In this document: positions 1-64,000 of the stretch, piece by piece
Layout: every line of letters starts with the position of its first letter
How positions within the stretch are numbered: the first letter of the stretch is position 1
Virus record (IMG/VR): IMGVR_UViG_3300032286_000710
Location: 1-64,000 of that record
Source of the DNA: a virus
DNA: 64,000 nucleotides
Strand: one strand, 5' to 3'
Notes under the pieces: generated by a model
What the model saw: the letters and a program-made list of their open reading frames with translations, nothing else
Told to the model about the DNA's origin: nothing
Database searches by the model: none
Position numbers and translations under genes: made by a program

Positions 1-126
1 ATATTAGGACTAAAGTATAATTTCAAAGAAATTAGATGTAATGGAATGTATCACGTCATATTTTGGATCGGAAAGAAACCAACTGAATTCATAAAGAAAA
101 AAATTGACGCTCTGGAGAAAAATTAA
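1..126 (+). CDS. C-terminal end of a small phage protein (partial)
   Basis: The frame is open from the first base and ends at TAA 124-126, giving 41 residues; the start lies outside the window. It is basic and ends ALEKN. Its last codons contain the GGAG used as ribosome site by the next gene, and stop and next start overlap (TAATG). A 19-nt stretch here recurs exactly before the gene at 517. No family recognised. Confidence 0.6.
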   Translation: MLGLKYNFKEIRCNGMYHVIFWIGKKPTEFIKKKIDALEKN

Positions 127-308
127 TGTTTTTAATCGGATTATTTACAGGCTCATATATTATTGGGGCTTTATTCACTTTTTTTATAGTGGGATTTTTT
201 GCCGTATTAGGTGGAAATTCTGCTGATTTGTGGAAACCTTTTGTTTGTGGTTTTTTGTGGCCCGTATGGCTTCCATTATTTTTAAAGGAAAGATTAAGAT
301 ATAAATGA
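126..308 (+). CDS. Small membrane protein, 60 aa
   Basis: The protein has two hydrophobic segments (about residues 2-28 and 38-53) separated by a short polar turn, so it is probably an inner-membrane protein with two spans and a basic C-terminus. GGAG lies 8 nt before the ATG, inside the preceding gene. The stop overlaps the next start as ATGA. No homologue recognised. Confidence 0.65.
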   Translation: MFLIGLFTGSYIIGALFTFFIVGFFAVLGGNSADLWKPFVCGFLWPVWLPLFLKERLRYK

Positions 309-517
309 CTCATGACGGATTAAGAGACGAAGTATTAATGAACATTAATCTTGAAAAAAAATACATTAAGACTATTCTTGATTCTTTAGAAGAATATAAG
401 ATTAGGGTCGAGGGTTGGGCTAATGATAAAACTATGAATGTGAATTTGTATCATTGCACTGAGAATGAAGTGGGAAATTTGATCAATCGTCTAACTAATA
501 CTTTGGAGAAAAATTAA
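305..517 (+). CDS. Small protein of the 'ILDxLE' phage family, 70 aa
   Basis: Residues 12-35 contain the pattern MN-x-xLEK...ILDSLEEY, and the C-terminus has an LINRL helix. The same N-terminal pattern occurs in the products at 2310 and 11509, so this is a dispersed small paralogue family; similar short proteins are common in phages and have no assigned function. The annotated ATG overlaps the previous stop. An internal ATG at 338 (Met12) lines up better with the relatives and may be the true start. Confidence 0.6.
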   Translation: MTHDGLRDEVLMNINLEKKYIKTILDSLEEYKIRVEGWANDKTMNVNLYHCTENEVGNLINRLTNTLEKN

Positions 518-753
518 TGTTTACTTACTCAAATGATAATTTAATCGAGATAGTATCTTTGCCTGTTTTAAATCAACAAACTAAAACAAACGTAGAAAAT
601 CTCAAAAAACTCGTAGAAGAAGGCGAAAATGCTAAAAGGAAATTAAACGATTTACAAAATGCTTGTAAACATGAATATTTTTATGACGAGGCAGGATACC
701 CCTATGATTATAGATATTGTTCAAGTTGTGGCAAATTTATGTATGGTATTTAA
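517..753 (+). CDS. Small zinc-binding-type protein, 78 aa
   Basis: An N-terminal helical part with charged heptads (residues 18-47) is followed by CKHEYF and, near the end, CSSCG, which together could form a one-zinc site (Cys/His plus CxxC). It follows the previous gene with a TAATG overlap and uses the GGAG inside that gene. Function is not recognisable; compact zinc folds like this are often regulators or host-interaction factors in early phage regions. Confidence 0.6.
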   Translation: MFTYSNDNLIEIVSLPVLNQQTKTNVENLKKLVEEGENAKRKLNDLQNACKHEYFYDEAGYPYDYRYCSSCGKFMYGI

Positions 754-777
754 CCTTAACTCAAATAGGAAATTAAA

Positions 778-1005
778 ATGAAATATATCGAAGTTAGTTC
801 TATGGCCGGTGTTGGTATCATTAAAACTAAAAATATTGACACTGTATTCTGCTGCCCTCCATCTGGATGTAATATGCCAGAATCTAAATTTTATCATATT
901 AAGTTTTACTTAAAAAGGGGCGACCCAATTATTGCATTTTATCAAACTGAAGAAAAAATGATGGAAGAATATCGAAATATCCACAATAACTTGTTTAATA
1001 ACTAG
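778..1005 (+). CDS. Hypothetical protein, 75 aa
   Basis: Preceded by AGGA 8 nt before ATG. It contains FCCPPSGC around residues 24-31 and looks like a small alpha/beta protein (alternating strands, then a C-terminal helix). No family recognised. It sits in a same-strand run of tiny genes. Confidence 0.6.
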   Translation: MKYIEVSSMAGVGIIKTKNIDTVFCCPPSGCNMPESKFYHIKFYLKRGDPIIAFYQTEEKMMEEYRNIHNNLFNN

Positions 1006-1014
1006 AGGAAAATA

Positions 1015-1254
1015 ATGACTAACGAACAAAATATGATTACAGCAACATTATCTCTTACTAAAGACCAGTGGGAATCTATTATTCGGCATATTGTAAATGA
1101 TATTGCCATGTTAGAACTAGGGTTATCTCCCCAAATAGGTCGAGATAGAATGAATGTGATTGTAAATAGTGGGCTAGACATAGTAAATAAAATTAAAGAG
1201 GCCGCTGGTATTGATGTTGATTTATCAGAGTGGGAACTCAGGTATGGAGAATAA
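1015..1254 (+). CDS. Hypothetical small helical protein, 79 aa
   Basis: AGAGGA precedes the ATG. Its middle has an LTKDQWESIIRHI helix resembling the 'sLtkeea-iil' pattern of small phage early proteins, which suggests distant relation to the genes at 305 and 2310. Acidic C-terminus. Function unknown. Confidence 0.6.
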   Translation: MTNEQNMITATLSLTKDQWESIIRHIVNDIAMLELGLSPQIGRDRMNVIVNSGLDIVNKIKEAAGIDVDLSEWELRYGE

Positions 1255-1446
1255 ATGATGAGGTGGATCAGACCCAATTATCGTGATGGTGATACTAGGA
1301 TACATACGTTTTTTGCATGGTTTCCAGTTAGTGTAATAGCAGAAGATATTCGTGAAACAAGATGGTTAACTATGGTAACCGTAAAACAACGCTTGTATCG
1401 TGGTAGGTACAATCATTGGATTAATAGTGAATTTATTGGAGAATAA
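1255..1446 (+). CDS. Hypothetical basic protein, 63 aa
   Basis: The start follows directly on the previous TAA, with GGAG 9 nt upstream inside the preceding gene. There are two adjacent ATGs and the second may be used. The product is rich in Arg and Trp, which suggests a soluble nucleic-acid- or protein-contacting miniprotein, but nothing identifies a family. Confidence 0.55.
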   Translation: MMRWIRPNYRDGDTRIHTFFAWFPVSVIAEDIRETRWLTMVTVKQRLYRGRYNHWINSEFIGE

Positions 1447-1449
1447 CTA

Positions 1450-1650
1450 ATGAATCCTCTACAACAAGCCACCAAAACTTGGATAGAATCTGTGCAGAAA
1501 TATTATGAGAATACCAATCGAAATGAATTGACCCAAATTTATATGAGGGGCTATTTTAGTGGTTGGAGTGAGAGGGAGATTCTAGGATTGGCCGAAAAAC
1601 TACTAAAGAATGAGCAAGACTATCCTTTGTATAGAGAGAATGAAGAATGA
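1450..1650 (+). CDS. Hypothetical protein, 66 aa
   Basis: A mostly helical small protein with a YMRGYFSGWSE centre. GGAG lies 9 nt upstream. Its stop overlaps the next ATG (ATGA), so the two are probably translationally coupled. No family recognised. Confidence 0.6.
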   Translation: MNPLQQATKTWIESVQKYYENTNRNELTQIYMRGYFSGWSEREILGLAEKLLKNEQDYPLYRENEE

Positions 1651-1835
1651 GTATTGTTACTAAAGATTCCTACAAGGCTGATGTTTTTAACTTTGATGTT
1701 GAGCAGAGCGGAGAAATTATCAATCTGACTATTAATAATGTTATCTCTTGGGAATGGATGAAAATGAAGTTGACTAAAGAGGAAGCCAAGAGGTTAGCCG
1801 ATTTTATTTATGAAAGTCTTGGGGAAAAGAAATGA
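1647..1835 (+). CDS. Hypothetical protein, 62 aa
   Basis: A beta-rich N-terminal part (residues 10-33) is followed by a helix LTKEEAKRLADFIYESL, the pattern of several small phage proteins whose domain ends in an amphipathic helix. Coupled by ATGA overlaps to both neighbours. Function unknown. Confidence 0.6.
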   Translation: MSIVTKDSYKADVFNFDVEQSGEIINLTINNVISWEWMKMKLTKEEAKRLADFIYESLGEKK

Positions 1836-2053
1836 AATTCTCTAAAGAACAAATTGAAGATACCATAATAAATGGTAACATTATAGATACAAAAACTAAA
1901 CAAGAAATTATTATTAGTGAGTACGAAAAATCACAAAAAAATATACAACCAATATGGTTAGGAGAAGGTTGGTATAAAGGAAGCCCCAATTCTTTTAACT
2001 ATTTTGCAGATGGATTTGATGCAGGAATGAATTACGCAAAGGGAACCAAATGA
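1832..2053 (+). CDS. Hypothetical protein, 73 aa
   Basis: ATGA overlap with the previous gene; the GGGG inside that gene's end can serve as ribosome site. The C-terminal part, FADGFDAGMNYA, resembles a repeated short phage motif (F-x-x-G-x-x-A/D-G-x-x-Y/F) found in small proteins of unknown role. Nothing further can be said. Confidence 0.6.
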   Translation: MKFSKEQIEDTIINGNIIDTKTKQEIIISEYEKSQKNIQPIWLGEGWYKGSPNSFNYFADGFDAGMNYAKGTK

Positions 2054-2259
2054 AAGTTTACGCTGTAGTTTGTGAATATGGTGCTGCTAGTATTCGTGAG
2101 AGTATAGAGATAGTTTGTAAAACTCGTAAGATTGCAGAGTCATATTATTTAAATGAGGACTTTATTGGGCGTCCAATTCGTATTGATGAAATGATTGTGT
2201 GGGATAAAAAGTGGGAACCTCCTAAGCCTAAAAAGAAAAAGGCTAAAGGCCGCTCTTGA
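2050..2259 (+). CDS. Hypothetical protein with basic tail, 69 aa
   Basis: A compact alpha/beta start (VYAVVCEYGAAS) is followed by a strongly basic, proline-containing C-terminus (PKPKKKKAKGR) that could bind nucleic acid. The stop codon lies inside the -35 region of the promoter at 2256, so this gene ends the first small-gene run. Confidence 0.6.
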   Translation: MKVYAVVCEYGAASIRESIEIVCKTRKIAESYYLNEDFIGRPIRIDEMIVWDKKWEPPKPKKKKAKGRS

Positions 2260-2284
2260 CAAGTGCCGATAAGTAGCGTATACT
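2256..2284 (+). promoter_or_regulatory. Sigma70-like promoter
   Basis: TTGACA at 2256-2261, a 17-bp spacer, then TATACT at 2279-2284. The spacer carries CGATA ending 7 bp before the -10, an element shared with the promoters at 19533 and 25578. It points at the gene at 2310 and the leader beyond it. Confidence 0.8.
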
Positions 2285-2309
2285 GGTAGCACAACAGAGG
2301 AAACGAACT

Positions 2310-2525
2310 ATGGTATACTCGTATAAAGGGTTAATGAGAGTTAATATGAACTATTACATTGAAAAGCATGATATGGAAATTATCCTTGATGCTTTGGAAA
2401 ATCTTGTTTTGAGCATGAAAAATGCTGACGCATTTGGATTGCCTAATCATAGACCATATTCTATCGAAGATGTTGATGGTCTTTTTCAAAGTTTTGATAA
2501 TGGATATAAGGAGGATTGTAAATGA
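2310..2525 (+). CDS. Small protein of the 'ILDxLE' family, 71 aa
   Basis: First gene after the promoter at 2256, with GAGG 10 nt before the ATG. Residues from Met13 (ATG 2346) read MNYYIEK...IILDALENLV and match the start of the proteins at 305 and 11509, so the in-frame ATG at 2346 is an alternative start. Acidic and helical; function unknown. Confidence 0.6.
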   Translation: MVYSYKGLMRVNMNYYIEKHDMEIILDALENLVLSMKNADAFGLPNHRPYSIEDVDGLFQSFDNGYKEDCK

Positions 2526-2574
2526 TCTATCTTTATGATTTTATACAATAAGAAAATAATCCTACACCTGTAGA

Positions 2575-2744
2575 AAAATTCGTGTGTCTGAAAAAGGTTA
2601 GGGGCTATAATATTTTAGATGCGGTGGGAATCTGCCGCTTTAAACATCTTTTGATGTTGCTACGAAGCCTGAGTTAGCTGCGGTGGAGCCGTGGAGAACA
2701 AAGGAATCATAGAAAGGTATCTAACTTTTTCTATGAGGTGATTT
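2575..2744 (+). promoter_or_regulatory. Structured untranslated leader RNA candidate
   Basis: The 219 nt between 2526 and 2744 hold no convincing gene but are rich in pairing. CATC at 2645-2648 can pair with GATG 2618-2621, enclosing a GCGG/CCGC helix, or as AACATC 2643-2648 with GATGTT 2653-2658; the two are mutually exclusive. A perfect 9-bp inverted repeat (TCATAGAAA 2707-2715, TTTCTATGA 2728-2736) runs into the Shine-Dalgarno GAGGTG before ATG 2745. It does not match a riboswitch class I know, so class and ligand are open. Confidence 0.45.
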
Positions 2745-2996
2745 ATGAAGACTAAAGTTTTAACAGAATATAATAGGACTGAGTTTCAACGTAAGTATAT
2801 CGACCATATCTTGGGATCTTTAAACTTTATGGAGATTAAAGATAGACTAAGAGATTATCTAGAGGTCGAAAAAGATCATTCTTCCGTTTCTGCGTTAGAA
2901 GCAGAGATTAGACACGAAGCACCAGATGTGCTAGTGGATAATTGGGAAGACATGAAAGGCCCAGCTACTTTAACAAAGAGCGGGAGGCAATCATGA
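2745..2996 (+). CDS. Hypothetical protein, tandem paralogue A, 83 aa
   Basis: Shares order and spacing of conserved positions with the next product: Y/T-D-x-I near residue 20, a DYLEVEK / DYFFKEK segment, then L-x-x-EI and a cluster ending in APDVLVD. The pair is a tandem duplication. Helical, charged, no named family recognised. Its Shine-Dalgarno sits at the end of the hairpin at 2707-2736, so translation may be controlled by the leader. Confidence 0.65.
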   Translation: MKTKVLTEYNRTEFQRKYIDHILGSLNFMEIKDRLRDYLEVEKDHSSVSALEAEIRHEAPDVLVDNWEDMKGPATLTKSGRQS

Positions 2997-3256
2997 AACG
3001 AATAATGACAATTACTGAAGATAACAAACCCTATGTTGTTAGAAGGTATACAGACTACATTACAAGCAGAATGGATAGTCTAGAAGTACTAGATGAATTT
3101 AAAGATTACTTTTTCAAGGAGAAAATCAATTATCCAGTTGATACTCTACAGAGTGAAATCAATAAATTCTGTCCAGAGGTTTTAGAAGACCACATTGTAG
3201 AATCTGTAGTGGGAAAAGGATCAGAGTTTTCCCATAAAGTCCGACAAACTATATAA
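2993..3256 (+). CDS. Hypothetical protein, tandem paralogue B, 87 aa
   Basis: I place the start at ATG 2993, overlapping the previous stop (ATGA) and 8 nt after a strong GGGAGG; a longer reading from 2942 would overlap paralogue A by 55 nt without need. Residues 10-70 align with the upstream product (VRRYTDYI, DEFKDYFFKEK, LQSEINKFCPEVLED). Function unknown. Confidence 0.65.
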   Translation: MKRIMTITEDNKPYVVRRYTDYITSRMDSLEVLDEFKDYFFKEKINYPVDTLQSEINKFCPEVLEDHIVESVVGKGSEFSHKVRQTI

Positions 3257-3279
3257 TCATAAATAAAGAGAGGTGTATT

Positions 3280-3519
3280 ATGGCTAAAATATTTGACAGA
3301 GTTGTAAAATTTCATGTTCAAGGTGAAATCTACGGTGACGATAACGTTGATCCAAACAGCGTAATCAATAACTATACTTGGACACAAAAAGACGTTGAAG
3401 GAGAAATCCATATTATTGGTCGCCACAAAGACAATCGTGGTAGAATCAATAAAATGGTAAAATTGTCAAAGGTTAGTCCTTGGCTTAGACCAAAGGGCGA
3501 ACTCTTTGTTCAATTATAA
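3280..3519 (+). CDS. Hypothetical protein, 79 aa
   Basis: GAGAGG precedes the ATG. The product is beta-rich (FHVQGEIYG, EGEIHIIGRH, GELFVQL) and probably soluble. Last gene before a strong terminator, so it closes the transcription unit begun at the 2256 promoter. No family recognised. Confidence 0.6.
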   Translation: MAKIFDRVVKFHVQGEIYGDDNVDPNSVINNYTWTQKDVEGEIHIIGRHKDNRGRINKMVKLSKVSPWLRPKGELFVQL

Positions 3520-3530
3520 TTGTTGAATAT

Positions 3531-3582
3531 GGTAGGGCGGGATGATTTAACCATTAGCCCGCCTTACCTATTCTTTTGTTTT
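3531..3582 (+). terminator. Rho-independent terminator
   Basis: GGTAGGGCGGG (3531-3541) pairs with CCCGCCTTACC (3558-3568), with one G-U pair, around a 16-nt loop, followed by a T-rich tract (TATTCTTTTGTTTT). It separates the early unit from the secreted protein at 3605. Confidence 0.85.
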
Positions 3583-3604
3583 AATTTCTAATTAAGGAGA
3601 ATTT

Positions 3605-3814
3605 ATGAAGAATCTAATTTGTGCGGTTGCAATTGTTCTTGGGTCTGCTACACTTGCTAGTGCAGATTGTTGCAGCGGGTCATGTTCGACTAGTCCAGTT
3701 AGGAAGGCTGGATCAACGGTTGTGAGCGTAACAAAGCGTGTTCTAACAGCACCATTTCGCATTGTAAAGAAGGCTAGGCAGAGTCGCCAGTGCGGCAGTA
3801 GTTGCTGTAACTGA
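3605..3814 (+). CDS. Secreted cysteine-rich miniprotein, 69 aa
   Basis: AAGGAG lies 7 nt before ATG. Residues 1-20 form a Sec signal peptide ending ASA. The mature part starts DCCSGSC and ends QCGSSCC, with a very basic middle (KRVLTAPFRIVKKARQSR). Eight of about 49 mature residues are Cys, so disulfides or metal binding after export are likely. It stands alone between a terminator and a hairpin. A small periplasmic or virion-associated peptide is possible, and so is an antimicrobial-like or superinfection factor; none is shown. Confidence 0.7.
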   Translation: MKNLICAVAIVLGSATLASADCCSGSCSTSPVRKAGSTVVSVTKRVLTAPFRIVKKARQSRQCGSSCCN

Positions 3815-3820
3815 AATTAG

Positions 3821-3868
3821 TGAGATTGCCTAGCTAATGAAGTTTTTAGTAGTTGGCTAGGTATCTCA
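3821..3868 (+). promoter_or_regulatory. Imperfect hairpin between genes
   Basis: TGAGAT...CCTAGC (3821-3834) pairs with GCTAGG...ATCTCA (3855-3868) with a small internal loop. There is no T-tract after it, and it ends 2 nt before ATG 3871. It could terminate the preceding gene weakly, protect its mRNA end, or mask the start of the next gene. Confidence 0.4.
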
Positions 3869-3870
3869 TT

Positions 3871-4059
3871 ATGACACTATTTCGCACTATAGTCCTTGAA
3901 TATGACTTAATAGAAATTCACTATAACAAAAAGTTAAAAAACAAACCTTACCTTATTAGAGTTTTCAGTTATAATAACATTGATCCTCATGAATTAAGAA
4001 TAGATAATAGCGAGCTTAAAGACCTATATAAAATATTGAAACAATACAAAATTTTATGA
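3871..4059 (+). CDS. Hypothetical protein, 62 aa
   Basis: I use ATG 3871; a longer frame begins at TTG 3853 but that codon lies within the hairpin stem. There is only a weak AGGT upstream, so translation may be low or structure-controlled. The product is a small alpha/beta protein with a basic middle (NKKLKNK). The stop overlaps the next start (ATGA). Confidence 0.5.
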   Translation: MTLFRTIVLEYDLIEIHYNKKLKNKPYLIRVFSYNNIDPHELRIDNSELKDLYKILKQYKIL

Positions 4060-4220
4060 CAAACTTAGACTTGACAGAATGCGAAACAGATGTTATACTA
4101 TGGTTGATTGAAGATAAATTTGATGAAATATATGACGGCCCAGACGGTCTTTCCGAATGCATGAAGATTGAATTGAAAATTATGAATGATATTAAGAAGA
4201 AACTAGAAAAACTACTATGA
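4056..4220 (+). CDS. Hypothetical small helical protein, 54 aa
   Basis: A short frame beginning MTNLDLTECE, coupled by ATGA overlaps to both the previous and the next gene, which is strong evidence that it is translated. Acidic first half, then a lysine-rich amphipathic helix ending KKKLEKLL. No family recognised. Confidence 0.6.
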   Translation: MTNLDLTECETDVILWLIEDKFDEIYDGPDGLSECMKIELKIMNDIKKKLEKLL

Positions 4221-4633
4221 TAAAACACTATCCAATTACAAATACTAAAAAGGTTGAAGAACTTTATTCTGAAAAGGATGGAGTGAAAGTATCTCATGTT
4301 TGTACCACAGAGTTTGGCAGTGGGAGCATTTGTGATATTTTTTATAGATCAACTCCACATCCAAAATTTGGTAATAGATATTTTGCAATATTCTTTAAAG
4401 GAGATGATCCTTATGTTGGTAATGCGGATGAAATTGAGAATTTAACATTTGGAACTGTAGAAAATGATGAGGGCGATGTAGAATATAGCAGAAGCCGTCA
4501 TGATTATAAGTCATTCAAGAATGGCAACATGATTGACGGAGGAAGGGATTATATACGATCTAGCGGTTCAGTATTGGTTTATCAAATAAAAGATGGAGAA
4601 TGGATACACTGCGGAGTTTCTAAAGAAAAATAG
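4217..4633 (+). CDS. Hypothetical protein, 138 aa
   Basis: A soluble, beta-rich protein with a repeated pattern of short strands and turns (FGNRYFAIFFKGDDPYVGNAD) and a C-terminal VLVYQIKDGEWIHCG. It is the third gene in a coupled trio with 3871 and 4056. No function recognised. Confidence 0.6.
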   Translation: MIKHYPITNTKKVEELYSEKDGVKVSHVCTTEFGSGSICDIFYRSTPHPKFGNRYFAIFFKGDDPYVGNADEIENLTFGTVENDEGDVEYSRSRHDYKSFKNGNMIDGGRDYIRSSGSVLVYQIKDGEWIHCGVSKEK

Positions 4634-4677
4634 TTGATGCCACAAGGTTGGGATCGCGGGTAGTCCCATAATCAACC
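4633..4677 (+). promoter_or_regulatory. Hairpin after the 4217 gene
   Basis: GTTGAT (4633-4638) or GGTTG (4646-4650) can pair with ATCAAC (4671-4676) or CAACC (4673-4677), and GGGA (4650-4653) pairs with TCCC (4664-4667) inside. The alternatives overlap. No T-tract follows. Possibly a terminator without U-run or an mRNA-end structure. Confidence 0.3.
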
Positions 4678-4745
4678 ATCCGTATAGTTTTATGGTCCTA
4701 ATTTTCTGTAAGATTGAAAAAGAGACTAATACAAGAGGAATTAAA

Positions 4746-4826
4746 ATGAAAATCTTATTTAGAGGCATTTGTAAAATTTGTTGTGCAAATTGGAAAAGAT
4801 GCCCCAAATGTCAGTTTGGAGTCTAG
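4746..4826 (+). CDS. Zinc-knuckle microprotein, 26 aa
   Basis: A strong AGAGGA stands 7 nt before ATG, and the 26 residues contain four cysteines as CKIC(x6)CPKC, a plausible one-zinc knuckle, in a very basic chain. Its size would hide it from ordinary gene calling. It is the only reasonable frame in the 214 nt between 4633 and 4848. Confidence 0.5.
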   Translation: MKILFRGICKICCANWKRCPKCQFGV

Positions 4827-4847
4827 CAAATTTAGTGGATATGAAAC

Positions 4848-5165
4848 ATGAACTTTGAACAAGCAAAAGAATTGTCTTTTCTAGTAGAGTGGAAAATTGC
4901 TGAATGTTTTAGTGGGCCACAATGTTGGTGCAGAAGAATTGTGCCAGTTGAGCCTATTGTTTGGTATCATCCAGATTTTCCAGAGATTAAAAATGAAATT
5001 GATATTGCTGATGATGGAGCATTAGATCAACAAACCGCTGAATATATTGTGAAACTTCATAATGAACACCATGAAAGAGTAAAACAAAATTGCAGAGATG
5101 CTATGAAAGAGACTATAGATAGTCTTATTGACGAGTGGCCTATTGAGGGTATTGATTACTACTAA
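4848..5165 (+). CDS. Hypothetical protein, 105 aa
   Basis: Starts MNFEQAKELSFLVEWKIAECF, with cysteines CFSGPQCWCRR (about residues 20-29). The acidic C-terminal half is helical. No clear Shine-Dalgarno. It resembles small phage proteins with an N-terminal helix followed by a Cys/Trp loop, but no family can be named. Confidence 0.55.
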   Translation: MNFEQAKELSFLVEWKIAECFSGPQCWCRRIVPVEPIVWYHPDFPEIKNEIDIADDGALDQQTAEYIVKLHNEHHERVKQNCRDAMKETIDSLIDEWPIEGIDYY

Positions 5166-5168
5166 CCA

Positions 5169-5351
5169 ATGAATCAAACTCAAAAAGACAAAATACTTGA
5201 AGTTATCAAGTTGTGTAATCAAAAAATCAAAAAACAAAAAGATCATGAATCTTCTACTGGATATGGAGAAGATTATACTGATGGAAGAATTGTCGGCGGT
5301 GCTTCGTTAGCCCGACGAATATTAGAGATATTAAAAGGTTTTGAACTTTAA
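5169..5351 (+). CDS. Hypothetical protein, 60 aa
   Basis: Begins three bases after the previous stop. Two amphipathic helices (QKDKILEVIKLCNQKIKKQ and ASLARRILEILKG) flank a Gly/Asp-rich loop. Probably a small soluble helical protein; function unknown. Confidence 0.55.
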   Translation: MNQTQKDKILEVIKLCNQKIKKQKDHESSTGYGEDYTDGRIVGGASLARRILEILKGFEL

Positions 5352-5365
5352 CAAAAAGGAATATT

Positions 5366-5524
5366 ATGAACAGTCGAAATTGTTTTATCGTTGCCGCATT
5401 TGCTAGTTTTGTTTTTAGTGTTACTCTATGGTTCGCAGGAGATAGTGACCTTAATAGGCAACAAGCACTATTCGTAGGATTGTGGGTTCCAAGCATTCTT
5501 TCTCTAGGAAATTTATTCAAATGA
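5366..5524 (+). CDS. Small membrane protein, 52 aa
   Basis: AAGGA lies 8 nt before the ATG. Two hydrophobic segments (about residues 6-22 and 33-49) are joined by a short polar loop (GDSDLNRQQ). The stop overlaps the next start (ATGA), pairing it with another small membrane protein. Confidence 0.6.
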   Translation: MNSRNCFIVAAFASFVFSVTLWFAGDSDLNRQQALFVGLWVPSILSLGNLFK

Positions 5525-5670
5525 GCAATCTTACCATATTTATAGTAGGCATAGTAGTAACCCTTATAACTGGTATGGGGGTTATTACTAGCACAGTATT
5601 TATGGGTTACAAAAAGCCAAAGAGTCAGAACAAAGAAGTTAAGTATAATGTTTTACCTAAGTCTGCTTAA
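5521..5670 (+). CDS. Small single-span membrane protein, 49 aa
   Basis: I choose ATG 5521, overlapping the previous stop, rather than an earlier non-ATG start. Residues 4-28 are a single hydrophobic span followed by a basic tail (YKKPKSQNK), giving an N-out/C-in orientation by the positive-inside rule. Function unknown. Confidence 0.55.
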   Translation: MSNLTIFIVGIVVTLITGMGVITSTVFMGYKKPKSQNKEVKYNVLPKSA

Positions 5671-5749
5671 AATAGTAGAAGTATGTTGTGGTATATTGTT
5701 GGCCCGATCAATACTCTATGGAATAAGTAAAATTAAAAAGGAAAAATAA

Positions 5750-6280
5750 ATGAAACTTAAAGATATAGTACCATACTGTTTACAAATTAAAAATGGTCAG
5801 CCGCACTCATCAGAATACTATTGGATTATTAATGGAATAAATTATGCTTTTGATTCTTTACAATTAGACATTGTTAACTTTATTAATTTGATCGCCAATC
5901 CTAATGGATATGATTATTTAATGCTCAACTTAAACAATGAGATAACTATTTTTGACAAATTCATTCTGGTTCATAAAACTCAAAACGAAACAACAAACAA
6001 TGAATCAAGAGTATTTCACCGACAAAATTATCCTATAGCCTATGGTCAGCCGCACTCAGCAGAATGCTATACCATAGGATTATTTCATACCACCACCAAC
6101 TGCATGATGGTTGATCTGAGAACCACCATATTTAAAGACCTTATCTCTCCACCTGTCCAATCTAAACCAGCCGATTTGACTCTGGATGAACGAGTTGATG
6201 GTCTTATTGATGAACTTATGAGACAAAGCAAAACTATGGTTATTAAAAAATTAAAGAGAATGTTAAATGAGCGACTCTGA
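5750..6280 (+). CDS. Hypothetical protein with duplicated GQPHS motif, 176 aa
   Basis: The product has two copies of the motif GQPHS(S/A)E-x-Y (about residues 16-24 and 99-107), each preceded by a hydrophobic strand, which suggests two related modules. The C-terminus is helical and basic. The nucleotide copies are nearly identical, pointing to a recent internal duplication or conversion. No named family recognised. Confidence 0.6.
   Translation: MKLKDIVPYCLQIKNGQPHSSEYYWIINGINYAFDSLQLDIVNFINLIANPNGYDYLMLNLNNEITIFDKFILVHKTQNETTNNESRVFHRQNYPIAYGQPHSAECYTIGLFHTTTNCMMVDLRTTIFKDLISPPVQSKPADLTLDERVDGLIDELMRQSKTMVIKKLKRMLNERL
5793..6070 (+). repeat. Direct repeat of 29 bp within one gene
   Basis: 5793-5821 and 6042-6070 match at 27 of 29 positions; both begin ATGGTCAGCCGCACTCA. 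The surrounding sequence is not repeated at this level, so the similarity is confined to the motif. Confidence 0.75.
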
Positions 6281-6548
6281 AAAAGTATATTTACTAACTA
6301 ATTTCTTAACTCAAGATGAATTAGATAAATTCCAAAGAGAAATAAAAGATGATATAAAATACTCATATGAATTTAAGGAACAGTTTAAGAAGTATGAGAT
6401 AGAGTTACACATATCAAAAAATGACGCTATCAAATATTATGATTTATTTACTGAATTATTTTTCTTGGTTGAAACTAAAATTGGTCAAGCAATCTCATGG
6501 AAAAGATTTAAGAATGTTTTTAAGAATGAATCCTCATCGAAAGTATAA
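6267..6548 (+). CDS. Hypothetical helical protein, 93 aa
   Basis: Starts within the last codons of the preceding gene. The chain is charged and helical (DELDKFQREIKDDIKYSYEFKEQFKKY) with a second helix near FTELFFLVETKIG. Probably soluble; function unknown. Confidence 0.55.
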   Translation: MSDSEKVYLLTNFLTQDELDKFQREIKDDIKYSYEFKEQFKKYEIELHISKNDAIKYYDLFTELFFLVETKIGQAISWKRFKNVFKNESSSKV

Positions 6549-6837
6549 AAGTTATATGCAAGGTTCAGACCTTTTACTAATAATTTTACCAATTTTTTTG
6601 GTACTATTCGGTGTATTTATTCTGAATCCACTTCATAAAAATAATATATCACAACCATTGTGTCAACAATATACCTTAAAACAATCTGATCAGGTATGGT
6701 TTTATAAGCCAGACGAGATTTGCTGGACAAAAGGAGAGGTATTATATTTATGGGGCTATCATCCAGTAGTTTATTGTAAACAACTGAATAAAACTTTTAA
6801 TTTTCATGAAATAGAATGGACAATAGGAAATGATTGA
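6526..6837 (+). CDS. Small membrane-anchored protein, 103 aa
   Basis: I place the start at ATG 6526 (alternative ATG 6556); an earlier start would only read through the preceding gene. After a basic N-terminus comes one hydrophobic span (LLLIILPIFLVLFGVFIL), then a soluble domain with C-x-Q, C-W and C-K cysteines. The basic N-terminus suggests the domain lies outside the cytoplasm. The next gene is also membrane-anchored. Confidence 0.5.
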   Translation: MNPHRKYKSYMQGSDLLLIILPIFLVLFGVFILNPLHKNNISQPLCQQYTLKQSDQVWFYKPDEICWTKGEVLYLWGYHPVVYCKQLNKTFNFHEIEWTIGND

Positions 6838-7759
6838 ACACGAAAAAGATCTAGTAGGTTTGTTTTATATCACAATAGTTATTTTTGCTGTTGCTTTAAT
6901 CGGAGTATTCTGTTTAAATAGTATCTATAAAAAGAATACGGATAAAGTACCCCAAAACAAACCAATTGATAGACAAACTATAAGTACCGATAATATTACT
7001 GGTAATGTTGAAAGTATTCATCCTTGGGGACGAACAGAAATTGTTCCCATGAAAAGTATAGAGTTAGAATATTTTGAATATTGCGAACAATGGGTTATGT
7101 ATGGTGATGTTGTTCAGCCAGTTGGCCGCAAAGGTTATTTCATGCCGGTAATGAGAGGCAACCTTGATTTTAATGTTAGAGATCTTACCCAAACTTGGGT
7201 TGAACATAAAATTCTTGCAACTGGCCCAGAAAAAACAGCAGAAACTTATGAAGATTTTAGAGTAGCAAATATTAGAGCAGAAAAAGGAAAAATTATTGAT
7301 ATAAACTACTCTCATTATAGGTTGTTGTCAGATAATACTTGGAGTATAATAGCATCATGGAAAGCAATAGTTAATCCAGACGTTCCTGACCCTGTTCCAG
7401 AAAATGTACAGAAAGAATCAGAACATCCAGTAATAGTTTGTTCATCTTGTAAAGGTAAGGGAGAAAAACTTACCGACGTTAATAAATTAATGATGGATGC
7501 GTCACTGGCTATATTTTTTAATCATCATCTGATGGTTGACAAATGTGAAAAGTGTGTTAAACTACCTAACGGCGACGGTTATAACTACTGCGACGTTGTA
7601 AATGAGCGTTACCAGACTTTACTTAAAGAATATGGTGATGCTGGGCCGAAAATAGATATGGCAGCGTGTGAACAATGTATGGGCATGGGAACTTTTAGTA
7701 GCCAAGATGCAACTACCGGAAAGTGGCTAACTCAGGAAGAATATGATGAAAAAAATTAA
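6830..7759 (+). CDS. Membrane-anchored protein with DnaJ-type zinc-finger motifs, 309 aa
   Basis: Residues 10-32 form a single N-terminal membrane span. A beta-rich domain follows (about 60-190), then a cysteine region with CSSCKGKG (about 206), CEKC (about 238) and CEQCMGMG (about 281). CxxCxGxG is the signature of the DnaJ central zinc domain, which binds unfolded protein, but no J-domain (HPD) is present. It may be a membrane-tethered chaperone-like or assembly factor, or a plain zinc scaffold. The start overlaps the previous gene by 8 nt. Confidence 0.55.
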   Translation: MIEHEKDLVGLFYITIVIFAVALIGVFCLNSIYKKNTDKVPQNKPIDRQTISTDNITGNVESIHPWGRTEIVPMKSIELEYFEYCEQWVMYGDVVQPVGRKGYFMPVMRGNLDFNVRDLTQTWVEHKILATGPEKTAETYEDFRVANIRAEKGKIIDINYSHYRLLSDNTWSIIASWKAIVNPDVPDPVPENVQKESEHPVIVCSSCKGKGEKLTDVNKLMMDASLAIFFNHHLMVDKCEKCVKLPNGDGYNYCDVVNERYQTLLKEYGDAGPKIDMAACEQCMGMGTFSSQDATTGKWLTQEEYDEKN

Positions 7760-8096
7760 AAGAAAACAAACAAAAGAGTCAATAACCTCTGTGAGTCCTT
7801 GGGATTTGTCTGGCAGTCCAGAGGATATTTGTAAAGAATTGAGAACAACTCAAGACGCTTATCTGAAAGATCGAAATGATGTTATTGAATCATATTGGTC
7901 TTGGGAAAGTACTCCTTATAGTGATCATGGATCATTTGAACTGGTCATTACTAGACTAGAAAACGATAAAGAGTATAATGCTAGAGTTAAAGAGTTAATG
8001 AAAATTAAGGAAAAGAAGAAGGCCGATAAACAAAAGCAAGATGAATATGAACTACAGGAATATTTGAAACTAAAAAATAAATTTGATAAGGAATAA
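7743..8096 (+). CDS. Hypothetical coiled-coil protein, 117 aa
   Basis: Basic N-terminus (KKIKRKQTK), a middle with a SPWDLSGSPEDIC segment, and a long charged C-terminal coiled coil (residues 85-117, KEKKKADKQKQDEYELQEYL). Two consecutive ATGs start the gene inside the end of the previous one. Function unknown. Confidence 0.55.
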   Translation: MMKKIKRKQTKESITSVSPWDLSGSPEDICKELRTTQDAYLKDRNDVIESYWSWESTPYSDHGSFELVITRLENDKEYNARVKELMKIKEKKKADKQKQDEYELQEYLKLKNKFDKE

Positions 8097-8097
8097 T

Positions 8098-8262
8098 ATG
8101 AACTGGGAATGTAATCGTTGTGGCTATAGAGTTCAACCTGTTAAAGAGGTCGAACCTGATGGAATGGCTTGGCCTGCTGGTCGGGCTTGCTCTAGATGTC
8201 TGGGCGAAATGGTATATCGCCCAATTTATAAAGGTTTGGAGGTTTATCTTAAAATGTATTAA
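8098..8262 (+). CDS. Zinc-ribbon miniprotein, 54 aa
   Basis: AAGGA stands 6 nt before ATG. CNRCG near the start and CSRC 25 residues later form a two-knuckle zinc ribbon of rubredoxin/FmdB type. The frame continues without another stop for 82 codons after its TAA 8260-8262, merging with the next gene, which suggests that the two were once one protein. Confidence 0.6.
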   Translation: MNWECNRCGYRVQPVKEVEPDGMAWPAGRACSRCLGEMVYRPIYKGLEVYLKMY

Positions 8263-8340
8263 ACAATATCGGATTTAGGTAAAAAAAGTGGATGGAACGC
8301 TAGAGTATTTCAGTGGGAAGATTCTGATGAAGTAAGGCGT

Positions 8341-8508
8341 ATGCTTCCAAATCCACAGGATCATTCAAAATGGTACTATGTAGATTTTTACATGACGAAT
8401 GATTATACTAACGGCACTCGTATAGAAGGAACAAAAGAAGATCTACAAAGAATAGTAGACATGTTAAATATTGCAATTTATCAAATGCCTGTTGATATTG
8501 AAAAGTAA
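8341..8508 (+). CDS. Hypothetical protein or detached 3' part of the zinc-ribbon gene, 55 aa
   Basis: The frame is open from 8263, immediately after the TAA of the previous gene and in the same frame, but the first ATG is at 8341 and has only AAGG with a 3-nt gap. The 26 codons before it read like protein (SGWNARVFQWEDSDEV). The C-terminus has the helix KEDLQRIVDMLNIAIYQ. It may start at an unusual codon or be a remnant of a longer reading frame. Confidence 0.35.
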   Translation: MLPNPQDHSKWYYVDFYMTNDYTNGTRIEGTKEDLQRIVDMLNIAIYQMPVDIEK

Positions 8509-8524
8509 CTAAAGGAGAATAAAC

Positions 8525-8767
8525 ATGAATAGTTTTTGGAAAGGTTTCTGTAACTTATTTGGTTGTTTTAGTCCTAAAACGCTAGACGAAAGCATGGAGG
8601 ATTTATATTCACGAATGGGATGGGGACAATATCACAATCCTTGTGAATCTTATAATACTGCTGTTGATATTAACAGAGCATTAGAAGAGCAAACATTTTC
8701 TAATATGATTAAAGATCCATCAAGACCAAGAATTAATCAGTGCTATAATAGACAAAGATACAAATGA
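8525..8767 (+). CDS. Hypothetical protein, 80 aa
   Basis: AAAGGAG precedes ATG by 8 nt. The N-terminus is aromatic and Cys-containing (FWKGFCNLFGCF). The rest is polar. No family is recognised. The stop overlaps the next start (ATGA). Confidence 0.6.
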   Translation: MNSFWKGFCNLFGCFSPKTLDESMEDLYSRMGWGQYHNPCESYNTAVDINRALEEQTFSNMIKDPSRPRINQCYNRQRYK

Positions 8768-9045
8768 AAACCTATAAGAAAAAAACAGTTAAAGTTCTTG
8801 ATAAGATTCATTGTGATTGCTGTGGAGAAAATTGCTCCAAAAATATAGACCATGAATATGCTGAACTAAGTGCTACTTGGGGCTATTGTTCCAATCAAGA
8901 TGGTACTCAATATGATATTCAAATTTGTGAAACTTGTTTCACTGAAGTATTAGATTACATTAAAGACAAACGACGAAAAGTTTTGGGGGCATTCAATTAC
9001 CCATATGATCATGATCCTTTAAATGGAAAGACATATTTCCCATGA
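8764..9045 (+). CDS. Zinc-ribbon protein, 93 aa
   Basis: CDCCGENC (about residues 18-25) and CETC (about 59) form a zinc-ribbon around a central strand region with a YCSNQDGTQYD turn. It looks like the small phage ribbon proteins that contact nucleic acid or serve as adaptors. The C-terminus is an extended PYDHDPLNGK tail. Function unknown. Confidence 0.6.
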   Translation: MKTYKKKTVKVLDKIHCDCCGENCSKNIDHEYAELSATWGYCSNQDGTQYDIQICETCFTEVLDYIKDKRRKVLGAFNYPYDHDPLNGKTYFP

Positions 9046-9290
9046 ATGATTTTTCATACACAACCGCATTAACAATCTTTATCACTTATGTTGCAATTGA
9101 TATGTTATACGCTTGGTACATTATGAGCGTTAACAAAAAACGGGCCTTTACAGCAGCAGTCCTCACTAGTATAATCTACAGTCTACTGGCGTTTGGCGTG
9201 GTATCATATAGTAAGAACATTTACTACTTAATTCCACTAGCGTCTGGGGCATTTCTTGGTACATATTTAATGGTTAAATTTAAGGAATAA
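9042..9290 (+). CDS. Three-span membrane protein, 82 aa
   Basis: Three hydrophobic segments (about residues 5-28, 36-56 and 60-78) with KKR between the first two. Such three-span phage proteins of 80-90 aa are common and usually unassigned; a holin-like or transporter-like role is possible but it is far from the lysis genes here. Confidence 0.6.
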   Translation: MNDFSYTTALTIFITYVAIDMLYAWYIMSVNKKRAFTAAVLTSIIYSLLAFGVVSYSKNIYYLIPLASGAFLGTYLMVKFKE

Positions 9291-9291
9291 C

Positions 9292-9513
9292 ATGAAAGCC
9301 ACATTTGAATTCGACTTTCCAGAAGATGAGCGTGAATATGAGGTAATGAATCAAGCCCATAAAATGCAAAAAATGTTATGGGGATTTAGTCAACAATTAC
9401 GAGAGTGGGAAAAATATGGTCATCAGTTTAATAGTGCTGATAATGCTGTATATAGTATAAGAGAAGAATTTTACAAAATGCTCAACAACTATGAAGTGAA
9501 TATTGATCTATAA
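9292..9513 (+). CDS. Conserved small phage protein (KATFEF family), 73 aa
   Basis: The opening KATFEFDFPEDEREYE, then a helix with KMQKMLWGFSQQLREWEKYG and the ending FYKMLNNYEVNIDL, is the pattern of a short protein found in many tailed phages ('fdlPedeeef..a'). No function is assigned to that family. It overlaps the next gene by 1 nt. Confidence 0.65.
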   Translation: MKATFEFDFPEDEREYEVMNQAHKMQKMLWGFSQQLREWEKYGHQFNSADNAVYSIREEFYKMLNNYEVNIDL

Positions 9514-10244
9514 TGTTTAAACTAAAGAAAAGAAGTCGAATCAATTACTGGAGTTGTTCAAAGTTCGCTAATCTTATTAGAGGCGACGAAAAACCTTTTG
9601 CTTTGCCTTGGGATGAATGGGAAACTTGGCGACAAACATCAGCAAAGAACCATCCTTATCGTTATTGGGTGGCTGAAGAAGTTTTAGACTTTTTGCAGGA
9701 TATTGTGCATCTTCCTATGGATATTTACTATACCATAGAAGTTTATGTTCGTAACAGATATATTGACAAACTTCATTATTTGCGAACAGGATTAAAGCCG
9801 GGTGAATATTATGATCCTGACTATCGTATTCTTCATGGGTTGTTCAATGAGTTGGTTATTTTTGTTGAGAGCGAACAGGCTCATTTGATGAAAGCATATC
9901 CAGAACGAAAATATAAGTTCGTTAAAGGACGATGCAAACAAGCGGGTTTGGATTATCTAAACTGGGCAGTTCAATTAAAATTGAATGAAGATTATGGTTT
10001 CAGTCCAGATGATGAAGATTATAATAAGCCAACAGCACAGGCTATAGACTCTCAGAAGATTTTGAGACTTTACAATTGGTGGTTGGATAGAGATTATAGA
10101 GTTGATCCTCATGATCTTTTCAACAAAGAAAAAGACGGAAAATATTATTATCGTAAGATTGGTGAGATGGAGGACAATTACGATAAAGAAGATACTGAGA
10201 AATTAATTGAACTAATCAAGATTAGGAGTTCATTGTGGACATGA
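9513..10244 (+). CDS. Conserved phage protein of unknown function, 243 aa
   Basis: A soluble Trp/Tyr-rich helical protein. LKPGEYYDPDYRILHGLFNE and the following ELVIFVESEQAH form a helix pair I associate with uncharacterised tailed-phage proteins. Acidic C-terminus. The context is the small-gene run; it shows no catalytic motif. Confidence 0.6.
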   Translation: MFKLKKRSRINYWSCSKFANLIRGDEKPFALPWDEWETWRQTSAKNHPYRYWVAEEVLDFLQDIVHLPMDIYYTIEVYVRNRYIDKLHYLRTGLKPGEYYDPDYRILHGLFNELVIFVESEQAHLMKAYPERKYKFVKGRCKQAGLDYLNWAVQLKLNEDYGFSPDDEDYNKPTAQAIDSQKILRLYNWWLDRDYRVDPHDLFNKEKDGKYYYRKIGEMEDNYDKEDTEKLIELIKIRSSLWT

Positions 10245-10744
10245 AAAAATATTCCACTTCGCCAGAACGAGGAAGTTTTTATCGCAAACACTGGTTGGAA
10301 CAATTAGAACAAATGAAAACTCCTCAAGACGTTTATGAAGGAATGATGAAAATACTTGATGAAGACGATAAAAGAGAAGAAGATGAAGATAAAACTTTTA
10401 ATTTAGGATATGATCTTCGCTCAAATGAAAGAATGTTATCAAAAGCCCGTAATAGCGAAGTTTATTGTGAACAATTATACGCCGCTCTTTGTAATAATCA
10501 ATTCTTTTATGGAGACAAAGAATGGACTTGTACCTGGAGATTTGCTGGCGGTATAATCTCTGACATGATACAAAAAGGGGACTATATTGATTGGTATTGC
10601 AGCGGAAACGAAGGTTTTGTTACTGATGAAATTAAATTAGATTTGATGATGATGGGATGGATTGTAAAACCTTATGATGTTAAACAAAAAAGATTAGAAG
10701 CATTAGAAAAATTAAGTGACCTCGACGAAGAATTAGGATTATAA
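10235..10744 (+). CDS. Hypothetical protein, 169 aa, probable GTG start
   Basis: AGGAG at 10222-10226 is spaced 8 nt from GTG 10235 but 14 nt from ATG 10241, so GTG is the better start. The chain is charged and helical, with a YCEQLYAALCNNQF centre followed by a GGIISDM(x5)DYIDWYCSG stretch. The C-terminus is a helix rich in Leu and Glu. No family recognised. Confidence 0.6.
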   Translation: MDMKKYSTSPERGSFYRKHWLEQLEQMKTPQDVYEGMMKILDEDDKREEDEDKTFNLGYDLRSNERMLSKARNSEVYCEQLYAALCNNQFFYGDKEWTCTWRFAGGIISDMIQKGDYIDWYCSGNEGFVTDEIKLDLMMMGWIVKPYDVKQKRLEALEKLSDLDEELGL

Positions 10745-10759
10745 TACTGGAGAAGAAAT

Positions 10760-10993
10760 ATGAAAAAGAAAATTACTAAAAAGAAAAAGCCCGTCAAGCA
10801 AAAGATTGATGTGGTATTAGAGTCATTAGTTAATCTTGAAAGAAAAGTCAAGGAACTAATAGGTAAAGTAGAAAGTTTGCATAAGCAAAGGTATTATTAT
10901 CCATACAACGCCGAACCCAAAAAATATTGGCCGGGTGATTACCCAAAATATAAAGATGTAACATGGGATGCTATTGACAAAGGTTTACAATAG
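10760..10993 (+). CDS. Basic coiled-coil protein, 77 aa
   Basis: Very lysine-rich N-terminus (12 Lys in the first 16 residues), then a heptad helix (ESLVNLERKVKELIGKVESL), then a Tyr/Pro tail. Could bind nucleic acid or oligomerise; no function is known. GGAG lies 12 nt before ATG. The 97 nt after it contain no supported gene, only a 13-codon frame at 11039. Confidence 0.55.
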   Translation: MKKKITKKKKPVKQKIDVVLESLVNLERKVKELIGKVESLHKQRYYYPYNAEPKKYWPGDYPKYKDVTWDAIDKGLQ

Positions 10994-11090
10994 TGAATAT
11001 TGAGCTAATACAAAATGGAATCCACCAGAGTATAACTAATGACTAACTTAACAACTGAACAAAAGTTTGCTATTTTTTAGAAAATAAATC

Positions 11091-11321
11091 ATGAAAATAA
11101 TTAGTGAAAGAAGGTCTACTATTGATGGGAACATATTGTTATCTTGTATAATAGAATACCGAAATAGAAAATTCAAAATTAGTGAGTGTTCACCTACAAA
11201 ATTATACATATGGTCAGGATTTAATGGTTGGTTGTTTATAGATAATGGATATCCAAAACATACTACTCAAGAAAGTATAGATCAATTTTTAGATATTATG
11301 AGAGCTTATACTGATGAATAA
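11091..11321 (+). CDS. Hypothetical protein, 76 aa
   Basis: A small alpha/beta protein: strands KIISERR, LLSCIIEYRNRKFKISE and LYIWSGF...LFID, then an amphipathic C-terminal helix (ESIDQFLDIMRAY). There is no good Shine-Dalgarno. It overlaps the next gene by 8 nt. Confidence 0.55.
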   Translation: MKIISERRSTIDGNILLSCIIEYRNRKFKISECSPTKLYIWSGFNGWLFIDNGYPKHTTQESIDQFLDIMRAYTDE

Positions 11322-11511
11322 ATCAATAACTGAACCAGAATTAAAAGATCGTCTACGACAAATTGTACAACATGAATTTATTGAAGAATGGTTAGATACT
11401 CCTAATAAAGCTTTTGGAAATAAAACACCACGCCAATTAATTATAGATCAGAATACATTAGAAATTGAACGTATGTTATATGTTATGGAAACCGGAGAAC
11501 CACTTTTATGA
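11314..11511 (+). CDS. MbcA/ParS/Xre toxin-binding-like domain protein, 65 aa
   Basis: Residues 25-63 read WLDTPNKAFGNKTPRQLI...EIERMLYVMETGEPL, matching the short antitoxin C-terminal domain (DUF2384 type; 'W..tpn.al.g.tP.eli...g...v...L..i..G'). There is no N-terminal Xre helix-turn-helix and no toxin gene beside it. A solitary phage copy could neutralise a host RES/ParT-type toxin. That is inference; the domain match is by pattern only. Confidence 0.5.
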   Translation: MNKSITEPELKDRLRQIVQHEFIEEWLDTPNKAFGNKTPRQLIIDQNTLEIERMLYVMETGEPLL

Positions 11512-11655
11512 ACATTGATATTAACAAAAATGAAGCATGGAAGATACTGGATGCTCTAGCGTCCTATAAAAAAGACTACGCATTAAGTGGGGCGGTTGTT
11601 AAAACAATTGACAGTGCTATTAAGAAACTAAGGGATTTTGTAAATGAAAATTAAT
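11509..11655 (+). CDS. Small 'ILDxL' family protein, 48 aa
   Basis: A short frame coupled to both neighbours by overlap (ATGA upstream, 12 nt downstream). It begins MNIDINKNEAWKILDALASY and ends with the helix AIKKLRDFVNE, matching the N-terminal pattern of the products at 305 and 2310 in a shorter form. Function unknown. Confidence 0.6.
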
Positions 11656-11853
11656 AATAAGACTCATATAACTATGAGCGATGAAGATGTTAAAGATGCT
11701 ATTATAAAGTATCTTTATCAGAATCAGGGGTTGAGTGGTATTTTTGATGTGAAATTTAAGGTTGTGAACAAACCTATTGGTCTAAATACAAGAGATAATA
11801 TGGATCACTGGGTATTTGATGGGGCAGAGATTGAGGTTGATTTAAATGAATGA
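11644..11853 (+). CDS. Conserved small phage protein, 69 aa
   Basis: An opening helix-forming segment (SDEDVKDAIIKYLYQNQGL) followed by two strands (FDVKFKVV and AEIEVDL). This DEV-A-I-x-x-Y-L layout is seen in short early phage proteins without assigned function. Overlaps its neighbours on both sides. Confidence 0.6.
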   Translation: MKINNKTHITMSDEDVKDAIIKYLYQNQGLSGIFDVKFKVVNKPIGLNTRDNMDHWVFDGAEIEVDLNE

Positions 11854-11938
11854 ACCAACTGCTTGGACAATATTGGGCATAGTATATATTATATGTGCAA
11901 TAGTCACGGTAATAATCTGTCAAATTGAGAAAAGATGA
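11846..11938 (+). CDS. Single-span membrane microprotein, 30 aa
   Basis: ATG inside the end of the previous gene and a stop that overlaps the next start (ATGA) make translation likely. Residues 7-25 are one hydrophobic span (ILGIVYIICAIVTVIIC), followed by a charged end QIEKR. Too short for family assignment. Confidence 0.5.
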   Translation: MNEPTAWTILGIVYIICAIVTVIICQIEKR

Positions 11939-12123
11939 TTTGCTTTAAAATAAATCCAGAACTTACATGCGAAAAGGTATGTAATGCTCTGAAAAAATTG
12001 TTGGATGGTGGCAATCACCAAGGAGATACATTCTTGGTAATCACCATAAAAAAAGTAGAACAAACAAATGATGATTTAATACCCAAGCTTACACATGAGG
12101 TTGATGTTAATAATATTGATTAA
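11935..12123 (+). CDS. Hypothetical protein, 62 aa
   Basis: A small alpha/beta protein with CEKVCNALKKLL as first helix and FLVITIKKVEQ as strand. It is the last gene of the run before an intergenic segment carrying a GTGTATATAT motif. Function unknown. Confidence 0.55.
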   Translation: MICFKINPELTCEKVCNALKKLLDGGNHQGDTFLVITIKKVEQTNDDLIPKLTHEVDVNNID

Positions 12124-12130
12124 TTAAAAA

Positions 12131-12140
12131 GTGTATATAT
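12131..12140 (+). promoter_or_regulatory. Candidate late-type promoter motif GTGTATATAT
   Basis: The motif lies in the 60-nt gap before the thioredoxin and tmRNA genes. The same GTGTATA-W-W string lies in the gaps before 12933, 15362 and 29513 and, on the - strand, before 16832. No matching -35 box is seen, so it is unlike the sigma70-type promoters of this genome. Confidence 0.4.
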
Positions 12141-12183
12141 ATTCAAGGTAGAATATATTATTTACCAACTGGAGGGTTATAGC

Positions 12184-12525
12184 ATGAGAAATACACTAGT
12201 GTCTGTCCTTTTGATTTCGTGTTTAATATCTATCGCTTCTGCTTTTGCTTTTGAGAATAAAAACGAAAAAATTCTAATCATATTTTCCGCTGATTGGTGC
12301 AAATACTGTCATATAGCTAAGAATGACATGAAAAATGACCCACAATTATCAGAGATTGTAAAAAATTATACCATCGTAGACGTAGATTTTGATGTTGACA
12401 AAGACATAGTTGAAGGCTACAATATAAAAACGATCCCTGCCTTTGTTGTTTTTGAAAACGGCAAAGAAAAGGGAAGAAAGATTGGCTATAGTGGGCCAAG
12501 TAGTTTAATAAACTTTTTAAAATAA
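12184..12525 (+). CDS. Exported thioredoxin-like protein, 113 aa
   Basis: Residues 1-20 form a Sec signal peptide ending ASA. The mature part is a small thioredoxin fold with active site WCKYC (38-42) and cis-proline loop TIPAF (Pro85). Thioredoxins with a signal peptide act in the periplasm on disulfides; CKYC is not the cytosolic CGPC, so reductase, isomerase or a DsbE-like role cannot be separated. GGAGG lies 9 nt before ATG. The tmRNA begins on the base after its stop codon, so the two are likely co-transcribed. Confidence 0.8.
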   Translation: MRNTLVSVLLISCLISIASAFAFENKNEKILIIFSADWCKYCHIAKNDMKNDPQLSEIVKNYTIVDVDFDVDKDIVEGYNIKTIPAFVVFENGKEKGRKIGYSGPSSLINFLK

Positions 12526-12878
12526 GGGGGCGAAAGGTATCGACAGGTAAACGGATATATAGATGGCATCCACTGGTTAATCGACCGGCCAGTATAAAAG
12601 TCGATTAAAATGTTAGTTGGCGAAACTCGTTTCGCTCTCGCTGCCTGACCTAGTTAGGCAAGAGTGCGGTGGCATGAACCGTATTGCCCAATCATGCTGA
12701 CTCCGATAATCGGATATGGTATCCTCACCAAACATAAATGGGGATGATGATTGTACTCAATCTGACACAGATAATTCTGTTAGTTTTGTTAGCTGTGCGA
12801 TAACAACTAACTAAGGATGTAGATGTTTATATTGGTGTATACTCTGGACGCGGCTTTCGAATGCCGCCGCCTCCACCA
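12526..12878 (+). ncRNA. ssrA: tmRNA (transfer-messenger RNA)
   Basis: The RNA frees ribosomes stalled on broken mRNAs and tags the product for proteolysis. The 5' GGGGGCG pairs perfectly over 7 bp with CGCCTCC (12868-12874), followed by ACCA. The T-arm stem GCGGC/GCCGC (12850-12867) encloses TTTCGAAT. TTAGTT just before the reading frame matches the usual TAGTC context of the resume codon; from GGC 12619 the frame reads GETRFALAA and stops at TGA 12646-12648. G-E-T...ALAA resembles tags known from Bacteroidetes but does not prove the host. CCA is encoded. No smpB is seen, so host SmpB would be needed. Confidence 0.93.
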
Positions 12879-12889
12879 TATTATCGTGC

Positions 12890-12926
12890 GCCTCCACCAC
12901 TTTTTTGTGTATAATGTAGTGGAGGC
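12890..12926 (+). promoter_or_regulatory. Hairpin masking the ribosome site of the HNH gene
   Basis: GCCTCCACCAC (12890-12900) pairs with GTAGTGGAGGC (12916-12926) with one mismatch; the loop holds T6 and GTGTATAAT. The right arm contains the only Shine-Dalgarno (GGAGG 12921-12925) for ATG 12933. The left arm is a second copy of the tmRNA 3' end: CGCCTCCACCA occurs at 12868-12878 and at 12889-12899. Confidence 0.65.
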
Positions 12927-12932
12927 AAAATT

Positions 12933-13478
12933 ATGAAAACAACAGAAATAACCTGTGCAGAATGTGGAATAAAAAGCTCTAAAAAAAAAGCAGAAATAGA
13001 TAGACAAATAAAAAAAGGAAAAACTGTTTTTTATTGCAGTATTAGCTGTGCTTCTAAAAATTCATGTTCACACTTAGCAAAATATCACGGATCATACAAT
13101 CAAAATTTAGTATCAAATAATAGATTAGATGAGTTTACGTCGTTTAAATGGTATATCAAAGCCGTTCGGAAAAATTCAAAAAGTAGAAAGCACGAATATA
13201 ATATTGATTGTAAGTACTTAAAAAAGTTATGGGAAGAACAAAATGGAACTTGTCCATTTACAAATAAAAAATTAACATTGAGAACTCATTCAAATAATGA
13301 TATCAAAAAATATCCATATCAAGCATCATTAGATAGAATAGATAGCTCTATTGGATATATTGAAAGTAATGTAAGATTCGTTGCTTTGATATATAACTAT
13401 GCTAAGAATACATTTTCTGACGATGATGTAATAAATTTTTGTAAGAATGTATGCGACAGACTTGACAATAGCAACTAG
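12933..13478 (+). CDS. Free-standing HNH endonuclease with N-terminal zinc knuckle, 181 aa
   Basis: N-terminal cysteines CAEC (8-11) and C35/C39 form a zinc knuckle. The C-terminal half carries the pattern CPFT...ASLDRIDSS.GYIESNVRFV, typical of HNH-type phage homing nucleases in which the acidic-R-I-D segment replaces the usual H-N of the metal loop. It sits between tmRNA and tRNA-Ser, a usual place for mobile DNA. Translation is probably restrained by the hairpin over its ribosome site. The tRNA promoter overlaps its last codons. Confidence 0.7.
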   Translation: MKTTEITCAECGIKSSKKKAEIDRQIKKGKTVFYCSISCASKNSCSHLAKYHGSYNQNLVSNNRLDEFTSFKWYIKAVRKNSKSRKHEYNIDCKYLKKLWEEQNGTCPFTNKKLTLRTHSNNDIKKYPYQASLDRIDSSIGYIESNVRFVALIYNYAKNTFSDDDVINFCKNVCDRLDNSN

Positions 13479-13490
13479 TAGTGATACAAT
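13462..13490 (+). promoter_or_regulatory. Sigma70-like promoter of tRNA-Ser
   Basis: TTGACA (13462-13467), a 17-bp spacer, then TACAAT (13485-13490). The expected start is at or next to the first tRNA base (13496). The -35 lies within the last codons of the HNH gene. Confidence 0.8.
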
Positions 13491-13495
13491 TCTTA

Positions 13496-13582
13496 GGAAG
13501 AATGGCAGAGTGGACTAATGCATCTGATTACTAATCAGAAGAAGCTTAAAAACTTCCGTGGGTTCGAATCCTACTTCTTCCG
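13496..13582 (+). tRNA. tRNA-Ser, anticodon ACT
   Basis: Acceptor GGAAGAA/TTCTTCC (13496-13502 with 13575-13581), discriminator G, anticodon stem TCTGA/TCAGA with loop TTACTAA (13528-13534), T-arm GTGGG-TTCGAAT-CCTAC, and a long variable arm (GAAG...CTTC) that makes it class II. Anticodon 13530-13532 is ACT, which would read the serine codon AGT. CCA is not encoded. Bacteria normally use GCT for AGY serine codons, so A at position 34 is unusual. Confidence 0.88.
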
Positions 13583-13606
13583 TTACTTTTTATGAAAGGT
13601 TGAACA

Positions 13607-13897
13607 ATGAACGTTAAACAATTGCAAGATAGTGGATACAAAGTAAAAGTTTTTCACAACCGTCTTTATAATGGATATCACGCTTGGCAAAATGGCAAAA
13701 GAGTCTATGGTTATACTGATGGGATTATCGGGCCAGATACTAAGGGCGGTTCTACTGAAGTGATTATTGATTCTCCCAATGGTGAACGCTTGCACGGTCT
13801 TGCAATTTGCAGCACAGAAGATAACTATGATAAAAAACTCGGTGTTAGAATAGCACTTGGGAGGGCTTTGTATGCAAATGAATCAACTAGAGTTTGA
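13607..13897 (+). CDS. Hypothetical protein, 96 aa
   Basis: AAGG lies 11 nt before the ATG. A small alpha/beta protein with a repeated YNGYHAWQNGKRVYGYTDG segment and a C-terminal helix (VRIALGRALYANES). Its end overlaps the HNH gene at 13872. Function unknown. Confidence 0.55.
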   Translation: MNVKQLQDSGYKVKVFHNRLYNGYHAWQNGKRVYGYTDGIIGPDTKGGSTEVIIDSPNGERLHGLAICSTEDNYDKKLGVRIALGRALYANESTRV

Positions 13898-14441
13898 TTT
13901 TTCAAAAGATCAAGTAGACGATGAAGAAGAATTAACGACAGTAATCTTAAATGGAATTCCTATAAAAGAATACAGCGTTTCAAAAAGTGGTAATATATAC
14001 TCTCATTTTAAAAGAATTAATGAGGAAAAAAGTGGTTATCGTATTTGCGTTATTGATACTTCATATAAAAAACTTTTAAAACCTCGTATATGTAAGCAAG
14101 GATATAATAAGGTGGATATTTCATTTGATTGTGGTACTTTTGATTATGAATATAGCTCAAAAGGAAGATATGGATCTAAAAAACAATCATTAAATTGTCG
14201 AGTTCATAAATTAGTAATTGATAGCTGGAAGCCATTTGATCAAAATCTACCAAAAGAAATTAATGCAAAAGACTATAAAAAGACTCCAGAATCTATCAAA
14301 GTATTTCTAAGAGAATTATTCATTGTAAATCATATAGATCACAATAAATCTAATAATAGCCTTGATAATCTAGAGAGAGTAACCCACAAGCAAAATGCTA
14401 GGGCGGCAGTAAAACATTATGGGTCAATAGATGAAGATTAA
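13872..14441 (+). CDS. HNH homing endonuclease (HNH_3 type), 189 aa
   Basis: ATG 13872 is preceded by GGGAGG; the longer frame from TTG 13857 is less likely. The N-terminal part resembles a NUMOD-like recognition segment (IKEYSVSKSGNIYSHFKR). The C-terminal VNHIDHNKSNNSLDNLERVTHKQN is the canonical HNH_3 core (H-x-D/x-N...N-L). Such genes home into intergenic phage sites. It overlaps the preceding gene by 26 nt. Confidence 0.8.
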   Translation: MQMNQLEFDFSKDQVDDEEELTTVILNGIPIKEYSVSKSGNIYSHFKRINEEKSGYRICVIDTSYKKLLKPRICKQGYNKVDISFDCGTFDYEYSSKGRYGSKKQSLNCRVHKLVIDSWKPFDQNLPKEINAKDYKKTPESIKVFLRELFIVNHIDHNKSNNSLDNLERVTHKQNARAAVKHYGSIDED

Positions 14442-14634
14442 TATAAATGACTTCCCAGTAGATACTGATGACTATATAAATAGACTATTGAGGGAGATAG
14501 AATCCCTTAAAAATACAGTAGAATCATTAAAACTGGAAATAAAAACCCAAAGAAAAGAAATAGCCCTACTTAGAGAAGAAAGAAAAGCCATTTTAGACAA
14601 CGACAAACCTCCCGGCTGGTGTATAAGATGGTAG
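14431..14634 (+). CDS. Coiled-coil protein, 67 aa
   Basis: An acidic N-terminus (NDFPVDTDD) is followed by a long heptad helix, residues 17-55, rich in Leu/Glu/Lys, and a short tail ending GWCIRW. It starts within the end of the HNH gene. A small scaffold or adaptor is possible. No family recognised. Confidence 0.55.
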   Translation: MKININDFPVDTDDYINRLLREIESLKNTVESLKLEIKTQRKEIALLREERKAILDNDKPPGWCIRW

Positions 14635-14669
14635 CCTACCTAAAATATCCCACCTTAAGGAGTTTATTC

Positions 14670-14840
14670 ATGAAATATACATTTGTAGCATTATTACTAT
14701 CAGTATTAGTATCATCTTTATCGGTAAATTTACTATATATTGACCTACTTAATGAAATTAATCAGAGCCACAGTGTAAATGAGCACAAGATGAGTATAAT
14801 AATGGAAAAGGTAGATGAGTTAACATACAAGGCAGAGTAG
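14670..14840 (+). CDS. Small membrane protein, 56 aa
   Basis: AAGGAG 8 nt before ATG 14670 decides the start; the longer frame (14619) overlaps the previous gene. The first 24 residues are hydrophobic (uncleaved signal anchor), followed by a polar helix. Topology and size resemble an inner-membrane spanin, but the lysis cassette is elsewhere. Confidence 0.5.
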   Translation: MKYTFVALLLSVLVSSLSVNLLYIDLLNEINQSHSVNEHKMSIIMEKVDELTYKAE

Positions 14841-14967
14841 ATTCATGTTTTTATGGCTAAATGACAGACTATTTAATAGATATCTAAAAGTTTTGCGAAA
14901 GATGGATATGCGTAGTATCTATCCTATAGCATTTAAGTGTGATTTTTTATACAGAGAGGAATTTTTT

Positions 14968-15261
14968 ATGGCACTAGTTTATAATGTAACCGCTGGCCCA
15001 GTTGTTGATAGTGACGTTTCAGAGCGTAGACTTTCAGTGGCTGTTAATGGTGAAGTTCGTTCAACATCGCCCTTCCCAGCAAATACCACCAGTTTTGGTG
15101 AGCTATCATTCTCAGACAATGATAGTGTTGTTTTAACCTTAGTAGACGTTGACGATGCTGGCAATGTAAGTTCGCCAGCCACCGTGCAATTTACTGCGGT
15201 TGATACTGTACCTCCCGCAGCACCGGGTGAATTTGGCGTGGCTTTTGTTCGTGAAGAGTGA
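14968..15261 (+). CDS. Ig-like fold protein, probably virion or surface associated, 97 aa
   Basis: GAGAGGA before ATG 14968 sets the start; the frame is open back to 14845 but has no ribosome site there. The sequence is beta-rich with VDDAGNVSSPATVQF and ends VDTVPPAAPG, the joint motif (D-x-x-P-P-x-A-P) of bacterial Ig-like and fibronectin-like repeats found on phage surface and tail proteins. A strong terminator follows, so it is expressed as a short unit. The 123 nt upstream hold nothing else recognisable. Confidence 0.55.
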   Translation: MALVYNVTAGPVVDSDVSERRLSVAVNGEVRSTSPFPANTTSFGELSFSDNDSVVLTLVDVDDAGNVSSPATVQFTAVDTVPPAAPGEFGVAFVREE

Positions 15262-15290
15262 ACAATAGTTACCTAATAAGTAATGAATTA

Positions 15291-15318
15291 GGGGGCGGCG
15301 AAAGCTGCCCCCTTTTTA
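15291..15318 (+). terminator. Rho-independent terminator
   Basis: GGGGGCGGC (15291-15299), tetraloop GAAA, GCTGCCCCC (15304-15312), then TTTTTA. A very stable stem with one G-U pair. Confidence 0.93.
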
Positions 15319-15322
15319 TTTA

Positions 15323-15335
15323 GTGTATATATATA
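15323..15335 (+). promoter_or_regulatory. Candidate late-type promoter motif GTGTATATATATA
   Basis: Located just after the terminator and 27 nt before ATG 15362, with no TTGACA upstream. It belongs to the set of GTGTATA-W-W motifs at 12131, 12907, 29430 and (- strand) 16880. Confidence 0.4.
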
Positions 15336-15361
15336 AGGGTTTTTAATCTTATGGGAAAATT

Positions 15362-15724
15362 ATGTTTAATTGGTTAAGAGATAAAATATCTGACTATTCT
15401 AGATCGCCCCAGTGGTCTAACGTTAGGAAGGAACATTTAAAACATCAATCAATTTGTCAGGCATGTGGGAGAAAAAATGATCTACAAGTCCATCACATAA
15501 TACCATATCATTTAGATCCAAGTAATGAATTAAATCCAGATAATTTAATAACATTATGTTCTGATTGTCATCTATTATTGGGCCATTTGATGGACTACAA
15601 AAGTTGGAATACAAATGTAGTCACTGATTGTGAACAAATATCACTCAAAATCAAAAATAGGCCATACAATGAACAAACTTATCAACAGCCTCCTAGTTGG
15701 ATTTCTTATTGGTTTAATATCTAA
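15362..15724 (+). CDS. HNH endonuclease, 120 aa
   Basis: CQAC (33-36) and CSDC (about 68-71) are the zinc cysteines flanking the catalytic HHI in LQVHHIIPYH, with ELNPDNLITLC as second strand and H in CHLLLGH: a complete McrA/HNH fold. Free-standing, no recognition domain visible. It may be a homing nuclease or a packaging/host-DNA nuclease. The protease gene starts inside its last 56 nt. Confidence 0.8.
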   Translation: MFNWLRDKISDYSRSPQWSNVRKEHLKHQSICQACGRKNDLQVHHIIPYHLDPSNELNPDNLITLCSDCHLLLGHLMDYKSWNTNVVTDCEQISLKIKNRPYNEQTYQQPPSWISYWFNI

Positions 15725-16433
15725 CATATACGCTGGAACAATAGACCCTAACACTCCAGATGAAAAATACATTGAATACGGTAAAAAGTTTGATTGCGTA
15801 TTAGAGATAATGGGTTCTTATGATAATGATGAAGGATTATTTTCAGCCTCTGCTGTTGCTATAGATTCTCGCTGGGTATTAACGGCGGCTCATGTTGTTA
15901 AGGATTCTAAGTTTGCTTTCTTGCACAGCGAAAAGAAAAAACAGATTATAGTTATAGATGAAATTATGTGCCACGAAGATTTTGAAAATAGGCAATTTGG
16001 ATTTGCAGACATAGCACTATGCCACACAACCTCAGATATAGATCTTGAATTTTATCCACAATTATACGAAGAATCAAACGAAATTAACAAAATATGTGCC
16101 ATTGCTGGCTATGGTAAAACTGGTACTTTTATAACTGGAATACAGAATGGAGATAAGAAAAAAAGGGGCGGATCAAACAAAATAGACAGAATAGAAAATG
16201 ATCTTTTGATTTGCAGTCCATCTATATCAAATAGAACAGAACTTGAGTTTCTAATAGGTAGTGGTGATAGCGGAGGCGGTTTATTTATAGATGGCAAATT
16301 GGCTGGAATAAATTCTTGCGTCACAACCCTTGACAAAAAGCCAGACTCAACGTATAATGATGATAGTGGACATACAAGGATTAGCAATTTTTTAGATTGG
16401 ATAAGACAAAAGACTCAAAAGAAAAGGGAGTAG
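15669..16433 (+). CDS. Secreted trypsin-like serine protease, 254 aa
   Basis: Start ATG 15669 gives a clean Sec signal peptide (residues 1-22, ending IYAG); an earlier start would bury it. The chymotrypsin-fold triad is visible: His75 in LTAAHV, Asp114 in FADIAL, Ser201 in GSGDSGGG. About 230 mature residues is normal for the family. It would act in the periplasm or outside the cell, perhaps on surface proteins or during lysis. It overlaps the HNH gene by 56 nt and converges with the - strand gene. Confidence 0.85.
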   Translation: MNKLINSLLVGFLIGLISNIYAGTIDPNTPDEKYIEYGKKFDCVLEIMGSYDNDEGLFSASAVAIDSRWVLTAAHVVKDSKFAFLHSEKKKQIIVIDEIMCHEDFENRQFGFADIALCHTTSDIDLEFYPQLYEESNEINKICAIAGYGKTGTFITGIQNGDKKKRGGSNKIDRIENDLLICSPSISNRTELEFLIGSGDSGGGLFIDGKLAGINSCVTTLDKKPDSTYNDDSGHTRISNFLDWIRQKTQKKRE

Positions 16434-16450
16434 ACACAAGGCCCACTCCC
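16417..16450 (-). terminator. Rho-independent terminator of the - strand gene
   Basis: Read on the - strand: GGGAGT, a 13-nt loop, ACTCCC, then TTTTCTTTT (16425-16417). The stem is 16426-16450 and overlaps the protease stop codon. On the + strand the hairpin has no good T-run, so it mainly serves the - strand gene. Confidence 0.85.
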
Positions 16451-16478
16451 ATAACCAATTTGGTTTATTTGCTATCTA

Positions 16479-16832
16479 TCAAGTTTCGTCCTTAACGTCA
16501 TATGTCATACCGGTCATGTTTAAATCAACATTTACTCCGTATGATTTTCTGACCGAAGATGAATCTAAGAATGAGATTGTGCTGGTTGCGTTTAACTTGT
16601 TTGTCGAGGTATTAGCACCCATTGCTGTCAAGCCACTATTGATTTTGTCTAATACAGAGTATAATAACTCTCTAACATCACCACTAGTGCCAGTTTTATA
16701 GCTCTCTAAAGCTCCAGAAGGAATAAAGATTCCACCAGATCCACTAAAACTTAATGAAGTAGTACAACCAGAACCAAAGAAAAAGTTGCTTGCGGGATTA
16801 AGTTGTCCAGACTGAACGGGTGTAAGAGGCAT
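16479..16832 (-). CDS. Probable virion protein on the - strand, 117 aa
   Basis: The only supported - strand gene. AAGGAG stands 8 nt before its ATG (16832), a terminator follows and a GTGTATAATT motif lies upstream. The product is Gly/Ser/Thr-rich and beta-prone (FFFGSGCTTSLSFSGSGGIF), with a helical middle (ELLYSVLDKINSGL). This composition is typical of small decoration or tail proteins. No family recognised. Confidence 0.7.
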   Translation of the reverse strand: MPLTPVQSGQLNPASNFFFGSGCTTSLSFSGSGGIFIPSGALESYKTGTSGDVRELLYSVLDKINSGLTAMGANTSTNKLNATSTISFLDSSSVRKSYGVNVDLNMTGMTYDVKDET

Positions 16833-16870
16833 AGTGTTATCTCCTTATGAAAAAATTGAGTACTCATTAC

Positions 16871-16880
16871 AATTATACAC
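16871..16880 (-). promoter_or_regulatory. Candidate late-type promoter motif (- strand) GTGTATAATT
   Basis: Lies 38 nt upstream of the - strand start codon at 16832, in the short region before the divergent glycosyltransferase gene. Same core as the + strand motifs listed at 12131, 15323 and 29430. Confidence 0.4.
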
Positions 16881-16890
16881 TAAAATCAAT

Positions 16891-17541
16891 ATGAACATTA
16901 CTTTATTAGTCGGAACTTGTGACAAATATAACTTCCTTTGGAAGAAATTTGGCTTATTATTTGACAAATATTGGGACCATACTATAGATATACCACGATA
17001 TTTTTTATCAGAAACCTTAGAATTCAATGATTATGGCTTTAAATCCATTCTGCCGGGTAAAACACCATATTCAGATCGTCTAAAGCACACTCTGGATATG
17101 GTCGATACAGATTACATATTATGGATGCAAGATGACTACTTTTTGAGAAAAACCATTCCAAAATCACAATTTGAAATGTATATGTCTATTATTAAAAATG
17201 GGGTAAATAGATTTGGGATACATGAAGATAGCAATTTATACCAAAAATTTCATTTGATAAATAATTTATACAGACTACAGCAATATAGTTTATATACTAT
17301 ATCAATGCAAGCATCCATATGGGATAAAGAATTTTTAAAATCGTGTTTAATAACAACAGGATCAGAGAATATTTGGGAATTTGAAGTAAATGGATCACAA
17401 AGATTAAATAATCGCGTTTACCACAATATACTATTTGACAAGCAAGATACCCCTTGGTATAATGAGGCTATGAGAAAAAGCGAATTCACACCAGACTATT
17501 ATGATATAGTAGAAAAAGAGAAACTGTATGACATTTTATGA
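16891..17541 (+). CDS. Glycosyltransferase-like protein (GT-A type), 216 aa
   Basis: I use ATG 16891 because ITLLVGTCDKYNF is a typical first GT-A strand. YILWMQDDYFL (about residues 80-90) supplies the Asp pair used for metal and nucleotide-sugar binding. The length fits small capsule/LPS-type glycosyltransferases. Substrate unknown. No Shine-Dalgarno is visible. It belongs with the other glycan genes at 27062, 50589 and 57834-62908. Confidence 0.6.
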   Translation: MNITLLVGTCDKYNFLWKKFGLLFDKYWDHTIDIPRYFLSETLEFNDYGFKSILPGKTPYSDRLKHTLDMVDTDYILWMQDDYFLRKTIPKSQFEMYMSIIKNGVNRFGIHEDSNLYQKFHLINNLYRLQQYSLYTISMQASIWDKEFLKSCLITTGSENIWEFEVNGSQRLNNRVYHNILFDKQDTPWYNEAMRKSEFTPDYYDIVEKEKLYDIL

Positions 17542-17881
17542 GGCAATAAGGCTCACTTCTAATATAGGTAGTCCAGTATATACTCATTCTGGAGAAGTCG
17601 TTGTAATATCTGGATGGAATCAAAAGTTTGATAACCCATGTATTACAGACGATTTGTATTTTTCGTGTGTAGATAGCATGTTTAATATAGAGCAATATAG
17701 GTATAATGAATTATGTGGGCCGGAGCTTTGCGATGAAGACAAAATGTTTATTGATTGGCTACAAAATAAAGAAATATTAAAGAGCGATATTCCCCTCTTA
17801 AAAGAAGCATTTATATCTGGATTTTCTAAAGGATATTCTCATAAGCAAAAGACTAAATCACAAGAGCAACTACAAAAATGA
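17528..17881 (+). CDS. Hypothetical protein, 117 aa
   Basis: Starts 14 nt inside the previous gene. Beta-rich N-terminus (VYTHSGEVVVISGW), cysteines in LCGPELCDED, helical C-terminus with AFISGFSKGYSH. No function recognised. Coupled to the next gene by an ATGA overlap. Confidence 0.55.
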   Translation: MTFYEAIRLTSNIGSPVYTHSGEVVVISGWNQKFDNPCITDDLYFSCVDSMFNIEQYRYNELCGPELCDEDKMFIDWLQNKEILKSDIPLLKEAFISGFSKGYSHKQKTKSQEQLQK

Positions 17882-18096
17882 CTTGGACAGAAATAAGATC
17901 ATGGGCCAAAGGTCTTGGATATGAGACTATCAAAGATAAAGACGATGCTCAATATTATTGGGCAAAATCTAGTGATAACTCTATTGGCGGTAGCGGTGCT
18001 GCTCCAAGCGTTAGTAAATTGGCTAGGGCGATTTTTAACCATCATACGAGTGATAGGTGGTTAGAGCATCAAGAAAAATATCAGAAAAATGCTTAA
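17878..18096 (+). CDS. Conserved small phage protein (MTWTEIRSWAK type), 72 aa
   Basis: MTWTEIRSWAKGLGYE, YYWAKSSD and SVSKLARAIFNH...W-x-x-HQEKY form a pattern I associate with short uncharacterised proteins from large myoviruses. Probably one helical domain. It sits directly upstream of nucleotide-metabolism genes. Confidence 0.55.
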   Translation: MTWTEIRSWAKGLGYETIKDKDDAQYYWAKSSDNSIGGSGAAPSVSKLARAIFNHHTSDRWLEHQEKYQKNA

Positions 18097-18583
18097 CAGC
18101 CTGTATATAGATAGAGAGTGGGAAACTAAGTGCATAGATAAAATCTGTGATGAAATTAGATATATATTCCCTCATGATAATAAAACTGCAATACTACAAT
18201 TAAGTTATGAATATTCTGGTTTAATGGCTCAGTTGATGGCTCACAAGTTATCTATAAAAGATAAACCTATAGATATCGAGCCTGTTAACATACCATATAA
18301 AAATGAGTTTGAATCCATTATTCATCCAGATCAACTTGATCCTTATAATAAACTTATAGTTATTGACAGTGGATGTTTGAGTGGAAATAACTTTAGAAAG
18401 ATAGAAAAGAAATTATTAGATTATGGTTTTAAACGCTCAGACTTATTCTTTGCTTGTGTAGCCTGCGATCTCAATAGTATCTTTCGTCCAGATTTTTGTC
18501 CAATATATTTTAATGGCGACAAAATAATGGTGCATTTTTGGTGGGAAACTAGAACAAATAAATTTGATAGGAATATAACATGA
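18089..18583 (+). CDS. Phosphoribosyltransferase-like protein, 164 aa
   Basis: [25 protein letters not shown] (about 90-114) resembles the PRPP loop region of type I phosphoribosyltransferases (hydrophobic strand, D-S/D-G-x-x-S/T-G), followed by a [11 protein letters not shown] strand. The family moves ribose-5-phosphate from PRPP to a base. The genome context (ThyX next) fits nucleotide metabolism, but the usual DD pair is changed to DS, so catalysis is uncertain. Confidence 0.5.
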
Positions 18584-19215
18584 ATGTAAAACTAGTTAGC
18601 GTAACTCCAGATGCAGAAAAATTAATAGCATATTGTGCTAGAGTCTCAAATCCAAATAAACAAAACAACGAGAACTATGCTAAACTATTGAAGTATTGTA
18701 TAGACCATAAGCATTTCTCCATATTTGAACAAAGTTTTATGACTATGGAGATTAATACCACTAGAGGGCTTGCTGCTCAAATTCTAAGGCATAGAAGTTT
18801 CACATTCCAAGAGTTTAGCCAACGATATGCCGATACAACTCTATTGGCAGAAGACATTCCAGTATTTGAACTAAGGCGACAAGATACTAAAAATAGACAA
18901 AACAGTATAGATGACATTAGCGATGAATTACGAGTTAAATGGAATACAAAAATTCGTGAGCATTTTGCCAAGGCAAAATCAATATACGATGACATGATTA
19001 AAGATGGGGTGGCTAAAGAGTGTGCTAGGTTTGTATTACCACTGGCAACTCCTACAAGACTTTATGTCAGTGGCACGGTAAGGTCGTGGATTCATTATAT
19101 AGATTTACGATCTGCTAATGGTACTCAAAAAGAACATATGGATATAGCAAATGAATGTAAACAAATTTTTACAGAACAATTTCCTACAATTAGTGAGGCT
19201 TTAGGCTGGCAATGA
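18580..19215 (+). CDS. thyX: Flavin-dependent thymidylate synthase ThyX, 211 aa
   Basis: Makes dTMP from dUMP using methylene-tetrahydrofolate, FAD and NADPH. The signature RHR-x2-T-x4-S-x-RY is seen at residues 70-83 ([14 protein letters not shown]), with the substrate-binding [17 protein letters not shown] near 166-182. Length is normal. It overlaps the upstream gene by 4 nt and works with the dCMP deaminase and dUTPase of this genome. Confidence 0.95.
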
Positions 19216-19514
19216 AAATCAAACTTGATATGAGTGAGAGTGATATCATTCGTGCTATGAAGAATAATAGGCATTCTCCAGTAGATTTATTAGCAGCAAA
19301 ATATTTTAAAGAAGATCCAGAAAATGTAGAATCTGATTACGATTGCATAGTTATATGGGATGATTCCATTAATGACTATAATTCTTATAGATATTGCACA
19401 GAAGATATAAATTCTGTCAAAGATTTTCTAGATCAGTGGTTTGATTACTCAGATGGATATTTAGTGGATTTTGCATTAAATCCTATTTCTTTTTGCGTAG
19501 AAGAGAACGGATAA
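19212..19514 (+). CDS. Hypothetical acidic protein, 100 aa
   Basis: Coupled by ATGA overlap to thyX. Asp-rich, with [14 protein letters not shown] and a C-terminal [16 protein letters not shown]. It is the last gene before the strong promoter at 19533. No family recognised. Confidence 0.55.
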
Positions 19515-19532
19515 AAAAATTAAACTGCCCGC

Positions 19533-19560
19533 TTGACAGTGACGATAACTCTGGTATACT
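19533..19560 (+). promoter_or_regulatory. Strong sigma70-like promoter of the rII genes
   Basis: TTGACA (19533-19538), 16-bp spacer, TATACT (19555-19560). GACGATA lies 7 bp before the -10, identical in position to the promoter at 25578. Drives rIIA (ATG 19606, with AGGAG upstream). Confidence 0.88.
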
Positions 19561-19605
19561 CAAAGCACACACAGCACTTAAGCACTTTTTAGGAGATTAG
19601 CAATT

Positions 19606-21744
19606 ATGAAACTTCACGCTAGTACGAACGTTATTGAGAAATCTGGTCAGTTTGAAGAGTCCAAGTTCAGCATTGAAGCATCGTCTAAGGCATTCTTTAT
19701 CCTTTCTGACGGTCTGTATTCTAACAAGATTCTCGCGGTTGTTCGTGAGCTTTCTACCAATGCCTATGACTCTCAAGTAGAGGCTGGCAAGTCGAACGTT
19801 CCTTTTGACGTTCATATCCCTACTGCTATTTCGCCCGTATTCTCTATTCGTGACTACGGCACTAGCATGGATCATGAAAACTGTATGCAACTCTATACTA
19901 CGTATTTCCGTAGCACCCGAAACAATAGCAATGATGCTGTTGGTTGTCTTGGTCTGGGCAGCAAGGCTCCCTTTGCATATTCTGATAGCTTTACCGTTGA
20001 GGCTTATCTTAATGGTACTCGTAGGCTTTATACTGCCTATAAGGACGAGAGTGGCAATCCTGTCTTCTCTTTGATGGACGAGTCTGATACCAGCGAACAG
20101 AATGGTATCAAGGTTTCTATCAACGTGAATGATCATGATATCAACCGATTTCAGTATGAATCGCACCATGTTTATGAACACTTCAAGGTAAAGCCAAACT
20201 TTGTGGCTTATAAGCCTTCATTCCGTAGCATTGATAAGGTTCTGGCTGGAACCAACTGGTACTTTGATGACAATGCTAGAGAGAATGTTATTGTGATGGG
20301 TCAGATCTCATATCCAATTGACGTTAACCAGCTTACTGCTAATGGTGATAAGTCTTTTCAGCGTCATCGTGAATTCATTGAGTATTCCAACGGACTGAGA
20401 ATCTTTGTGAATATTGGAGATGTTGACATTACTCCTAGTCGTGAGTCTCTTTCATATAGTCGAGACACTAAGAAAAATATTCTTAGCATGATTGATAACA
20501 TCATTAACGAGATTGCTGTTAAGATTGAAGAGCAAATTGCTAGCCAGCCTTCTTTGTTCAAGGCTCGTATGAAGTATGTTCAGATTAGCAATCAGTGTTC
20601 TTCTATCAATACTGCCGTTCAGTCTCTTCAAAAGTCTATCACTTGGAATGATATGAAGCTTTTTGATAGCGTTGCTGGAGAGTATATCAATGCCAAAGAT
20701 AGTGGCATTAACTTGATGGAAAAGTCCCAGTATCGTTCTAAGGTCGATATTAAGTACGGTGTTGAGCGTATTGTATTTAACACGCACACTAAGTTTTTTA
20801 TTGATAACCTTACTAGGGGTGGAGTTAGCCGAATTCGTCAGTATATGAAGGAGAACGGCGGCTCTCAGGCTTACTATGTTTACAAGCTTAAGGAAAGTGA
20901 GACTGTTGACAACTGCCGTTTGTATGGTATTATGGGTGATGCCGGTCAGGAAGATGTTGTCTTGACTTCAACTCTTGATAAGGTTAATTACAATCGTTCT
21001 TCTAGTTATACCGCTGGAAATTCTGTTCCTATCGTGCAGGCAAAGGTTTTCAATGAAGAAACTGGAAAGTTTGAAGAGTGCAGTATGAGCGTTAAGTATG
21101 AGAATGCACATTATTTCAAGGAGTCTAAGGATACTGTTGACCTTAAATACTCTGAGATTACTGTCTATTATCTGGAACGTATGCTTGAATATGCACACAA
21201 GAATTATGCAGATAAGGTTGGTGATGCTACGTTTTATATCGTAAAGCCTTCTGTCATTAAGAATAGGAAGCTTAATGAGCGTGATAATTGGCATGATGCT
21301 ACGGTTCTTATTAGCAACATCTTTAATGAGGCAGTCAATACTCATAAGAAACAGATTATTGAATGTCAGAAGAGGTATAATCTTTCTGCTCATCGTAATG
21401 AGCGTTGGAAGGATTGTATTATGATGACAAATATTGATAATGAACTCAAGAGGATTGTGCGTGAACATGATGCTCACGCAAAGGAACTCAATGCTATTCG
21501 TGAAGATATGGGTCATATTTATGAGGCTTCGCGTAAGTTATCTGGTGTTGAGTCCATTAATTTTTCTGGAGTTAAAATGGATGAGACTAAATTTTCAGCT
21601 AAGTTTGATGAAGAGATTAAGAAGTATCCTATGCTTCGACTTCTTTCCAATGTTTGGTCAGATCAAGATAGGAAACTTGTTGCAGATTATATTGACACTA
21701 TTAACGTCGGTATTAATGCAACGAATGTTTTGAGCCAACTGTGA
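19606..21744 (+). CDS. rIIA: rIIA-like membrane-associated GHKL ATPase, 712 aa
   Basis: Homologous to T4 rIIA over its length: KAFFILSDGLYSNKI, then the GHKL ATP-binding boxes VRELSTNAYD (47-55), RDYGTSMD (82-89) and GLGSKAPFAYSD (116-127), and further on DVDITPSRESLSYS. In T4, rIIA and rIIB affect lysis inhibition and resistance to lambda Rex exclusion and associate with the membrane. Length is close to the T4 protein (725). It starts a two-gene unit with its own promoter and terminator. Codons here favour CGT, CTT and GCT, unlike the AGA/TTA-rich neighbours, which suggests high expression or separate origin. Confidence 0.93.
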   Translation: MKLHASTNVIEKSGQFEESKFSIEASSKAFFILSDGLYSNKILAVVRELSTNAYDSQVEAGKSNVPFDVHIPTAISPVFSIRDYGTSMDHENCMQLYTTYFRSTRNNSNDAVGCLGLGSKAPFAYSDSFTVEAYLNGTRRLYTAYKDESGNPVFSLMDESDTSEQNGIKVSINVNDHDINRFQYESHHVYEHFKVKPNFVAYKPSFRSIDKVLAGTNWYFDDNARENVIVMGQISYPIDVNQLTANGDKSFQRHREFIEYSNGLRIFVNIGDVDITPSRESLSYSRDTKKNILSMIDNIINEIAVKIEEQIASQPSLFKARMKYVQISNQCSSINTAVQSLQKSITWNDMKLFDSVAGEYINAKDSGINLMEKSQYRSKVDIKYGVERIVFNTHTKFFIDNLTRGGVSRIRQYMKENGGSQAYYVYKLKESETVDNCRLYGIMGDAGQEDVVLTSTLDKVNYNRSSSYTAGNSVPIVQAKVFNEETGKFEECSMSVKYENAHYFKESKDTVDLKYSEITVYYLERMLEYAHKNYADKVGDATFYIVKPSVIKNRKLNERDNWHDATVLISNIFNEAVNTHKKQIIECQKRYNLSAHRNERWKDCIMMTNIDNELKRIVREHDAHAKELNAIREDMGHIYEASRKLSGVESINFSGVKMDETKFSAKFDEEIKKYPMLRLLSNVWSDQDRKLVADYIDTINVGINATNVLSQL

Positions 21745-21773
21745 CGCTATAATAGTTTAAAGGAGACACACAA

Positions 21774-22643
21774 ATGAAATACATTATTGCAAATGACGGT
21801 ACTGTTACTGCGGTTGTTAGTGGTCAGGCATACTGCTTCGGCAAGTCCCACCCTAACTATAATAAGTTGATTAATCATCTTAAGAATAACAATGTCGAAC
21901 ACTTTGAGGCTTCTTACGATATCATTTCGCATGTCAATGCTTACTGCGATGGATATGTAAATTGTCAGGATGGTGGTTTGAGTTGGGATGGAATTAAGAT
22001 GCCCGATATGTTTACTGGAACAATCCTTGATATGATTAAGCAAGGTTTTCCTTTTGAGCCTATGTTGAACTTCCTTGATAATCTTAGTCAGAATCCATCT
22101 GATCATGCTGTTATTGAGTTGTTCGACTTTATGGAAAACAAGAACATGCCTATCACTTATGATGGTTGTTTCTTGTCCTATAAGGCTGTACGCGAAGACT
22201 ACAAGGATATTTATTCTGGCACTTTTGACAATCGTGTTGGTTCTGTTTGCGAAGTTCCTCGCAATAAAGTAGATAGCAATCGTGATAACGGTTGTGGTAA
22301 GGGTCTACATGTTGGTGCTATTGATTATGCTAAGAGTTATGGTGGCATTGATATTGACAACGATAACGATGGTGGTGGCAATCGTCTAATGATTTGCAAG
22401 GTTAATCCACGCGATGTTGTTAGCGTACCAAACGATTCTAAGTTTCAAAAGCTGCGCACTTGTCGATATGAGGTTGTATCTGAGTTTGATAGCATTTTTG
22501 ATAAGGTCGTTCATATGACCGGCGATGATATTGAGCATATTAATCGTAAGAAGCGTAACCGTGATTGGGTTGTTGAGGTTACTGCAAAGATGGATAGACT
22601 TAATAGAGTTCTTTCCAAGCGTAGGCAGGCTGTTAGTGTTTGA
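21774..22643 (+). CDS. rIIB: rIIB-like protein, 289 aa
   Basis: Matches the C-terminal two thirds of T4 rIIB: GFPFEPMLNFLDNLSQNPS, LFDFMENKNMPIT-DG, SYKAVREDYKDIYSGTFDN, GKGLHVG and NPRDVVSVP...RTCRYEVV. The N-terminal helix-turn-helix of T4 rIIB is not apparent; here the first 50 residues are strand-rich. Partner of rIIA, 29 nt downstream, with AAGGAG. A terminator follows. Confidence 0.92.
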   Translation: MKYIIANDGTVTAVVSGQAYCFGKSHPNYNKLINHLKNNNVEHFEASYDIISHVNAYCDGYVNCQDGGLSWDGIKMPDMFTGTILDMIKQGFPFEPMLNFLDNLSQNPSDHAVIELFDFMENKNMPITYDGCFLSYKAVREDYKDIYSGTFDNRVGSVCEVPRNKVDSNRDNGCGKGLHVGAIDYAKSYGGIDIDNDNDGGGNRLMICKVNPRDVVSVPNDSKFQKLRTCRYEVVSEFDSIFDKVVHMTGDDIEHINRKKRNRDWVVEVTAKMDRLNRVLSKRRQAVSV

Positions 22644-22656
22644 TTGTGTGTTAAAT

Positions 22657-22688
22657 CCGATGGGGGAAGAAATTCCCCTGTCGGTTTT
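22657..22688 (+). terminator. Rho-independent terminator after rIIB
   Basis: CCGATGGGGGAA (22657-22668) pairs with TTCCCCTGTCGG (22673-22684) around GAAA, with a small mismatch, followed by TTTTTT. Ends the rIIA-rIIB unit. Confidence 0.93.
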
Positions 22689-22703
22689 TTCTTTGGAGTA
22701 AGC

Positions 22704-22880
22704 ATGTGCGATAAAAATGATAATGAAATATTAGCTGGTGGATGTTTAGTTATAATATTTATTATTACTATAGTTGCATTTGGTACGTTTGCTGTCATGA
22801 AAGAGTTAGGATACGAAAGATCAAATGCCAAATGTTTTTTCTGTGGGCAAAAAATAAAGGTTGAGCAAAATGAACATTAA
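22704..22880 (+). CDS. Single-span protein with cytoplasmic CxxC, 58 aa
   Basis: GGAG 7 nt before ATG 22704 fixes the start after the terminator. One hydrophobic span (residues 10-32) is followed by CFFCGQKIK, half of a zinc ribbon, near the C-terminus. Could bind metal as a dimer. It overlaps guaC by 11 nt. Confidence 0.6.
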   Translation: MCDKNDNEILAGGCLVIIFIITIVAFGTFAVMKELGYERSNAKCFFCGQKIKVEQNEH

Positions 22881-23979
22881 TAATGATACAAAACTTGATT
22901 TCGATGATGTCCTACTCGTTCCACAGAGATCCCGAGCCGCCTCACGGTCCTTGGTCGATGTAAAAAGAACGTTTAAATTTTTTCACTCATCTTTGGAGTG
23001 GAGTGGTGTTCCCATAATGGCCGCGAATATGGATACCACTGGCACATTCGAAATGGCAGAATCTCTATCAAAGAAAAATTGTATCACATGCCTACATAAA
23101 CATTATAATGTAGAAGATTATATAGAAAATCTCCAAGATTTGAATACATTTTGGTATAGCATGGGAATTAGTGATGAAGAAGTCAGCAAACTAAGGAAAA
23201 TAGTCGATAGAATAGAGGACATACCAAATATTTGTATTGACGTTGCAAATGGATATACCGATAAGTTTGTAGACCACTGTGCAAAAATAAGGGAAAAGTT
23301 TGGAACTAGACCCGTTATAATGGCTGGCAATGTATGTACCCCCGAAATGGTTCATGAATTAATTCTTCACGGTGGCGTTGATATTGTTAAGGTTGGAATT
23401 GGGCCGGGATCAGCATGTACCACAAGATTAAAAGCTGGAGTAGGATATCCTCAGTTATCAGCCATTAATGAATGTTCTCATGCCGCCCATGGATTAAAAG
23501 CACAACACAAGCACTTGGGTCTAATTTGTGCAGATGGTGGCTGTAGGACTCCAGCAGATGTTGTAAAAGCATTTGCTGCTGGTGCAGACTTTGTTATGCT
23601 TGGGGGAATGATTGCTGGTACAGAGGAATGCAGTGGAGGATGGGAATATGAATATATGAATGAAAATGGACTTTGGGAAAAATTAAAAGAAAATCAGTCG
23701 CCTATCGACTCTAGAAAGCTTAGAAGGTCAAACTTAACATTCTATGGAATGAGTTCCCATGCAGCACAGGAAAAATATGGTGGAATTAAAAATTATAGGG
23801 CCAGCGAAGGTCGTGTTAAAACGGTAGAATATAAGGGTGAGGTATCAGATGTCATTGATGATATATTGGGTGGCATAAGAAGTGCATGTGCATATGTTGG
23901 GGCAGATAGCATAAAAGACCTTCCAAAATGTGCAGAATTTGTCAAGGTAAACAGAGTACACTTTGATAAGACATTATAA
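22870..23979 (+). CDS. guaC: GMP reductase, 369 aa
   Basis: Reduces GMP to IMP and ammonia with NADPH. It is a TIM-barrel of the IMPDH/GMPR family without CBS domains. DFDDVLLVPQRS starts the chain; GIGPGSACTTR (177-186) carries the catalytic Cys183, and the conserved substrate loop GMSS and the EYRASEG-type segment (here NYRASEGR) point to GMPR rather than IMP dehydrogenase. ATG 22870 is used; an upstream TTG is less likely. Followed 3 nt later by the dCMP deaminase. Confidence 0.88.
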   Translation: MNINNDTKLDFDDVLLVPQRSRAASRSLVDVKRTFKFFHSSLEWSGVPIMAANMDTTGTFEMAESLSKKNCITCLHKHYNVEDYIENLQDLNTFWYSMGISDEEVSKLRKIVDRIEDIPNICIDVANGYTDKFVDHCAKIREKFGTRPVIMAGNVCTPEMVHELILHGGVDIVKVGIGPGSACTTRLKAGVGYPQLSAINECSHAAHGLKAQHKHLGLICADGGCRTPADVVKAFAAGADFVMLGGMIAGTEECSGGWEYEYMNENGLWEKLKENQSPIDSRKLRRSNLTFYGMSSHAAQEKYGGIKNYRASEGRVKTVEYKGEVSDVIDDILGGIRSACAYVGADSIKDLPKCAEFVKVNRVHFDKTL

Positions 23980-23982
23980 TAT

Positions 23983-24405
23983 ATGAAATGGGATTACAGA
24001 TTTCTTGACTTAGCAGAATTTATTTCTAGTTGGTCTAAAGATCCATCAACTAAAGTTGGTGCTGTTATAGTAGATGAAAATAATAGAATAGTTTCTGTTG
24101 GATATAATGGTTTTCCTAAACATATTGATGATAACGATAGGCTAAAAGAGAGAGATATAAAGTATAATATAATTGTACACGGCGAGATAAATGCGATCTT
24201 ATTTGCTAATAAGTCTGTAGAAGGATGTACTTTATATACTTACCCATTCATGCCATGTCCAAGGTGTGCTGGTTTAATAATACAGTCAGGAATAAAGAGA
24301 GTAGTTTCATTCGTAAATAAAATAGATAGATGGGAAAAGGATTTTGAACTATCAAGAGAATTATTTCATGAATCTGACATTGAATGCATGGAGTATCAAA
24401 AATGA
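23983..24405 (+). CDS. dCMP deaminase-like protein, 140 aa
   Basis: Deaminates dCMP to dUMP, the substrate of ThyX. Zinc site: HGE (66-68) instead of the common HAE, and PCPRC (91-95). WSKDPSTKVGAVIV and GYNGFP (40-45) are typical of the dCMP/cytidylate deaminase family. The HGE variant is tolerated in some members. It is tightly placed after guaC. Confidence 0.82.
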   Translation: MKWDYRFLDLAEFISSWSKDPSTKVGAVIVDENNRIVSVGYNGFPKHIDDNDRLKERDIKYNIIVHGEINAILFANKSVEGCTLYTYPFMPCPRCAGLIIQSGIKRVVSFVNKIDRWEKDFELSRELFHESDIECMEYQK

Positions 24406-24614
24406 GTACTAATAATAAACGTACAGTAAAAGAAACTCTAGATATGATAGAGGAATGTGTTTATTCAAATAAGCTAGAATTTCTTGCAGAGTTAATAGTT
24501 AAATTAGAAAGTGAATATGTTGATGTTGCTAGACTTGGCACAGATGACAATTATCAACCTAATTGGACTCATGTTCAAGTTTTAGATTATATGACATATG
24601 AACAAAAACCATGA
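24402..24614 (+). CDS. Hypothetical protein, 70 aa
   Basis: ATG 24402 overlaps the deaminase stop (ATGA). A helical, acidic small protein (TVKETLDMIEECVYS, EFLAELIVKLESEY). Last gene of the guaC unit; the next promoter begins on the base after its stop. Confidence 0.55.
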   Translation: MSTNNKRTVKETLDMIEECVYSNKLEFLAELIVKLESEYVDVARLGTDDNYQPNWTHVQVLDYMTYEQKP

Positions 24615-24643
24615 TTGTTTTTGATAGTACTGCTAGGTATAAC
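24615..24643 (+). promoter_or_regulatory. Sigma70-like promoter
   Basis: TTGTTT (24615-24620), 17-bp spacer, TATAAC (24638-24643). Its spacer contains TACTGCTAGG, also found in the spacer of the 34666 promoter. Serves the genes at 24670-25505. Confidence 0.55.
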
Positions 24644-24669
24644 AAGGTGGACAAACAAGGAGAAAAAGA

Positions 24670-24849
24670 ATGACAGTTGTAGAAATGGCAAAAGCACATT
24701 TGCAGAATGTCGCTCAAAGGATTGAAGAATTGACAAAGCAGCAGGCTTTAATTCAAAATGAGATTGAGCAATTAAAAGTTTATGTGCAAAATGGCGTTAA
24801 AGATGTTAAAGTTTTCGAAGAATTAAATAGCAATGAAGAAGGAGATTGA
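24670..24849 (+). CDS. Coiled-coil protein, 59 aa
   Basis: AAGGAG stands 9 nt before ATG. A single long heptad helix (residues 5-40) with many Gln, Glu and Leu, then an acidic tail. Small coiled-coil proteins of this shape occur beside phage replication genes and have no assigned role. Confidence 0.6.
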   Translation: MTVVEMAKAHLQNVAQRIEELTKQQALIQNEIEQLKVYVQNGVKDVKVFEELNSNEEGD

Positions 24850-24850
24850 T

Positions 24851-25168
24851 ATGAATTACGGTGAACTTTTTGATAGACTTTCTAACCTAGCTGATGCGTA
24901 TCGCTGGGATATTGATCATAATCGTGTTATTGCCACAATTCAGAGTGGTTACTATAAGGGTGTAACTCTAAATCCAATTACCGCATTGGCACATAAGTCT
25001 GGTTTTGGCTTTTTTGGTAATAATCGTGAAGATACCGAATTCGCCGCTCGACTTTTAGGCATTCCACGATCAATTGCTAGGAATGTATATAGTGCCACGC
25101 TAGGCACATACAACCGTGGTAATACACAGGTAGTAAGAGGTAGAATTCGTTCAGCACTGGAGGTATGA
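24851..25168 (+). CDS. Hypothetical protein, 105 aa
   Basis: GGAG 6 nt before ATG 24851 sets the start. It has a basic C-terminal half (GIPRSIARN, RGNTQVVRGRIRSALE) and a Gly/Phe turn (GFGFFGNNRED). A nucleic-acid role beside SSB is plausible but not shown. Codon use resembles the rII genes (CGT, GGT). Confidence 0.55.
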   Translation: MNYGELFDRLSNLADAYRWDIDHNRVIATIQSGYYKGVTLNPITALAHKSGFGFFGNNREDTEFAARLLGIPRSIARNVYSATLGTYNRGNTQVVRGRIRSALEV

Positions 25169-25172
25169 TAGC

Positions 25173-25505
25173 ATGAATATTAATACATGGTTAGGATGTG
25201 GTAGATTAACAAAGGATGCGGAACTAAGCACAACCCAAAAGGGTACTGCTATGGCAAAGTTTCGCATGGCAGTGAATGATCGTCGCAATGAAGACACTCT
25301 ATTCTTAAATATCCTATGCTTTGGAAAGATGGCTGAAGCATTAAAGGATCATCTAAAGAAGGGCAGATTGGTTGGCGTTCAAGGAAAGTTAAAAATTGAC
25401 GATTATCAAGATAAGGATGGAAATCAAAAGAACTCTATCTGCGTAATGGCAGATGAAATTTCTTTAGGCCCATCTGGAATTGTAGGGCAAGACTCTAAAG
25501 AGTGA
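25173..25505 (+). CDS. ssb: Single-stranded DNA-binding protein, 110 aa
   Basis: OB-fold SSB: NTWLGCGRLTKDAEL at the start, AKFRMAVNDR, FLNILCFGKMAEAL, KKGRLVGVQGKL and the C-terminal strand. It lacks the usual acidic DDDIPF tip, ending DSKE. It protects single-stranded DNA at the fork. A second SSB-like gene lies at 57523. A terminator follows. Confidence 0.9.
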   Translation: MNINTWLGCGRLTKDAELSTTQKGTAMAKFRMAVNDRRNEDTLFLNILCFGKMAEALKDHLKKGRLVGVQGKLKIDDYQDKDGNQKNSICVMADEISLGPSGIVGQDSKE

Positions 25506-25528
25506 ATTGGATAGTCAATCTGTCTAGG

Positions 25529-25568
25529 AAATGGCTCGTTGCTTCATGCTTCGGGCCATTTTTTTTAA
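25529..25568 (+). terminator. Rho-independent terminator after ssb
   Basis: AATGGCTCG (25530-25538) pairs with CGGGCCATT (25552-25560), with one G-U pair, followed by a T6 run that continues after the stem. Confidence 0.88.
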
Positions 25569-25577
25569 GTTTTTCCC

Positions 25578-25605
25578 TTGACTATGACGATAGTTATGGT
25601 ATGAT
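25578..25605 (+). promoter_or_regulatory. Sigma70-like promoter
   Basis: TTGACT (25578-25583), 16-bp spacer with GACGATA 7 bp before the -10, then TATGAT (25600-25605). Drives the run starting at 25624 (AGGAG 8 nt before ATG). Confidence 0.8.
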
Positions 25606-25623
25606 CGTAGTAGGAGAAAAACT

Positions 25624-26124
25624 ATGAACCCACAACCACACCCCAATGTTGGAAATTTTTGGGCATTTGTTATCATTTGCTTAACAATTTTTTATACATA
25701 TAAGGCATACATTGAAGGCAAATCAATTAGTTTCAACAGGCTAGATAAGTTTGTTATTGGATATGTAGAAGACTACACTTATATTGAAAAACCAAAACAA
25801 GTAAAGGTTGTACCAACACAAAGCTATGCTGTCAAGAGTGTACCAAAACGCACCGTTGCAGATAAGCCCAAACCTAAGAAAAATAACCCCGTCATTAATC
25901 AACCGGCAACCATACCTACTATTACACCAACAACAACAACCCCCCAACCAAAACCAGTACGAGATGAACAGCTTTACAATGATTGTATTAGTTCGCTTGT
26001 AGCACTTGGATACAAAAAGACAGAAGCAAAACAGAAAACCAAACAAGCTTTTGATAACCATAAAGTAACTAGTATCCAAGAATTTATCAAGCTTATTACT
26101 ATCAATACTATAGATTTCTCATGA
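25624..26124 (+). CDS. Membrane-anchored protein with RuvA-C-terminal-like domain, 166 aa
   Basis: Residues 10-28 are a membrane span. A long Pro/Thr/Lys linker (about 60-115) leads to a compact C-terminal helix bundle DCISSLVALGYKKTEAKQKTKQAF...SIQEFIKLI (119-160). That pattern, ALVALGY-x-x-x-EA, is the signature of RuvA domain III, which contacts the RuvB motor. The other RuvA domains are absent. A tether for a RuvB-like or other AAA motor at the membrane is possible; the domain may also be a generic UBA-like fold. Confidence 0.5.
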   Translation: MNPQPHPNVGNFWAFVIICLTIFYTYKAYIEGKSISFNRLDKFVIGYVEDYTYIEKPKQVKVVPTQSYAVKSVPKRTVADKPKPKKNNPVINQPATIPTITPTTTTPQPKPVRDEQLYNDCISSLVALGYKKTEAKQKTKQAFDNHKVTSIQEFIKLITINTIDFS

Positions 26125-26528
26125 ATATAATAGATCAATCACTTGAAATAGCACTGAGTCTTTTACCTAAAGCAAAAGAGGAAAGACAAACCAAAAATAA
26201 ATTTTTTCATTTTGCTTTTGGATATAAGAAGAATAAGCTTCTTGCTATTGGGCAAAACAATCCCGAAAAGACACATACTCAGGCTTTAATATTAGCCAAG
26301 AGATTCAATACAGATTCTGAATATCCTTACTTTCATGCAGAGACTGATTTAATATCTCGTTTATGGGGCAAACATTATATAGATAATAGCCTTAAAATGG
26401 TGATTATACGACTTAATAAGCGTGGTGAATTAAGATGTAGTCAGCCGTGTGATAAGTGTGATAGAATAATGAGATCTCTAAGTATTAATAAAGTATGGTG
26501 GAGCATAGACAATGGATTTAATAAATAA
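26121..26528 (+). CDS. Cytidine/deoxycytidylate deaminase-fold protein, 135 aa
   Basis: The zinc motifs HAE (72-74) and PCDKC (109-113) place it in the deaminase superfamily. The rest (FAFGYKKNKLLAIGQNNP, THTQALI) resembles phage deaminases rather than ComE-type dCMP enzymes. Substrate unknown. It lies before the deoxyribosyltransferase-like gene, so a nucleoside salvage role fits. Confidence 0.7.
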   Translation: MNIIDQSLEIALSLLPKAKEERQTKNKFFHFAFGYKKNKLLAIGQNNPEKTHTQALILAKRFNTDSEYPYFHAETDLISRLWGKHYIDNSLKMVIIRLNKRGELRCSQPCDKCDRIMRSLSINKVWWSIDNGFNK

Positions 26529-27072
26529 CTTAGTTGGTATGAGAGTTTATTTAGTTGGTGCTATGGATAGAGTTCCAGATGGTGGAACTACTTGGCGTAA
26601 ACGAATAACTCCATACCTAAATGAACTAGGTGTAACTGTTATTGACCCGTGCGACAAACCGATCAATGGAGTGACTGAAGATGAAGATACTAGGCACTGG
26701 ATAGAATATTATAAAGAGACAGAAAAGTATGAAAAGATCAAAGAGAAGTTTGGTATAATACGTAGTGCAGATTTACGATGTGTAGATATATCTGATTTCA
26801 TTATTGCTCATATTGATCTTAATATCCACGCTTGTGGAACATATGAAGAGATAGTCACAGCCAATAGAGAAAAAAAGCCAGTTTTAATATGGTGCGAACA
26901 GGGTAAAAGTCAAGCACCCAATTGGCTATTCTTTATGTTGCCACACGAACACATATTTAATTCTTTAAGCGAGGTATTAAACTATCTTAGTTATATAAAT
27001 CAGGAAGAAGACGTAACAAAACTAAAACGATGGTTCTTTTTTAGGAATAACAAAATAAACTATGAATACTAA
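26512..27072 (+). CDS. Nucleoside 2-deoxyribosyltransferase-like protein, 186 aa
   Basis: YLVGAMDRVPDGGTTWRKRI near the start is the nucleoside 2-deoxyribosyltransferase pattern (strand, G-A/P, then W-R), and DLRCVDISDFIIAHIDLNIHACGTYEEI carries the catalytic Glu region (G-T-x-x-E). The family swaps or hydrolyses the base of deoxynucleosides or deoxynucleotides. Phage copies may recycle host DNA products. Overlaps both neighbours. Confidence 0.7.
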   Translation: MDLINNLVGMRVYLVGAMDRVPDGGTTWRKRITPYLNELGVTVIDPCDKPINGVTEDEDTRHWIEYYKETEKYEKIKEKFGIIRSADLRCVDISDFIIAHIDLNIHACGTYEEIVTANREKKPVLIWCEQGKSQAPNWLFFMLPHEHIFNSLSEVLNYLSYINQEEDVTKLKRWFFFRNNKINYEY

Positions 27073-28135
27073 AATTAATATAATGGCCCCAATTAATCAG
27101 CTTGGATATGGGGTCACAGGATTAAACGTTGTTAAAGAACTATCTAAATCTGTAGAAGTATCTTTATTCATGATAGGACAACCTCAAGTAACAAATCAAG
27201 AAGATGCTGACATAATCTCTAAATGTATAAAAAATTCTCAGTTTTATGATTATAACGCCCCATGTATAAAAATATGGCATCAACATGATATGGCACAATT
27301 TGTTGGTAAAGGAACCAGAATAGGGTTTCCCATATTTGAGTTAGATAAGTTTAATGACTTTGAAAAGCATCAACTTCAATCTTTAGATAGAGTATTTGTA
27401 TGTTCAGAATGGGCTAAGAAGATTGTATTAGATAATACAACTATTGAAGAATCTAATGTCATAGTAGTTCCATTGGGGGTTGATTCATCTATTTTTCAAC
27501 CATGCAAAATGCCTCAGAATGTCCCAACCAGATTTTTTAATTGTGGAAAGTGGGAAATAAGAAAGGGGCATGATGTATTAGTTGATATATTTAACTTAGC
27601 CTTTAACGAAGATGATAATGTAGAACTATTGATGATGTGCGAAAATCCATTTTGTACAGAGCAAGAGCAAAATGAATGGATAAATCTGTACAAAAGGTCT
27701 AAATTAGGATCTAAAATACATATTATTCCACGACAGAACACTCAACAAGAAGTGTATAATATAATGTCCCAGACTCATTGTGGAGTATTTCCAGCAAGAG
27801 CAGAGGGATGGAATTTAGAGCTATTAGAAATGATGGCTTGTGGAAAACGTGTAATAGCAACAGACTACTCTGCCCATACAGAATTTTGTAACTCTAATAA
27901 TGCATTGTTAATACCTATAGAAGAAACCGAAACTGCATATGATGGTAAATGGTTTCATGGTCAGGGTAACTGGGCTAGGATAGATGATAAGGCCAAAAAT
28001 ATTGCCATAAAATATATGCAAAATATTCATGAGCTAAATATAACTAATAGCCTAACTGTCAATGAGTATGGAATTACAACTGCTAAAAATTTTAGCTGGA
28101 AAAACACCGGGAGAAAAATATTAAATGTTATTTAA
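27062..28135 (+). CDS. Glycosyltransferase, GT4 (GT-B fold), 357 aa
   Basis: The first domain starts INIMAPINQLGYGVTG. The second carries the donor-sugar site RAEGWNLELLEMMACGKRVIATDYSAH (about 242-268), the E-x7-E motif of retaining GT4 enzymes. Transfers a sugar to an unknown acceptor, which could be a cell-surface glycan or virion protein. No Shine-Dalgarno is seen; it overlaps the upstream gene by 11 nt and may be coupled. Confidence 0.82.
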   Translation: MNTKINIMAPINQLGYGVTGLNVVKELSKSVEVSLFMIGQPQVTNQEDADIISKCIKNSQFYDYNAPCIKIWHQHDMAQFVGKGTRIGFPIFELDKFNDFEKHQLQSLDRVFVCSEWAKKIVLDNTTIEESNVIVVPLGVDSSIFQPCKMPQNVPTRFFNCGKWEIRKGHDVLVDIFNLAFNEDDNVELLMMCENPFCTEQEQNEWINLYKRSKLGSKIHIIPRQNTQQEVYNIMSQTHCGVFPARAEGWNLELLEMMACGKRVIATDYSAHTEFCNSNNALLIPIEETETAYDGKWFHGQGNWARIDDKAKNIAIKYMQNIHELNITNSLTVNEYGITTAKNFSWKNTGRKILNVI

Positions 28136-28496
28136 TTTCTTCAAGAAAAAACCAGATAATGAACAAGTTTCAGAACCTAATGAAGTTTTAGCAAAAATAA
28201 GTTACATAGTTTTTAAAGGTTCAGATTCTACGATAGTGGACGTAGAACTAGAAGATTACAGTGATGAATCTATTGAATCACTATCTTATATAATAGACAC
28301 TCTAGCAGAAGATAGGGCGATACTAGAAACTATGAACATAGTAAAAAATGCTCTTGTAGAAGAAGGTAGAGAAGATTGCTTAATAAAAATTTTTAATCTA
28401 ATAAGCAAAGACACCAAAGCAAAAATTATAAATGGGCATAAAGATAATAAGGCGGATGAACCTTGCATAAAACCATCTGAAGTTTTCACAAAATAG
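28125..28496 (+). CDS. Hypothetical protein, 123 aa
   Basis: A hydrophobic-basic N-terminus (MLFNFFKKK) is followed by a soluble helical domain (SLSYIIDTLAEDRAILETMNIVKNALVEEG). The pattern suggests a small adaptor. It precedes an acidic protein and the sigma factor, overlapping the GT gene by 11 nt. No family recognised. Confidence 0.55.
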   Translation: MLFNFFKKKPDNEQVSEPNEVLAKISYIVFKGSDSTIVDVELEDYSDESIESLSYIIDTLAEDRAILETMNIVKNALVEEGREDCLIKIFNLISKDTKAKIINGHKDNKADEPCIKPSEVFTK

Positions 28497-28505
28497 GAGT
28501 CATAT

Positions 28506-28961
28506 ATGTCTAAAAAAGTAGGATGGCAAAAATATGAAGATTATATTGAAAAACAATTATCGTTTCCCATACTGCAAAATATAATACAGAATATGATTCC
28601 AGAATCAGAAGAAGATATTTTAGGTGAAGAAGACGATGACGATGATGAAGACGAATCATATGAAGATGAAGATAATAAAAAAGATATGATGTCGGCCGTT
28701 TTGCATAAGATGTTGCCACTCACTCCGCAGGTAATAGATGATATATCTATGTTAGCCAATTTTGACTGCTGGATTGGTCACACAAACTTCGATATTACAC
28801 CGGCTATAAAAAATAAACTTAATAAAATGCCCGGTATTGAAATACTAAAAATCTTTAGTCGTTATAGATTTTTTGTTGGTATAGGACAGATGTTTGATTT
28901 TCAGAGTATAAGATTTGATATTGAACAAGAACTTATAAAAGGAGAATTTGAAGATGAGTAA
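28506..28961 (+). CDS. Acidic-linker protein upstream of sigma factor, 151 aa
   Basis: AGGAG 7 nt before ATG. A helical N-terminus, then a block of about 28 residues almost entirely Asp/Glu (residues 35-60), then a globular C-terminal domain. It overlaps the sigma gene by 8 nt. Such an acidic chain can mimic DNA or bind basic proteins; an anti-sigma or co-regulator role is only a guess from position. Confidence 0.55.
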   Translation: MSKKVGWQKYEDYIEKQLSFPILQNIIQNMIPESEEDILGEEDDDDDEDESYEDEDNKKDMMSAVLHKMLPLTPQVIDDISMLANFDCWIGHTNFDITPAIKNKLNKMPGIEILKIFSRYRFFVGIGQMFDFQSIRFDIEQELIKGEFEDE

Positions 28962-29427
28962 TTGCATAGATGATAAGATACAGGTTGCCCTTAAGGATGA
29001 AAACATTGTTAAGATTATGAATCAAGCTTCTAAAAGATTTAGAAATCAATTAGATGCCGACTCTATAAGAACGTGCCAGTTAAATGCTTTATGGAAAACA
29101 TTTGTTAACTATAATCCAGAAAAGGGAGCTAAATTTACTACTTATTTATATAAAGGTGTGTTTATTGAGTGCATGAAAGAGATTAAATTTTCTAATAAAA
29201 ATAAGTCATTTGGTATGTTGCACCACAATATAGCATCTAAAACAGATCCATTTTTTAGTATTGATCTGATGGACGAGTTCAAGAATTCAGAAGATAGGGA
29301 TTTGATTGAGGATAGACTTAGCAATATGACCATAGCAGAAATCTCTGAAAAACGTGGGAAAAACAGAGAAAGCATTAGGCGTAAAATCCACAAGCTTGCA
29401 GATAACATAAAGGATAAATTCTGCTAA
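28954..29427 (+). CDS. Phage RNA polymerase sigma factor (sigma70 family, small), 157 aa
   Basis: Region 2-like core: IRTCQLNALWKTFVNYNPEKGAKFTTYLYKGVFIECMKEIKF (about 36-75), the 'A-x-W-x-A..f-d..kg..FtTyl...i...i..' pattern. Region 4-like helix-turn-helix: MTIAEISEKRGKNRESIRRKIHKL (about 125-148). It would direct host polymerase to phage promoters, probably late ones. A GTGTATATAAT motif lies 3 nt after its stop, before the first virion-type gene. Confidence 0.75.
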   Translation: MSNCIDDKIQVALKDENIVKIMNQASKRFRNQLDADSIRTCQLNALWKTFVNYNPEKGAKFTTYLYKGVFIECMKEIKFSNKNKSFGMLHHNIASKTDPFFSIDLMDEFKNSEDRDLIEDRLSNMTIAEISEKRGKNRESIRRKIHKLADNIKDKFC

Positions 29428-29429
29428 AT

Positions 29430-29440
29430 GTGTATATAAT
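29430..29440 (+). promoter_or_regulatory. Candidate late-type promoter motif GTGTATATAAT
   Basis: Directly follows the sigma factor gene and precedes the virion-type gene at 29513 by about 72 nt. No -35 match at 16-18 bp. It belongs to the GTGTATA-W-W set. Confidence 0.45.
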
Positions 29441-29512
29441 TTTAGGAACTGGACTATAAAAGGATGCGGAATTATTACTTTGCAAATTTTATTTAAATAA
29501 AAGGAGAATAAT

Positions 29513-30151
29513 ATGGCATCCCAAAAAGCCAACACAAATTTTTCAGTCAAAAATAACGGCGGAAGTGTTATTAATGCTGGAGCTACAGATTCTGGCGTTC
29601 TTTCAGATTTATCTCTAATCAAAAATCTAGGAAGCGGACTACAAGCTTACGGAACCTCAGTTTTTTCAGATACCCCGACTGCACCATTTAATTTTAATGA
29701 TCCTCGCGGGGTTATTAAGGCTAGAAGTGTTAATCCGTTTGCATATACTCCACCGGCTGGTAGCGGATATTTATTAATTGCTGCTGGTGATAATGCTAGC
29801 ACAATTGGCGGTTCTGGAACTACACTACTCAACATCCCCGGCGGTGCTACAGAAGCTGTTGTAAATAAGAACCTAAAGACTACTCAGCTTGGTTCATATG
29901 CTACCAGAAAATTTGATGTTCTTGCAGTTCCATCCAGCGGTAATTCTCCCGGTTTGACCAGAGGTACAGGTGCTGGTACTGCTGTGACTTATAGATCTAC
30001 TAGCGGTAATCTGTATCCAGCAGTTGATGATGCTGCAAGTCTAACTAGAGCAGTTCCCGGTGAACTTACTTATAGATTTGGGGCAGCTTTACCAACTCGT
30101 AATGTTGCCTACAAGGCTAGGGATGCAGCAGAATCTGGCATTAATCTTTAA
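29513..30151 (+). CDS. Probable virion structural protein, 212 aa
   Basis: AAGGAG 7 nt before ATG gives strong translation. The chain is Gly/Ala/Ser/Thr-rich and beta-prone with almost no Cys, and few charged stretches (AGATDSGVLSDLS, PPAGSGYLLIAAGD), which is typical of capsid decoration or tail proteins. Own motif upstream and own terminator downstream suggest abundant late product. No family named. Confidence 0.55.
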   Translation: MASQKANTNFSVKNNGGSVINAGATDSGVLSDLSLIKNLGSGLQAYGTSVFSDTPTAPFNFNDPRGVIKARSVNPFAYTPPAGSGYLLIAAGDNASTIGGSGTTLLNIPGGATEAVVNKNLKTTQLGSYATRKFDVLAVPSSGNSPGLTRGTGAGTAVTYRSTSGNLYPAVDDAASLTRAVPGELTYRFGAALPTRNVAYKARDAAESGINL

Positions 30152-30160
30152 TAATTAGCA

Positions 30161-30209
30161 GGATATAAGTGCTTTTTGAGAAATCTTAAGGCACTTTATC
30201 CTTCTTTTT
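30161..30209 (+). terminator. Rho-independent terminator
   Basis: GGATATAAGTGC (30161-30172) pairs with GCACTTTATCC (30191-30201), with one bulged T, then TTCTTTTT. The loop is 18 nt. Confidence 0.82.
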
Positions 30210-30224
30210 CCTACGGAGGCAATT

Positions 30225-30818
30225 ATGCTAGACATAAAAAGTCCAGAACATATCACCTTTATATTTAGTATTGTTGGTGGTCTAGGAACATTTTTTAGCT
30301 TAATGTGGGTCAAGGTAATAAAACCAGCAATTAAATTTGTTAAAGGTCAGGAAGAAGTTGGTAAATCGTTAGAAACAATAAAAAAAGAACTAACAACTAA
30401 TGGTGGAAATAGCCTAAAAGACGCTATTGTAGATTTAAGATCCACCGTCAACAGGATGGAAAAAAGACAAAAGGTTATAGAACAAAGAACAAAGGCCGCA
30501 CTTCACTATAATGATGCGGCATTATTTGAAACAGATGATCATGGTAGACTAACTTGGACCAATAATAATTTTTATGAATTTACACAAGAAGTTATTAATA
30601 GTGTAGAAGGTTATGATTGGCTCAACTATATAAAAGAAGAAGATAGGGAAGATCTTTTTGATGAATTGAAATCTTGCTTAAAAATGAATAGAAAATTAGT
30701 CAAAACAGTACAAACAGTAGACGATAAGACAGTCAAAATGATGGGATTTCCATACAGGATAAATGATAAGGAGCATGGGGGATTTTTAATAAGCATTTCT
30801 CAACTCAAGGAGACATAA
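30225..30818 (+). CDS. Membrane-anchored PAS-domain protein of the lysis cassette, 197 aa
   Basis: Residues 8-32 form a membrane span. A coiled coil (about 50-95, ending with the linker KAALHYNDAAL) leads to a PAS fold: ALFETDDHGRLTWTNNNFYEFT (98-119), the helix EDREDLFDELKSC, and the final strands MMGFPYRINDKEHGGFLISIS. The start (SPEHITF...GGNSLKDAI) resembles phage proteins next to holins. PAS domains sense ligands or redox state, and this one is followed 2 nt later by the holin-like gene. Confidence 0.65.
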   Translation: MLDIKSPEHITFIFSIVGGLGTFFSLMWVKVIKPAIKFVKGQEEVGKSLETIKKELTTNGGNSLKDAIVDLRSTVNRMEKRQKVIEQRTKAALHYNDAALFETDDHGRLTWTNNNFYEFTQEVINSVEGYDWLNYIKEEDREDLFDELKSCLKMNRKLVKTVQTVDDKTVKMMGFPYRINDKEHGGFLISISQLKET

Positions 30819-30819
30819 A

Positions 30820-31041
30820 ATGTCAGAAGTAAAAATGGGTTCACCTGCATTCTCACTAAACACAACTGATCTTATTTCAGTTGGTAAAAACGCAGCATTA
30901 GTTGGTTTAGCAGCACTATTAACATATCTTGGCGAAAATCTAACTAAACTTGATCTTGGCAGTATGACAGCACTTATTGTGCCTGTTACTGTTGTAGTAA
31001 TCAATACCGTAGTCAAGTGGGCAAAGGATAACTCAAAGTGA
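30820..31041 (+). CDS. Holin-like membrane protein, 73 aa
   Basis: AAGGAG 6 nt before ATG. Two hydrophobic segments (about 24-42 and 47-66) and a basic end KWAKDNSK match the size and layout of class II/III holins. It stands between the PAS protein and a papain-like hydrolase, which is a normal place for a holin. Function by position and topology only. Confidence 0.6.
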   Translation: MSEVKMGSPAFSLNTTDLISVGKNAALVGLAALLTYLGENLTKLDLGSMTALIVPVTVVVINTVVKWAKDNSK

Positions 31042-31958
31042 TGTTTAAGACACCTAAAGATTTATTAAAAGCCTATAAAGATGGTTTTGTAGGATCATAC
31101 TGCGACCCAAAAGAGTTGGACAAACTCTTAGGAGAACTACCACATCCACTATTCGGGGTGGCAGCACATGACTTATATGGTAGTGGAAAAGGAAAAGTAT
31201 CCTTACCATTTAAGTCTCTCTTAAAGTTTGATCCCTCTTTTGGTCCATCGGAAAGACAAGTCCAAGGAGATTGTGTTTCACATGCAACGCGAAACTCTGT
31301 AGATGTTACACGTAGTTGTGAAATTATCAATGGCGAACGTGAGGAATTTGTAGCCCGTGGTGCTACAGAGGGTATTTACGGTTCACGCGGACATGGCGGT
31401 GAAGGCATGACTTGTGCTGGTGCTGCTAGATTCGTCCATGAAAATGGCGGATTATTACTCCGTCAAAAGTACGGAGATTATGACCTTTCAGAGTATAGTG
31501 CTATTGGTGGCAAATGGGGTCGCACTGGCGTTCCAGAAGAATTAATAAAGGTAGCCAAAAAACACCAAGTTAAAACCATAAGTTTAATCAACACCATAGA
31601 TCAAGCCAGAGATGCTATAGCCAATGGTTATTCTATTAGTGTATGTAGTAATTCTGGATTTAGTTCTAGAAGAGATAAGAATGGTATTGCTGCCCGATCT
31701 GGATCATGGGGTCACGCCATGGCTTGGATCGGAATGGATGATACCCACGAAATTTATAATGAAACACTATTCTTAGTCCAAAACTCTTGGGGAGTTTGGA
31801 ATAATGGTGAGAAGCGTCTAGATCAACCCGATGGAAGTTTCTGGATAAGAGAACGAGATGCAGCAGAAATGTTAGCACAGAATGGTTCTTGGGTATTTAG
31901 TGATGTAGACGGTTTTCCTCCAAGAAAAGTAATTTGGACATTAAAAGATCAATTTTAA
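31041..31958 (+). CDS. Papain-like cysteine peptidase (C1 family), 305 aa
   Basis: The C1 catalytic set is visible: Cys78 in QGDCVSHA, His225 in SWGHAMAW, Asn248 in VQNSWG, with a Gln (73 or 75) for the oxyanion hole. The prodomain is short (about 65 residues), and there is no signal peptide. After a holin it could be an endolysin-like peptidase released through the hole, or a virion maturation protease. Start at ATG 31041, overlapping the previous TGA by 1 nt. Confidence 0.8.
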   Translation: MFKTPKDLLKAYKDGFVGSYCDPKELDKLLGELPHPLFGVAAHDLYGSGKGKVSLPFKSLLKFDPSFGPSERQVQGDCVSHATRNSVDVTRSCEIINGEREEFVARGATEGIYGSRGHGGEGMTCAGAARFVHENGGLLLRQKYGDYDLSEYSAIGGKWGRTGVPEELIKVAKKHQVKTISLINTIDQARDAIANGYSISVCSNSGFSSRRDKNGIAARSGSWGHAMAWIGMDDTHEIYNETLFLVQNSWGVWNNGEKRLDQPDGSFWIRERDAAEMLAQNGSWVFSDVDGFPPRKVIWTLKDQF

Positions 31959-31975
31959 CATATAAGGGGTAACAA

Positions 31976-32224
31976 ATGGCAATCTCAACAACTGATGTAA
32001 TAACCAACGTGGTTCCCGGTAGAGAAACAATTCAGAACGGTTCAGCCGTTGTATATTGCTTTTTCGGAAAGCCAGTAAGTGGAAGCGGCAGTTATCAAGC
32101 TTTAATTAGTCCATTTGAATATGAAAAGTCTTATTCTTACACTGCTAACGAAAATAGACTAAAGAGTAGATTTGATGATGTTACTTATTACACTGTTGGA
32201 AATTCTGGCGTAATTGGAGTCTAA
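31976..32224 (+). CDS. Probable small virion protein, 82 aa
   Basis: Short, beta-rich and Gly/Ser/Tyr-rich (GSAVVYCFFGKPVSGSGSYQALI), directly upstream of the tail fibre. AGGGG 9 nt upstream. Composition suits a tail or fibre-assembly protein. No family recognised. Confidence 0.5.
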   Translation: MAISTTDVITNVVPGRETIQNGSAVVYCFFGKPVSGSGSYQALISPFEYEKSYSYTANENRLKSRFDDVTYYTVGNSGVIGV

Positions 32225-32226
32225 GT

Positions 32227-33414
32227 ATGGCACTTACTAGAATAAATCAATTACCATCTGGAGCAGCAGTTACTGATGATGATATATTTATTGTTATGGA
32301 TGACCCGTCTGGAATTGCAGTAACAAAAAGAGTTTCTGCCAGCGTACTAAGAAGTTCAATTCTAAATCAAGCCGCACAATTACAGTTAAGACAGGGTACA
32401 AATGTAGAAAGGGGCTTGATTACCCCAGCCAGCGGAGAACCAATTTGGGTTACTGATCAAAAGAAGCTTTATATTGGGGATGGTACTACAGTAGGAGGAC
32501 AATTTATTGGGCCATATATCGAAACAGGTACTGAATTAGTTGGTAGAGATACAACTAATAGTGCTATTGCTGGAGGACAAAAAAATCAAATTATTTCTCC
32601 TAACTACGGTGTTACAATAGGTGCTGGATACTACAACGTTGCTAAACCTGGAACTCAATTTAGTACTATTGGTGGAGGATATTATAACGAAGCTTCAACT
32701 GGATCTATTAAAGGAACTATTTCTGGAGGCGAATGGAATACAGTAGTTGGAAGTCATTCAACAATTGGTGGCGGTGGAGGAAATACTACTAATGGACTTC
32801 TTTCAACAATTGGTGGCGGTGGTAGTTTGGCTGGTGAGAGTAGGAATATTGGAAATATTGCTAATGGATACGCTTCAACAATTTGCGGAGGCGTTGCCAA
32901 TAATTCATTGGGTGATTATTCAATAGTAATTGGTGGATATGGAGGAAAGTCAACTTTATATGGACAAGTTTCTCATGCTGCTGGAAATTTTGCTAATCAG
33001 GGAGATGCTCAACATTCTATTTTAATAGCAAGACGAGCAACATCAGACGCTACAGCAAATACAGTATTAACACTAGATGGTGGCACACCGGGGTCAACCA
33101 ATAGATTAACAATAGCCGCCTCAACAGCGTGGTCATTCCTAATAAAAATTAGTGCATATAATACTACTGATAATGCGGCAGCTTCTTGGTTTTTAAAGGG
33201 TGGTATAAGAAGAAATGCTGCTAATGGAACAGCATTAATAGGATCAGTTACTTCAGAAACATGGACAGAAGCTGCTATGTCAACTGCTACCGTTAGTGCT
33301 GTTGCCGATGACACCAACGAGGCTTTAGAAATAAGAGTAACTGGTATAGCTAGTAAATCTATAAGATGGGTAGCTGTAGTTGATATTACTCAAGTAAGCT
33401 TTGGATCACCATAA
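32227..33414 (+). CDS. Tail fibre/adhesin protein with YadA-type head repeats, 395 aa
   Basis: The N-terminus (RINQLPSGAAVTDDDIFIVMDD) is the usual fibre attachment type, and PIWVTDQKKLYIGDGTT is the fibre neck motif seen in many phages. Residues about 105-260 hold repeats of (S/T)-T-I-x-G-G-x-x-N, as in trimeric autotransporter (YadA) heads, forming a left-handed beta-roll trimer. The C-terminal domain (270-395) is the probable receptor-binding or trimerising tip. Likely determines host range. Confidence 0.8.
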   Translation: MALTRINQLPSGAAVTDDDIFIVMDDPSGIAVTKRVSASVLRSSILNQAAQLQLRQGTNVERGLITPASGEPIWVTDQKKLYIGDGTTVGGQFIGPYIETGTELVGRDTTNSAIAGGQKNQIISPNYGVTIGAGYYNVAKPGTQFSTIGGGYYNEASTGSIKGTISGGEWNTVVGSHSTIGGGGGNTTNGLLSTIGGGGSLAGESRNIGNIANGYASTICGGVANNSLGDYSIVIGGYGGKSTLYGQVSHAAGNFANQGDAQHSILIARRATSDATANTVLTLDGGTPGSTNRLTIAASTAWSFLIKISAYNTTDNAAASWFLKGGIRRNAANGTALIGSVTSETWTEAAMSTATVSAVADDTNEALEIRVTGIASKSIRWVAVVDITQVSFGSP

Positions 33415-34664
33415 TGGATAATGCTAAAGGCATTCCACTTAAATGTGGTTCTATATCTGGAGTTAATGCTCCAACATATATTTTTAAAAAACCTACATTC
33501 GGTGGAAGTAAAATACAATTATCAGTACAACCATTTACTAGAATAACATCATCGTCTTCTGCTGGAAATATTACTTCTTATGATGCTATTTTTTTAAGAA
33601 GTATTTCTGCCTCCACGATTACTGATTATAATACATTCATAAATAAAGATGAGGATGTACAATCGGTATCTGTATATAGTCTTAATAGTGGAATAATTTT
33701 AGGATCAAATTTTAACTTGGCGTCTGGAGTTTCTGGCGGAATCACATCTTTAGTAGCAACCGGAATTGGTATATCAAACTGTTTTAGTCTAGCTAGCGTT
33801 ACTGTTGATCAACTTGGACCATCAACGGTAGATTCATTTATATCATACTCTGGCGGAACTCTTGCTAAAAACTGCTATGATACAATTAATAATAGAATAA
33901 CTGGAAAAAATCCAACAATATCAAAACCAATTTTTTCAACTTTAAATCATACATTGTCAACCTATGTTAGAAATACTGGTTGTTGGGCATATGATTTAGA
34001 CTTAACCTGTATTAGTCCGTGGAATAGTGCTGGCGGTATTACTATGGGTGGCACACTCATAAGTCCATGTCATATAGCATTTGCTAATCATTATCAAATA
34101 AGTAATGGATCTAAGATTAGATATGTAACATCAAATAACGTTACTGTAGAAAAAACAGTTATTGATCAAATTAATGCCGTTGACGATATACAAATAGGTA
34201 TACTTGATAGCGACGTTCCATCATCTATTTCTTTTGCAAAAATATTACCAAACAACTGGTCAACTTATTTACCAAACTTATATAGAAATACTCAATATAA
34301 TACTAATTCTGCTGGATTACCCATAATGACTTTAGATTATGATAAAAAAGCCTCAATAATGGAACTCCACTATATAGCAAACAATGCTGGAGCTTTTGTC
34401 AGGGGGCCATCACCAAACTCAAGTTTTTATCCATTCCTAGAATCGGTAGTTGGTGGAGATAGCGGCAGTCCATCATTTTTAATTATCAATAATCAATTAG
34501 TTTTAATTCTGACTTGGACTAGTGTTATTGCTGGGCCATTTTATGGTGGAATTTATGTTAGTTCAATTAATACTGCCATGAATACCCTGTGGACAAGAAA
34601 TGGGCGATCTGGTGGTTCATATGCTGTAACCCTAATTGATTTAACTGGATTCACTCCGTTCTAA
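33414..34664 (+). CDS. Trypsin-like-fold protein following the tail fibre, 416 aa
   Basis: A beta-rich N-terminal part (1-190) precedes a chymotrypsin-like domain: SPCHIAFANHY (His220), VDDIQIGILDSD (Asp257/258) and VVGGDSGSPSF (Ser350). No signal peptide, and a 1-nt overlap with the fibre gene, so it is probably a virion or fibre-associated protease rather than a secreted one. Its substrate may be host surface protein, or fibre processing. Confidence 0.7.
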   Translation: MDNAKGIPLKCGSISGVNAPTYIFKKPTFGGSKIQLSVQPFTRITSSSSAGNITSYDAIFLRSISASTITDYNTFINKDEDVQSVSVYSLNSGIILGSNFNLASGVSGGITSLVATGIGISNCFSLASVTVDQLGPSTVDSFISYSGGTLAKNCYDTINNRITGKNPTISKPIFSTLNHTLSTYVRNTGCWAYDLDLTCISPWNSAGGITMGGTLISPCHIAFANHYQISNGSKIRYVTSNNVTVEKTVIDQINAVDDIQIGILDSDVPSSISFAKILPNNWSTYLPNLYRNTQYNTNSAGLPIMTLDYDKKASIMELHYIANNAGAFVRGPSPNSSFYPFLESVVGGDSGSPSFLIINNQLVLILTWTSVIAGPFYGGIYVSSINTAMNTLWTRNGRSGGSYAVTLIDLTGFTPF

Positions 34665-34665
34665 C

Positions 34666-34694
34666 TTGCAATACTGCTAGGATCGGACTATAAT
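34666..34694 (+). promoter_or_regulatory. Sigma70-like promoter giving a leaderless mRNA
   Basis: TTGCAA (34666-34671), 17-bp spacer containing TACTGCTAGG, TATAAT (34689-34694). The ATG at 34700 begins 5 nt after the -10, at the expected transcription start, so the mRNA would have no leader. Confidence 0.7.
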
Positions 34695-34699
34695 AGTTT

Positions 34700-35500
34700 A
34701 TGACTAGAAATTTGCACTATATAAGCGGATTACCAAGAAGCGGAAGCACCCTACTTTGTAATATTCTGTCTCAAAATCCAGACTTTTTTGTTAGCAAGGC
34801 TACTAGTGGTTGCCACGATATTCTATTCAGTATTAGAAATCAGTGGGATAGATTGCTAGAGCATAAAGCAGAAGGAGTTGACTACAATCAACTGAAAAGG
34901 GTTTTACAGTCAATATTAAATAGTTACCATACTACTGATAAAGATATTATATTTGATAAAGGTAGGGGTTGGTTAAGTTTGATAGAAACAGTCGAATTTA
35001 TAACCGGGAAAACTCCTAAAATTATTGTTCCGGTAAGAAATATTTCGGCAATACTCAGTAGTTTTGAAAAATTGTGGAGAAAAAATACTGGTTTTTCTCA
35101 GTGGAATATTGAGCAAGAAGACTATTTCAAAGCTCAAACTGTTGATGGTAGATGCGAAATATGGGCAAATCAAAATCAACCTGTTGGAATGGCATATAAC
35201 AGGGTTAGGGATGCTATAAGCAGGGGCTACAAAGATAGCCTATTCTTTTTAGAATTTGAAGATTTAACATCTCGCCCGTATCAGACCATGAGAAAGGTGT
35301 ATGATTATTTAGAACTACCATATTATGAGCATAATTTTAATCATGTGGAACAGGTCACAAGGGAAGATGACGAAAACGTACATAGAATTCCCGGTCTTCA
35401 TTCTATACGCTCAGTAGTTGAACCCGTAAAAAATGACTCTATAAATATTTTAGGAGAATTTTTGACTAAAAAATACTCTAACTTAGAAATATGGAAATAA
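34700..35500 (+). CDS. PAPS-dependent sulfotransferase, 266 aa
   Basis: GLPRSGSTLL (10-19) is the 5'-phosphosulfate loop, and IIVPVRNISAILSSF (108-122) carries the 3'-phosphate-binding Arg/Ser. SLFFLEFEDLTSRPYQTM is the conserved central segment of the family. It moves sulfate from PAPS to an unknown sugar or protein hydroxyl. It has no Shine-Dalgarno and is served by the promoter at 34666. Fits with the glycan genes of this genome. Confidence 0.85.
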   Translation: MTRNLHYISGLPRSGSTLLCNILSQNPDFFVSKATSGCHDILFSIRNQWDRLLEHKAEGVDYNQLKRVLQSILNSYHTTDKDIIFDKGRGWLSLIETVEFITGKTPKIIVPVRNISAILSSFEKLWRKNTGFSQWNIEQEDYFKAQTVDGRCEIWANQNQPVGMAYNRVRDAISRGYKDSLFFLEFEDLTSRPYQTMRKVYDYLELPYYEHNFNHVEQVTREDDENVHRIPGLHSIRSVVEPVKNDSINILGEFLTKKYSNLEIWK

Positions 35501-35505
35501 TTATT

Positions 35506-35811
35506 ATGAAAAAATATATACTTTTATTGTTAATGCTATCTGGGTGTTCAAATAATATGTTTTGTGTCAATCCAGAAGATATAACAAATATGTACTCTTC
35601 TTACGTAACGGAGTGGCAAGAGAAGTGTAAGACAGCTTTTGACAATGCAGAAAAAGAAGTTTTTAAGGTAGATCCAAAACCGCAGCCGGTTGTGGATACT
35701 GATCCAGACCCAGTAAAATGCGTTTGCAAAGGCACAGGAATAATTGTTCAAGGAGATGGTCATAAAACAATATGTCCATTTCATGCAAAGACCACTAATT
35801 TAAAGAGGTAA
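35506..35811 (+). CDS. Lipoprotein with Pro linker and Cys cluster, 101 aa
   Basis: Start ATG 35506 gives a lipoprotein signal with lipobox LSGC (about residues 10-13), so the mature protein is a membrane lipoprotein. After a helical part comes a Pro/Asp linker (DPKPQPVVDTDPDP) and CVCKGTGIIV...CPFH, reminiscent of half a DnaJ-type zinc finger. An outer-membrane spanin is possible from position, but the Cys part is unusual for that. Confidence 0.6.
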   Translation: MKKYILLLLMLSGCSNNMFCVNPEDITNMYSSYVTEWQEKCKTAFDNAEKEVFKVDPKPQPVVDTDPDPVKCVCKGTGIIVQGDGHKTICPFHAKTTNLKR

Positions 35812-35815
35812 TAAG

Positions 35816-36091
35816 ATGGAATCGTGGAATATTTTGTTAATTGGAATTGCTTTACTTATATTAGCAACTAACTTTGTAGATATTCCATACTGGGTATCTA
35901 GACTATTTGCTAAGTCTAAGGTCAAAGTTGTAGAGAACAAAGAAGAAGGATTCTTGGAAATAGTTAGTTTATGGTATCAACTAAAAAATAAATGCGATGA
36001 ATACCATTTAACCGTAGCGTCTGATAAGTTAGACGAAGTATTTCCACTACTAAACAAAGTAATTGAGGACAACGATGGAAAAGTTTCTTAA
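35816..36091 (+). CDS. Small membrane protein, 91 aa
   Basis: One N-terminal span (residues 5-28), a basic loop (KSKVKVV) and a soluble helical domain with KLDEVFPLLNKVIED. It overlaps the next gene by 17 nt. The lipoprotein before it and the membrane proteins after it suggest an envelope complex. Function unknown. Confidence 0.55.
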   Translation: MESWNILLIGIALLILATNFVDIPYWVSRLFAKSKVKVVENKEEGFLEIVSLWYQLKNKCDEYHLTVASDKLDEVFPLLNKVIEDNDGKVS

Positions 36092-36542
36092 GGTTAAAAA
36101 TTTAATAGCACTAATTTTACTTGGCATAGCTTTATACCAACCAATATTAAATATAGTTCCAATCTCACCAAAACCAGATGTTGCTATTCTAAATATTGAT
36201 CGCCCTAGCGATGAAGTTATAGAATTAGTTAAACCAGTATCATCATTAATAATTGATCCAACAGATAGAGCAAAAGTTGCTATATATAGTCAAGAGTTTG
36301 CAAATAGAGTAAAGACCTATGACGCTCAGTTACAACAAGTAAATGATGTGCTAGCATTATCTGCAAGCGGATTCTTTGAAGGAACCATGAATGATAAGTA
36401 TAAAGATTTAGATGTGGCTATTGTAGATTTAATTACTTCTGCCGTTGGTGGTGATGAAAATCATAAACTAACAGATGAAGAAAAAAATAAAATCTCAGAT
36501 AGATTTATGGGCTTGGCTTGGTCACTAATACAGAAGAATTAA
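36075..36542 (+). CDS. Membrane-anchored protein, 155 aa
   Basis: GAGG 6 nt before ATG 36075 sets the start; an upstream TTG is less likely. An N-terminal span (about 9-30) is followed by a soluble domain with helices (RAKVAIYSQEFANRVKTYDAQLQQVNDVLAL) ending with KISDRFMGLAWSLI. Its layout suggests a periplasmic domain. No family recognised. Confidence 0.55.
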   Translation: MEKFLKVKNLIALILLGIALYQPILNIVPISPKPDVAILNIDRPSDEVIELVKPVSSLIIDPTDRAKVAIYSQEFANRVKTYDAQLQQVNDVLALSASGFFEGTMNDKYKDLDVAIVDLITSAVGGDENHKLTDEEKNKISDRFMGLAWSLIQKN

Positions 36543-36543
36543 T

Positions 36544-37182
36544 ATGCCAATACCAATTTCACAAATTAAACAAATTGTTGATTTCATCTTTTCGAAGAAT
36601 GGTTATGACATTAAAAATCTAAATATAAGTTTCCCCCAACCATTAGATATTAAAGTTATAAAAGACCCTTCTGAAAATATTATTCTGTCATTCACTGAAT
36701 CTCTCCCAAAAGTAACTTGGAAAAAATACATCAAGTTAAGTGCTTATGTGCAGGGCTTGACTTTAGGTAAAGAGGGTGGTACACTCAAGCTAAAGTACCT
36801 ACCAGATATCAAGTTTTCCTATGATGAAAACTCAGAAACTCTGTTTGGTAGTTCTTTCGACACCAGCGACATAGAAGCTCAGATTGACGCTGAATATGCA
36901 GACTTAGAAAGAAACTTTTTAGCCAAAAAATGTTTGCAATACGGCAACGAATGGGCTACAATAGCTAGCCAAAGCGGAACAAACTTTACGGAGTGTGACA
37001 CATATAGTAAAAGGCAACTAAAAAGAGATTGCAAAGACTTCGTAATGTCCAATGTAAAACAAGATCCAGAAGTAATGTATGGATCTGTTATACTAACATT
37101 TTTGCTAATCTATGTTGTTTTGCCCGTTATATTAAAGTTTATACTTGAAAGATTGTTTAGAAAACTTTTTAACGAATATTGA
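36544..37182 (+). CDS. C-terminally anchored membrane protein, 212 aa
   Basis: A beta-rich soluble N-terminal domain (1-100), an acidic helix (SDIEAQIDAEYADLERNFLAKKCL) and one C-terminal span (about 183-203) followed by a basic end (RLFRKLFNEY). Tail-anchored layout puts the large domain in the cytoplasm or, with reverse topology, outside. Function unknown. Last gene before ribonucleotide reductase. Confidence 0.55.
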   Translation: MPIPISQIKQIVDFIFSKNGYDIKNLNISFPQPLDIKVIKDPSENIILSFTESLPKVTWKKYIKLSAYVQGLTLGKEGGTLKLKYLPDIKFSYDENSETLFGSSFDTSDIEAQIDAEYADLERNFLAKKCLQYGNEWATIASQSGTNFTECDTYSKRQLKRDCKDFVMSNVKQDPEVMYGSVILTFLLIYVVLPVILKFILERLFRKLFNEY

Positions 37183-37208
37183 TAGTTGATTAAAAGAAAG
37201 AGGGGATT

Positions 37209-39443
37209 ATGCGCGTTCAAAAAAGGAACGGTAGTTTCGAAGTCTACACAGTTGAGAAGATTCATAAGGTTGTAGAGTGGGCGATTAAAGACATCGCTAA
37301 CGTTTCTTGGTCAGATATAGAGATGAATGCCAACCTCTCTCTAAAAGATGGAATAACCACAGAAGAAATCCATCAAATCTTAATCAAATCTGCCAACGAT
37401 CTAACTTCTCCCAGCAAACCAAACTATCAATATGTCGCATCTAGACTATTGAATATGTCTCTTAGAAAAGACCTTTGGGAAAACCACGACGCTCCACCAA
37501 GTTTGTTTTCTCATATATCAACTAATGTAGAGGCTGAAATATATGATGATGCTCTATTATCAAAATGGAGTAAAGAACAAATAGATCAGATTGAGAAGTT
37601 CGTTGATCACGATAGGGATTACTTATATACTTATGCTGGATTACAGCAAATGATAGATAAGTATCTTATCAAGAATAGGTCTACCGGGCAGATGTATGAA
37701 ACACCACAATTTGCTTATGTAGCAATTGCTATGTCTTTATTTGATACCGTAGAGGAAGTAGAAGAGGCATATGAATGTTTCTCTACATTTAAGATCAATC
37801 TTCCAACCCCAATCATGGCGGGTGTAAGAACTAAAATTAAACAGTTTGCTAGTTGTGTTCTAGTAGACGTTGCAGATGATCTTGATTCCATATTCTCAAG
37901 CGTACATGCTGTTGGAAAGTATACTGCCAGAAGGGCTGGTATTGGTCTAAACATTGGTCGAATTCGCCCAATTAACTCTAGCATTAGAGGCGGCGAAGTA
38001 ATTCATACTGGTCTTATCCCATACTTAAAGATATTTGAGTCAACCGTTAAGGCAACAAGTCAGAATGGTATTCGTGGTGGTTCTGCTACTGTTCATATTC
38101 CATTTTGGCATTATGAAATTGAAGACGTAATGACACTAAAGAATAACGCCGGAACTGACGATAATAGAGTAAGAAAGCTAGATTACTCTGTTCAGTTTAA
38201 TAAGTTGTTCTATGAGCGTTTAATTAAAAATGAAGACATTACATTAATGAGTCCTCATGAAACTGGTGGTCTTTATAGTTCTATGAACAACAATGAAGAC
38301 TTTAAAAAGCTATATGAAAAATATGAAAACTCTCGCCATATAAAGATGAAGAAAAAAATTAACGCAAGAAAGCTTGCTGAAATTTTTACCAAAGAGAGAT
38401 TAGAAACTGGTCGCATTTATGTTATGAATATTGATAATGCTAATGAGCATGGATCATGGGATGCCCCAGTTTACATGAGTAATCTCTGCCAAGAAATTAT
38501 TCATCCAACTATACCCATATCATCCATAGATGACAAAGAGGGCGAAATTGGTATTTGTATTCTATCAGCATTAAACCTACTTGAACTAGAAGATAACAAG
38601 GATATAGAAAAGGCTTGTTCTATTGCTGTAAAGTCTTTGGAATCCATTATTGACTATCAAAATTATCCAGTAGCGGCTGGCGAAAACTTTACAAAGAATC
38701 GTAGATCACTCGGAATTGGTGTTACTAATTTTGCTGCATTTTTAGCAAAGCACAAGCTAAAATATGATGATGCAGAAACACTAAGATTAGTTCATGAAAT
38801 TATGGAAAAAATTCAGTGGTACTTACTAAACGAGTCTTGCAAACTTGCTGAACTCAAGGGACCATGTAATAAATTCAATGAGACTAAATATTCTCGCGGA
38901 TTATTGCCAATTGATTGGTATAAAAAGACAGTTGACGAACTGGTTAAGCCAGAGTATACTATGGATTGGGAAGGCTTGAGAACTAGGATCAAAACCCATG
39001 GTCTAAGACACTCTACCCTGACCGCTATAATGCCCTGTGAGTCTTCTAGCGTCATCCAGAACAGCACAAATGGAATTGAACCTGTCCGTAGCCTCATGTC
39101 TTATAAAAAGGCTAAGAACGGCATTCTCAAGCAATTAGTGCCAAATTATGCTTCTCGTAAAAATTACTATACTTTAGCATGGGAAATGCAAAATAACAAA
39201 GCAATATTAAATATTTGTGCCGTATTACAGAAATTTGTTGACATGAGTATAAGTGTTAATTTATACTACAATTATGCCCATTATCCTGACGGCAATATTC
39301 CTTTGAGTATTTTGATCAAAGATCAGATACAGGGGTATAAGTATGGTGTAAAGAACTTTTATTATTGCAATACGCCAGATTCTGATGGTAATACTGAAAA
39401 AGATTTGTTATCTACCTGTGAGGGTGGTTCTTGTGCAATATAA
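37209..39443 (+). CDS. nrdA: Ribonucleoside-diphosphate reductase, large subunit (class I), 744 aa
   Basis: Reduces ribonucleotides to deoxyribonucleotides together with NrdB. An ATP-cone-like N-terminus (RVQKRNGSFEVYTVEKI). Active-site redox cysteines are Cys216 (FASCVLVD) and Cys450 (GICILSALN), with the thiyl-radical Cys427 in SNLCQEI (Asn425, Glu429). The C-terminal pair STCEGGSC (737-742) reloads them via thioredoxin/glutaredoxin. AGGGG 6 nt before ATG. Followed by an HNH gene, then nrdB. Confidence 0.97.
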   Translation: MRVQKRNGSFEVYTVEKIHKVVEWAIKDIANVSWSDIEMNANLSLKDGITTEEIHQILIKSANDLTSPSKPNYQYVASRLLNMSLRKDLWENHDAPPSLFSHISTNVEAEIYDDALLSKWSKEQIDQIEKFVDHDRDYLYTYAGLQQMIDKYLIKNRSTGQMYETPQFAYVAIAMSLFDTVEEVEEAYECFSTFKINLPTPIMAGVRTKIKQFASCVLVDVADDLDSIFSSVHAVGKYTARRAGIGLNIGRIRPINSSIRGGEVIHTGLIPYLKIFESTVKATSQNGIRGGSATVHIPFWHYEIEDVMTLKNNAGTDDNRVRKLDYSVQFNKLFYERLIKNEDITLMSPHETGGLYSSMNNNEDFKKLYEKYENSRHIKMKKKINARKLAEIFTKERLETGRIYVMNIDNANEHGSWDAPVYMSNLCQEIIHPTIPISSIDDKEGEIGICILSALNLLELEDNKDIEKACSIAVKSLESIIDYQNYPVAAGENFTKNRRSLGIGVTNFAAFLAKHKLKYDDAETLRLVHEIMEKIQWYLLNESCKLAELKGPCNKFNETKYSRGLLPIDWYKKTVDELVKPEYTMDWEGLRTRIKTHGLRHSTLTAIMPCESSSVIQNSTNGIEPVRSLMSYKKAKNGILKQLVPNYASRKNYYTLAWEMQNNKAILNICAVLQKFVDMSISVNLYYNYAHYPDGNIPLSILIKDQIQGYKYGVKNFYYCNTPDSDGNTEKDLLSTCEGGSCAI

Positions 39444-39903
39444 TTTAAAAGAAATGTTATCATATGACCCCAACACTGGAAATATATTCTGGAAAATAAA
39501 TCCTAATTTGGGATATACAAAGGCGGGAGATATCGCAGGTACTATTGATAATAAGGGGTATATAGTAATATCAGTAGGATATAAAAGATATAAAGCACAC
39601 AGATTGGCATGGTATTTGTATTATGATGAATGGCCTAAAAATCAAATAGATCACATTGATAGAAATAAACAGAATAATTGTATTAATAATTTACGAGATG
39701 TCACACAAGAAATTAATCAAAGTAATTCACATGTTAGAAAAGATTCAACTAGTGGGTATAGAGGTATTTCTTGGAATAAAATAAGAAAAAAGTGGCAAGT
39801 AAGAATACAAATTAATGGTAAACGCAAAGAGTTAGGCTTTTTTGATGATATAAATAAAGCTATAGAAAGAAGATTGGAACATGAAAACAATATTAAATAC
39901 TAA
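39433..39903 (+). CDS. HNH homing endonuclease with AP2 domain, 157 aa
   Basis: GTG 39433, 11 nt inside nrdA and after GAGGGTGG, lets the protein begin VQYNLKEMLSYDPNTG, the family's normal start; ATG 39454 is an alternative. HNH core: KAHRLAWYLYYDEWP...IDHIDRNKQNNCINNLRDVT (about 55-95). AP2 DNA-binding domain: GYRGISWNKIRKKWQVRI...LGFFDD (about 112-145). Free-standing homing genes between nrdA and nrdB (for example mobE) are known in T-even-type phages. It overlaps nrdB by 23 nt. Confidence 0.85.
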   Translation: MQYNLKEMLSYDPNTGNIFWKINPNLGYTKAGDIAGTIDNKGYIVISVGYKRYKAHRLAWYLYYDEWPKNQIDHIDRNKQNNCINNLRDVTQEINQSNSHVRKDSTSGYRGISWNKIRKKWQVRIQINGKRKELGFFDDINKAIERRLEHENNIKY

Positions 39904-40960
39904 AAACGTTGACTACTTGAAGCAACCATTATTTTTAGGCGAAAACTTATCATTACAGAGATATGATAAATTTAAATATCCAGTATTTTTTGATTTGTAT
40001 AAGAAACAAATTGAATTCTTTTGGCGTCCAGAAGAAATAGAACTGAAGAAAGATCGTAATGACTTCAAAAATGATGATATTATGAGTGAGAATGAAAGAT
40101 TTATTTTCACATCTAATCTTAAATATCAAACTATGCTTGATTCAGTTATTTGTAGGGGTGTTCCAAGCTTTAATCAATATGTTTCTAATCCAGAATTAGA
40201 AGCCTGTATGAATGTTTGGCAATTTTTCGAACAAATTCATAGTTACAGCTATACATATATTATTAAGAACGTATATAACAATCCTAGCGAAATACTAGAT
40301 AGCTGTTTAACAGATAAAGAAATTCTTAAACGAGCCAATGTAGCAATCAAAGAATATAACGCTTTACGAGAAGTAGGTCATTCCGGCAAAGTTAAAGATA
40401 TAAAAAAGCAGATTTACCTAACTCTCATTAGCGTTAACATACTTGAAGCAGTTAGATTTTATGTCTCATTTATTTCTGCATTCGCGTTTGCAGAAAACAA
40501 GAAAATGATTGGCAATGCAGATATTATTAAACTTATTAAACGTGATGAAGCATTACATCTTTATAATACTCAGGAAATTATTAAGATTCTTCACAATGTT
40601 CCAGAAGAGGGATTTGTAAAGATAGCAGAAGAATGTCAAGAAGAAGCCGTAGCAATGTTTGAATCCGCAGCAAATGAGGAAAAGGCATGGGCAGAATACC
40701 TATTTAAAGATGGATCAATCATTGGTTTAAATGAAAAGGTTATGGCTGAATATATTGATTGGCTATGCATGACTAGAAGAAAAAACATAGGTTTACCATA
40801 CGATAAGGGTTGTAGAAATCCAATATCTGGATGGACTGACCCTTGGATGAATAGTGAATCAGTGCAAGTTGCACCACAAGAGCATGAAATTACTTCATAT
40901 AAGATTGGTGCTAGTAAGAACGATTTAGAGGATGTTGACCTAGGAGGATTCGATTTATGA
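39881..40960 (+). CDS. nrdB: Ribonucleoside-diphosphate reductase, small subunit, 359 aa
   Basis: Holds the diiron centre and tyrosyl radical. Visible ligands: Asp87 (YQTMLDS), Glu117 and His120 (EQIHSYSYTYI) with radical Tyr124, and EAxH in KRDEALHLY. The C-terminal tail is acidic and ends DVDLGGFDL, the usual NrdA-binding peptide pattern. Its ATG lies within the end of the HNH gene, so it was preserved through that insertion. Confidence 0.96.
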   Translation: MKTILNTKNVDYLKQPLFLGENLSLQRYDKFKYPVFFDLYKKQIEFFWRPEEIELKKDRNDFKNDDIMSENERFIFTSNLKYQTMLDSVICRGVPSFNQYVSNPELEACMNVWQFFEQIHSYSYTYIIKNVYNNPSEILDSCLTDKEILKRANVAIKEYNALREVGHSGKVKDIKKQIYLTLISVNILEAVRFYVSFISAFAFAENKKMIGNADIIKLIKRDEALHLYNTQEIIKILHNVPEEGFVKIAEECQEEAVAMFESAANEEKAWAEYLFKDGSIIGLNEKVMAEYIDWLCMTRRKNIGLPYDKGCRNPISGWTDPWMNSESVQVAPQEHEITSYKIGASKNDLEDVDLGGFDL

Positions 40961-41376
40961 TTTCTGTTCAATTACTTGATAACAATGCCAAGATTCCAAC
41001 AAAAGCCAACCCAAATGACGCAGGATTTGACTTATACTCAGTGCTTGATACCGTCATACCACCAAAACAACGTAAGACTGTCAGAACGGGGATAGCAATA
41101 AAAATGCCAGAACACTTTGCTGGTTTAATTTGGCCAAGATCGGGCCTTTCAGTTAAACAAGGTATTGATGTTTTAGCAGGGGTAGTGGATAGCGGATATA
41201 GAGGAGAAATAATGGTATGCTTATACAACACTTCTGATGAAGTTGTAGGTATAAATACCGGGGATAGAATCGCTCAGATTATATTCCAAGAGGTTCCTCG
41301 CGTAAGTATGGAGGTCCATGAAACGTTAGGTTCCTCGCAACGAGGAGACAACGGCTTTGGCAGCAGCGGCAAATAA
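40957..41376 (+). CDS. dut: dUTPase, 139 aa
   Basis: Hydrolyses dUTP to dUMP and pyrophosphate, keeping uracil out of DNA and feeding ThyX. All five trimeric-dUTPase motifs are visible: DAGFDLYS, PRSGLSVK, GVVDSGYRGE, GDRIAQIIF and RGDNGFGSSG. Coupled to nrdB by ATGA. PhoH starts inside it. Confidence 0.96.
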   Translation: MISVQLLDNNAKIPTKANPNDAGFDLYSVLDTVIPPKQRKTVRTGIAIKMPEHFAGLIWPRSGLSVKQGIDVLAGVVDSGYRGEIMVCLYNTSDEVVGINTGDRIAQIIFQEVPRVSMEVHETLGSSQRGDNGFGSSGK

Positions 41377-42049
41377 CAATCCGAGAAAGAATAACAACAA
41401 CAAAAAAAATAAAAAGCAAACTCCTAAAGAAAATGTTTTAATAGCTAAAACGGACAATCAAAAAGAATATATCTTATCTATTGTTGAGAATGATATTATT
41501 TTTTGCACTGGCCCATCTGGTACTGGCAAGTCTTTTATTGCTGCCGGTATAGCTGCTGAACATCTTATGAAGGATAAGATAGAATCCATTATAGTAACAA
41601 GACCCTTAGTTTGCACTGGCAAAGATATTGGTTCTTTACCGGGAGAACTTGGTGATAAAATTAAACCATACTTACAGCCTATGGAAGAAAATCTTAAATA
41701 TTTTCTAGGCAGAGATAAGTTTGGCTTGTACTATAATACTAGAAGAATAAGATTTGAGCCGTTAGAAACAATGAGAGGATCAACATTCCATAATGCGTAT
41801 ATGATTTTAGACGAAGCCCAAAATTGCACATTAGAGCAGATTAAAATGTTTATAACAAGAATGGGCGAGAACTCTAAAGTTATGATCAATGGCGATACAA
41901 AACAAACAGATTTGTATCGCGGCAATGGGTTGTTAGAATGTATAGATAAATTAAGTAATATTAATGGTATTGGTATTTGCGGTTTAGGTTATCAAGATAT
42001 ACAAAGAAATGGAATATTAGGAGCAGTTTTACACGCTCTAGAATCTTGA
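41357..42049 (+). CDS. phoH: PhoH-like ATPase, 230 aa, TTG start
   Basis: Walker A GPSGTGKS (52-59), Walker B-like MILDEAQN (150-157), and the PhoH segments TRPLVCTGKDIGSLPG and MINGDTKQTDL. PhoH proteins are ATPases, some with helicase and RNase activity; in phages their role is unclear. The first in-frame ATG lies after Walker A, so TTG 41357, 9 nt after GGAG, is the likely start. The first 20 residues are low-complexity Asn/Lys. Confidence 0.87.
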   Translation: MAAAANNNPRKNNNNKKNKKQTPKENVLIAKTDNQKEYILSIVENDIIFCTGPSGTGKSFIAAGIAAEHLMKDKIESIIVTRPLVCTGKDIGSLPGELGDKIKPYLQPMEENLKYFLGRDKFGLYYNTRRIRFEPLETMRGSTFHNAYMILDEAQNCTLEQIKMFITRMGENSKVMINGDTKQTDLYRGNGLLECIDKLSNINGIGICGLGYQDIQRNGILGAVLHALES

Positions 42050-42056
42050 GGAAAAA

Positions 42057-42407
42057 ATGCTATATGACTACGTTTGTGATGAATGTTCACATGAAATGAA
42101 GGATGTTTATCAGTCTATAAAAGATGAATCTTTGACACAATGCCCAAGCTGTGGAAAAGAAGGTCTGAGAAGGCTAATATATGGTGGGATAGCTTCTTTT
42201 ATGTCAGAACCTAAGACTATTGGAAGTCTCGCGGATAGAAATTGGTCTAAAAAAGGTCACTACGAGAAGTCTGAGATAGAAGCCCAATCGAAGAAGAGTA
42301 CGGGTGATGACTCGTATTTTTCTTCATTGGGATCTGCCTCTAAAAAAGAAATAAATAAAATGTCAGAAACTCAAAGAACTAAATATATAATGACAGGTGA
42401 AAAATGA
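42057..42407 (+). CDS. FmdB-type zinc-ribbon protein, 116 aa
   Basis: CDEC (7-10) and CPSCG (29-33) around a short strand pair, followed by GLRRLIYGGIASF, give the FmdB regulatory zinc-ribbon family (about 60-110 residues). The C-terminus is charged and Ser-rich. These proteins are found in many large phages next to replication genes; role unknown. Confidence 0.75.
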   Translation: MLYDYVCDECSHEMKDVYQSIKDESLTQCPSCGKEGLRRLIYGGIASFMSEPKTIGSLADRNWSKKGHYEKSEIEAQSKKSTGDDSYFSSLGSASKKEINKMSETQRTKYIMTGEK

Positions 42408-42751
42408 AGTTTATTAGCTCATCAGATAATGTGGAAAATATTGACAAGAAAGAAATCAATGAAGTTTGTATTAATAAGATAGGGATGCAAATTATTGATG
42501 AATCTGAAAGGGTTTTTGCCAAGATAATCACCGCAGATATTGGTGATGGTAGAATCCAAATGAAGTATGTTATCCTTGTGTTTAATAGTCAGCCATATGA
42601 CCCATACGGTGCTGATAGTCACAGAGAATCAAATCTAAGATTAGAGTATAAAACTGTAAGTAAACAAACATATGATTATTATGTTTCATACTTGAAAAGT
42701 AAGAACTCATTATATATGACGAGAGCACAAAGGAGTTTTATTAATGGCTAA
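42404..42751 (+). CDS. Hypothetical protein, 115 aa
   Basis: Coupled by ATGA overlap to the preceding gene and by 8 nt to the next. Alpha/beta (CINKIGMQIIDESERVFAKIITADIG; YVILVFNSQPYDPYG). No family recognised. Position between PhoH/FmdB and the HTH protein suggests membership of the replication-recombination unit. Confidence 0.55.
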   Translation: MKFISSSDNVENIDKKEINEVCINKIGMQIIDESERVFAKIITADIGDGRIQMKYVILVFNSQPYDPYGADSHRESNLRLEYKTVSKQTYDYYVSYLKSKNSLYMTRAQRSFING

Positions 42752-43028
42752 GACAGGACCACTAGGAAAAGCAGAAGCTTTTTATGTTACGGAAAAATTT
42801 AAATCTGGACAGTCGATGGAACAGATAGCAACAGATTTAGATAGGGCAGTTGGGGCTATAGAGAAATATATAAAAAAGAGTAAGGTTGAAGCACCAAGAA
42901 CGTTAATTGATCAGCAATTTGCTCGTCAGAGTGGTGCTACAATAATGACAGAAAGTGCATCTACAATGATAGATGAAAATAAAAAAAGCACCCCAATAAA
43001 GCACGACTGTGTGACCAAGATCAGATGA
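42744..43028 (+). CDS. Helix-turn-helix-like small protein, 94 aa
   Basis: Residues 8-42 form a DNA-binding-like helix pair (AEAFYVTEKFKSGQSMEQIATDLDRAVGAIEKYI), as in transposase or sigma-like HTHs with 'sv..IA..l.rs...v..y'. The second half is polar. It could be a transcription factor or DNA adaptor. Confidence in the HTH is moderate. Confidence 0.5.
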   Translation: MAKTGPLGKAEAFYVTEKFKSGQSMEQIATDLDRAVGAIEKYIKKSKVEAPRTLIDQQFARQSGATIMTESASTMIDENKKSTPIKHDCVTKIR

Positions 43029-43459
43029 AAAATTTCATAACATCATATAAAGATTGGCTAGAAGAATATAAAAAAGATAAGTATAATACTTGGATAAGAG
43101 CTATCTTATCTAATGACTTAGAAATATATCTAACAGATTATTCAGATTGGTTTGAATTAAAAACATATTGCAAAGAAAACAAGTTATCAATCAAGAAAAT
43201 AGGGCTACAATATCGATCTCATTCTATAGAGGTTGACACGCTAGACTCAGATGGTGTATACTTAACACGATCTATAATAGGGTCGTTCGGTCAATCAACA
43301 CGCCAAACATTCACCATTGGCATGTTGCATGATGATATTGTTAAGAAAACTATTTGGGTTATCCCAGAATTGATCAAAGAATTAGAAGATGAAGATAATA
43401 TTGCAGATTGTTTTGAGGAAGCTTTAATTTATGACTACACCGAAAAAAGAGAAACCTGA
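43025..43459 (+). CDS. Hypothetical protein, 144 aa
   Basis: Acidic C-terminus (ELEDEDNIADCFEEA) and a beta-rich centre (RSHSIEVDTLDSDGVYLTRSIIGSFG). Overlaps the next gene by 29 nt. Present between the HTH protein and the recombinase unit. No family recognised. Confidence 0.55.
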   Translation: MKNFITSYKDWLEEYKKDKYNTWIRAILSNDLEIYLTDYSDWFELKTYCKENKLSIKKIGLQYRSHSIEVDTLDSDGVYLTRSIIGSFGQSTRQTFTIGMLHDDIVKKTIWVIPELIKELEDEDNIADCFEEALIYDYTEKRET

Positions 43460-43952
43460 TCTTTTTAATCAAGACTATCAAAAGCAATGGTCTGAGACTC
43501 ATAAGTATAAGCATATCCATACTGGTGAATATTGTACTTTTGAAGCATACGTTGCAGAATATATAGTATTGAGAAGATCAGAGAAATTGAACTTGGGAAA
43601 ACCATCATATAAATTTTGGACTAAAGGTGATCCCCTACATTGGCTATGGAAGAAACAGCACGGTGCTGCGGTTCAGCTTAGAAAGAAATATAGCGAAGAA
43701 GCTATATTGCAAGCTATAAAATCAAAAGACTTTGATAGACTGCTGGTAATTGGGGTGCAGAATGGAAGAGGATATAAGATTAGTCCAGAAGCAGAAAAAG
43801 TAATTGCAAAATATCAAAAAAAGATTGAAGAAGAACAAAATAAACCCCAAATCAATCTTGAAGTTAAAGAAGAAAATACTCCGCTTGAAACTAGAGCGTC
43901 TAGCGGCTATAATACGAAAAGGACAACATTGAACCAACTGAGGAATTTATGA
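43431..43952 (+). CDS. Hypothetical basic protein, 173 aa
   Basis: Begins TTPKKEKPDLFNQDYQKQW. The centre is Trp/Lys-rich (KFWTKGDPLHWLWKKQHGAAVQL), followed by a coiled coil (VIAKYQKKIEEEQNK) and a Thr/Ser tail. DNA contact near the recombinase is plausible. Coupled to the recombinase by ATGA. Confidence 0.5.
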   Translation: MTTPKKEKPDLFNQDYQKQWSETHKYKHIHTGEYCTFEAYVAEYIVLRRSEKLNLGKPSYKFWTKGDPLHWLWKKQHGAAVQLRKKYSEEAILQAIKSKDFDRLLVIGVQNGRGYKISPEAEKVIAKYQKKIEEEQNKPQINLEVKEENTPLETRASSGYNTKRTTLNQLRNL

Positions 43953-45055
43953 GCAAAACCAAAAAGATAACAGGTAAGTTTTCAGAAGATGCGGTTAGTA
44001 ATTCTATAGTAAGTAAGTATGGTGATGTTGTTAGGAGTGGAACAGAAGTCCTTCAAAATATAAATAGTCTTGGCGTGATAGGAATATCTCCAGCTTTAGA
44101 TATTGCTCTTGGTGGTGGATTAAGAGAAGGGTCTGTTGTAGTAATGACAGGAGATCCAAAGAGTGGAAAGACCACCACGGCTTTGCACTTTGCTGCTAAG
44201 TGTCAAAAGCTTAGTAAGAGAATAATTTATATCAACACAGAGGGTAGACTATCTAAGCAAAACTTTGATGGTATTAAAGGTCTAGAGCCAGATAATATTA
44301 TCATTATAGAATCAACAGATGAGAGGGTTCTATCAGCAGAAGACTTTTTAAATATCATTGAGTTTTATATTAATAATGATCCCGGTTGCCTAATAATTAC
44401 TGACTCACTATCTAACATGGTTCCAGCATGTGAATTAGAGGGAGAAGTTAGAACGGGCGTAAGAAATGCTTTACCTAGATTACTCTCAATGTTTTTCAAG
44501 CGTATAAGTGGTACGCTCATGAAGAATAAGACTATATTAATTTGTATCACTCATAATATTGCTAATACCGGTGGATCTCCATATGCACCACAAAAAATGG
44601 CAGACTGTGGAAACATGTTACAATATCAAGCCGGTACAAATATGGTAATTACCCATCGTGGAAAGTGGCAAGTGCCAAAGGATACCGGTGTTCATGTTGG
44701 TCAAATAGCCAACTGGGTAATAAAAACATCAACCGCTGGCGGTAGGCCAAATAGCACAGCAGAAAGTTGGATCAAGTATGGAGTTGGCGTTGACGAAGTA
44801 CAAGAGATAATTCAGATTGCCTGTGAGTTTAGGCTTATAAAGGCGGCGGGTGCTTGGTATACTATACAGTGTGCTGTAGATGAGCCAGAAAATCCCATTG
44901 TTTCCAAGGTACTAGAAGAAAACCAAATAGGCAAGACTCCAGACGAAATAGAAAGATTCTTTAAATTTCAAGGCGTTAATAACGTAGCAGAATTCTTGAA
45001 TGGTAATCTAGCAATTTCATCATTTATTTATAATAAGATAAAGGAGCTTCATTGA
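43949..45055 (+). CDS. RecA/UvsX-like recombinase, 368 aa
   Basis: Catalyses strand exchange and homologous pairing in phage recombination-dependent replication. Walker A GDPKSGKT (68-75), a strand KRIIYINTEGRL, and Walker B CLIITDSLS (about 145). The core has the RecA shape but the length and C-terminus follow UvsX-type proteins. It is followed by a nuclease and a helical protein that could be its partners. Confidence 0.87.
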   Translation: MSKTKKITGKFSEDAVSNSIVSKYGDVVRSGTEVLQNINSLGVIGISPALDIALGGGLREGSVVVMTGDPKSGKTTTALHFAAKCQKLSKRIIYINTEGRLSKQNFDGIKGLEPDNIIIIESTDERVLSAEDFLNIIEFYINNDPGCLIITDSLSNMVPACELEGEVRTGVRNALPRLLSMFFKRISGTLMKNKTILICITHNIANTGGSPYAPQKMADCGNMLQYQAGTNMVITHRGKWQVPKDTGVHVGQIANWVIKTSTAGGRPNSTAESWIKYGVGVDEVQEIIQIACEFRLIKAAGAWYTIQCAVDEPENPIVSKVLEENQIGKTPDEIERFFKFQGVNNVAEFLNGNLAISSFIYNKIKELH

Positions 45056-45474
45056 AAGTTACCGGCATAAATGGTAAGGAATATGCGTGGAACCTAACTG
45101 GATATGATGTCTTTAATGATGACAAACGTAAGCGATCTAAATATCATATTCGGGCTAGAAACCTATTAAAAGAAATCTATAATAGCTATAGAATACTAGA
45201 AGAAGTAAAGTTGCCGGGAAGTACAGCCCTACACAGAAAATCTGTACTGTATCTTGACTTTTACATTCCTTCTATTAAACTGGGAGTTGAGGTTCATGGA
45301 GAGCAGCACTATGATTACAATCCATTCTTTCATAGGAGTAAAGCAGACTTTATAAAAGGTCAAGTTCGTGACGATGATAAGATAAACTGGTGTGAGTTGA
45401 ATGGAATCGAATTGATAACCCTAAAATATTCAGAAAGTGACGATGAGTGGCGACAAAGAATTAAAGGCATCTGA
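45052..45474 (+). CDS. PD-(D/E)XK-type nuclease, 140 aa, TTG start
   Basis: TTG 45052 stands 6 nt after GGAG and overlaps the recombinase stop. YLDFYIP (Asp) and GVEVHGEQHY (Glu, then Gln instead of Lys in the third position, as in Vsr/DUF559 enzymes) form the catalytic strand pair. The C-terminus GIELITLKYSE is the usual final strand. Possibly a recombination or repair nuclease acting with the recombinase. Residue assignment is by eye. Confidence 0.65.
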   Translation: MKVTGINGKEYAWNLTGYDVFNDDKRKRSKYHIRARNLLKEIYNSYRILEEVKLPGSTALHRKSVLYLDFYIPSIKLGVEVHGEQHYDYNPFFHRSKADFIKGQVRDDDKINWCELNGIELITLKYSESDDEWRQRIKGI

Positions 45475-45919
45475 CAAGTTAGCAGAATATATAGCATCAA
45501 TCAATGACTATATAAATTTGAGTAATACAAAGTTCTCTTCTTTTAGAGAAGAATATTTGTTTGTAGCAGATATGTCCTCTGACCAACTTAGGAAGTTAAC
45601 ACAAACAGAACTATTTGATGCCGCATATCTTCTATATGGTTATGCAACCTATATTCAAGATGAAATAAGTAAGAATAAAGTGGCATTGAATTGGTGCAAT
45701 GATCAAATGGAAAAGCTAATTGTTAAGAATAGTCAAGAGTTTGGTCAATATACTAAGCACGAATCTAAGAAGCATATATTAGCTAATAGTAATTCATATG
45801 CCGCATCTCTAGAAAATATGAGAGAAGTAGCAGAGGCTAGGCTACAATCATTAGACGGCAAGGTATTTGAACTAAAGAGAAAAGCCGATATACTACTTGA
45901 GAAAGGTAAAAGATCATGA
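45443..45919 (+). CDS. Helical protein next to the recombinase, 158 aa
   Basis: Almost entirely helical with repeated aromatic/Lys stretches (YATYIQDEISKNKVALNWCNDQMEKL, KADILLEKGKR). Size and place resemble small recombination mediators (UvsY-like), but I see no specific signature. Start ATG 45443 or GTG 45437. Confidence 0.5.
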   Translation: MSGDKELKASDKLAEYIASINDYINLSNTKFSSFREEYLFVADMSSDQLRKLTQTELFDAAYLLYGYATYIQDEISKNKVALNWCNDQMEKLIVKNSQEFGQYTKHESKKHILANSNSYAASLENMREVAEARLQSLDGKVFELKRKADILLEKGKRS

Positions 45920-46341
45920 GTATGAACGATTTTATAAACATGCTTAACGACGAACAAAAGCAAGCTTTGTTAAAGGCACTAGTTGGTGATAGTCCAACCG
46001 TAGCTAGTGTTCCAAAAGAAGTGAGAAAAGAAAGCATAAAGAAGATACAGTCTTCCACACCCCCTGCAAGTGTGAATGAAGATTTTACAATGTTTAAGCA
46101 GGATAGTAATTCTAATACTAATACTAGGAGAAAAGAAGCCGTGAGAGCTAGAAAGAATGAATGGAAAGATACGGGTGAGTCTAGGGATGTAGAAACTCCA
46201 CAGTTTGAAAGAACACCCCGTCGCCGTGAGCCATACAAAAAGGTAGAAGTAGAATGCCACGTTTGTGGAAAGTCTTTCAAGGAAGATCCCAAGATTATTC
46301 ATGGAGAATACTATCGTTGCAATAGATGCACCGGTAAATAA
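45916..46341 (+). CDS. Zinc-ribbon-tailed protein, 141 aa
   Basis: An N-terminal helix (NDFINMLNDEQKQALLKALVG), a long disordered Ser/Arg/Lys middle (about 25-105) and a C-terminal zinc ribbon, CHVCGKSFKED...YRCNRC (about 115-138). It overlaps the previous gene and is followed by the helicase, so an adaptor linking recombination and replication is possible. Confidence 0.6.
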   Translation: MSMNDFINMLNDEQKQALLKALVGDSPTVASVPKEVRKESIKKIQSSTPPASVNEDFTMFKQDSNSNTNTRRKEAVRARKNEWKDTGESRDVETPQFERTPRRREPYKKVEVECHVCGKSFKEDPKIIHGEYYRCNRCTGK

Positions 46342-46342
46342 T

Positions 46343-47809
46343 ATGGAAGTAACACTGACTGATATTGGATCAGAAAGAGCCGTTTTAGCTGGATTATTGC
46401 AGCACGGTATAGATGGATATGTAGCGGTATCTGACATAGTGAGTCAAGACACTTTCGGACATTTGAACAATCAAATATTGTTTAAGTGCATTGAAAAAGT
46501 TATTCTCAACGATCAGAAAGTAGACATACCATCCATATTATCCGCAGCAGATCAGTTAAATCTTTCTGAAAGTATAAATACAGATCAAGAGTTGAAGTAT
46601 ATAAAGTCTCTAATGGACTTCCCCATCAACAAAGATAATGTTTTTAGCTTTGCAATACAGATGAAGAAGTTTGAGTTTGCACGTAAAATAAAAGGTCTTA
46701 CTGCAAAGATTCATAAAGATGTAGATAGTGTTACTGGTGCTGAATCTATAAATGAGATTATACAAATACTTGAAAATCCAGTTACTGATTTCTTAAGGGA
46801 AGATGATAGCGGCGATCTTCCAGAAAAGATTGGCAAGGATGCTAAAGATTATATACAGTTTCTAGAAGAGAATAAATGTGATATCATAGGTATTCCAACG
46901 GGCTTCAATAAATATGATGAAGCAATTGGTGGCGGATTACGAAGGAAATGTGTTGATTTAGTATCAGCAAGACCAAAGGTTGGAAAAAGCGTATTCGCTG
47001 ATAATGTAGCATTAAATGTATCTTCCGGTGGCGTTCCAGTACTGATGTTAGATACTGAAATGAGTAAGGAAGATCACTTAAATAGACTATTGGCAAATAT
47101 CAGCGGAGTTCCAATTAATGAAGTTGCTACTGGTAAATTCACAGATGATGAAGAAAAACGACGCAAGGTGATGGAAGCAATCGAAAAGATTGAATCTATA
47201 CCTTACAGTTATGTTAGCGTTGCTGGAAAGCCGTTTGAACAAATACTTAACCTAATTAAGCGTTGGGTTATGCAAGAAGTCAGAATTGGCGACAATGGCA
47301 AGACAAACAACTGTCTTATCATATATGATTATCTTAAGTTAATGTCATCGACTTCTATTACTAATAATATACAAGAATACCAAGCACTTGGTTTTCAGAT
47401 TACATCACTACATAATCTTTGCGTCAAGCTTGACATACCATGTTTGTCCTTTGTACAATTGAACCGTGACGGCATAACAAAAGAAAGCACAGACGCTGTT
47501 TCTGGATCAGACAGATTGATTTGGTTATGTACATCATTTAGCATATTCAAAATCAAATCTCCAGAAGAACTAGCAGAAGATGGGCCAAATGCTGGAAACA
47601 GGAAGCTTGTACCGATTGTTTCAAGACATGGTGGAGGCTTGGACGATGGTGATTACATTAACATGGTAATGCAGGGATCTCACGCAAAGTTAAGAGAGCT
47701 GAAAACACGTAACGAATTTAAGAATCAGCCAGTTGGAGACACTGGCATGGTAGACCAGAACACATTAGATAAGCTAAAAATTAATGGACTTGCAGAAGAT
47801 CAAGAATAG
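46343..47809 (+). CDS. dnaB: DnaB-like replicative helicase, 488 aa
   Basis: Unwinds DNA ahead of the fork. An N-terminal helical domain (about 1-150) is followed by a RecA-like motor: IPTGFNKYDEAIGGGL (184-199), Walker A SARPKVGKS (208-216), VLMLDTEMSKEDH, and FVQLNRDG(I)-type motif. ATG 46343 is 1 nt after the previous stop; a longer frame would overlap the zinc ribbon gene. Its partner primase starts inside its end. Confidence 0.92.
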   Translation: MEVTLTDIGSERAVLAGLLQHGIDGYVAVSDIVSQDTFGHLNNQILFKCIEKVILNDQKVDIPSILSAADQLNLSESINTDQELKYIKSLMDFPINKDNVFSFAIQMKKFEFARKIKGLTAKIHKDVDSVTGAESINEIIQILENPVTDFLREDDSGDLPEKIGKDAKDYIQFLEENKCDIIGIPTGFNKYDEAIGGGLRRKCVDLVSARPKVGKSVFADNVALNVSSGGVPVLMLDTEMSKEDHLNRLLANISGVPINEVATGKFTDDEEKRRKVMEAIEKIESIPYSYVSVAGKPFEQILNLIKRWVMQEVRIGDNGKTNNCLIIYDYLKLMSSTSITNNIQEYQALGFQITSLHNLCVKLDIPCLSFVQLNRDGITKESTDAVSGSDRLIWLCTSFSIFKIKSPEELAEDGPNAGNRKLVPIVSRHGGGLDDGDYINMVMQGSHAKLRELKTRNEFKNQPVGDTGMVDQNTLDKLKINGLAEDQE

Positions 47810-48824
47810 TCTTAACGATCAGTCAGAAGAAGTATTCTCAAAACTAGGTATGAAATACGAGGTTTTGGGAGATAATATCTATTGTAATTGTCCTGTTCAT
47901 GAGGGTAGCGACAATCCAAGAGCTTTCTCATTCTCTAAAGATAAAGGTATATGGAAGTGCTGGACTAGAGATTGTCAACAACAATATAGAAATGACATAT
48001 TTGGAGTCATAAGAGGATCACTTTCAAAAGAGAGTGGAGTAGAGGCTGAATTTTCTGATGCTTTAAAATGGGCATGTGATTTTCTAGGTATCAAAAAGGG
48101 TAGAAGTTCATCTCAAAAACCCGCCGTAAAAGAACCAGTAAAAGAAGATGACTTTAATAAACTAGTAAACACAATAAACTCTAAAATTAAACTAGATGAT
48201 AATTATCCAGCCATTGAAATAGATGAGTGTGTAAAAACACCATCACAATACTTTATATCTAGGGGATTCAAACCAGAAACTTTAGTTCATTTTGATGTTG
48301 GAGATTGTTATGATCGTGTATCAAAATTATACGAAAGATCAGTAGTCCCCATTCATAATGATACGGGCGATAAAGTAATAGCTTGTATAGCAAGGTCTAT
48401 AAAAGAATATAGAAGCCCAAAGTTTCTTCTAGATCCAAAGGGGTTTGATAAGAGATACTTCTTTTATAACTATCACCGGGCTATAGAAAGCGTTAAGCAA
48501 ACATCATCATTGTTTCTTGTAGAAGGGCAGGGCGATGTTTGGAGACTATATGAAGCTGGTATTACTCAGTCAATGAGTCTTTTTGGTAGGAGTCTTAGCA
48601 AAGAACAAGAACTAAAACTGTCTAAAATGCCTCTCACTCATATAATAGTCTTACTAGACAACGATCAAGCTGGTCGAGAGGCAAAGGTTCAACTCCAGAG
48701 ACAATTGGGTAGAATGTATAAATTATCTTTCCCCAAAATACCAACCAAAGACGTTGGCGAGATGAGAGTTGAACAAATAAAGAATATTATTATACCACAG
48801 GTCAAGGGAACAATAAATGGTTAA
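47784..48824 (+). CDS. dnaG: DnaG-like primase, 346 aa
   Basis: Synthesises RNA primers. N-terminal CHC2-type zinc finger: C36-P-V-H39, C59, C64. After a linker comes a TOPRIM domain with SLFLVEGQGDVW (Glu) and HIIVLLDNDQAG (Asp-x-Asp). Shorter than bacterial DnaG (about 580) because the helicase-binding C-terminal domain is missing. It overlaps the helicase by 26 nt, so the two are probably made together. Confidence 0.9.
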   Translation: MDLQKIKNSLNDQSEEVFSKLGMKYEVLGDNIYCNCPVHEGSDNPRAFSFSKDKGIWKCWTRDCQQQYRNDIFGVIRGSLSKESGVEAEFSDALKWACDFLGIKKGRSSSQKPAVKEPVKEDDFNKLVNTINSKIKLDDNYPAIEIDECVKTPSQYFISRGFKPETLVHFDVGDCYDRVSKLYERSVVPIHNDTGDKVIACIARSIKEYRSPKFLLDPKGFDKRYFFYNYHRAIESVKQTSSLFLVEGQGDVWRLYEAGITQSMSLFGRSLSKEQELKLSKMPLTHIIVLLDNDQAGREAKVQLQRQLGRMYKLSFPKIPTKDVGEMRVEQIKNIIIPQVKGTING

Positions 48825-49557
48825 AATTATTGGTATTTCTGGTAGAAAACAGTCTGGAAAAAATACTGTAGCAAATTATATTAATGGTCAAGTGTTAAAG
48901 GAAAGGTCTATGATTAATGACTTTGCTATTAGCGATGATGGCAACTTGTTAATAAATACTCAGGATATAACTGGGACAAGTGGGTATGGAATATTTGATG
49001 TTACCAGAAAAGACTCAATTTTTGTGGAGTACGCACAAAGAGAATTGTGGCCTTATATCAAAGTATACCATTTCGCAGATTACTTGAAAGACATGTCAGT
49101 TAATCTATTTGGTCTTAATTCTAAGAACGTTTACGGTAATGATGACCAAAAGAATGAATCTACCCCTTTTCTATGGGAAGAAATGCCAACAGAAACAAAT
49201 AAAGTTGGAAATATGACACACAGAGAGTTTTTAGAGTACCTTGGGACTAAAATAATAAGACGAGTCAAATCAGATGCTTGGGTACATGCTACAATAAATA
49301 AAATATTAGATGAAGATTCTCAGTTAGCTATTGTTCCAGATGTTAGATTCCCTAACGAAGTTAAAGCCATAAAAGACAATGGTGGAATTGTTATTAGATT
49401 AACTAGAAACATATTTAGCAGTGATTCTGAGTCAGAGTCATCATTAGATAGTGATAAATTTGATTGGCATAATTTTGATACAGTAATTGATAATCATAAT
49501 ATGACACTAGAAGTTCTATGTGATGAACTCAAAAATAATAACTTTTGGAGATTTTAA
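48817..49557 (+). CDS. Deoxynucleoside monophosphate kinase, 246 aa
   Basis: Walker A GRKQSGKN (about 9-16) at the start of a P-loop kinase, then a helical lid, IVPDVRFPNEVKAIKDNGGIVIRLTR (about 170-195), the T4 gp1-type substrate-side segment. It phosphorylates dNMPs for DNA synthesis. Overlaps primase by 8 nt. The C-terminal stretch carries Ser/Asp repeats (SSDSESESSLDSD). Confidence 0.85.
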   Translation: MVKIIGISGRKQSGKNTVANYINGQVLKERSMINDFAISDDGNLLINTQDITGTSGYGIFDVTRKDSIFVEYAQRELWPYIKVYHFADYLKDMSVNLFGLNSKNVYGNDDQKNESTPFLWEEMPTETNKVGNMTHREFLEYLGTKIIRRVKSDAWVHATINKILDEDSQLAIVPDVRFPNEVKAIKDNGGIVIRLTRNIFSSDSESESSLDSDKFDWHNFDTVIDNHNMTLEVLCDELKNNNFWRF

Positions 49558-50577
49558 ATGCTAGTAACTTACATACGATCATCTAGTTATAATAATTATG
49601 CATATTGTCAAATGCAATATTTCATAACATATGTTCTTGGGCATCAACCAGATAGTGGTAAAAAGGCAGAGTTAGGGACTATTGTTCATAAGGTAATGGA
49701 AACATTAGCTCAACTCAAAAAGTATCAGCAAGACAATCCCAAGAAATTGACTTTATCAATAGAGGATGATGCTTTAAAAACAGTATCAATTAAAAAGAAT
49801 GAATTATTGACTAGCACACTGGTTGATAAACTTTTGTCTAGAAGCTTTGATTTTTATACTGAAGGATCTAAACATACTTTTACTAAAGGTGATAGAGATT
49901 TATGTTTAAAGCTTGTATGGGATACCTTAAAGTATAATGACGGTCAATTTGATCCACGATTAAGGAAAATAGTCGCAGCAGAACCTCATTTTGATATACC
50001 AATTGATGAAGATTGGGCTTTTTATGAGTATGAAGTAAATGGTCAAAAGGTTAAGGGGCAATTGGCTATTAAAGGTACAATTGACCTAGTAACGGAAACA
50101 GAAGAGGGGATCATTGAAGTAATTGATTGGAAGACCGGAAGAAGGCTAGATTGGGCAACCGGCGAGGAAAAGACATATGGTAAGTTGTGTTCAGATCCTC
50201 AGTTATTGCTATATAATTATGCAATTTCTAAGCTTTTCCCACAATATAAGCAGTCAATAATGAGTATCTTTTTCATTAAGGATGGCGGTCCATTTTCTAT
50301 GTGTTTTGACAAAGCTGATGAAAAAAGGTTCTTAGAAATGCTAAAAGATAAGTTTCTAGACATCAAGCATAACGAAAAACCACAGCCAATTTCGCCCAAT
50401 AGAGAGAACTGGAAATGCACTAAGTTGTGCCATTATTGCAAGAACAAGTGGCCCGAAACCGACCAGAACATGTGTATATATATAGAGAATAGTATAAAAA
50501 CTAAGGGTATGGATCAAACCATAAAGGATTGCACAAGGCCGGGATTTGATATTGGATTTTATTCTGCTCCCGGTTAA
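49558..50577 (+). CDS. RecB/Cas4-type nuclease, 339 aa
   Basis: PD-(D/E)XK fold: GTIVHKVME (His), KGTIDLV (Asp) and IIEVIDWKTGRR (Glu/Asp, Lys). Cys17 and the C-terminal cluster CTKLCHYC...C (about 288-305) form a likely 4Fe-4S clamp, as in Cas4/AddB. It would process DNA ends for recombination or degrade host DNA. GGAG lies within the end of the kinase gene. Confidence 0.82.
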   Translation: MLVTYIRSSSYNNYAYCQMQYFITYVLGHQPDSGKKAELGTIVHKVMETLAQLKKYQQDNPKKLTLSIEDDALKTVSIKKNELLTSTLVDKLLSRSFDFYTEGSKHTFTKGDRDLCLKLVWDTLKYNDGQFDPRLRKIVAAEPHFDIPIDEDWAFYEYEVNGQKVKGQLAIKGTIDLVTETEEGIIEVIDWKTGRRLDWATGEEKTYGKLCSDPQLLLYNYAISKLFPQYKQSIMSIFFIKDGGPFSMCFDKADEKRFLEMLKDKFLDIKHNEKPQPISPNRENWKCTKLCHYCKNKWPETDQNMCIYIENSIKTKGMDQTIKDCTRPGFDIGFYSAPG

Positions 50578-50588
50578 GGAAAGGAAAT

Positions 50589-51461
50589 ATGAGTAAATTA
50601 CTTACAATCGGAATGGCTACATATGACGATTTTGATGGGGTGTATTTCACTACTCAATCGTTAGTAATGTATCAAGAAGTACTAAAAAATATTGACTATG
50701 AGATAATAGTCATAGACAATAATCCAAGCGGAAAACACGGGCAGGCTGTTAAGGATGTATCTGGGTGGCTTAGAAGTTATGTAAAATATATACCATATGA
50801 GGAAAAAGCAAGTACAGCAGTAAGAAACGAAATATTTGCTAATTCATCTGGTAAATATACAATATCTATTGACTGCCATGTTTTAATTAAACCCGGTGCA
50901 ATAGAGTCACTATTAAAATATTACGAAAGTAATCCAAATTGTAAAGATATAATACAAGGGCCAATGATATATGATGATCAAGTAAGTTATTCAACTCAAT
51001 TTGATCCATCTTGGCGTGGAGATATGTTCGGCACATGGGGTACAAACAAAGATGCTTATGAAAAGGGTGAACCTTTTGATATACCCATGATGGGGCTTGG
51101 GTTGTTTTCATGTGAGACAAAAAACTGGTTAGGATTTAATAAGCATTTTAAAGGATTTGGCGGAGAAGAAGGATATATACACGAAAAATTTAGAAGAAAT
51201 GGTGGACGAGCAATATGCTTGCCACAACTAGGATGGTTACATAGATTTGGTAGGCCAGAGGGTGTTAAATACAGGCTAGTCTTAGAGGATAGAGTTTGGA
51301 ATTATTTTGTTGGGTGGTTAGAAATAACAAAAGATCCAAATGATATAATGGTTTTGGGTGCATATAACTACTTTAGAAATAGAATACCTAGAGAAAGCTT
51401 AGATAACATTTTTAACGACGCTAAAAAACTAATACTTGGAGATAATTATGCCACTTCCTAA
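50589..51461 (+). CDS. Glycosyltransferase, GT2-like (GT-A fold), 290 aa
   Basis: LTIGMATYDDFDGVYFTTQSL starts the nucleotide-binding strand; EIIVIDNNPSG follows; YTISIDCHVLIKP has the D-x-H metal site that replaces DxD in this subfamily; GFGGEEGYIHEKFRR is the acceptor-side helix. AAGGA upstream. Substrate unknown; part of the glycan gene set. Confidence 0.8.
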   Translation: MSKLLTIGMATYDDFDGVYFTTQSLVMYQEVLKNIDYEIIVIDNNPSGKHGQAVKDVSGWLRSYVKYIPYEEKASTAVRNEIFANSSGKYTISIDCHVLIKPGAIESLLKYYESNPNCKDIIQGPMIYDDQVSYSTQFDPSWRGDMFGTWGTNKDAYEKGEPFDIPMMGLGLFSCETKNWLGFNKHFKGFGGEEGYIHEKFRRNGGRAICLPQLGWLHRFGRPEGVKYRLVLEDRVWNYFVGWLEITKDPNDIMVLGAYNYFRNRIPRESLDNIFNDAKKLILGDNYATS

Positions 51462-52419
51462 AAGAAACAAAGATGAAGATAAGAATAAATTCGTAGCACG
51501 ATGTATTAGTAGCGATGCTATGAAGAAAGAATATCCAGATAATTCTCAAAGAGTAGCAATTTGCATGAGCCAAGCCACGGCAGATTGTGGTTGTGTAGAA
51601 TCCGCAGATTTTTATATGCAAATGGAAGCTGGATATGAAGAAGAAATTGACGAAAATAATTTCTACATTCCTGCCGAAGCAGAGTATGAAGATTTTGGCG
51701 AAGAAACAGAAGAGTGGGACATTGCTGGAGAAAGGCCGGGACTTTGGGAGAACATAAGAAAGAAGAAAGAAAGAGAAGGCAAGAATTACAAACCAGCAAA
51801 AAGAGGCGATAAAGATCGTCCAGATCCAGAGTCTTGGAAAAAGGCTCAATCTGACGATAGCATAATGGCTATTGAGCAAGTTCAAAAAATGCGTGATCAA
51901 CTTGTTGAAATAGCATCAAAGATTGATGGAATGGTTGATACTCCAATAGAATTTGAAGATTGGACTAAGGATATGATTTCTAAAGCAGAAATATATGTAC
52001 AAAATATATATGATTTTGTTAAGTATTATAGTCCAGATAAGTATGAAGATGATGACTTGTCAGAAACAGAAGCCAAGTATGAATATCAAGATCCACAAAC
52101 TGGAGAAGTCTATCAATATAGACGAAAAGGATATTATGAACGTGATGGCAGAGTTTTAATGTATATGGGAGAAGGTAGTGAATATCAAGGAAGAAAAGTT
52201 ACACTAAATAAACCCTTTAGAACTCCAGATGGTCCAAAGAAGTTTAGCGTATATGTTAAGAACGATAGGGGCAATGTAGTCAAGGTAAACTTTGGCGATC
52301 CAAATATGGAAATCAAAAAAGATATTCCAGCTAGACGTAAAAGCTTTAGAGCAAGAATGAGATGTGATAATCCTGGCCCCAAATATAAAGCAAGATATTG
52401 GGCTTGTAAGAGTTGGTAA
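51448..52419 (+). CDS. Multi-module phage protein, probable head/packaging or DNA-modification adaptor, 323 aa
   Basis: GGAG before ATG 51448 sets the start. Three segments recur in phage and giant-virus proteins: residues 1-45 (FVARCISSDAMKKEYPDNSQRVAICMSQ), GLWENIRKKKEREGKNYKPAKRGDKDRPDPESW near 95-130, and the C-terminal KKFSVYVKND...DIPARRKSFRARMRCDNPGPK...YWACKSW (about 262-323). Such modules often hang on head-maturation or capsid-related proteins and their function is unknown. Confidence 0.55.
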   Translation: MPLPKRNKDEDKNKFVARCISSDAMKKEYPDNSQRVAICMSQATADCGCVESADFYMQMEAGYEEEIDENNFYIPAEAEYEDFGEETEEWDIAGERPGLWENIRKKKEREGKNYKPAKRGDKDRPDPESWKKAQSDDSIMAIEQVQKMRDQLVEIASKIDGMVDTPIEFEDWTKDMISKAEIYVQNIYDFVKYYSPDKYEDDDLSETEAKYEYQDPQTGEVYQYRRKGYYERDGRVLMYMGEGSEYQGRKVTLNKPFRTPDGPKKFSVYVKNDRGNVVKVNFGDPNMEIKKDIPARRKSFRARMRCDNPGPKYKARYWACKSW

Positions 52420-52433
52420 CTTGAGGAGTAAAA

Positions 52434-53012
52434 ATGCCTTCTTTGAATAAAGATTTTATATTACAACTAAAAGATAACTATAAAAACTATAGTAATTTTA
52501 TAGAAACTGGTACATATATGGGTCAAACTATAATGGAAATGGAACCCATGTTTGAAAAATTATATACTATAGAAATTAAAGAAGATATTTATAATACTAC
52601 AAAAAATACTTATTCTGGAAACAAGATAGAATTTATACTTGGGGATAGTTCCACAGAATTAAAAAAGTTACTCCCCAAAATAATTGGTAAATCGTTAATT
52701 TTTTTAGATGGTCACTGGAGTGCTGGGGACACCGGAAAAGGTGTAAAAGATTGTCCACTAATAGAAGAAATTGATAGCATAAATTTATATCATAAAGATA
52801 AAGCAATTGTGATTATAGATGATGTTAGATTATTTGGCATGGGGCCAAACAAAAACAATGAAGTATGCAATTGGGAAGATATAGAAGTTAATAAAATACT
52901 AGATACTCTAAATAATAGGATAACAGATTATTATTATTTACCAAGTGAATTTTTTGAAAAAGACAGATTAGTATTACATATAACTGGAGAAAATTATGAA
53001 CAAAATAGATGA
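52434..53012 (+). CDS. SAM-dependent methyltransferase-like protein, 192 aa
   Basis: [13 protein letters not shown] (about 21-33) is the degenerate motif I of TylF/MT24-type O-methyltransferases, with [17 protein letters not shown] and SLIFLDGHW as motifs II-IV. Could methylate a sugar hydroxyl, in line with nearby glycosyltransferases. AGGAG 6 nt upstream. Confidence 0.72.
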
Positions 53013-53523
53013 TCTTTTAGAACAGCAGTCACAAGCACAAGAAGTAGTAGTAGTTGGTTATTCTAGTGACCAAGTAATTGAATTACTAAAAAAATCTTTG
53101 AATATTCACTGGCAGCAGACAACTGTTTTAACTGCACAAGCAGAACATCTTGAACGATGGGGTTATAAGAAATTAGCAGCAGTTATTAAGGCAGATTCTA
53201 GACAAGAACAAGAACATGCTGCTATTAATATCAAAAGGCTTGAATTTTTTGATGCCGATTATCAACCATTAATAGTAAGTCCACCATCTTGGAAGAGGCA
53301 CGATATGGTGGCCATGATTGAATACAATCTTAATTCAGTCAGAGAAGCATCAGTCGCTGAAAGAAACACAATTGTTGCTGCTAGGGCGGTTGGAGATGAA
53401 ATTACTGCTAATATGATGATTCCATTATTACAGGGCAGTGAAGATGGAATTGAATTATATGAGGGCTATTTAAAGCTTATTGAAGAAATGGGTCTTGATA
53501 ACTTCTTGAGTATACAGGTTTAG
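52996..53523 (+). CDS. Bacterioferritin-like diiron protein, 175 aa
   Basis: Four-helix layout with the diiron pattern E-x-x-H in AEHLERWG and [17 protein letters not shown], then E-R-N in the C-terminal helices ([35 protein letters not shown]), as in bacterioferritins/Dps-like proteins. It would store iron or remove peroxide/oxygen near the diiron NrdB. The N-terminal 25 residues are not conserved. A terminator follows. Confidence 0.75.
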
Positions 53524-53531
53524 TAGTTTTG

Positions 53532-53563
53532 CTTGGGGGTCATATTGACTTATGGCCCCCAAG
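53532..53563 (+). terminator. Terminator-like hairpin upstream of the polymerase genes
   Basis: CTTGGGGGTCATA (53532-53544) pairs with TATGGCCCCCAAG (53551-53563), with one G-T pair, around the loop TTGACT. No T-tract follows, so it would terminate poorly unless aided. It contains the -35 and spacer of the next promoter. Confidence 0.7.
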
Positions 53564-53573
53564 ATGGTATAAT
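53545..53573 (+). promoter_or_regulatory. Sigma70-like promoter of the DNA polymerase genes
   Basis: TTGACT (53545-53550) forms the loop of the hairpin above, then a 17-bp spacer, then TATAAT (53568-53573). It would start transcription of the split polymerase operon (ATG 53611, AAGGA 7 nt upstream). Confidence 0.8.
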
Positions 53574-53610
53574 AAGTTGTTGATCTCTTGATTTTGAAAT
53601 AAGGAAATAT

Positions 53611-55236
53611 ATGAATTGGTTCCCGTTGAAGAATTTTACTCATTATAGTTTGCTCAAGGGGTATTCCAAACCAGAAGAATTAGCAAAGAAATGCAAGGAT
53701 AATGGATATCCAGCATGTGGCATTTGTGATTATAAAACATTATCTGGTGCAGTTGCCTTCTATAAAGCTTGCAAGAAGCAAGGCATAAAGCCAATCATTG
53801 GATGCTCGTTTGATTTTGCTACACTTTTTGCCAAGAACAAAGATGGGTGGTACGAGTTAATTGAGATGGTTTCATCACTAGATGAAAATGGTAAGTTACC
53901 AGAGCAATATGACAATACAAATATCAGTAAAAATTTGATTAGTGTCTATAATGCTCCTACTGAATTAATGCCTATTAGTTATTATACAAATAGGGAAGAT
54001 GCCAAACTTCACAGAATATTATTATGTTCTGACATGAAGACTACGCTACCAAGAATAAAGAAGTGCATTAGGCCAGATAACAAGGGTGGTCTAAATATAG
54101 ATTCAAAATATCCAGAAGAGCATATGGATAAATTAGTATATTTTATGCAAGATTCTTTTTACGTCAAAGACAAGGATGAATCTAAGGGGTTAGACTCGTC
54201 TAAACTAAAAGAGATTTATGACCAGTGCGAAGACTATGATATTCTTAGCAAGCCAATGCTACCTAAATTTGAATGTCCAAAAGGGGCATCAGAAGAAGAT
54301 TATCTCAAAGAACTATGCCGTATTGGCTGGAAGAAAATACTAATAGATCAAAATAAGGTATCAAAAGAAGAAGATAAGCAGAAGTATTTGAGTAGATTCA
54401 AGGAAGAGTTTGATGTTATTAAAGATGCTAATCTATTCGGATATTTTCTTATTGTTCGTGATATTATAAAGCACGTTAATGATATGGGTTGGTTATCTGG
54501 TCCCGGTAGAGGATCTGCCGCAGGGTGTTTAATCTCATATTTAATTGGTATCACAAAGATTGACCCAATAGAGTTTGACCTTCTATTTGCACGATTTTAT
54601 AACGCTGGAAGAAATAGTGCTGATCATATATCTCTACCAGATATTGATATAGACGTTCCCGGTACTAAACGTGATGAAATTATCGCATATCTAAAGGATA
54701 AATATGGTCATAGTCGAGTCAGTCAAATGTTAACGTTTGGCAGACTTCAAGGCAAAAGTGCTATCAAAGAAGTCTTGCGTGTTAATGAGGCTTGTTCATT
54801 CTCTGAAATGAATGCTATAAGTAATTGTATTCCAGATGAAGCAAAGATTTCAGACCAGTTAGCAGAAATGGATGATGAAGATCGTTCTATTATTAAATGG
54901 GCATTAATCAACAACTCTGAGGATCTAAGAGATTTCTGTAGAATATCAGAAGATGGTAAACTTGAGGGTGAATACGCAGAATATTTTGAACAAGCTATTC
55001 AGATAGAGGGAACATTCAAAACTCAGGGAAAACACGCTGCCGGTGTAGTAATTTCAGCAGAGCCACTTCAAAAGGTATGCCCAATGGTAAAACAAAAAGG
55101 TTCATCAGAAAAGGTGGCTGGACTTGAAATGGCAGACTTAGAGGCATTAGGCCACGTAAAGTTTGACGTTCTAGGAATTAATTTGCTAGATAAAATTATG
55201 AAGATTGAAGAACTAACAGGAGTATCTAATGGCTAA
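53611..55236 (+). CDS. dnaE: DNA polymerase III alpha subunit, N-terminal half (PHP + palm), 541 aa
   Basis: PHP domain at the start (FTHYSLLKGYSKPEELAK), but both metal histidines of the HxH are replaced (Lys and Phe), so it is probably inactive. The palm follows: GPGRGSAAG (297-305), catalytic PDIDID (343-348; Asp344, Asp346), GKHAAGVVIS near 470 and the third aspartate Asp519 in VKFDVLGI. It stops 22 residues later (GVSNG), where an intact DnaE would run into the fingers. The exonuclease gene starts 8 nt before its stop. Confidence 0.92.
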   Translation: MNWFPLKNFTHYSLLKGYSKPEELAKKCKDNGYPACGICDYKTLSGAVAFYKACKKQGIKPIIGCSFDFATLFAKNKDGWYELIEMVSSLDENGKLPEQYDNTNISKNLISVYNAPTELMPISYYTNREDAKLHRILLCSDMKTTLPRIKKCIRPDNKGGLNIDSKYPEEHMDKLVYFMQDSFYVKDKDESKGLDSSKLKEIYDQCEDYDILSKPMLPKFECPKGASEEDYLKELCRIGWKKILIDQNKVSKEEDKQKYLSRFKEEFDVIKDANLFGYFLIVRDIIKHVNDMGWLSGPGRGSAAGCLISYLIGITKIDPIEFDLLFARFYNAGRNSADHISLPDIDIDVPGTKRDEIIAYLKDKYGHSRVSQMLTFGRLQGKSAIKEVLRVNEACSFSEMNAISNCIPDEAKISDQLAEMDDEDRSIIKWALINNSEDLRDFCRISEDGKLEGEYAEYFEQAIQIEGTFKTQGKHAAGVVISAEPLQKVCPMVKQKGSSEKVAGLEMADLEALGHVKFDVLGINLLDKIMKIEELTGVSNG

Positions 55237-55909
55237 TAGAGACTATATTATATTTGATTTTGAAACAGGATCACGTAATCCACACAAAACACAACCAACA
55301 CAAATTGCTGCTATTGCTTTAGATGGAAGAACATTGCAGATGAAGGGTCAATTCAATAGTGAAATCAAGCCTATTTTTGATGATGAAAAGGCTATAGCGG
55401 CTGGATTTGATCCTGTACAAGATGAAGCTTTAAAGATAACGAAGAAAACAAGAGAACAATTAGAATTAGCACCATCTTTAAAGTCTGTGTGGAATAAATT
55501 TACAAAATTTGTTGATCAGTACAATTGGAAGGGTGAACCATTTTTTAATCCTATCCCCGTTGGTTTTAATATAATTGGCTTTGATATGCACATTATACAT
55601 AGACTATGCAAGGAATTTGGACCTTGGGACAAAGAGAGAGAACAGCAAAAACTATTTAGTAGAGTCTATAAGATAGATATTATGGATAGTGTATTTGCTT
55701 GGACAGAAAGCGATCCAAGTGTTAGGTCTATAAGTATGGACTCATTACGCGAGAGAATGGGCTTGAGTTTTGATAATGCTCACGATGCTCTACAGGACGT
55801 TAAAGATGAGGCAAATATATTTATTAAGCTTATGAAGACTCATCGTGCGGTGTATCAGAACATGAATTTTGATAAGGCGTTTGCTGATGGAAATTTGTAT
55901 GTTAAATAA
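55229..55909 (+). CDS. dnaQ: DnaQ-like 3'-5' proofreading exonuclease, 226 aa
   Basis: DEDDh nuclease with all catalytic residues: Asp10-x-Glu12 (IIFDFETGS), Asp119 (GFNIIGFDMH), and His185/Asp190 (NAHDALQDV). It would remove misincorporated bases for the polymerase whose two halves flank it. Overlaps the N-terminal half by 8 nt and the C-terminal half by 11 nt, in three different reading frames. Confidence 0.92.
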   Translation: MANRDYIIFDFETGSRNPHKTQPTQIAAIALDGRTLQMKGQFNSEIKPIFDDEKAIAAGFDPVQDEALKITKKTREQLELAPSLKSVWNKFTKFVDQYNWKGEPFFNPIPVGFNIIGFDMHIIHRLCKEFGPWDKEREQQKLFSRVYKIDIMDSVFAWTESDPSVRSISMDSLRERMGLSFDNAHDALQDVKDEANIFIKLMKTHRAVYQNMNFDKAFADGNLYVK

Positions 55910-57470
55910 TTTAGACTATAATGATAAAGCAACTTGGCAACTGTTCGCAGAAGGCAAGACTAAGGGAATCTTTCAATTAGAAAGCAACCTTGGAAAATCA
56001 TGGTCTAAAAAATTAGCACCGACCAATATTGAAGAACTATCAGCACTAATTGCTATTATTAGGCCGGGAACCTTAAAAGCAATTGTTGATGGTAAAAGTA
56101 TGACACAGCATTACGTTGACCGTAAGCATGTTAGAGAAGAAGTAACATATCTTCATCCCGCATTAGAAGATATTTTAAAGCCAACATATGGCGTTCTTGT
56201 ATATCAAGAGCAGTCAATGCGTATAGCAGAAAAAATCGCTGGTTTTAATTTACAAGAGGCAGACGTTCTTCGTAAGGCTATTGGAAAGAAGAAAGCCGAT
56301 CTTATGAATGAAGTCAAAAAATCATTTATAGCGGGGGCAGAGCGTGTTGGAATCGTAAATAAGGAGAACGCGGAAGAAATCTTCGGATGGATTGAGAAAT
56401 CATCAAGATATGCATTCAATAAATCTCACAGTGTTTCATATGCTGTATGTTCTTATTGGAGTGCATATTTTAAGGCTCATAATACCAAGGAATTCTTTTT
56501 ATCTTATCTCTTTTATGCAAATGAAAAGCAAGATCCACATCAAGAAGTTTATGAATTGATATCTGAAGCTAAACTATTTGATATTGAGACAAGAACTCCA
56601 AGCTTAACGAACTTTGAAAGAAAGTTCAATATTAAACGTGGTAAGATATACTTTGGTATTAAAGATATAAAGTCACTAACTGGTGCAACCGGAGATAAGT
56701 TAATAGAGACTATAACTGAAGCAGAGAAGACTTTGAGTAAGCCAGTAAAGGAATTTACTTGGCTTGAAATTTTACTTTTTATAGGATCAAATATTAGCTC
56801 TACTGCATTCAAGGCTTTAGCTTCCATAGGATTCTTTAGGAATTTCAAAGGTAATGTTACTAGAAATAAAGCCCTTTATGATTATGAAATTTACAGAACT
56901 CTCACTAAAGCAGAACAAACTTGGATATTAAATCATTATAATGATAAAAAGTGGGATTCTTTTGTGGATTGTTTGAGAGATTTAGCACCAACTAAAAAAG
57001 AGGGCGGTGGAACTAGCAAAGCTGACAGGAAGCAGGCTATAGAAAATGAGATACAACTATTAGTAAGTCCACCATATGATCTAGAGGACGATCCAACTTG
57101 GATTATAGATCAAGAAGTTAAATTTTTAGGTTGTCCTGTTACAATGACAAAGGTGGAGACTTCTGATACGTCTGCCGCAAATACTACTTGCAAAGAAATA
57201 ATCAATGGCAAGAAGGGTAAGGATATGTGTATAGTAGCCAACATTCAAAGATTATCAGATTACACAATTAATAAGGGTGAATCTAAAGGTCAGGTAATGT
57301 CATTTCTAACAATAGAAGATGATACGTGCATACTTGATAGTGTTATAGTGTTCCCTAAGACCCGAGAAAAATATAAATATATTCTATATGAAGGAAACAA
57401 CTTAATTTTCTGTGGGTCAGTAAGTGATAAAGACACATCATTTATAGTAGATAAGATTCACGAAATTTAA
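55899..57470 (+). CDS. dnaE: DNA polymerase III alpha subunit, C-terminal half (fingers to OB), 523 aa
   Basis: Starts near ATG 55899 (in-frame ATG 55887 possible). KGIFQLESNLG (23-33), IIRPGTLKAI (53-62), TYGVLVYQEQSMRIA (96-110), DVLRKAIGKKK (122-132) and YAFNKSHSVSYAV (171-183) are the DnaE finger segments. Middle: helix-hairpin-helix region. C-terminus: OB fold (SKGQVMSFLTIEDDTCILDSVIVF). No intein residues (no Cys/Ser junction) are seen. It must associate with the N-terminal half in trans. Confidence 0.92.
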   Translation: MLNNLDYNDKATWQLFAEGKTKGIFQLESNLGKSWSKKLAPTNIEELSALIAIIRPGTLKAIVDGKSMTQHYVDRKHVREEVTYLHPALEDILKPTYGVLVYQEQSMRIAEKIAGFNLQEADVLRKAIGKKKADLMNEVKKSFIAGAERVGIVNKENAEEIFGWIEKSSRYAFNKSHSVSYAVCSYWSAYFKAHNTKEFFLSYLFYANEKQDPHQEVYELISEAKLFDIETRTPSLTNFERKFNIKRGKIYFGIKDIKSLTGATGDKLIETITEAEKTLSKPVKEFTWLEILLFIGSNISSTAFKALASIGFFRNFKGNVTRNKALYDYEIYRTLTKAEQTWILNHYNDKKWDSFVDCLRDLAPTKKEGGGTSKADRKQAIENEIQLLVSPPYDLEDDPTWIIDQEVKFLGCPVTMTKVETSDTSAANTTCKEIINGKKGKDMCIVANIQRLSDYTINKGESKGQVMSFLTIEDDTCILDSVIVFPKTREKYKYILYEGNNLIFCGSVSDKDTSFIVDKIHEI

Positions 57471-57522
57471 CGGTTGTTTTTTTAATCAGTCGCTGCTAAT
57501 ATATTAAGATGAGGAGACTAGA

Positions 57523-57834
57523 ATGAATATGTGTTCTTTTACGGGATACTTGGTTGAAAACCCAAGAATCTCTATGGTTGGAGATGTGGTTTTGGCGGAA
57601 TTTGTTATGGTGATATATACTTATCGCAAAACAAAAACCGGTGAAAAGAATAGAATTCCAACATATATACATTGTGAAGCTTGGCATACCGGTGCTGAGA
57701 CTTTAGAAAAGTATGCCACGCAAGGCACTAAGTTAGTTATTCATGCCTCTGCTAAAAATCCAGAAAAGGATAATGAAGATATTGTTTTTAGAATTAACGA
57801 GTTTGATTTCTGTCACAAGGACTTTGAAGACTGA
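57523..57834 (+). CDS. SSB-like OB-fold protein, 103 aa
   Basis: GAGGAG 7 nt before ATG. SFTGYLVENPRISMV, VLAEFVMVIYTYRK, YIHCEAWHTGAETLEKYATQGTKLVIHA match the SSB OB-fold order, in a shorter form than the ssb at 25173, and it lacks an acidic tip. Follows the polymerase genes, so it may serve the replisome, whereas the other serves recombination; the division of labour is a guess. Confidence 0.75.
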   Translation: MNMCSFTGYLVENPRISMVGDVVLAEFVMVIYTYRKTKTGEKNRIPTYIHCEAWHTGAETLEKYATQGTKLVIHASAKNPEKDNEDIVFRINEFDFCHKDFED

Positions 57835-59501
57835 TGAGAAAACCAAGAATATTATTTTGTAGCGAAGCTACGTTTTTAAATACTGGTTATGCAACATATA
57901 CCAGAGAAATATTAAACTATCTACACGGTACTGGAAAATACGAGATAGCTGAAATGGCTTCTTACGGAGAGCGTAATGACCCAAGAGCAAAAGATATACC
58001 TTGGAAATTCTACGGGGTAGTTCCAGACTCCACTTGTTCAGAAGAAGAAAAAAATCAATACTCACAGTATCCAACTGCACAATTTGGTGAAATGATTTTT
58101 GAGCATGTGTGTTTAGACTTTTTGCCAGATGTTGTTTGTGATATACGAGACTTTTGGATGTTGGATTTTGCTGAAAGATCACCATTTAGACCATATTTTA
58201 AATGGTGCATAATGCCAACAGTTGATGCTAGGCCACAGGCCAGACAGTGGGTTGCAACCTATAAATCAGCAGATGCCTGTTTAACATATTCAGAATGGGC
58301 TGGAGAAGTATTAAAACAACAGTCTGGTGATAAGATAAACTATATTGGCATTTCTCCACCGTCAGCACACGGTGCTTACCAACCCATAGAAGATAAGGCC
58401 GGGCTTAGAGCATCTATGGGAATTAATCCAGAGGCTAAAATCATTGGGACCGTCATGAGAAATCAGCGACGAAAATTATACCCAGATCTATTTCAAGCTT
58501 TTAGACTTTTGCTAGATAGCGTTGAAGACAATACTGATTATTATTTATATTGTCACACAAGTTATCCAGATTTGGGTTGGGATATTCCAGAGCTATTACA
58601 ACAATATCAATTATCATCTAAGGTATATTTTACATATATCTGTGGTCAAACTGGAAAACCGTTCCCATCGTTATTTAAGGGTGCTATTGCACAATCCCCT
58701 TACACTGGACAATTTGGGGCATCATTATCAAACGTAAAGCACGGCGTAGAATATGAAGACCTTTCCAAGATAATAAACTTATTTGATCTATATGTTCAGT
58801 ATGCTAACTGTGAAGGTTTTGGTCTGCCACAAGTAGAAGCCGCCGCATGTGGAGTACCAGTAATGGCTACAGATTATTCTGCTATGGAAAGCGTAGTAAG
58901 AAATCTAGGTGGTACTCCGCTCACTCCAAAAGCACTATATAAGGAACTTGAAACTGGTTGTTTTAGGGCGGTTCCAGACAATGTATTAGCAGCACAAAAG
59001 TTCAAAGAGTTTTTCGAACAACCAGCTAGTATAAGAAGAAGACTTGGATTTGATACTAGGCAAGCATTTTTAAAGCATTACCAATGGGATAAAAGTGGTA
59101 AAGCTTGGGAAAATTATTTTGATAGCATTGAAATATCAGAGACTTTTGATTCTTGGAGACAACCCTCTAGAATAAAAGAACCCCAACCAAAACCCGACAA
59201 GTTACCAGATAATGTTAGTCATCAAGATATATCTAGGTGGTTAATCTCAGAAGTTTTGTGTGAGCCAGAAAAGACAAATTCTTATATAGAATCTAGACTA
59301 GTAAGAGATTTAATGTATAGAAATTCCATGGCAACTACTGGCGGAATGTATTTCAATGAAAGTTCTGCTGTATTTGATGGGAAACAAACAAGAAACCCGT
59401 TTGATTTTGATATAGCGTATGATCAAATGGTAAATCTTTGCAATAGAAGAAATTTTTGGGAAAACAAGAGGCTTGAAATGTTGAAAGCTAGGGGCATGTA
59501 A
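57834..59501 (+). CDS. Glycosyltransferase, GT4, with extra C-terminal domain, 555 aa
   Basis: ILFCSEATFLNTGYATYTREILNYL starts the first Rossmann half. GEFGLPQVEAAACGVPVMATDY-like (ANCEGFGLPQVEAAACGVPVMATDY, about 321-345) is the E-x7-E donor site. After about residue 440 a Lys/Pro linker leads to a 110-residue C-terminal domain of unknown role. TGATG overlap with the SSB-like gene. Opens the glycan cluster. Confidence 0.83.
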   Translation: MRKPRILFCSEATFLNTGYATYTREILNYLHGTGKYEIAEMASYGERNDPRAKDIPWKFYGVVPDSTCSEEEKNQYSQYPTAQFGEMIFEHVCLDFLPDVVCDIRDFWMLDFAERSPFRPYFKWCIMPTVDARPQARQWVATYKSADACLTYSEWAGEVLKQQSGDKINYIGISPPSAHGAYQPIEDKAGLRASMGINPEAKIIGTVMRNQRRKLYPDLFQAFRLLLDSVEDNTDYYLYCHTSYPDLGWDIPELLQQYQLSSKVYFTYICGQTGKPFPSLFKGAIAQSPYTGQFGASLSNVKHGVEYEDLSKIINLFDLYVQYANCEGFGLPQVEAAACGVPVMATDYSAMESVVRNLGGTPLTPKALYKELETGCFRAVPDNVLAAQKFKEFFEQPASIRRRLGFDTRQAFLKHYQWDKSGKAWENYFDSIEISETFDSWRQPSRIKEPQPKPDKLPDNVSHQDISRWLISEVLCEPEKTNSYIESRLVRDLMYRNSMATTGGMYFNESSAVFDGKQTRNPFDFDIAYDQMVNLCNRRNFWENKRLEMLKARGM

Positions 59502-60145
59502 TGTATAATGCACAAACATATCAAGATCTTTTTGTAAACAAGTTATTAGATATAGACAATGGATATTTTGTTGATATAGGTGCTGGAACCGGCGGATTAC
59601 CACTATATAGCCCCGGTTTTTATAGTAATACATATTTTTTTGAGAGTCGTGGCTGGCGGGGAATAGCAATAGATTACGATCAGAATTATATAAAATCAGT
59701 AGAGGGTTTTAGAAAAGCAAAATGTATTCTTGCTGATTTAAACTTTGTAAATATAAATACAATATTGGAGTCTAATAATTGCCCAGAAGAAATAGACTAT
59801 CTATCTATGGACGTAGATGATGTTCAATTCAAAGTGTTTAATGATTTCAATTTTGAAAAATATAAGTTCAAGGTGCTAACACTAGAGCATAATCTATTTC
59901 AGTCATTTTCAGAGTGTAACCAAGATCATACAGTAGAATATAAAAATAAAATAGTAAAAGAATACAAAGAATATAGATCAAAATTGCAAGACTTGGGCTA
60001 TAAAATACTTTGGGGCAATATTATATTAGATGGTTACGGACCAGTGGAAGATTGGTATGTAAATCAAGACATATATGAGAAATATAAATATTTAGAAGCA
60101 GAAAACATAAATTGTAAAGAGGTAATAAATGCTATTTTTAGATGA
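59501..60145 (+). CDS. FkbM-family methyltransferase, 214 aa
   Basis: DNGYFVDIGAGTGGLPL (about 19-35) is SAM motif I; GWRGIAIDYDQ motif II; EIDYLSMDVDDVQFKVFND (about 96-114) is the FkbM-type catalytic loop (D-x-D/E-G/x). Such enzymes O-methylate sugars. It starts 1 nt inside the GT4 gene and overlaps the next methyltransferase by 17 nt. Confidence 0.8.
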   Translation: MYNAQTYQDLFVNKLLDIDNGYFVDIGAGTGGLPLYSPGFYSNTYFFESRGWRGIAIDYDQNYIKSVEGFRKAKCILADLNFVNINTILESNNCPEEIDYLSMDVDDVQFKVFNDFNFEKYKFKVLTLEHNLFQSFSECNQDHTVEYKNKIVKEYKEYRSKLQDLGYKILWGNIILDGYGPVEDWYVNQDIYEKYKYLEAENINCKEVINAIFR

Positions 60146-60809
60146 CATTAAAAAAACTCATGATAAAATAACTAATATTTTTGAAATAGGCGCACACCGT
60201 GGTTATGACATTGACGATATAGTAAAATATTGGCCAGAAGCAAATGTCTATGCTTTTGAGGCAGATCCATTCAATTATGATATATGCAAGAAAAGATGTG
60301 AACAATATAAGAATGTTTCTGTATTTAACTTGGCTGTGACTGATGAAAATGGACAAATCACATTTAATAGATTTTGTGATATAGAAAAAATTCCAGATAG
60401 TGCTACATTTGAAGGTTCTAACATGCAATTTACTGGATGTGGATCTATCAAAAAGCCCGGTGATGGTTTAAAGAATATATACAATATCAATGAAGTTACC
60501 CAAGAAATAGTTGTGGATGCCATCACTTTAGAACATTTTTGCAAATCAAACAATATATCATCTATAGATGCTCTTTTTATGGATGTTCAAGGGGCAGAAA
60601 TGAACGTATTAAATGGATGCAAAAATTTACTCAATACTACAAAAGCGATGACATTAGAATGGTCAACAAACAGAGTTTTATACGATGGAGAAACTGATTT
60701 TACAGTAATAAAATTATTTCTTGAAAGCATAGGTTTAACCGAACAGTGTAGAGAATATCAAATATACGGTTTGAATGGGGATTCATTGTTTGTAAGATTG
60801 GAGTCATGA
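60129..60809 (+). CDS. FkbM-family methyltransferase, 226 aa
   Basis: NIFEIGAHRGYDIDDI (about 16-31) motif I, VYAFEADPFNY motif II, SIDALFMDVQGAEMNVLNG (about 144-162) the FkbM signature with D-x-x-G-x-E. Tandem with the previous methyltransferase, though not closely alike. Likely acts on a sugar made by the neighbouring glycosyltransferases. Confidence 0.83.
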   Translation: MLFLDDIKKTHDKITNIFEIGAHRGYDIDDIVKYWPEANVYAFEADPFNYDICKKRCEQYKNVSVFNLAVTDENGQITFNRFCDIEKIPDSATFEGSNMQFTGCGSIKKPGDGLKNIYNINEVTQEIVVDAITLEHFCKSNNISSIDALFMDVQGAEMNVLNGCKNLLNTTKAMTLEWSTNRVLYDGETDFTVIKLFLESIGLTEQCREYQIYGLNGDSLFVRLES

Positions 60810-60810
60810 A

Positions 60811-61926
60811 GTGAAAATACTTTATATAGGACATTATAAAGAAAGTAGCGGTTGGTCAAAAGCCGCTATAGATTTGATATTAGCTATGGATTCAGTAGGA
60901 ATCGATGTTACGTGTAGAAATATAAAGCTAACATCTAAAAGTGCTGAAATTCCAAATAGAATTTTGGAGTTAGAAAAAAAACCTCTAAAAAATATTGATA
61001 TTTGTATACAGCATGTTTTGCCTCACCATATTGTGGGTACTTCCAAGTTTAAGAAAAATATAGCTTATTATGTGTCAGAATCAAGTACTATTAATTTTAA
61101 TAATTGGTCTTCTAGCTTAAAATTAGTCGATGAATTATGGGTTCCTAATAGCACCTCCTTAAAAAATATGCAAAAGGACGGATTTGAAAATATAAAATAC
61201 GTACCACACGCTTTTGATTTGTCAATATATAAAAATAAGACCAGCACCAAAATAAACTTTGGAGAGAAAAATAGCACATTTAAATTTTATTATATAGCAG
61301 ATTTAAATGAGAGAAAGAACATAGAATCAATTATTAAATGTTTTCATAGTGAATTCCACAGATATGAACCGGTATCATTGATATTAAAAGTCAAAAAATT
61401 TGGAGTTCATCCATCAGAACTACATAAACATGTAAAAGATATATGCAACTCAATCAAAAAAACTTTAAGAATATATCCTAGTGCGGAAGATTATCACGAA
61501 GAAATAATTATTCCAAATGATATGACAGGGGACGAGATTGACGCACTACATAATTCTTGCGATTGCTTGATTAATACAACTCATGGTGAGGGCTGGTCAA
61601 TACCAGCTTTTGATGCTATGTGCTTTGGGAAAACTCCAATCTGTGGTAATGAAGGTGGTCCAAAAGAGTTTATAAAAGATAAGAGTTCTGGCACATTGAT
61701 CAGTGGCGTAAGTGGAGTTTGCGAACATTCTGACCCAGCTTTTAATAACATATTCACTGGTAGGGAGTCTTGGTTTGTTCCAGATGAAGAAGAAGTAAAA
61801 TCTGCGATGAGATACTATTACGAAAACAAAGATTTAATTGATAGAGCTAGAGGTCTTAAAGATGCAGAAGAGTTTTCATACGAAAATGTAGGGAATCTAA
61901 TAAGGGGATTGCTAGATGTACAATAA
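60811..61926 (+). CDS. Glycosyltransferase, GT4, 371 aa, GTG start
   Basis: GTG 60811 is 7 nt after GGAG. ILYIGHYKESSGWSKAAIDLI begins the acceptor domain, and THGEGWSIPAFDAMCFGKTPICGNEGG (about 253-279) is the donor site with E-x7-D/E. KFYYIADLNERKN is the usual linker strand. Overlaps the next GT by 11 nt. Confidence 0.82.
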   Translation: MKILYIGHYKESSGWSKAAIDLILAMDSVGIDVTCRNIKLTSKSAEIPNRILELEKKPLKNIDICIQHVLPHHIVGTSKFKKNIAYYVSESSTINFNNWSSSLKLVDELWVPNSTSLKNMQKDGFENIKYVPHAFDLSIYKNKTSTKINFGEKNSTFKFYYIADLNERKNIESIIKCFHSEFHRYEPVSLILKVKKFGVHPSELHKHVKDICNSIKKTLRIYPSAEDYHEEIIIPNDMTGDEIDALHNSCDCLINTTHGEGWSIPAFDAMCFGKTPICGNEGGPKEFIKDKSSGTLISGVSGVCEHSDPAFNNIFTGRESWFVPDEEEVKSAMRYYYENKDLIDRARGLKDAEEFSYENVGNLIRGLLDVQ

Positions 61927-62908
61927 TACAGTAGACAGACTGATTAGTATAGCAAATAAGGAAAAACCAGAAAAGTATAATATACTCACCTTTCCTACTC
62001 ATGAAAGATATGAGAGCGAATTATGCAAAACTGGCCATAATTTCTATGCGCTAAATACAAAAAATATGAAAAAGTGGAATGTTGAGCAAACACAAGTTCC
62101 TGCCAACTATCATATTCTTCCAGACGATCAGCTATGTGATTATTTAAACTATGACTTTATTCTAGTTCAAAGCAAATTTGGTCAATTTCAAGTTGCACAA
62201 AATATAAATCAGACTCTAAGTTTGCCAATTATATGTTTAGAGCATACCCTTCCAACCCCACAAACAATTTCTAAAAGTCAGTTAGAACAAATGCGTAATA
62301 TGCGTGGGGATGTAAATGTATTTATATCAAATTTTTCTAAAAAAGCTTGGGGCTTAGAAGGTATAATAGTGCATCATGGAGTAGATACTAAAATGTTTGC
62401 ACCAAGGGATAATCCAAAGAACTCTAAAATACTTACAGTAGCTAATGATTTCATAAATCGTGATTATTGTTTGAACTATTCTGGATGGAAACGTGTAACA
62501 GATGGATTAGAAGTAAGAGTAGTTGGAGAAACTAAGGGATTATCAGAGTCAGCAAAATCAATTGAAGATCTAGTAGATGAATATAATTCTTGCTCAGTAT
62601 ATTTTAATAGTTCTACATTAAGTCCAATACCTACCTCACTATTGGAAGCTATGGCTTGTGGATGTGCCGTTGTTTCTACTGCGACTTGCATGATACCAGA
62701 TATTATTCAAAATGGGAAAAATGGATACATTTCTAATGACGAAAAAGAGTTAAGATACTATTTGCAGCATATTATAAATGATGAAGGGATAAGAAAAACT
62801 CTTGGGCAAAATGCCAGACAAACTATAATAGACATGTTTTCAGAGGAAGGGTTTATTAATACGTGGAATTCAATATTTGACAACATATACGAGGTATCAA
62901 ACACATGA
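61916..62908 (+). CDS. Glycosyltransferase, GT4-like, 330 aa
   Basis: The second Rossmann half is clear: SSTLSPIPTSLLEAMACGCAVVSTATCMIPDII (about 234-266) with the donor-site Glu, followed by NGYISNDEKELRYYLQHII. The first half starts KYNILTFPTHERYESELCKTG. The first E of E-x7-E is replaced, so activity needs testing. It joins the cluster with 1-4 nt overlaps. Confidence 0.78.
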   Translation: MYNNTVDRLISIANKEKPEKYNILTFPTHERYESELCKTGHNFYALNTKNMKKWNVEQTQVPANYHILPDDQLCDYLNYDFILVQSKFGQFQVAQNINQTLSLPIICLEHTLPTPQTISKSQLEQMRNMRGDVNVFISNFSKKAWGLEGIIVHHGVDTKMFAPRDNPKNSKILTVANDFINRDYCLNYSGWKRVTDGLEVRVVGETKGLSESAKSIEDLVDEYNSCSVYFNSSTLSPIPTSLLEAMACGCAVVSTATCMIPDIIQNGKNGYISNDEKELRYYLQHIINDEGIRKTLGQNARQTIIDMFSEEGFINTWNSIFDNIYEVSNT

Positions 62909-63321
62909 AATTACAGATATTAACAGACATAAAAGATTGTATAGATGGGTACAATCCAGCATTTTTAGATAATGAAGTTTTGAATGTAGATGTTCCAGAT
63001 AATTCCGTATCGTCAATATTAATGATAGGATCTATAGAGAGCGTATCATATAAGTCGCTAGACAATCTATTGAATTCTGTTAGGCGTATTCTCAGAAGAA
63101 ATGGTAAAGTTGTAATAAGTGGTATAGATATTAATTGTATTAGTAGAGATTTGATAAATAGAGTTATAGACGCAAAAACATATAATGAAGTTGTTTTTAG
63201 CAAAAATGGGATATATGATTCTAAAGAATTGTGCAATAAGTTGTCATTTTTAGGTCTTACTATAGAAAAAGTTACTTTAAAAGGATCAGTATATGAATTA
63301 CATGCCTCCCGATCCAACTAA
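62905..63321 (+). CDS. Methyltransferase-like protein lacking motif I, 138 aa
   Basis: SVSSILMIGSIESVSYKSLDNLLNSVRRILRRNGKVVISGID resembles the second half of class I methyltransferases (Methyltransf_11: 'D.i...gvlehv...l.el.RvLkpgG.lvi'). The SAM-binding glycine loop is absent, so it may be a truncated or non-enzymatic partner. Overlaps the last gene by 29 nt. Confidence 0.6.
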   Translation: MKLQILTDIKDCIDGYNPAFLDNEVLNVDVPDNSVSSILMIGSIESVSYKSLDNLLNSVRRILRRNGKVVISGIDINCISRDLINRVIDAKTYNEVVFSKNGIYDSKELCNKLSFLGLTIEKVTLKGSVYELHASRSN

Positions 63322-64000
63322 ACAAACCAGTTGTAAAAACTGTATATTTGCTATCTATGAAGATAACACACAGGTTGGGTGTGAAGATAATAGGGTTTCC
63401 AAATTTGGGGATTTAGTTATAGAAGCCTATGATGATTCAAAAGAGTTTTATGTAATAAACAGGCTATGTAATCTCTATAGAAATATTAAGTGGAATGATG
63501 GAATAAAAGACGTATCCAAAGCTAAGAAAGAGTCTTGCCTGAGTTTTGACGTATTAATAGATTGTGACGATATAAATGATCAGTATAGGAATAAAATCAT
63601 AGAAGAGATTAGCAAGTTAGACTATCCTAAAGAAAAATGCGTAATATCTCTTTTTCAATCTTATACTTGCGATAAGACCCAAAGAGAAGAAGCGATAGGT
63701 ATTCATGCCCATCATCCTACTACTAATTTATCGGTTTACTTCGACAGGACAGATTACATACATTCATTCCTATCAAAATCTAGGAATTCATTTCATTTAA
63801 TATTGAATAAAAACAACATAGATAATTTTTCTAATTTTATCATCAGTGTTGACAAATTAGTGAATGATGATCTAAAAAGATTTATTTTGTGTAAGGGTGA
63901 CAATAAGCTTACAATATCTAATACAGCCTGTAGAATTATATATCAAAATTTATATTCAGAATATGAAAATAATGTTGCTATTATGATAGAAGATGCTAAA
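63293..64000 (+). CDS. Partial gene at the end of the glycan cluster (236 codons seen)
   Basis: ATG 63293, inside the previous gene, opens a frame with no stop before the window ends. N-terminal cysteines CKNC...C (about residues 14-30) and LCNLYRN suggest a metal site, and LSFDVLIDCDD resembles a GT-A strand with an Asp run. The rest is alpha/beta (EKCVISLFQSYTC; ISVDKLVNDDLKRFILC). A glycosyltransferase is the likeliest guess given the neighbours, but it is not certain. Confidence 0.55.
   Translation, partial: MNYMPPDPTKQTSCKNCIFAIYEDNTQVGCEDNRVSKFGDLVIEAYDDSKEFYVINRLCNLYRNIKWNDGIKDVSKAKKESCLSFDVLIDCDDINDQYRNKIIEEISKLDYPKEKCVISLFQSYTCDKTQREEAIGIHAHHPTTNLSVYFDRTDYIHSFLSKSRNSFHLILNKNNIDNFSNFIISVDKLVNDDLKRFILCKGDNKLTISNTACRIIYQNLYSEYENNVAIMIEDAK

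Follow-up and report, generated by a model that had tools for sequence, protein, structure and literature searches.

The DNA polymerase III alpha subunit (DnaE type) of virus record IMGVR_UViG_3300032286_000710 is encoded in two genes, an N half followed by a C half, on the + strand of the window (the 64,000-nucleotide stretch analysed, positions 1 to 64,000 of the record), and a complete DEDDh exonuclease gene sits in the gap between them. The catalytic subunit of bacterial-type replicases is, to our knowledge, almost always one long chain. The locus is best read, with a probability of roughly 85%, as a replicative two-chain DnaE that reassembles in trans with the DEDDh exonuclease as its proofreading subunit. 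The N half (53611..55236, 541 aa) comprises a degenerate PHP domain, palm and thumb with a GPGRGS motif, and the C half (55899..57470, 523 aa from its ATG) comprises fingers, HhH and an OB fold with the FQLES and RPG segments. The 3′-5′ exonuclease (55229..55909, + strand, 226 aa) belongs to the DnaQ/RNase T superfamily. As originally predicted, it is complete and overlaps both halves: its start shares 8 nt with the end of the N half (55229..55236), preceded by a ribosome-binding-like ACAGGAG, and its end shares 11 nt with the start of the C half (55899..55909). An automatic ORF list begins the C half from a TTG at 55869, but translation likely starts at the ATG at 55899, since conserved homology sets in at that point. 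The full 166,604-base record contains one DNA_pol3_alpha match, one finger match and one RNase_T match.

The N half matches Pfam PHP and DNA_pol3_alpha (1e-68), and alignment to E. coli and Taq DnaE places its catalytic residues Asp344, Asp346 and Asp519 at 54640, 54646 and 55165 (+ strand), so that all three catalytic aspartates of DnaE belong to this chain. These supply the DxD and the third Asp of a Pol-beta-type palm, with E. coli D401/D403 aligned, and with Asp519 in a chain of 541 aa the N half does stop 22 residues past the third aspartate, as had been noticed from the sequence. The three aspartates and the GRGS residues are unchanged in 51 of 51 diverse N halves. The C half matches Pfam DNA_pol3_finger (2e-48) and, weakly, HHH_6. 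Modelled with AlphaFold2 as single chains, the N half reached a pLDDT of 92.4 and a pTM of 0.90 and the C half 93.1 and 0.84, scores that are no measure of solubility or binding, and Foldseek matched both predicted structures to bacterial DnaE structures (E 1e-33 to 1e-27 for the N half, 1e-21 for the C half). Each half is thus predicted with confidence to be a folded protein with a complete, compact domain set, and by Pfam and Foldseek the C-family order of PHP, palm, fingers, HhH and OB runs across the two chains. A zinc-ribbon-like CGC.F extension precedes the fingers in 24 of 55 sampled C halves (for example L240:5917-5990, L311:3700-3770 and L489:8560-8640) and is absent from the C half of the window.

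The exonuclease (Pfam RNase_T, 1.4e-14) also matches PHROG 192, "DNA polymerase exonuclease subunit". Its DEDDh catalytic residues are Asp10, Glu12, Asp119, His185 and Asp190 (55256, 55262, 55583, 55781 and 55796, + strand), and these five residues are unchanged in all 56 homologues.

Alignment of both halves with intact DnaE places the break at the palm-fingers linker. Against E. coli DnaE the N half aligns up to residue 564 and the C half from residue 591, in line with the earlier placement of the C-half start just before FQLES/RPG, and on the DNA polymerase profile phrog_405 the N half covers up to position 617 and the C half from 623. Given the two E. coli limits, what is missing is, on alignment, no more than the linker from palm to fingers (about E. 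coli residues 573-589). In cyanobacteria, DnaE is split by a split intein near FNKSH. The window resembles the cyanobacterial case in having two genes, but it differs in that FNKSH is uninterrupted in the C half and neither IntN nor IntC sequence is found at the break, the lack of visible intein residues having been noticed earlier; neither end carries extra sequence. Joining of the halves after expression, whether by split intein, self-splicing intron, programmed frameshifting or ribosome bypass, has a precedent in the split inteins of DnaE, by which the cyanobacterial halves are joined (PMC3919608), and intein sequences are present in the dnaE of some relatives of the window (L067/L068 and L240). 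It is nevertheless highly improbable here: the N half ends about 10 residues from conserved DnaE sequence and the C half starts about 5-12 residues from it, the 8- and 11-nt overlaps leave no space for intein fragments or an intron core, the break falls in a variable linker whereas the inteins of relatives lie in conserved motifs, and about 6 kb of other genes part the halves in L489 and L490. Since there is no spare sequence at the break and two relatives show this 6-kb separation, splicing, split-intein joining or ribosome bypass across the window break is essentially excluded.

Two candidate origins of the break were also rejected: an intein, since the present-day inteins of relatives lie between GPGRG and S and between RPG and C, not here, and an intron, for which the overlapping genes leave no space. 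In L067 (6700-7350) and L068 (4700-6150) the N half is broken again, between GPGRG and S, by a two-part intein-like sequence that starts with CFLPDTRVKM and ends with GLGVHN before the S; in L068 a further long ORF separates the intein parts, which makes this a "fractured gene" carrying a split intein. The C half of L240 carries a contiguous intein between RPG and C (5917-8310; Pfam Intein_splicing). About 0.8 kb with a LAGLIDADG-like ORF interrupts the N half of L437 (3200-4420; also L438, L441, L443, L445 and L446), and in L437 this interruption has no Rfam intron match. Five relatives with odd N halves, the window not being among them, gave no Rfam match.

Scanning IMG/VR with the N half and the C half retrieved relatives from 99% down to about 40% identity. 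The N half, exonuclease and C half lie in this order on one strand in 370 of 384 relative loci; 12 of the 14 exceptions are cut off by the end of the locus, and in the other two (L133 and L134) the N half is about 6 kb upstream of the exonuclease on the same strand, and the intervening genes are of metabolic type. Every complete relative locus has the exonuclease between the polymerase halves. Because loci from different scans overlap, the safer count is the 181 distinct sequence sets. The halves are separate ORFs in 181 of 181, whereas a single polypeptide is usual for DnaE without being strictly defining, and no fusion of any two of the three genes occurs among these sets. The −8 overlap between N half and exonuclease recurs in 32 of the 181, and short overlaps (−4, −8, −11 and −20) are the commonest spacing between exonuclease and C half. 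A sequencing error, which the original prediction had named as a possible cause of the split, is ruled out by these independent relatives. The other danger it had foreseen, a close relative with an intact dnaE, did not materialise: the nearest intact phage dnaE is about 25-35% identical, and three more viral scans from increasingly divergent members gave split relatives only. A scan of genome contigs yielded two split phage-like contigs in MAGs and otherwise bacterial DnaE in one ORF, except for L379, a bacterial DnaE with one in-frame TAA at the palm-fingers junction, which is probably an error (the contig name gives a coverage of 1.05).

Many relatives carry mobile-type genes (endonuclease VII-like, HNH, T5orf172 and FkbM methyltransferase) at one or other junction, so insertions are tolerated at both. 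The window does not have the layout of a gene split by a homing endonuclease, as its gap holds the exonuclease, and endonucleases occur only in some relatives, in addition to the exonuclease. In L489 (2011-7912) and L490 (reverse strand), the roughly 6 kb inserted between N half and exonuclease contains, by eye, aldehyde dehydrogenase-like, aminotransferase-like and dehydrogenase-like genes, metabolic in look. Divergent members have, at the same junction, a gene of about 70-83 aa, frequently with YQVHS or similar (for example L301:5023-5238, L311:2806-3021 and L240:4920-5171), which has no Pfam or PHROG match and is possibly an extra subunit.

Strong purifying selection acts on each of the three genes. 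Compared with relatives wherever dS is not saturated, the window gives dN/dS of 0.01-0.07 overall, with 0.025-0.07 for the N half, 0.02-0.04 for the exonuclease and, where computable, 0.01-0.04 for the C half. A tree built from 46 concatenated sequences (quick method, LG+G4) places all 26 of the split members sampled on one side of a single branch (SH-aLRT 100), with every intact DnaE, phage or bacterial, outside the split clade. The split had one origin and shows no reversal within the sampled clade. Bacteroides phage DAC19, a distant relative, has an intact dnaE and a separate exonuclease about 15 kb away. It is generally known that gene fragmentation frequently signals decay and that many phages use host Pol III, so the split dnaE might be decaying or non-functional and the host polymerase used instead. 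Such decay is very hard to reconcile with the low dN/dS in all three genes, active sites that are invariant across the sampled relatives, a split that persists through the clade down to about 40% identity and a record in which another polymerase was not found. The arrangement is old and stable in a large, uncultured phage group, and the three proteins therefore most likely assemble into one working polymerase.

The 166,604-base record, which is linear and may be incomplete, yielded neither a family A or B polymerase nor a further RNase_T exonuclease (Pfam), and the split DnaE is therefore probably the phage's own replicase. Upstream lies a DnaB-type helicase and Toprim primase region (46265..48824, + strand; Pfam/PHROG DnaB, Toprim and primase), and directly downstream of the C half lies a gene for a single-strand DNA-binding protein (SSB; 57523..57834, + strand; Pfam SSB, 4.7e-07). 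A beta clamp was not detected by Pfam, which counts against a replicase in that processivity is left without an explanation. The halves might instead cooperate as an accessory or repair polymerase of which the exonuclease is no dedicated partner. The jumbo phages whose minimal Pol III alpha is split do have a family B polymerase, and an accessory role has been proposed for the split enzyme (PMC7824862); in the window, moreover, the contact between exonuclease and polymerase is putative. An accessory role is nonetheless unlikely, given the failure to find a polymerase of family A or B in the record, the helicase, primase and SSB genes in the same region, and an exonuclease that keeps both its active site and its place between the halves in all complete loci. 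The record has two different SSB genes (window positions 25173-25505 and 57523-57834), and just past the replication genes, at 57834-62908, is what by eye resembles a glycosyltransferase and FkbM-type methyltransferase cluster. Major capsid protein and portal candidates had no PHROG match.

If the split DnaE is a replicase assembled in trans, the halves would associate without a covalent link, using the usual palm-fingers interface, an intra-chain contact in other DnaE proteins. The exonuclease would proofread like epsilon, its contact with the polymerase being suggested by gene position and homology; with two DnaE chains and the exonuclease as proofreading subunit, the working core would have at least three chains. 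Coupled translation of the overlapping genes may hold the amounts of the chains near equal. In the subclade of the window the PHP motif has degenerated (NFTHYSLLKG and CDYKT), whereas 27 of the 51 N halves sampled retain it intact. In proteobacterial DnaE1 the PHP motif has been lost too, with a conserved putative epsilon-binding site (PMC3919608), and the degenerate PHP of the window, as in proteobacterial DnaE, fits reliance on a separate exonuclease; an intact PHP is compatible with a separate exonuclease as well. The arrangement may have originated in one ancestral insertion, or a break plus an insertion, where the junction tolerates added DNA, and the HNH, endonuclease VII, T5orf172 and FkbM mobile genes would have arrived later, at both junctions, in relatives. 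A more far-reaching version is tentative and on balance doubtful: that this is an ancient, obligate three-chain C-family replicase, maybe four-chain where the conserved 70-83-aa gene is present, in which the nesting of the proofreader gene between palm and fingers was itself selected, the polymerase and the proofreader depending on each other for assembly through coupled translation in a fixed order.

A literature search of partial coverage, in which absence is weak evidence, turned up no description of a dnaE split in the order N half, exonuclease, C half. The original prediction that the arrangement was not known from any described phage appears to stand for this break point and gene order, but not for two-part polymerases in general. 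Group 2.2 jumbo phages have a minimal Pol III alpha that is split, its two parts being proposed to come together as a single enzyme (Iyer et al., 2021, PMC7824862); as in the window, the C-family catalytic subunit of a phage is encoded in two parts. Their break, however, separates the NTP-binding part from the Mg-binding and template-binding part; the two genes lie well apart, the proteins lack PHP and other domains, and these phages also have a family B polymerase (PMC7824862). In the window, by contrast, the break follows the third Asp at the palm-fingers boundary, the N half holds every Mg ligand, PHP and OB are retained, the genes normally sit close together on either side of the exonuclease, and a family A or B polymerase was not found. 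The T4-type Aeromonas phages 25 and 44RR likewise have a replicative polymerase in two chains, with gene 43 split into 43A and 43B, and in phage 25 the two products co-purify with polymerase activity (PMC2988022). That polymerase is of family B, the gap consists of a homing endonuclease or untranslated sequence, and the split is reported from few phages (PMC2988022), whereas here a C-family polymerase has a proofreading gene in the gap. Cellulophaga phage phi13:1 (L154:4680-8280) and Bacillus phage Jayan (L156:3986-7393) also carry a two-ORF dnaE without visible inteins, but theirs is broken elsewhere, between the GPGRGS motif and the catalytic DxD, with no exonuclease in the gap. The near-identical relative of Jayan, PS1, has an intact dnaE, and splits of the phi13:1/Jayan type are therefore recent or sporadic. 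Together with Alicyclobacillus MMB025 (L155:3159-7521), in which an endonuclease lies between the two ORFs, these phages represent two other break points. In PolC of Bacillota the exonuclease is an in-frame domain within the PHP region. PolC and the window have in common a proofreading exonuclease sequence nested in a C-family polymerase locus; unlike in PolC, the exonuclease here has a gene of its own, at the palm-fingers junction, and is a separate protein. Relative to known split phage polymerases, the break point, the nested proofreader and the deep conservation appear to be new.

If a two-piece chain has been kept since the common ancestor of this phage group, a working replicase can do without the palm-fingers connection. 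The locus would then offer a natural, testable split polymerase for studies of assembly, regulation and engineering, and would illustrate how a replicase locus can come to incorporate a proofreader.
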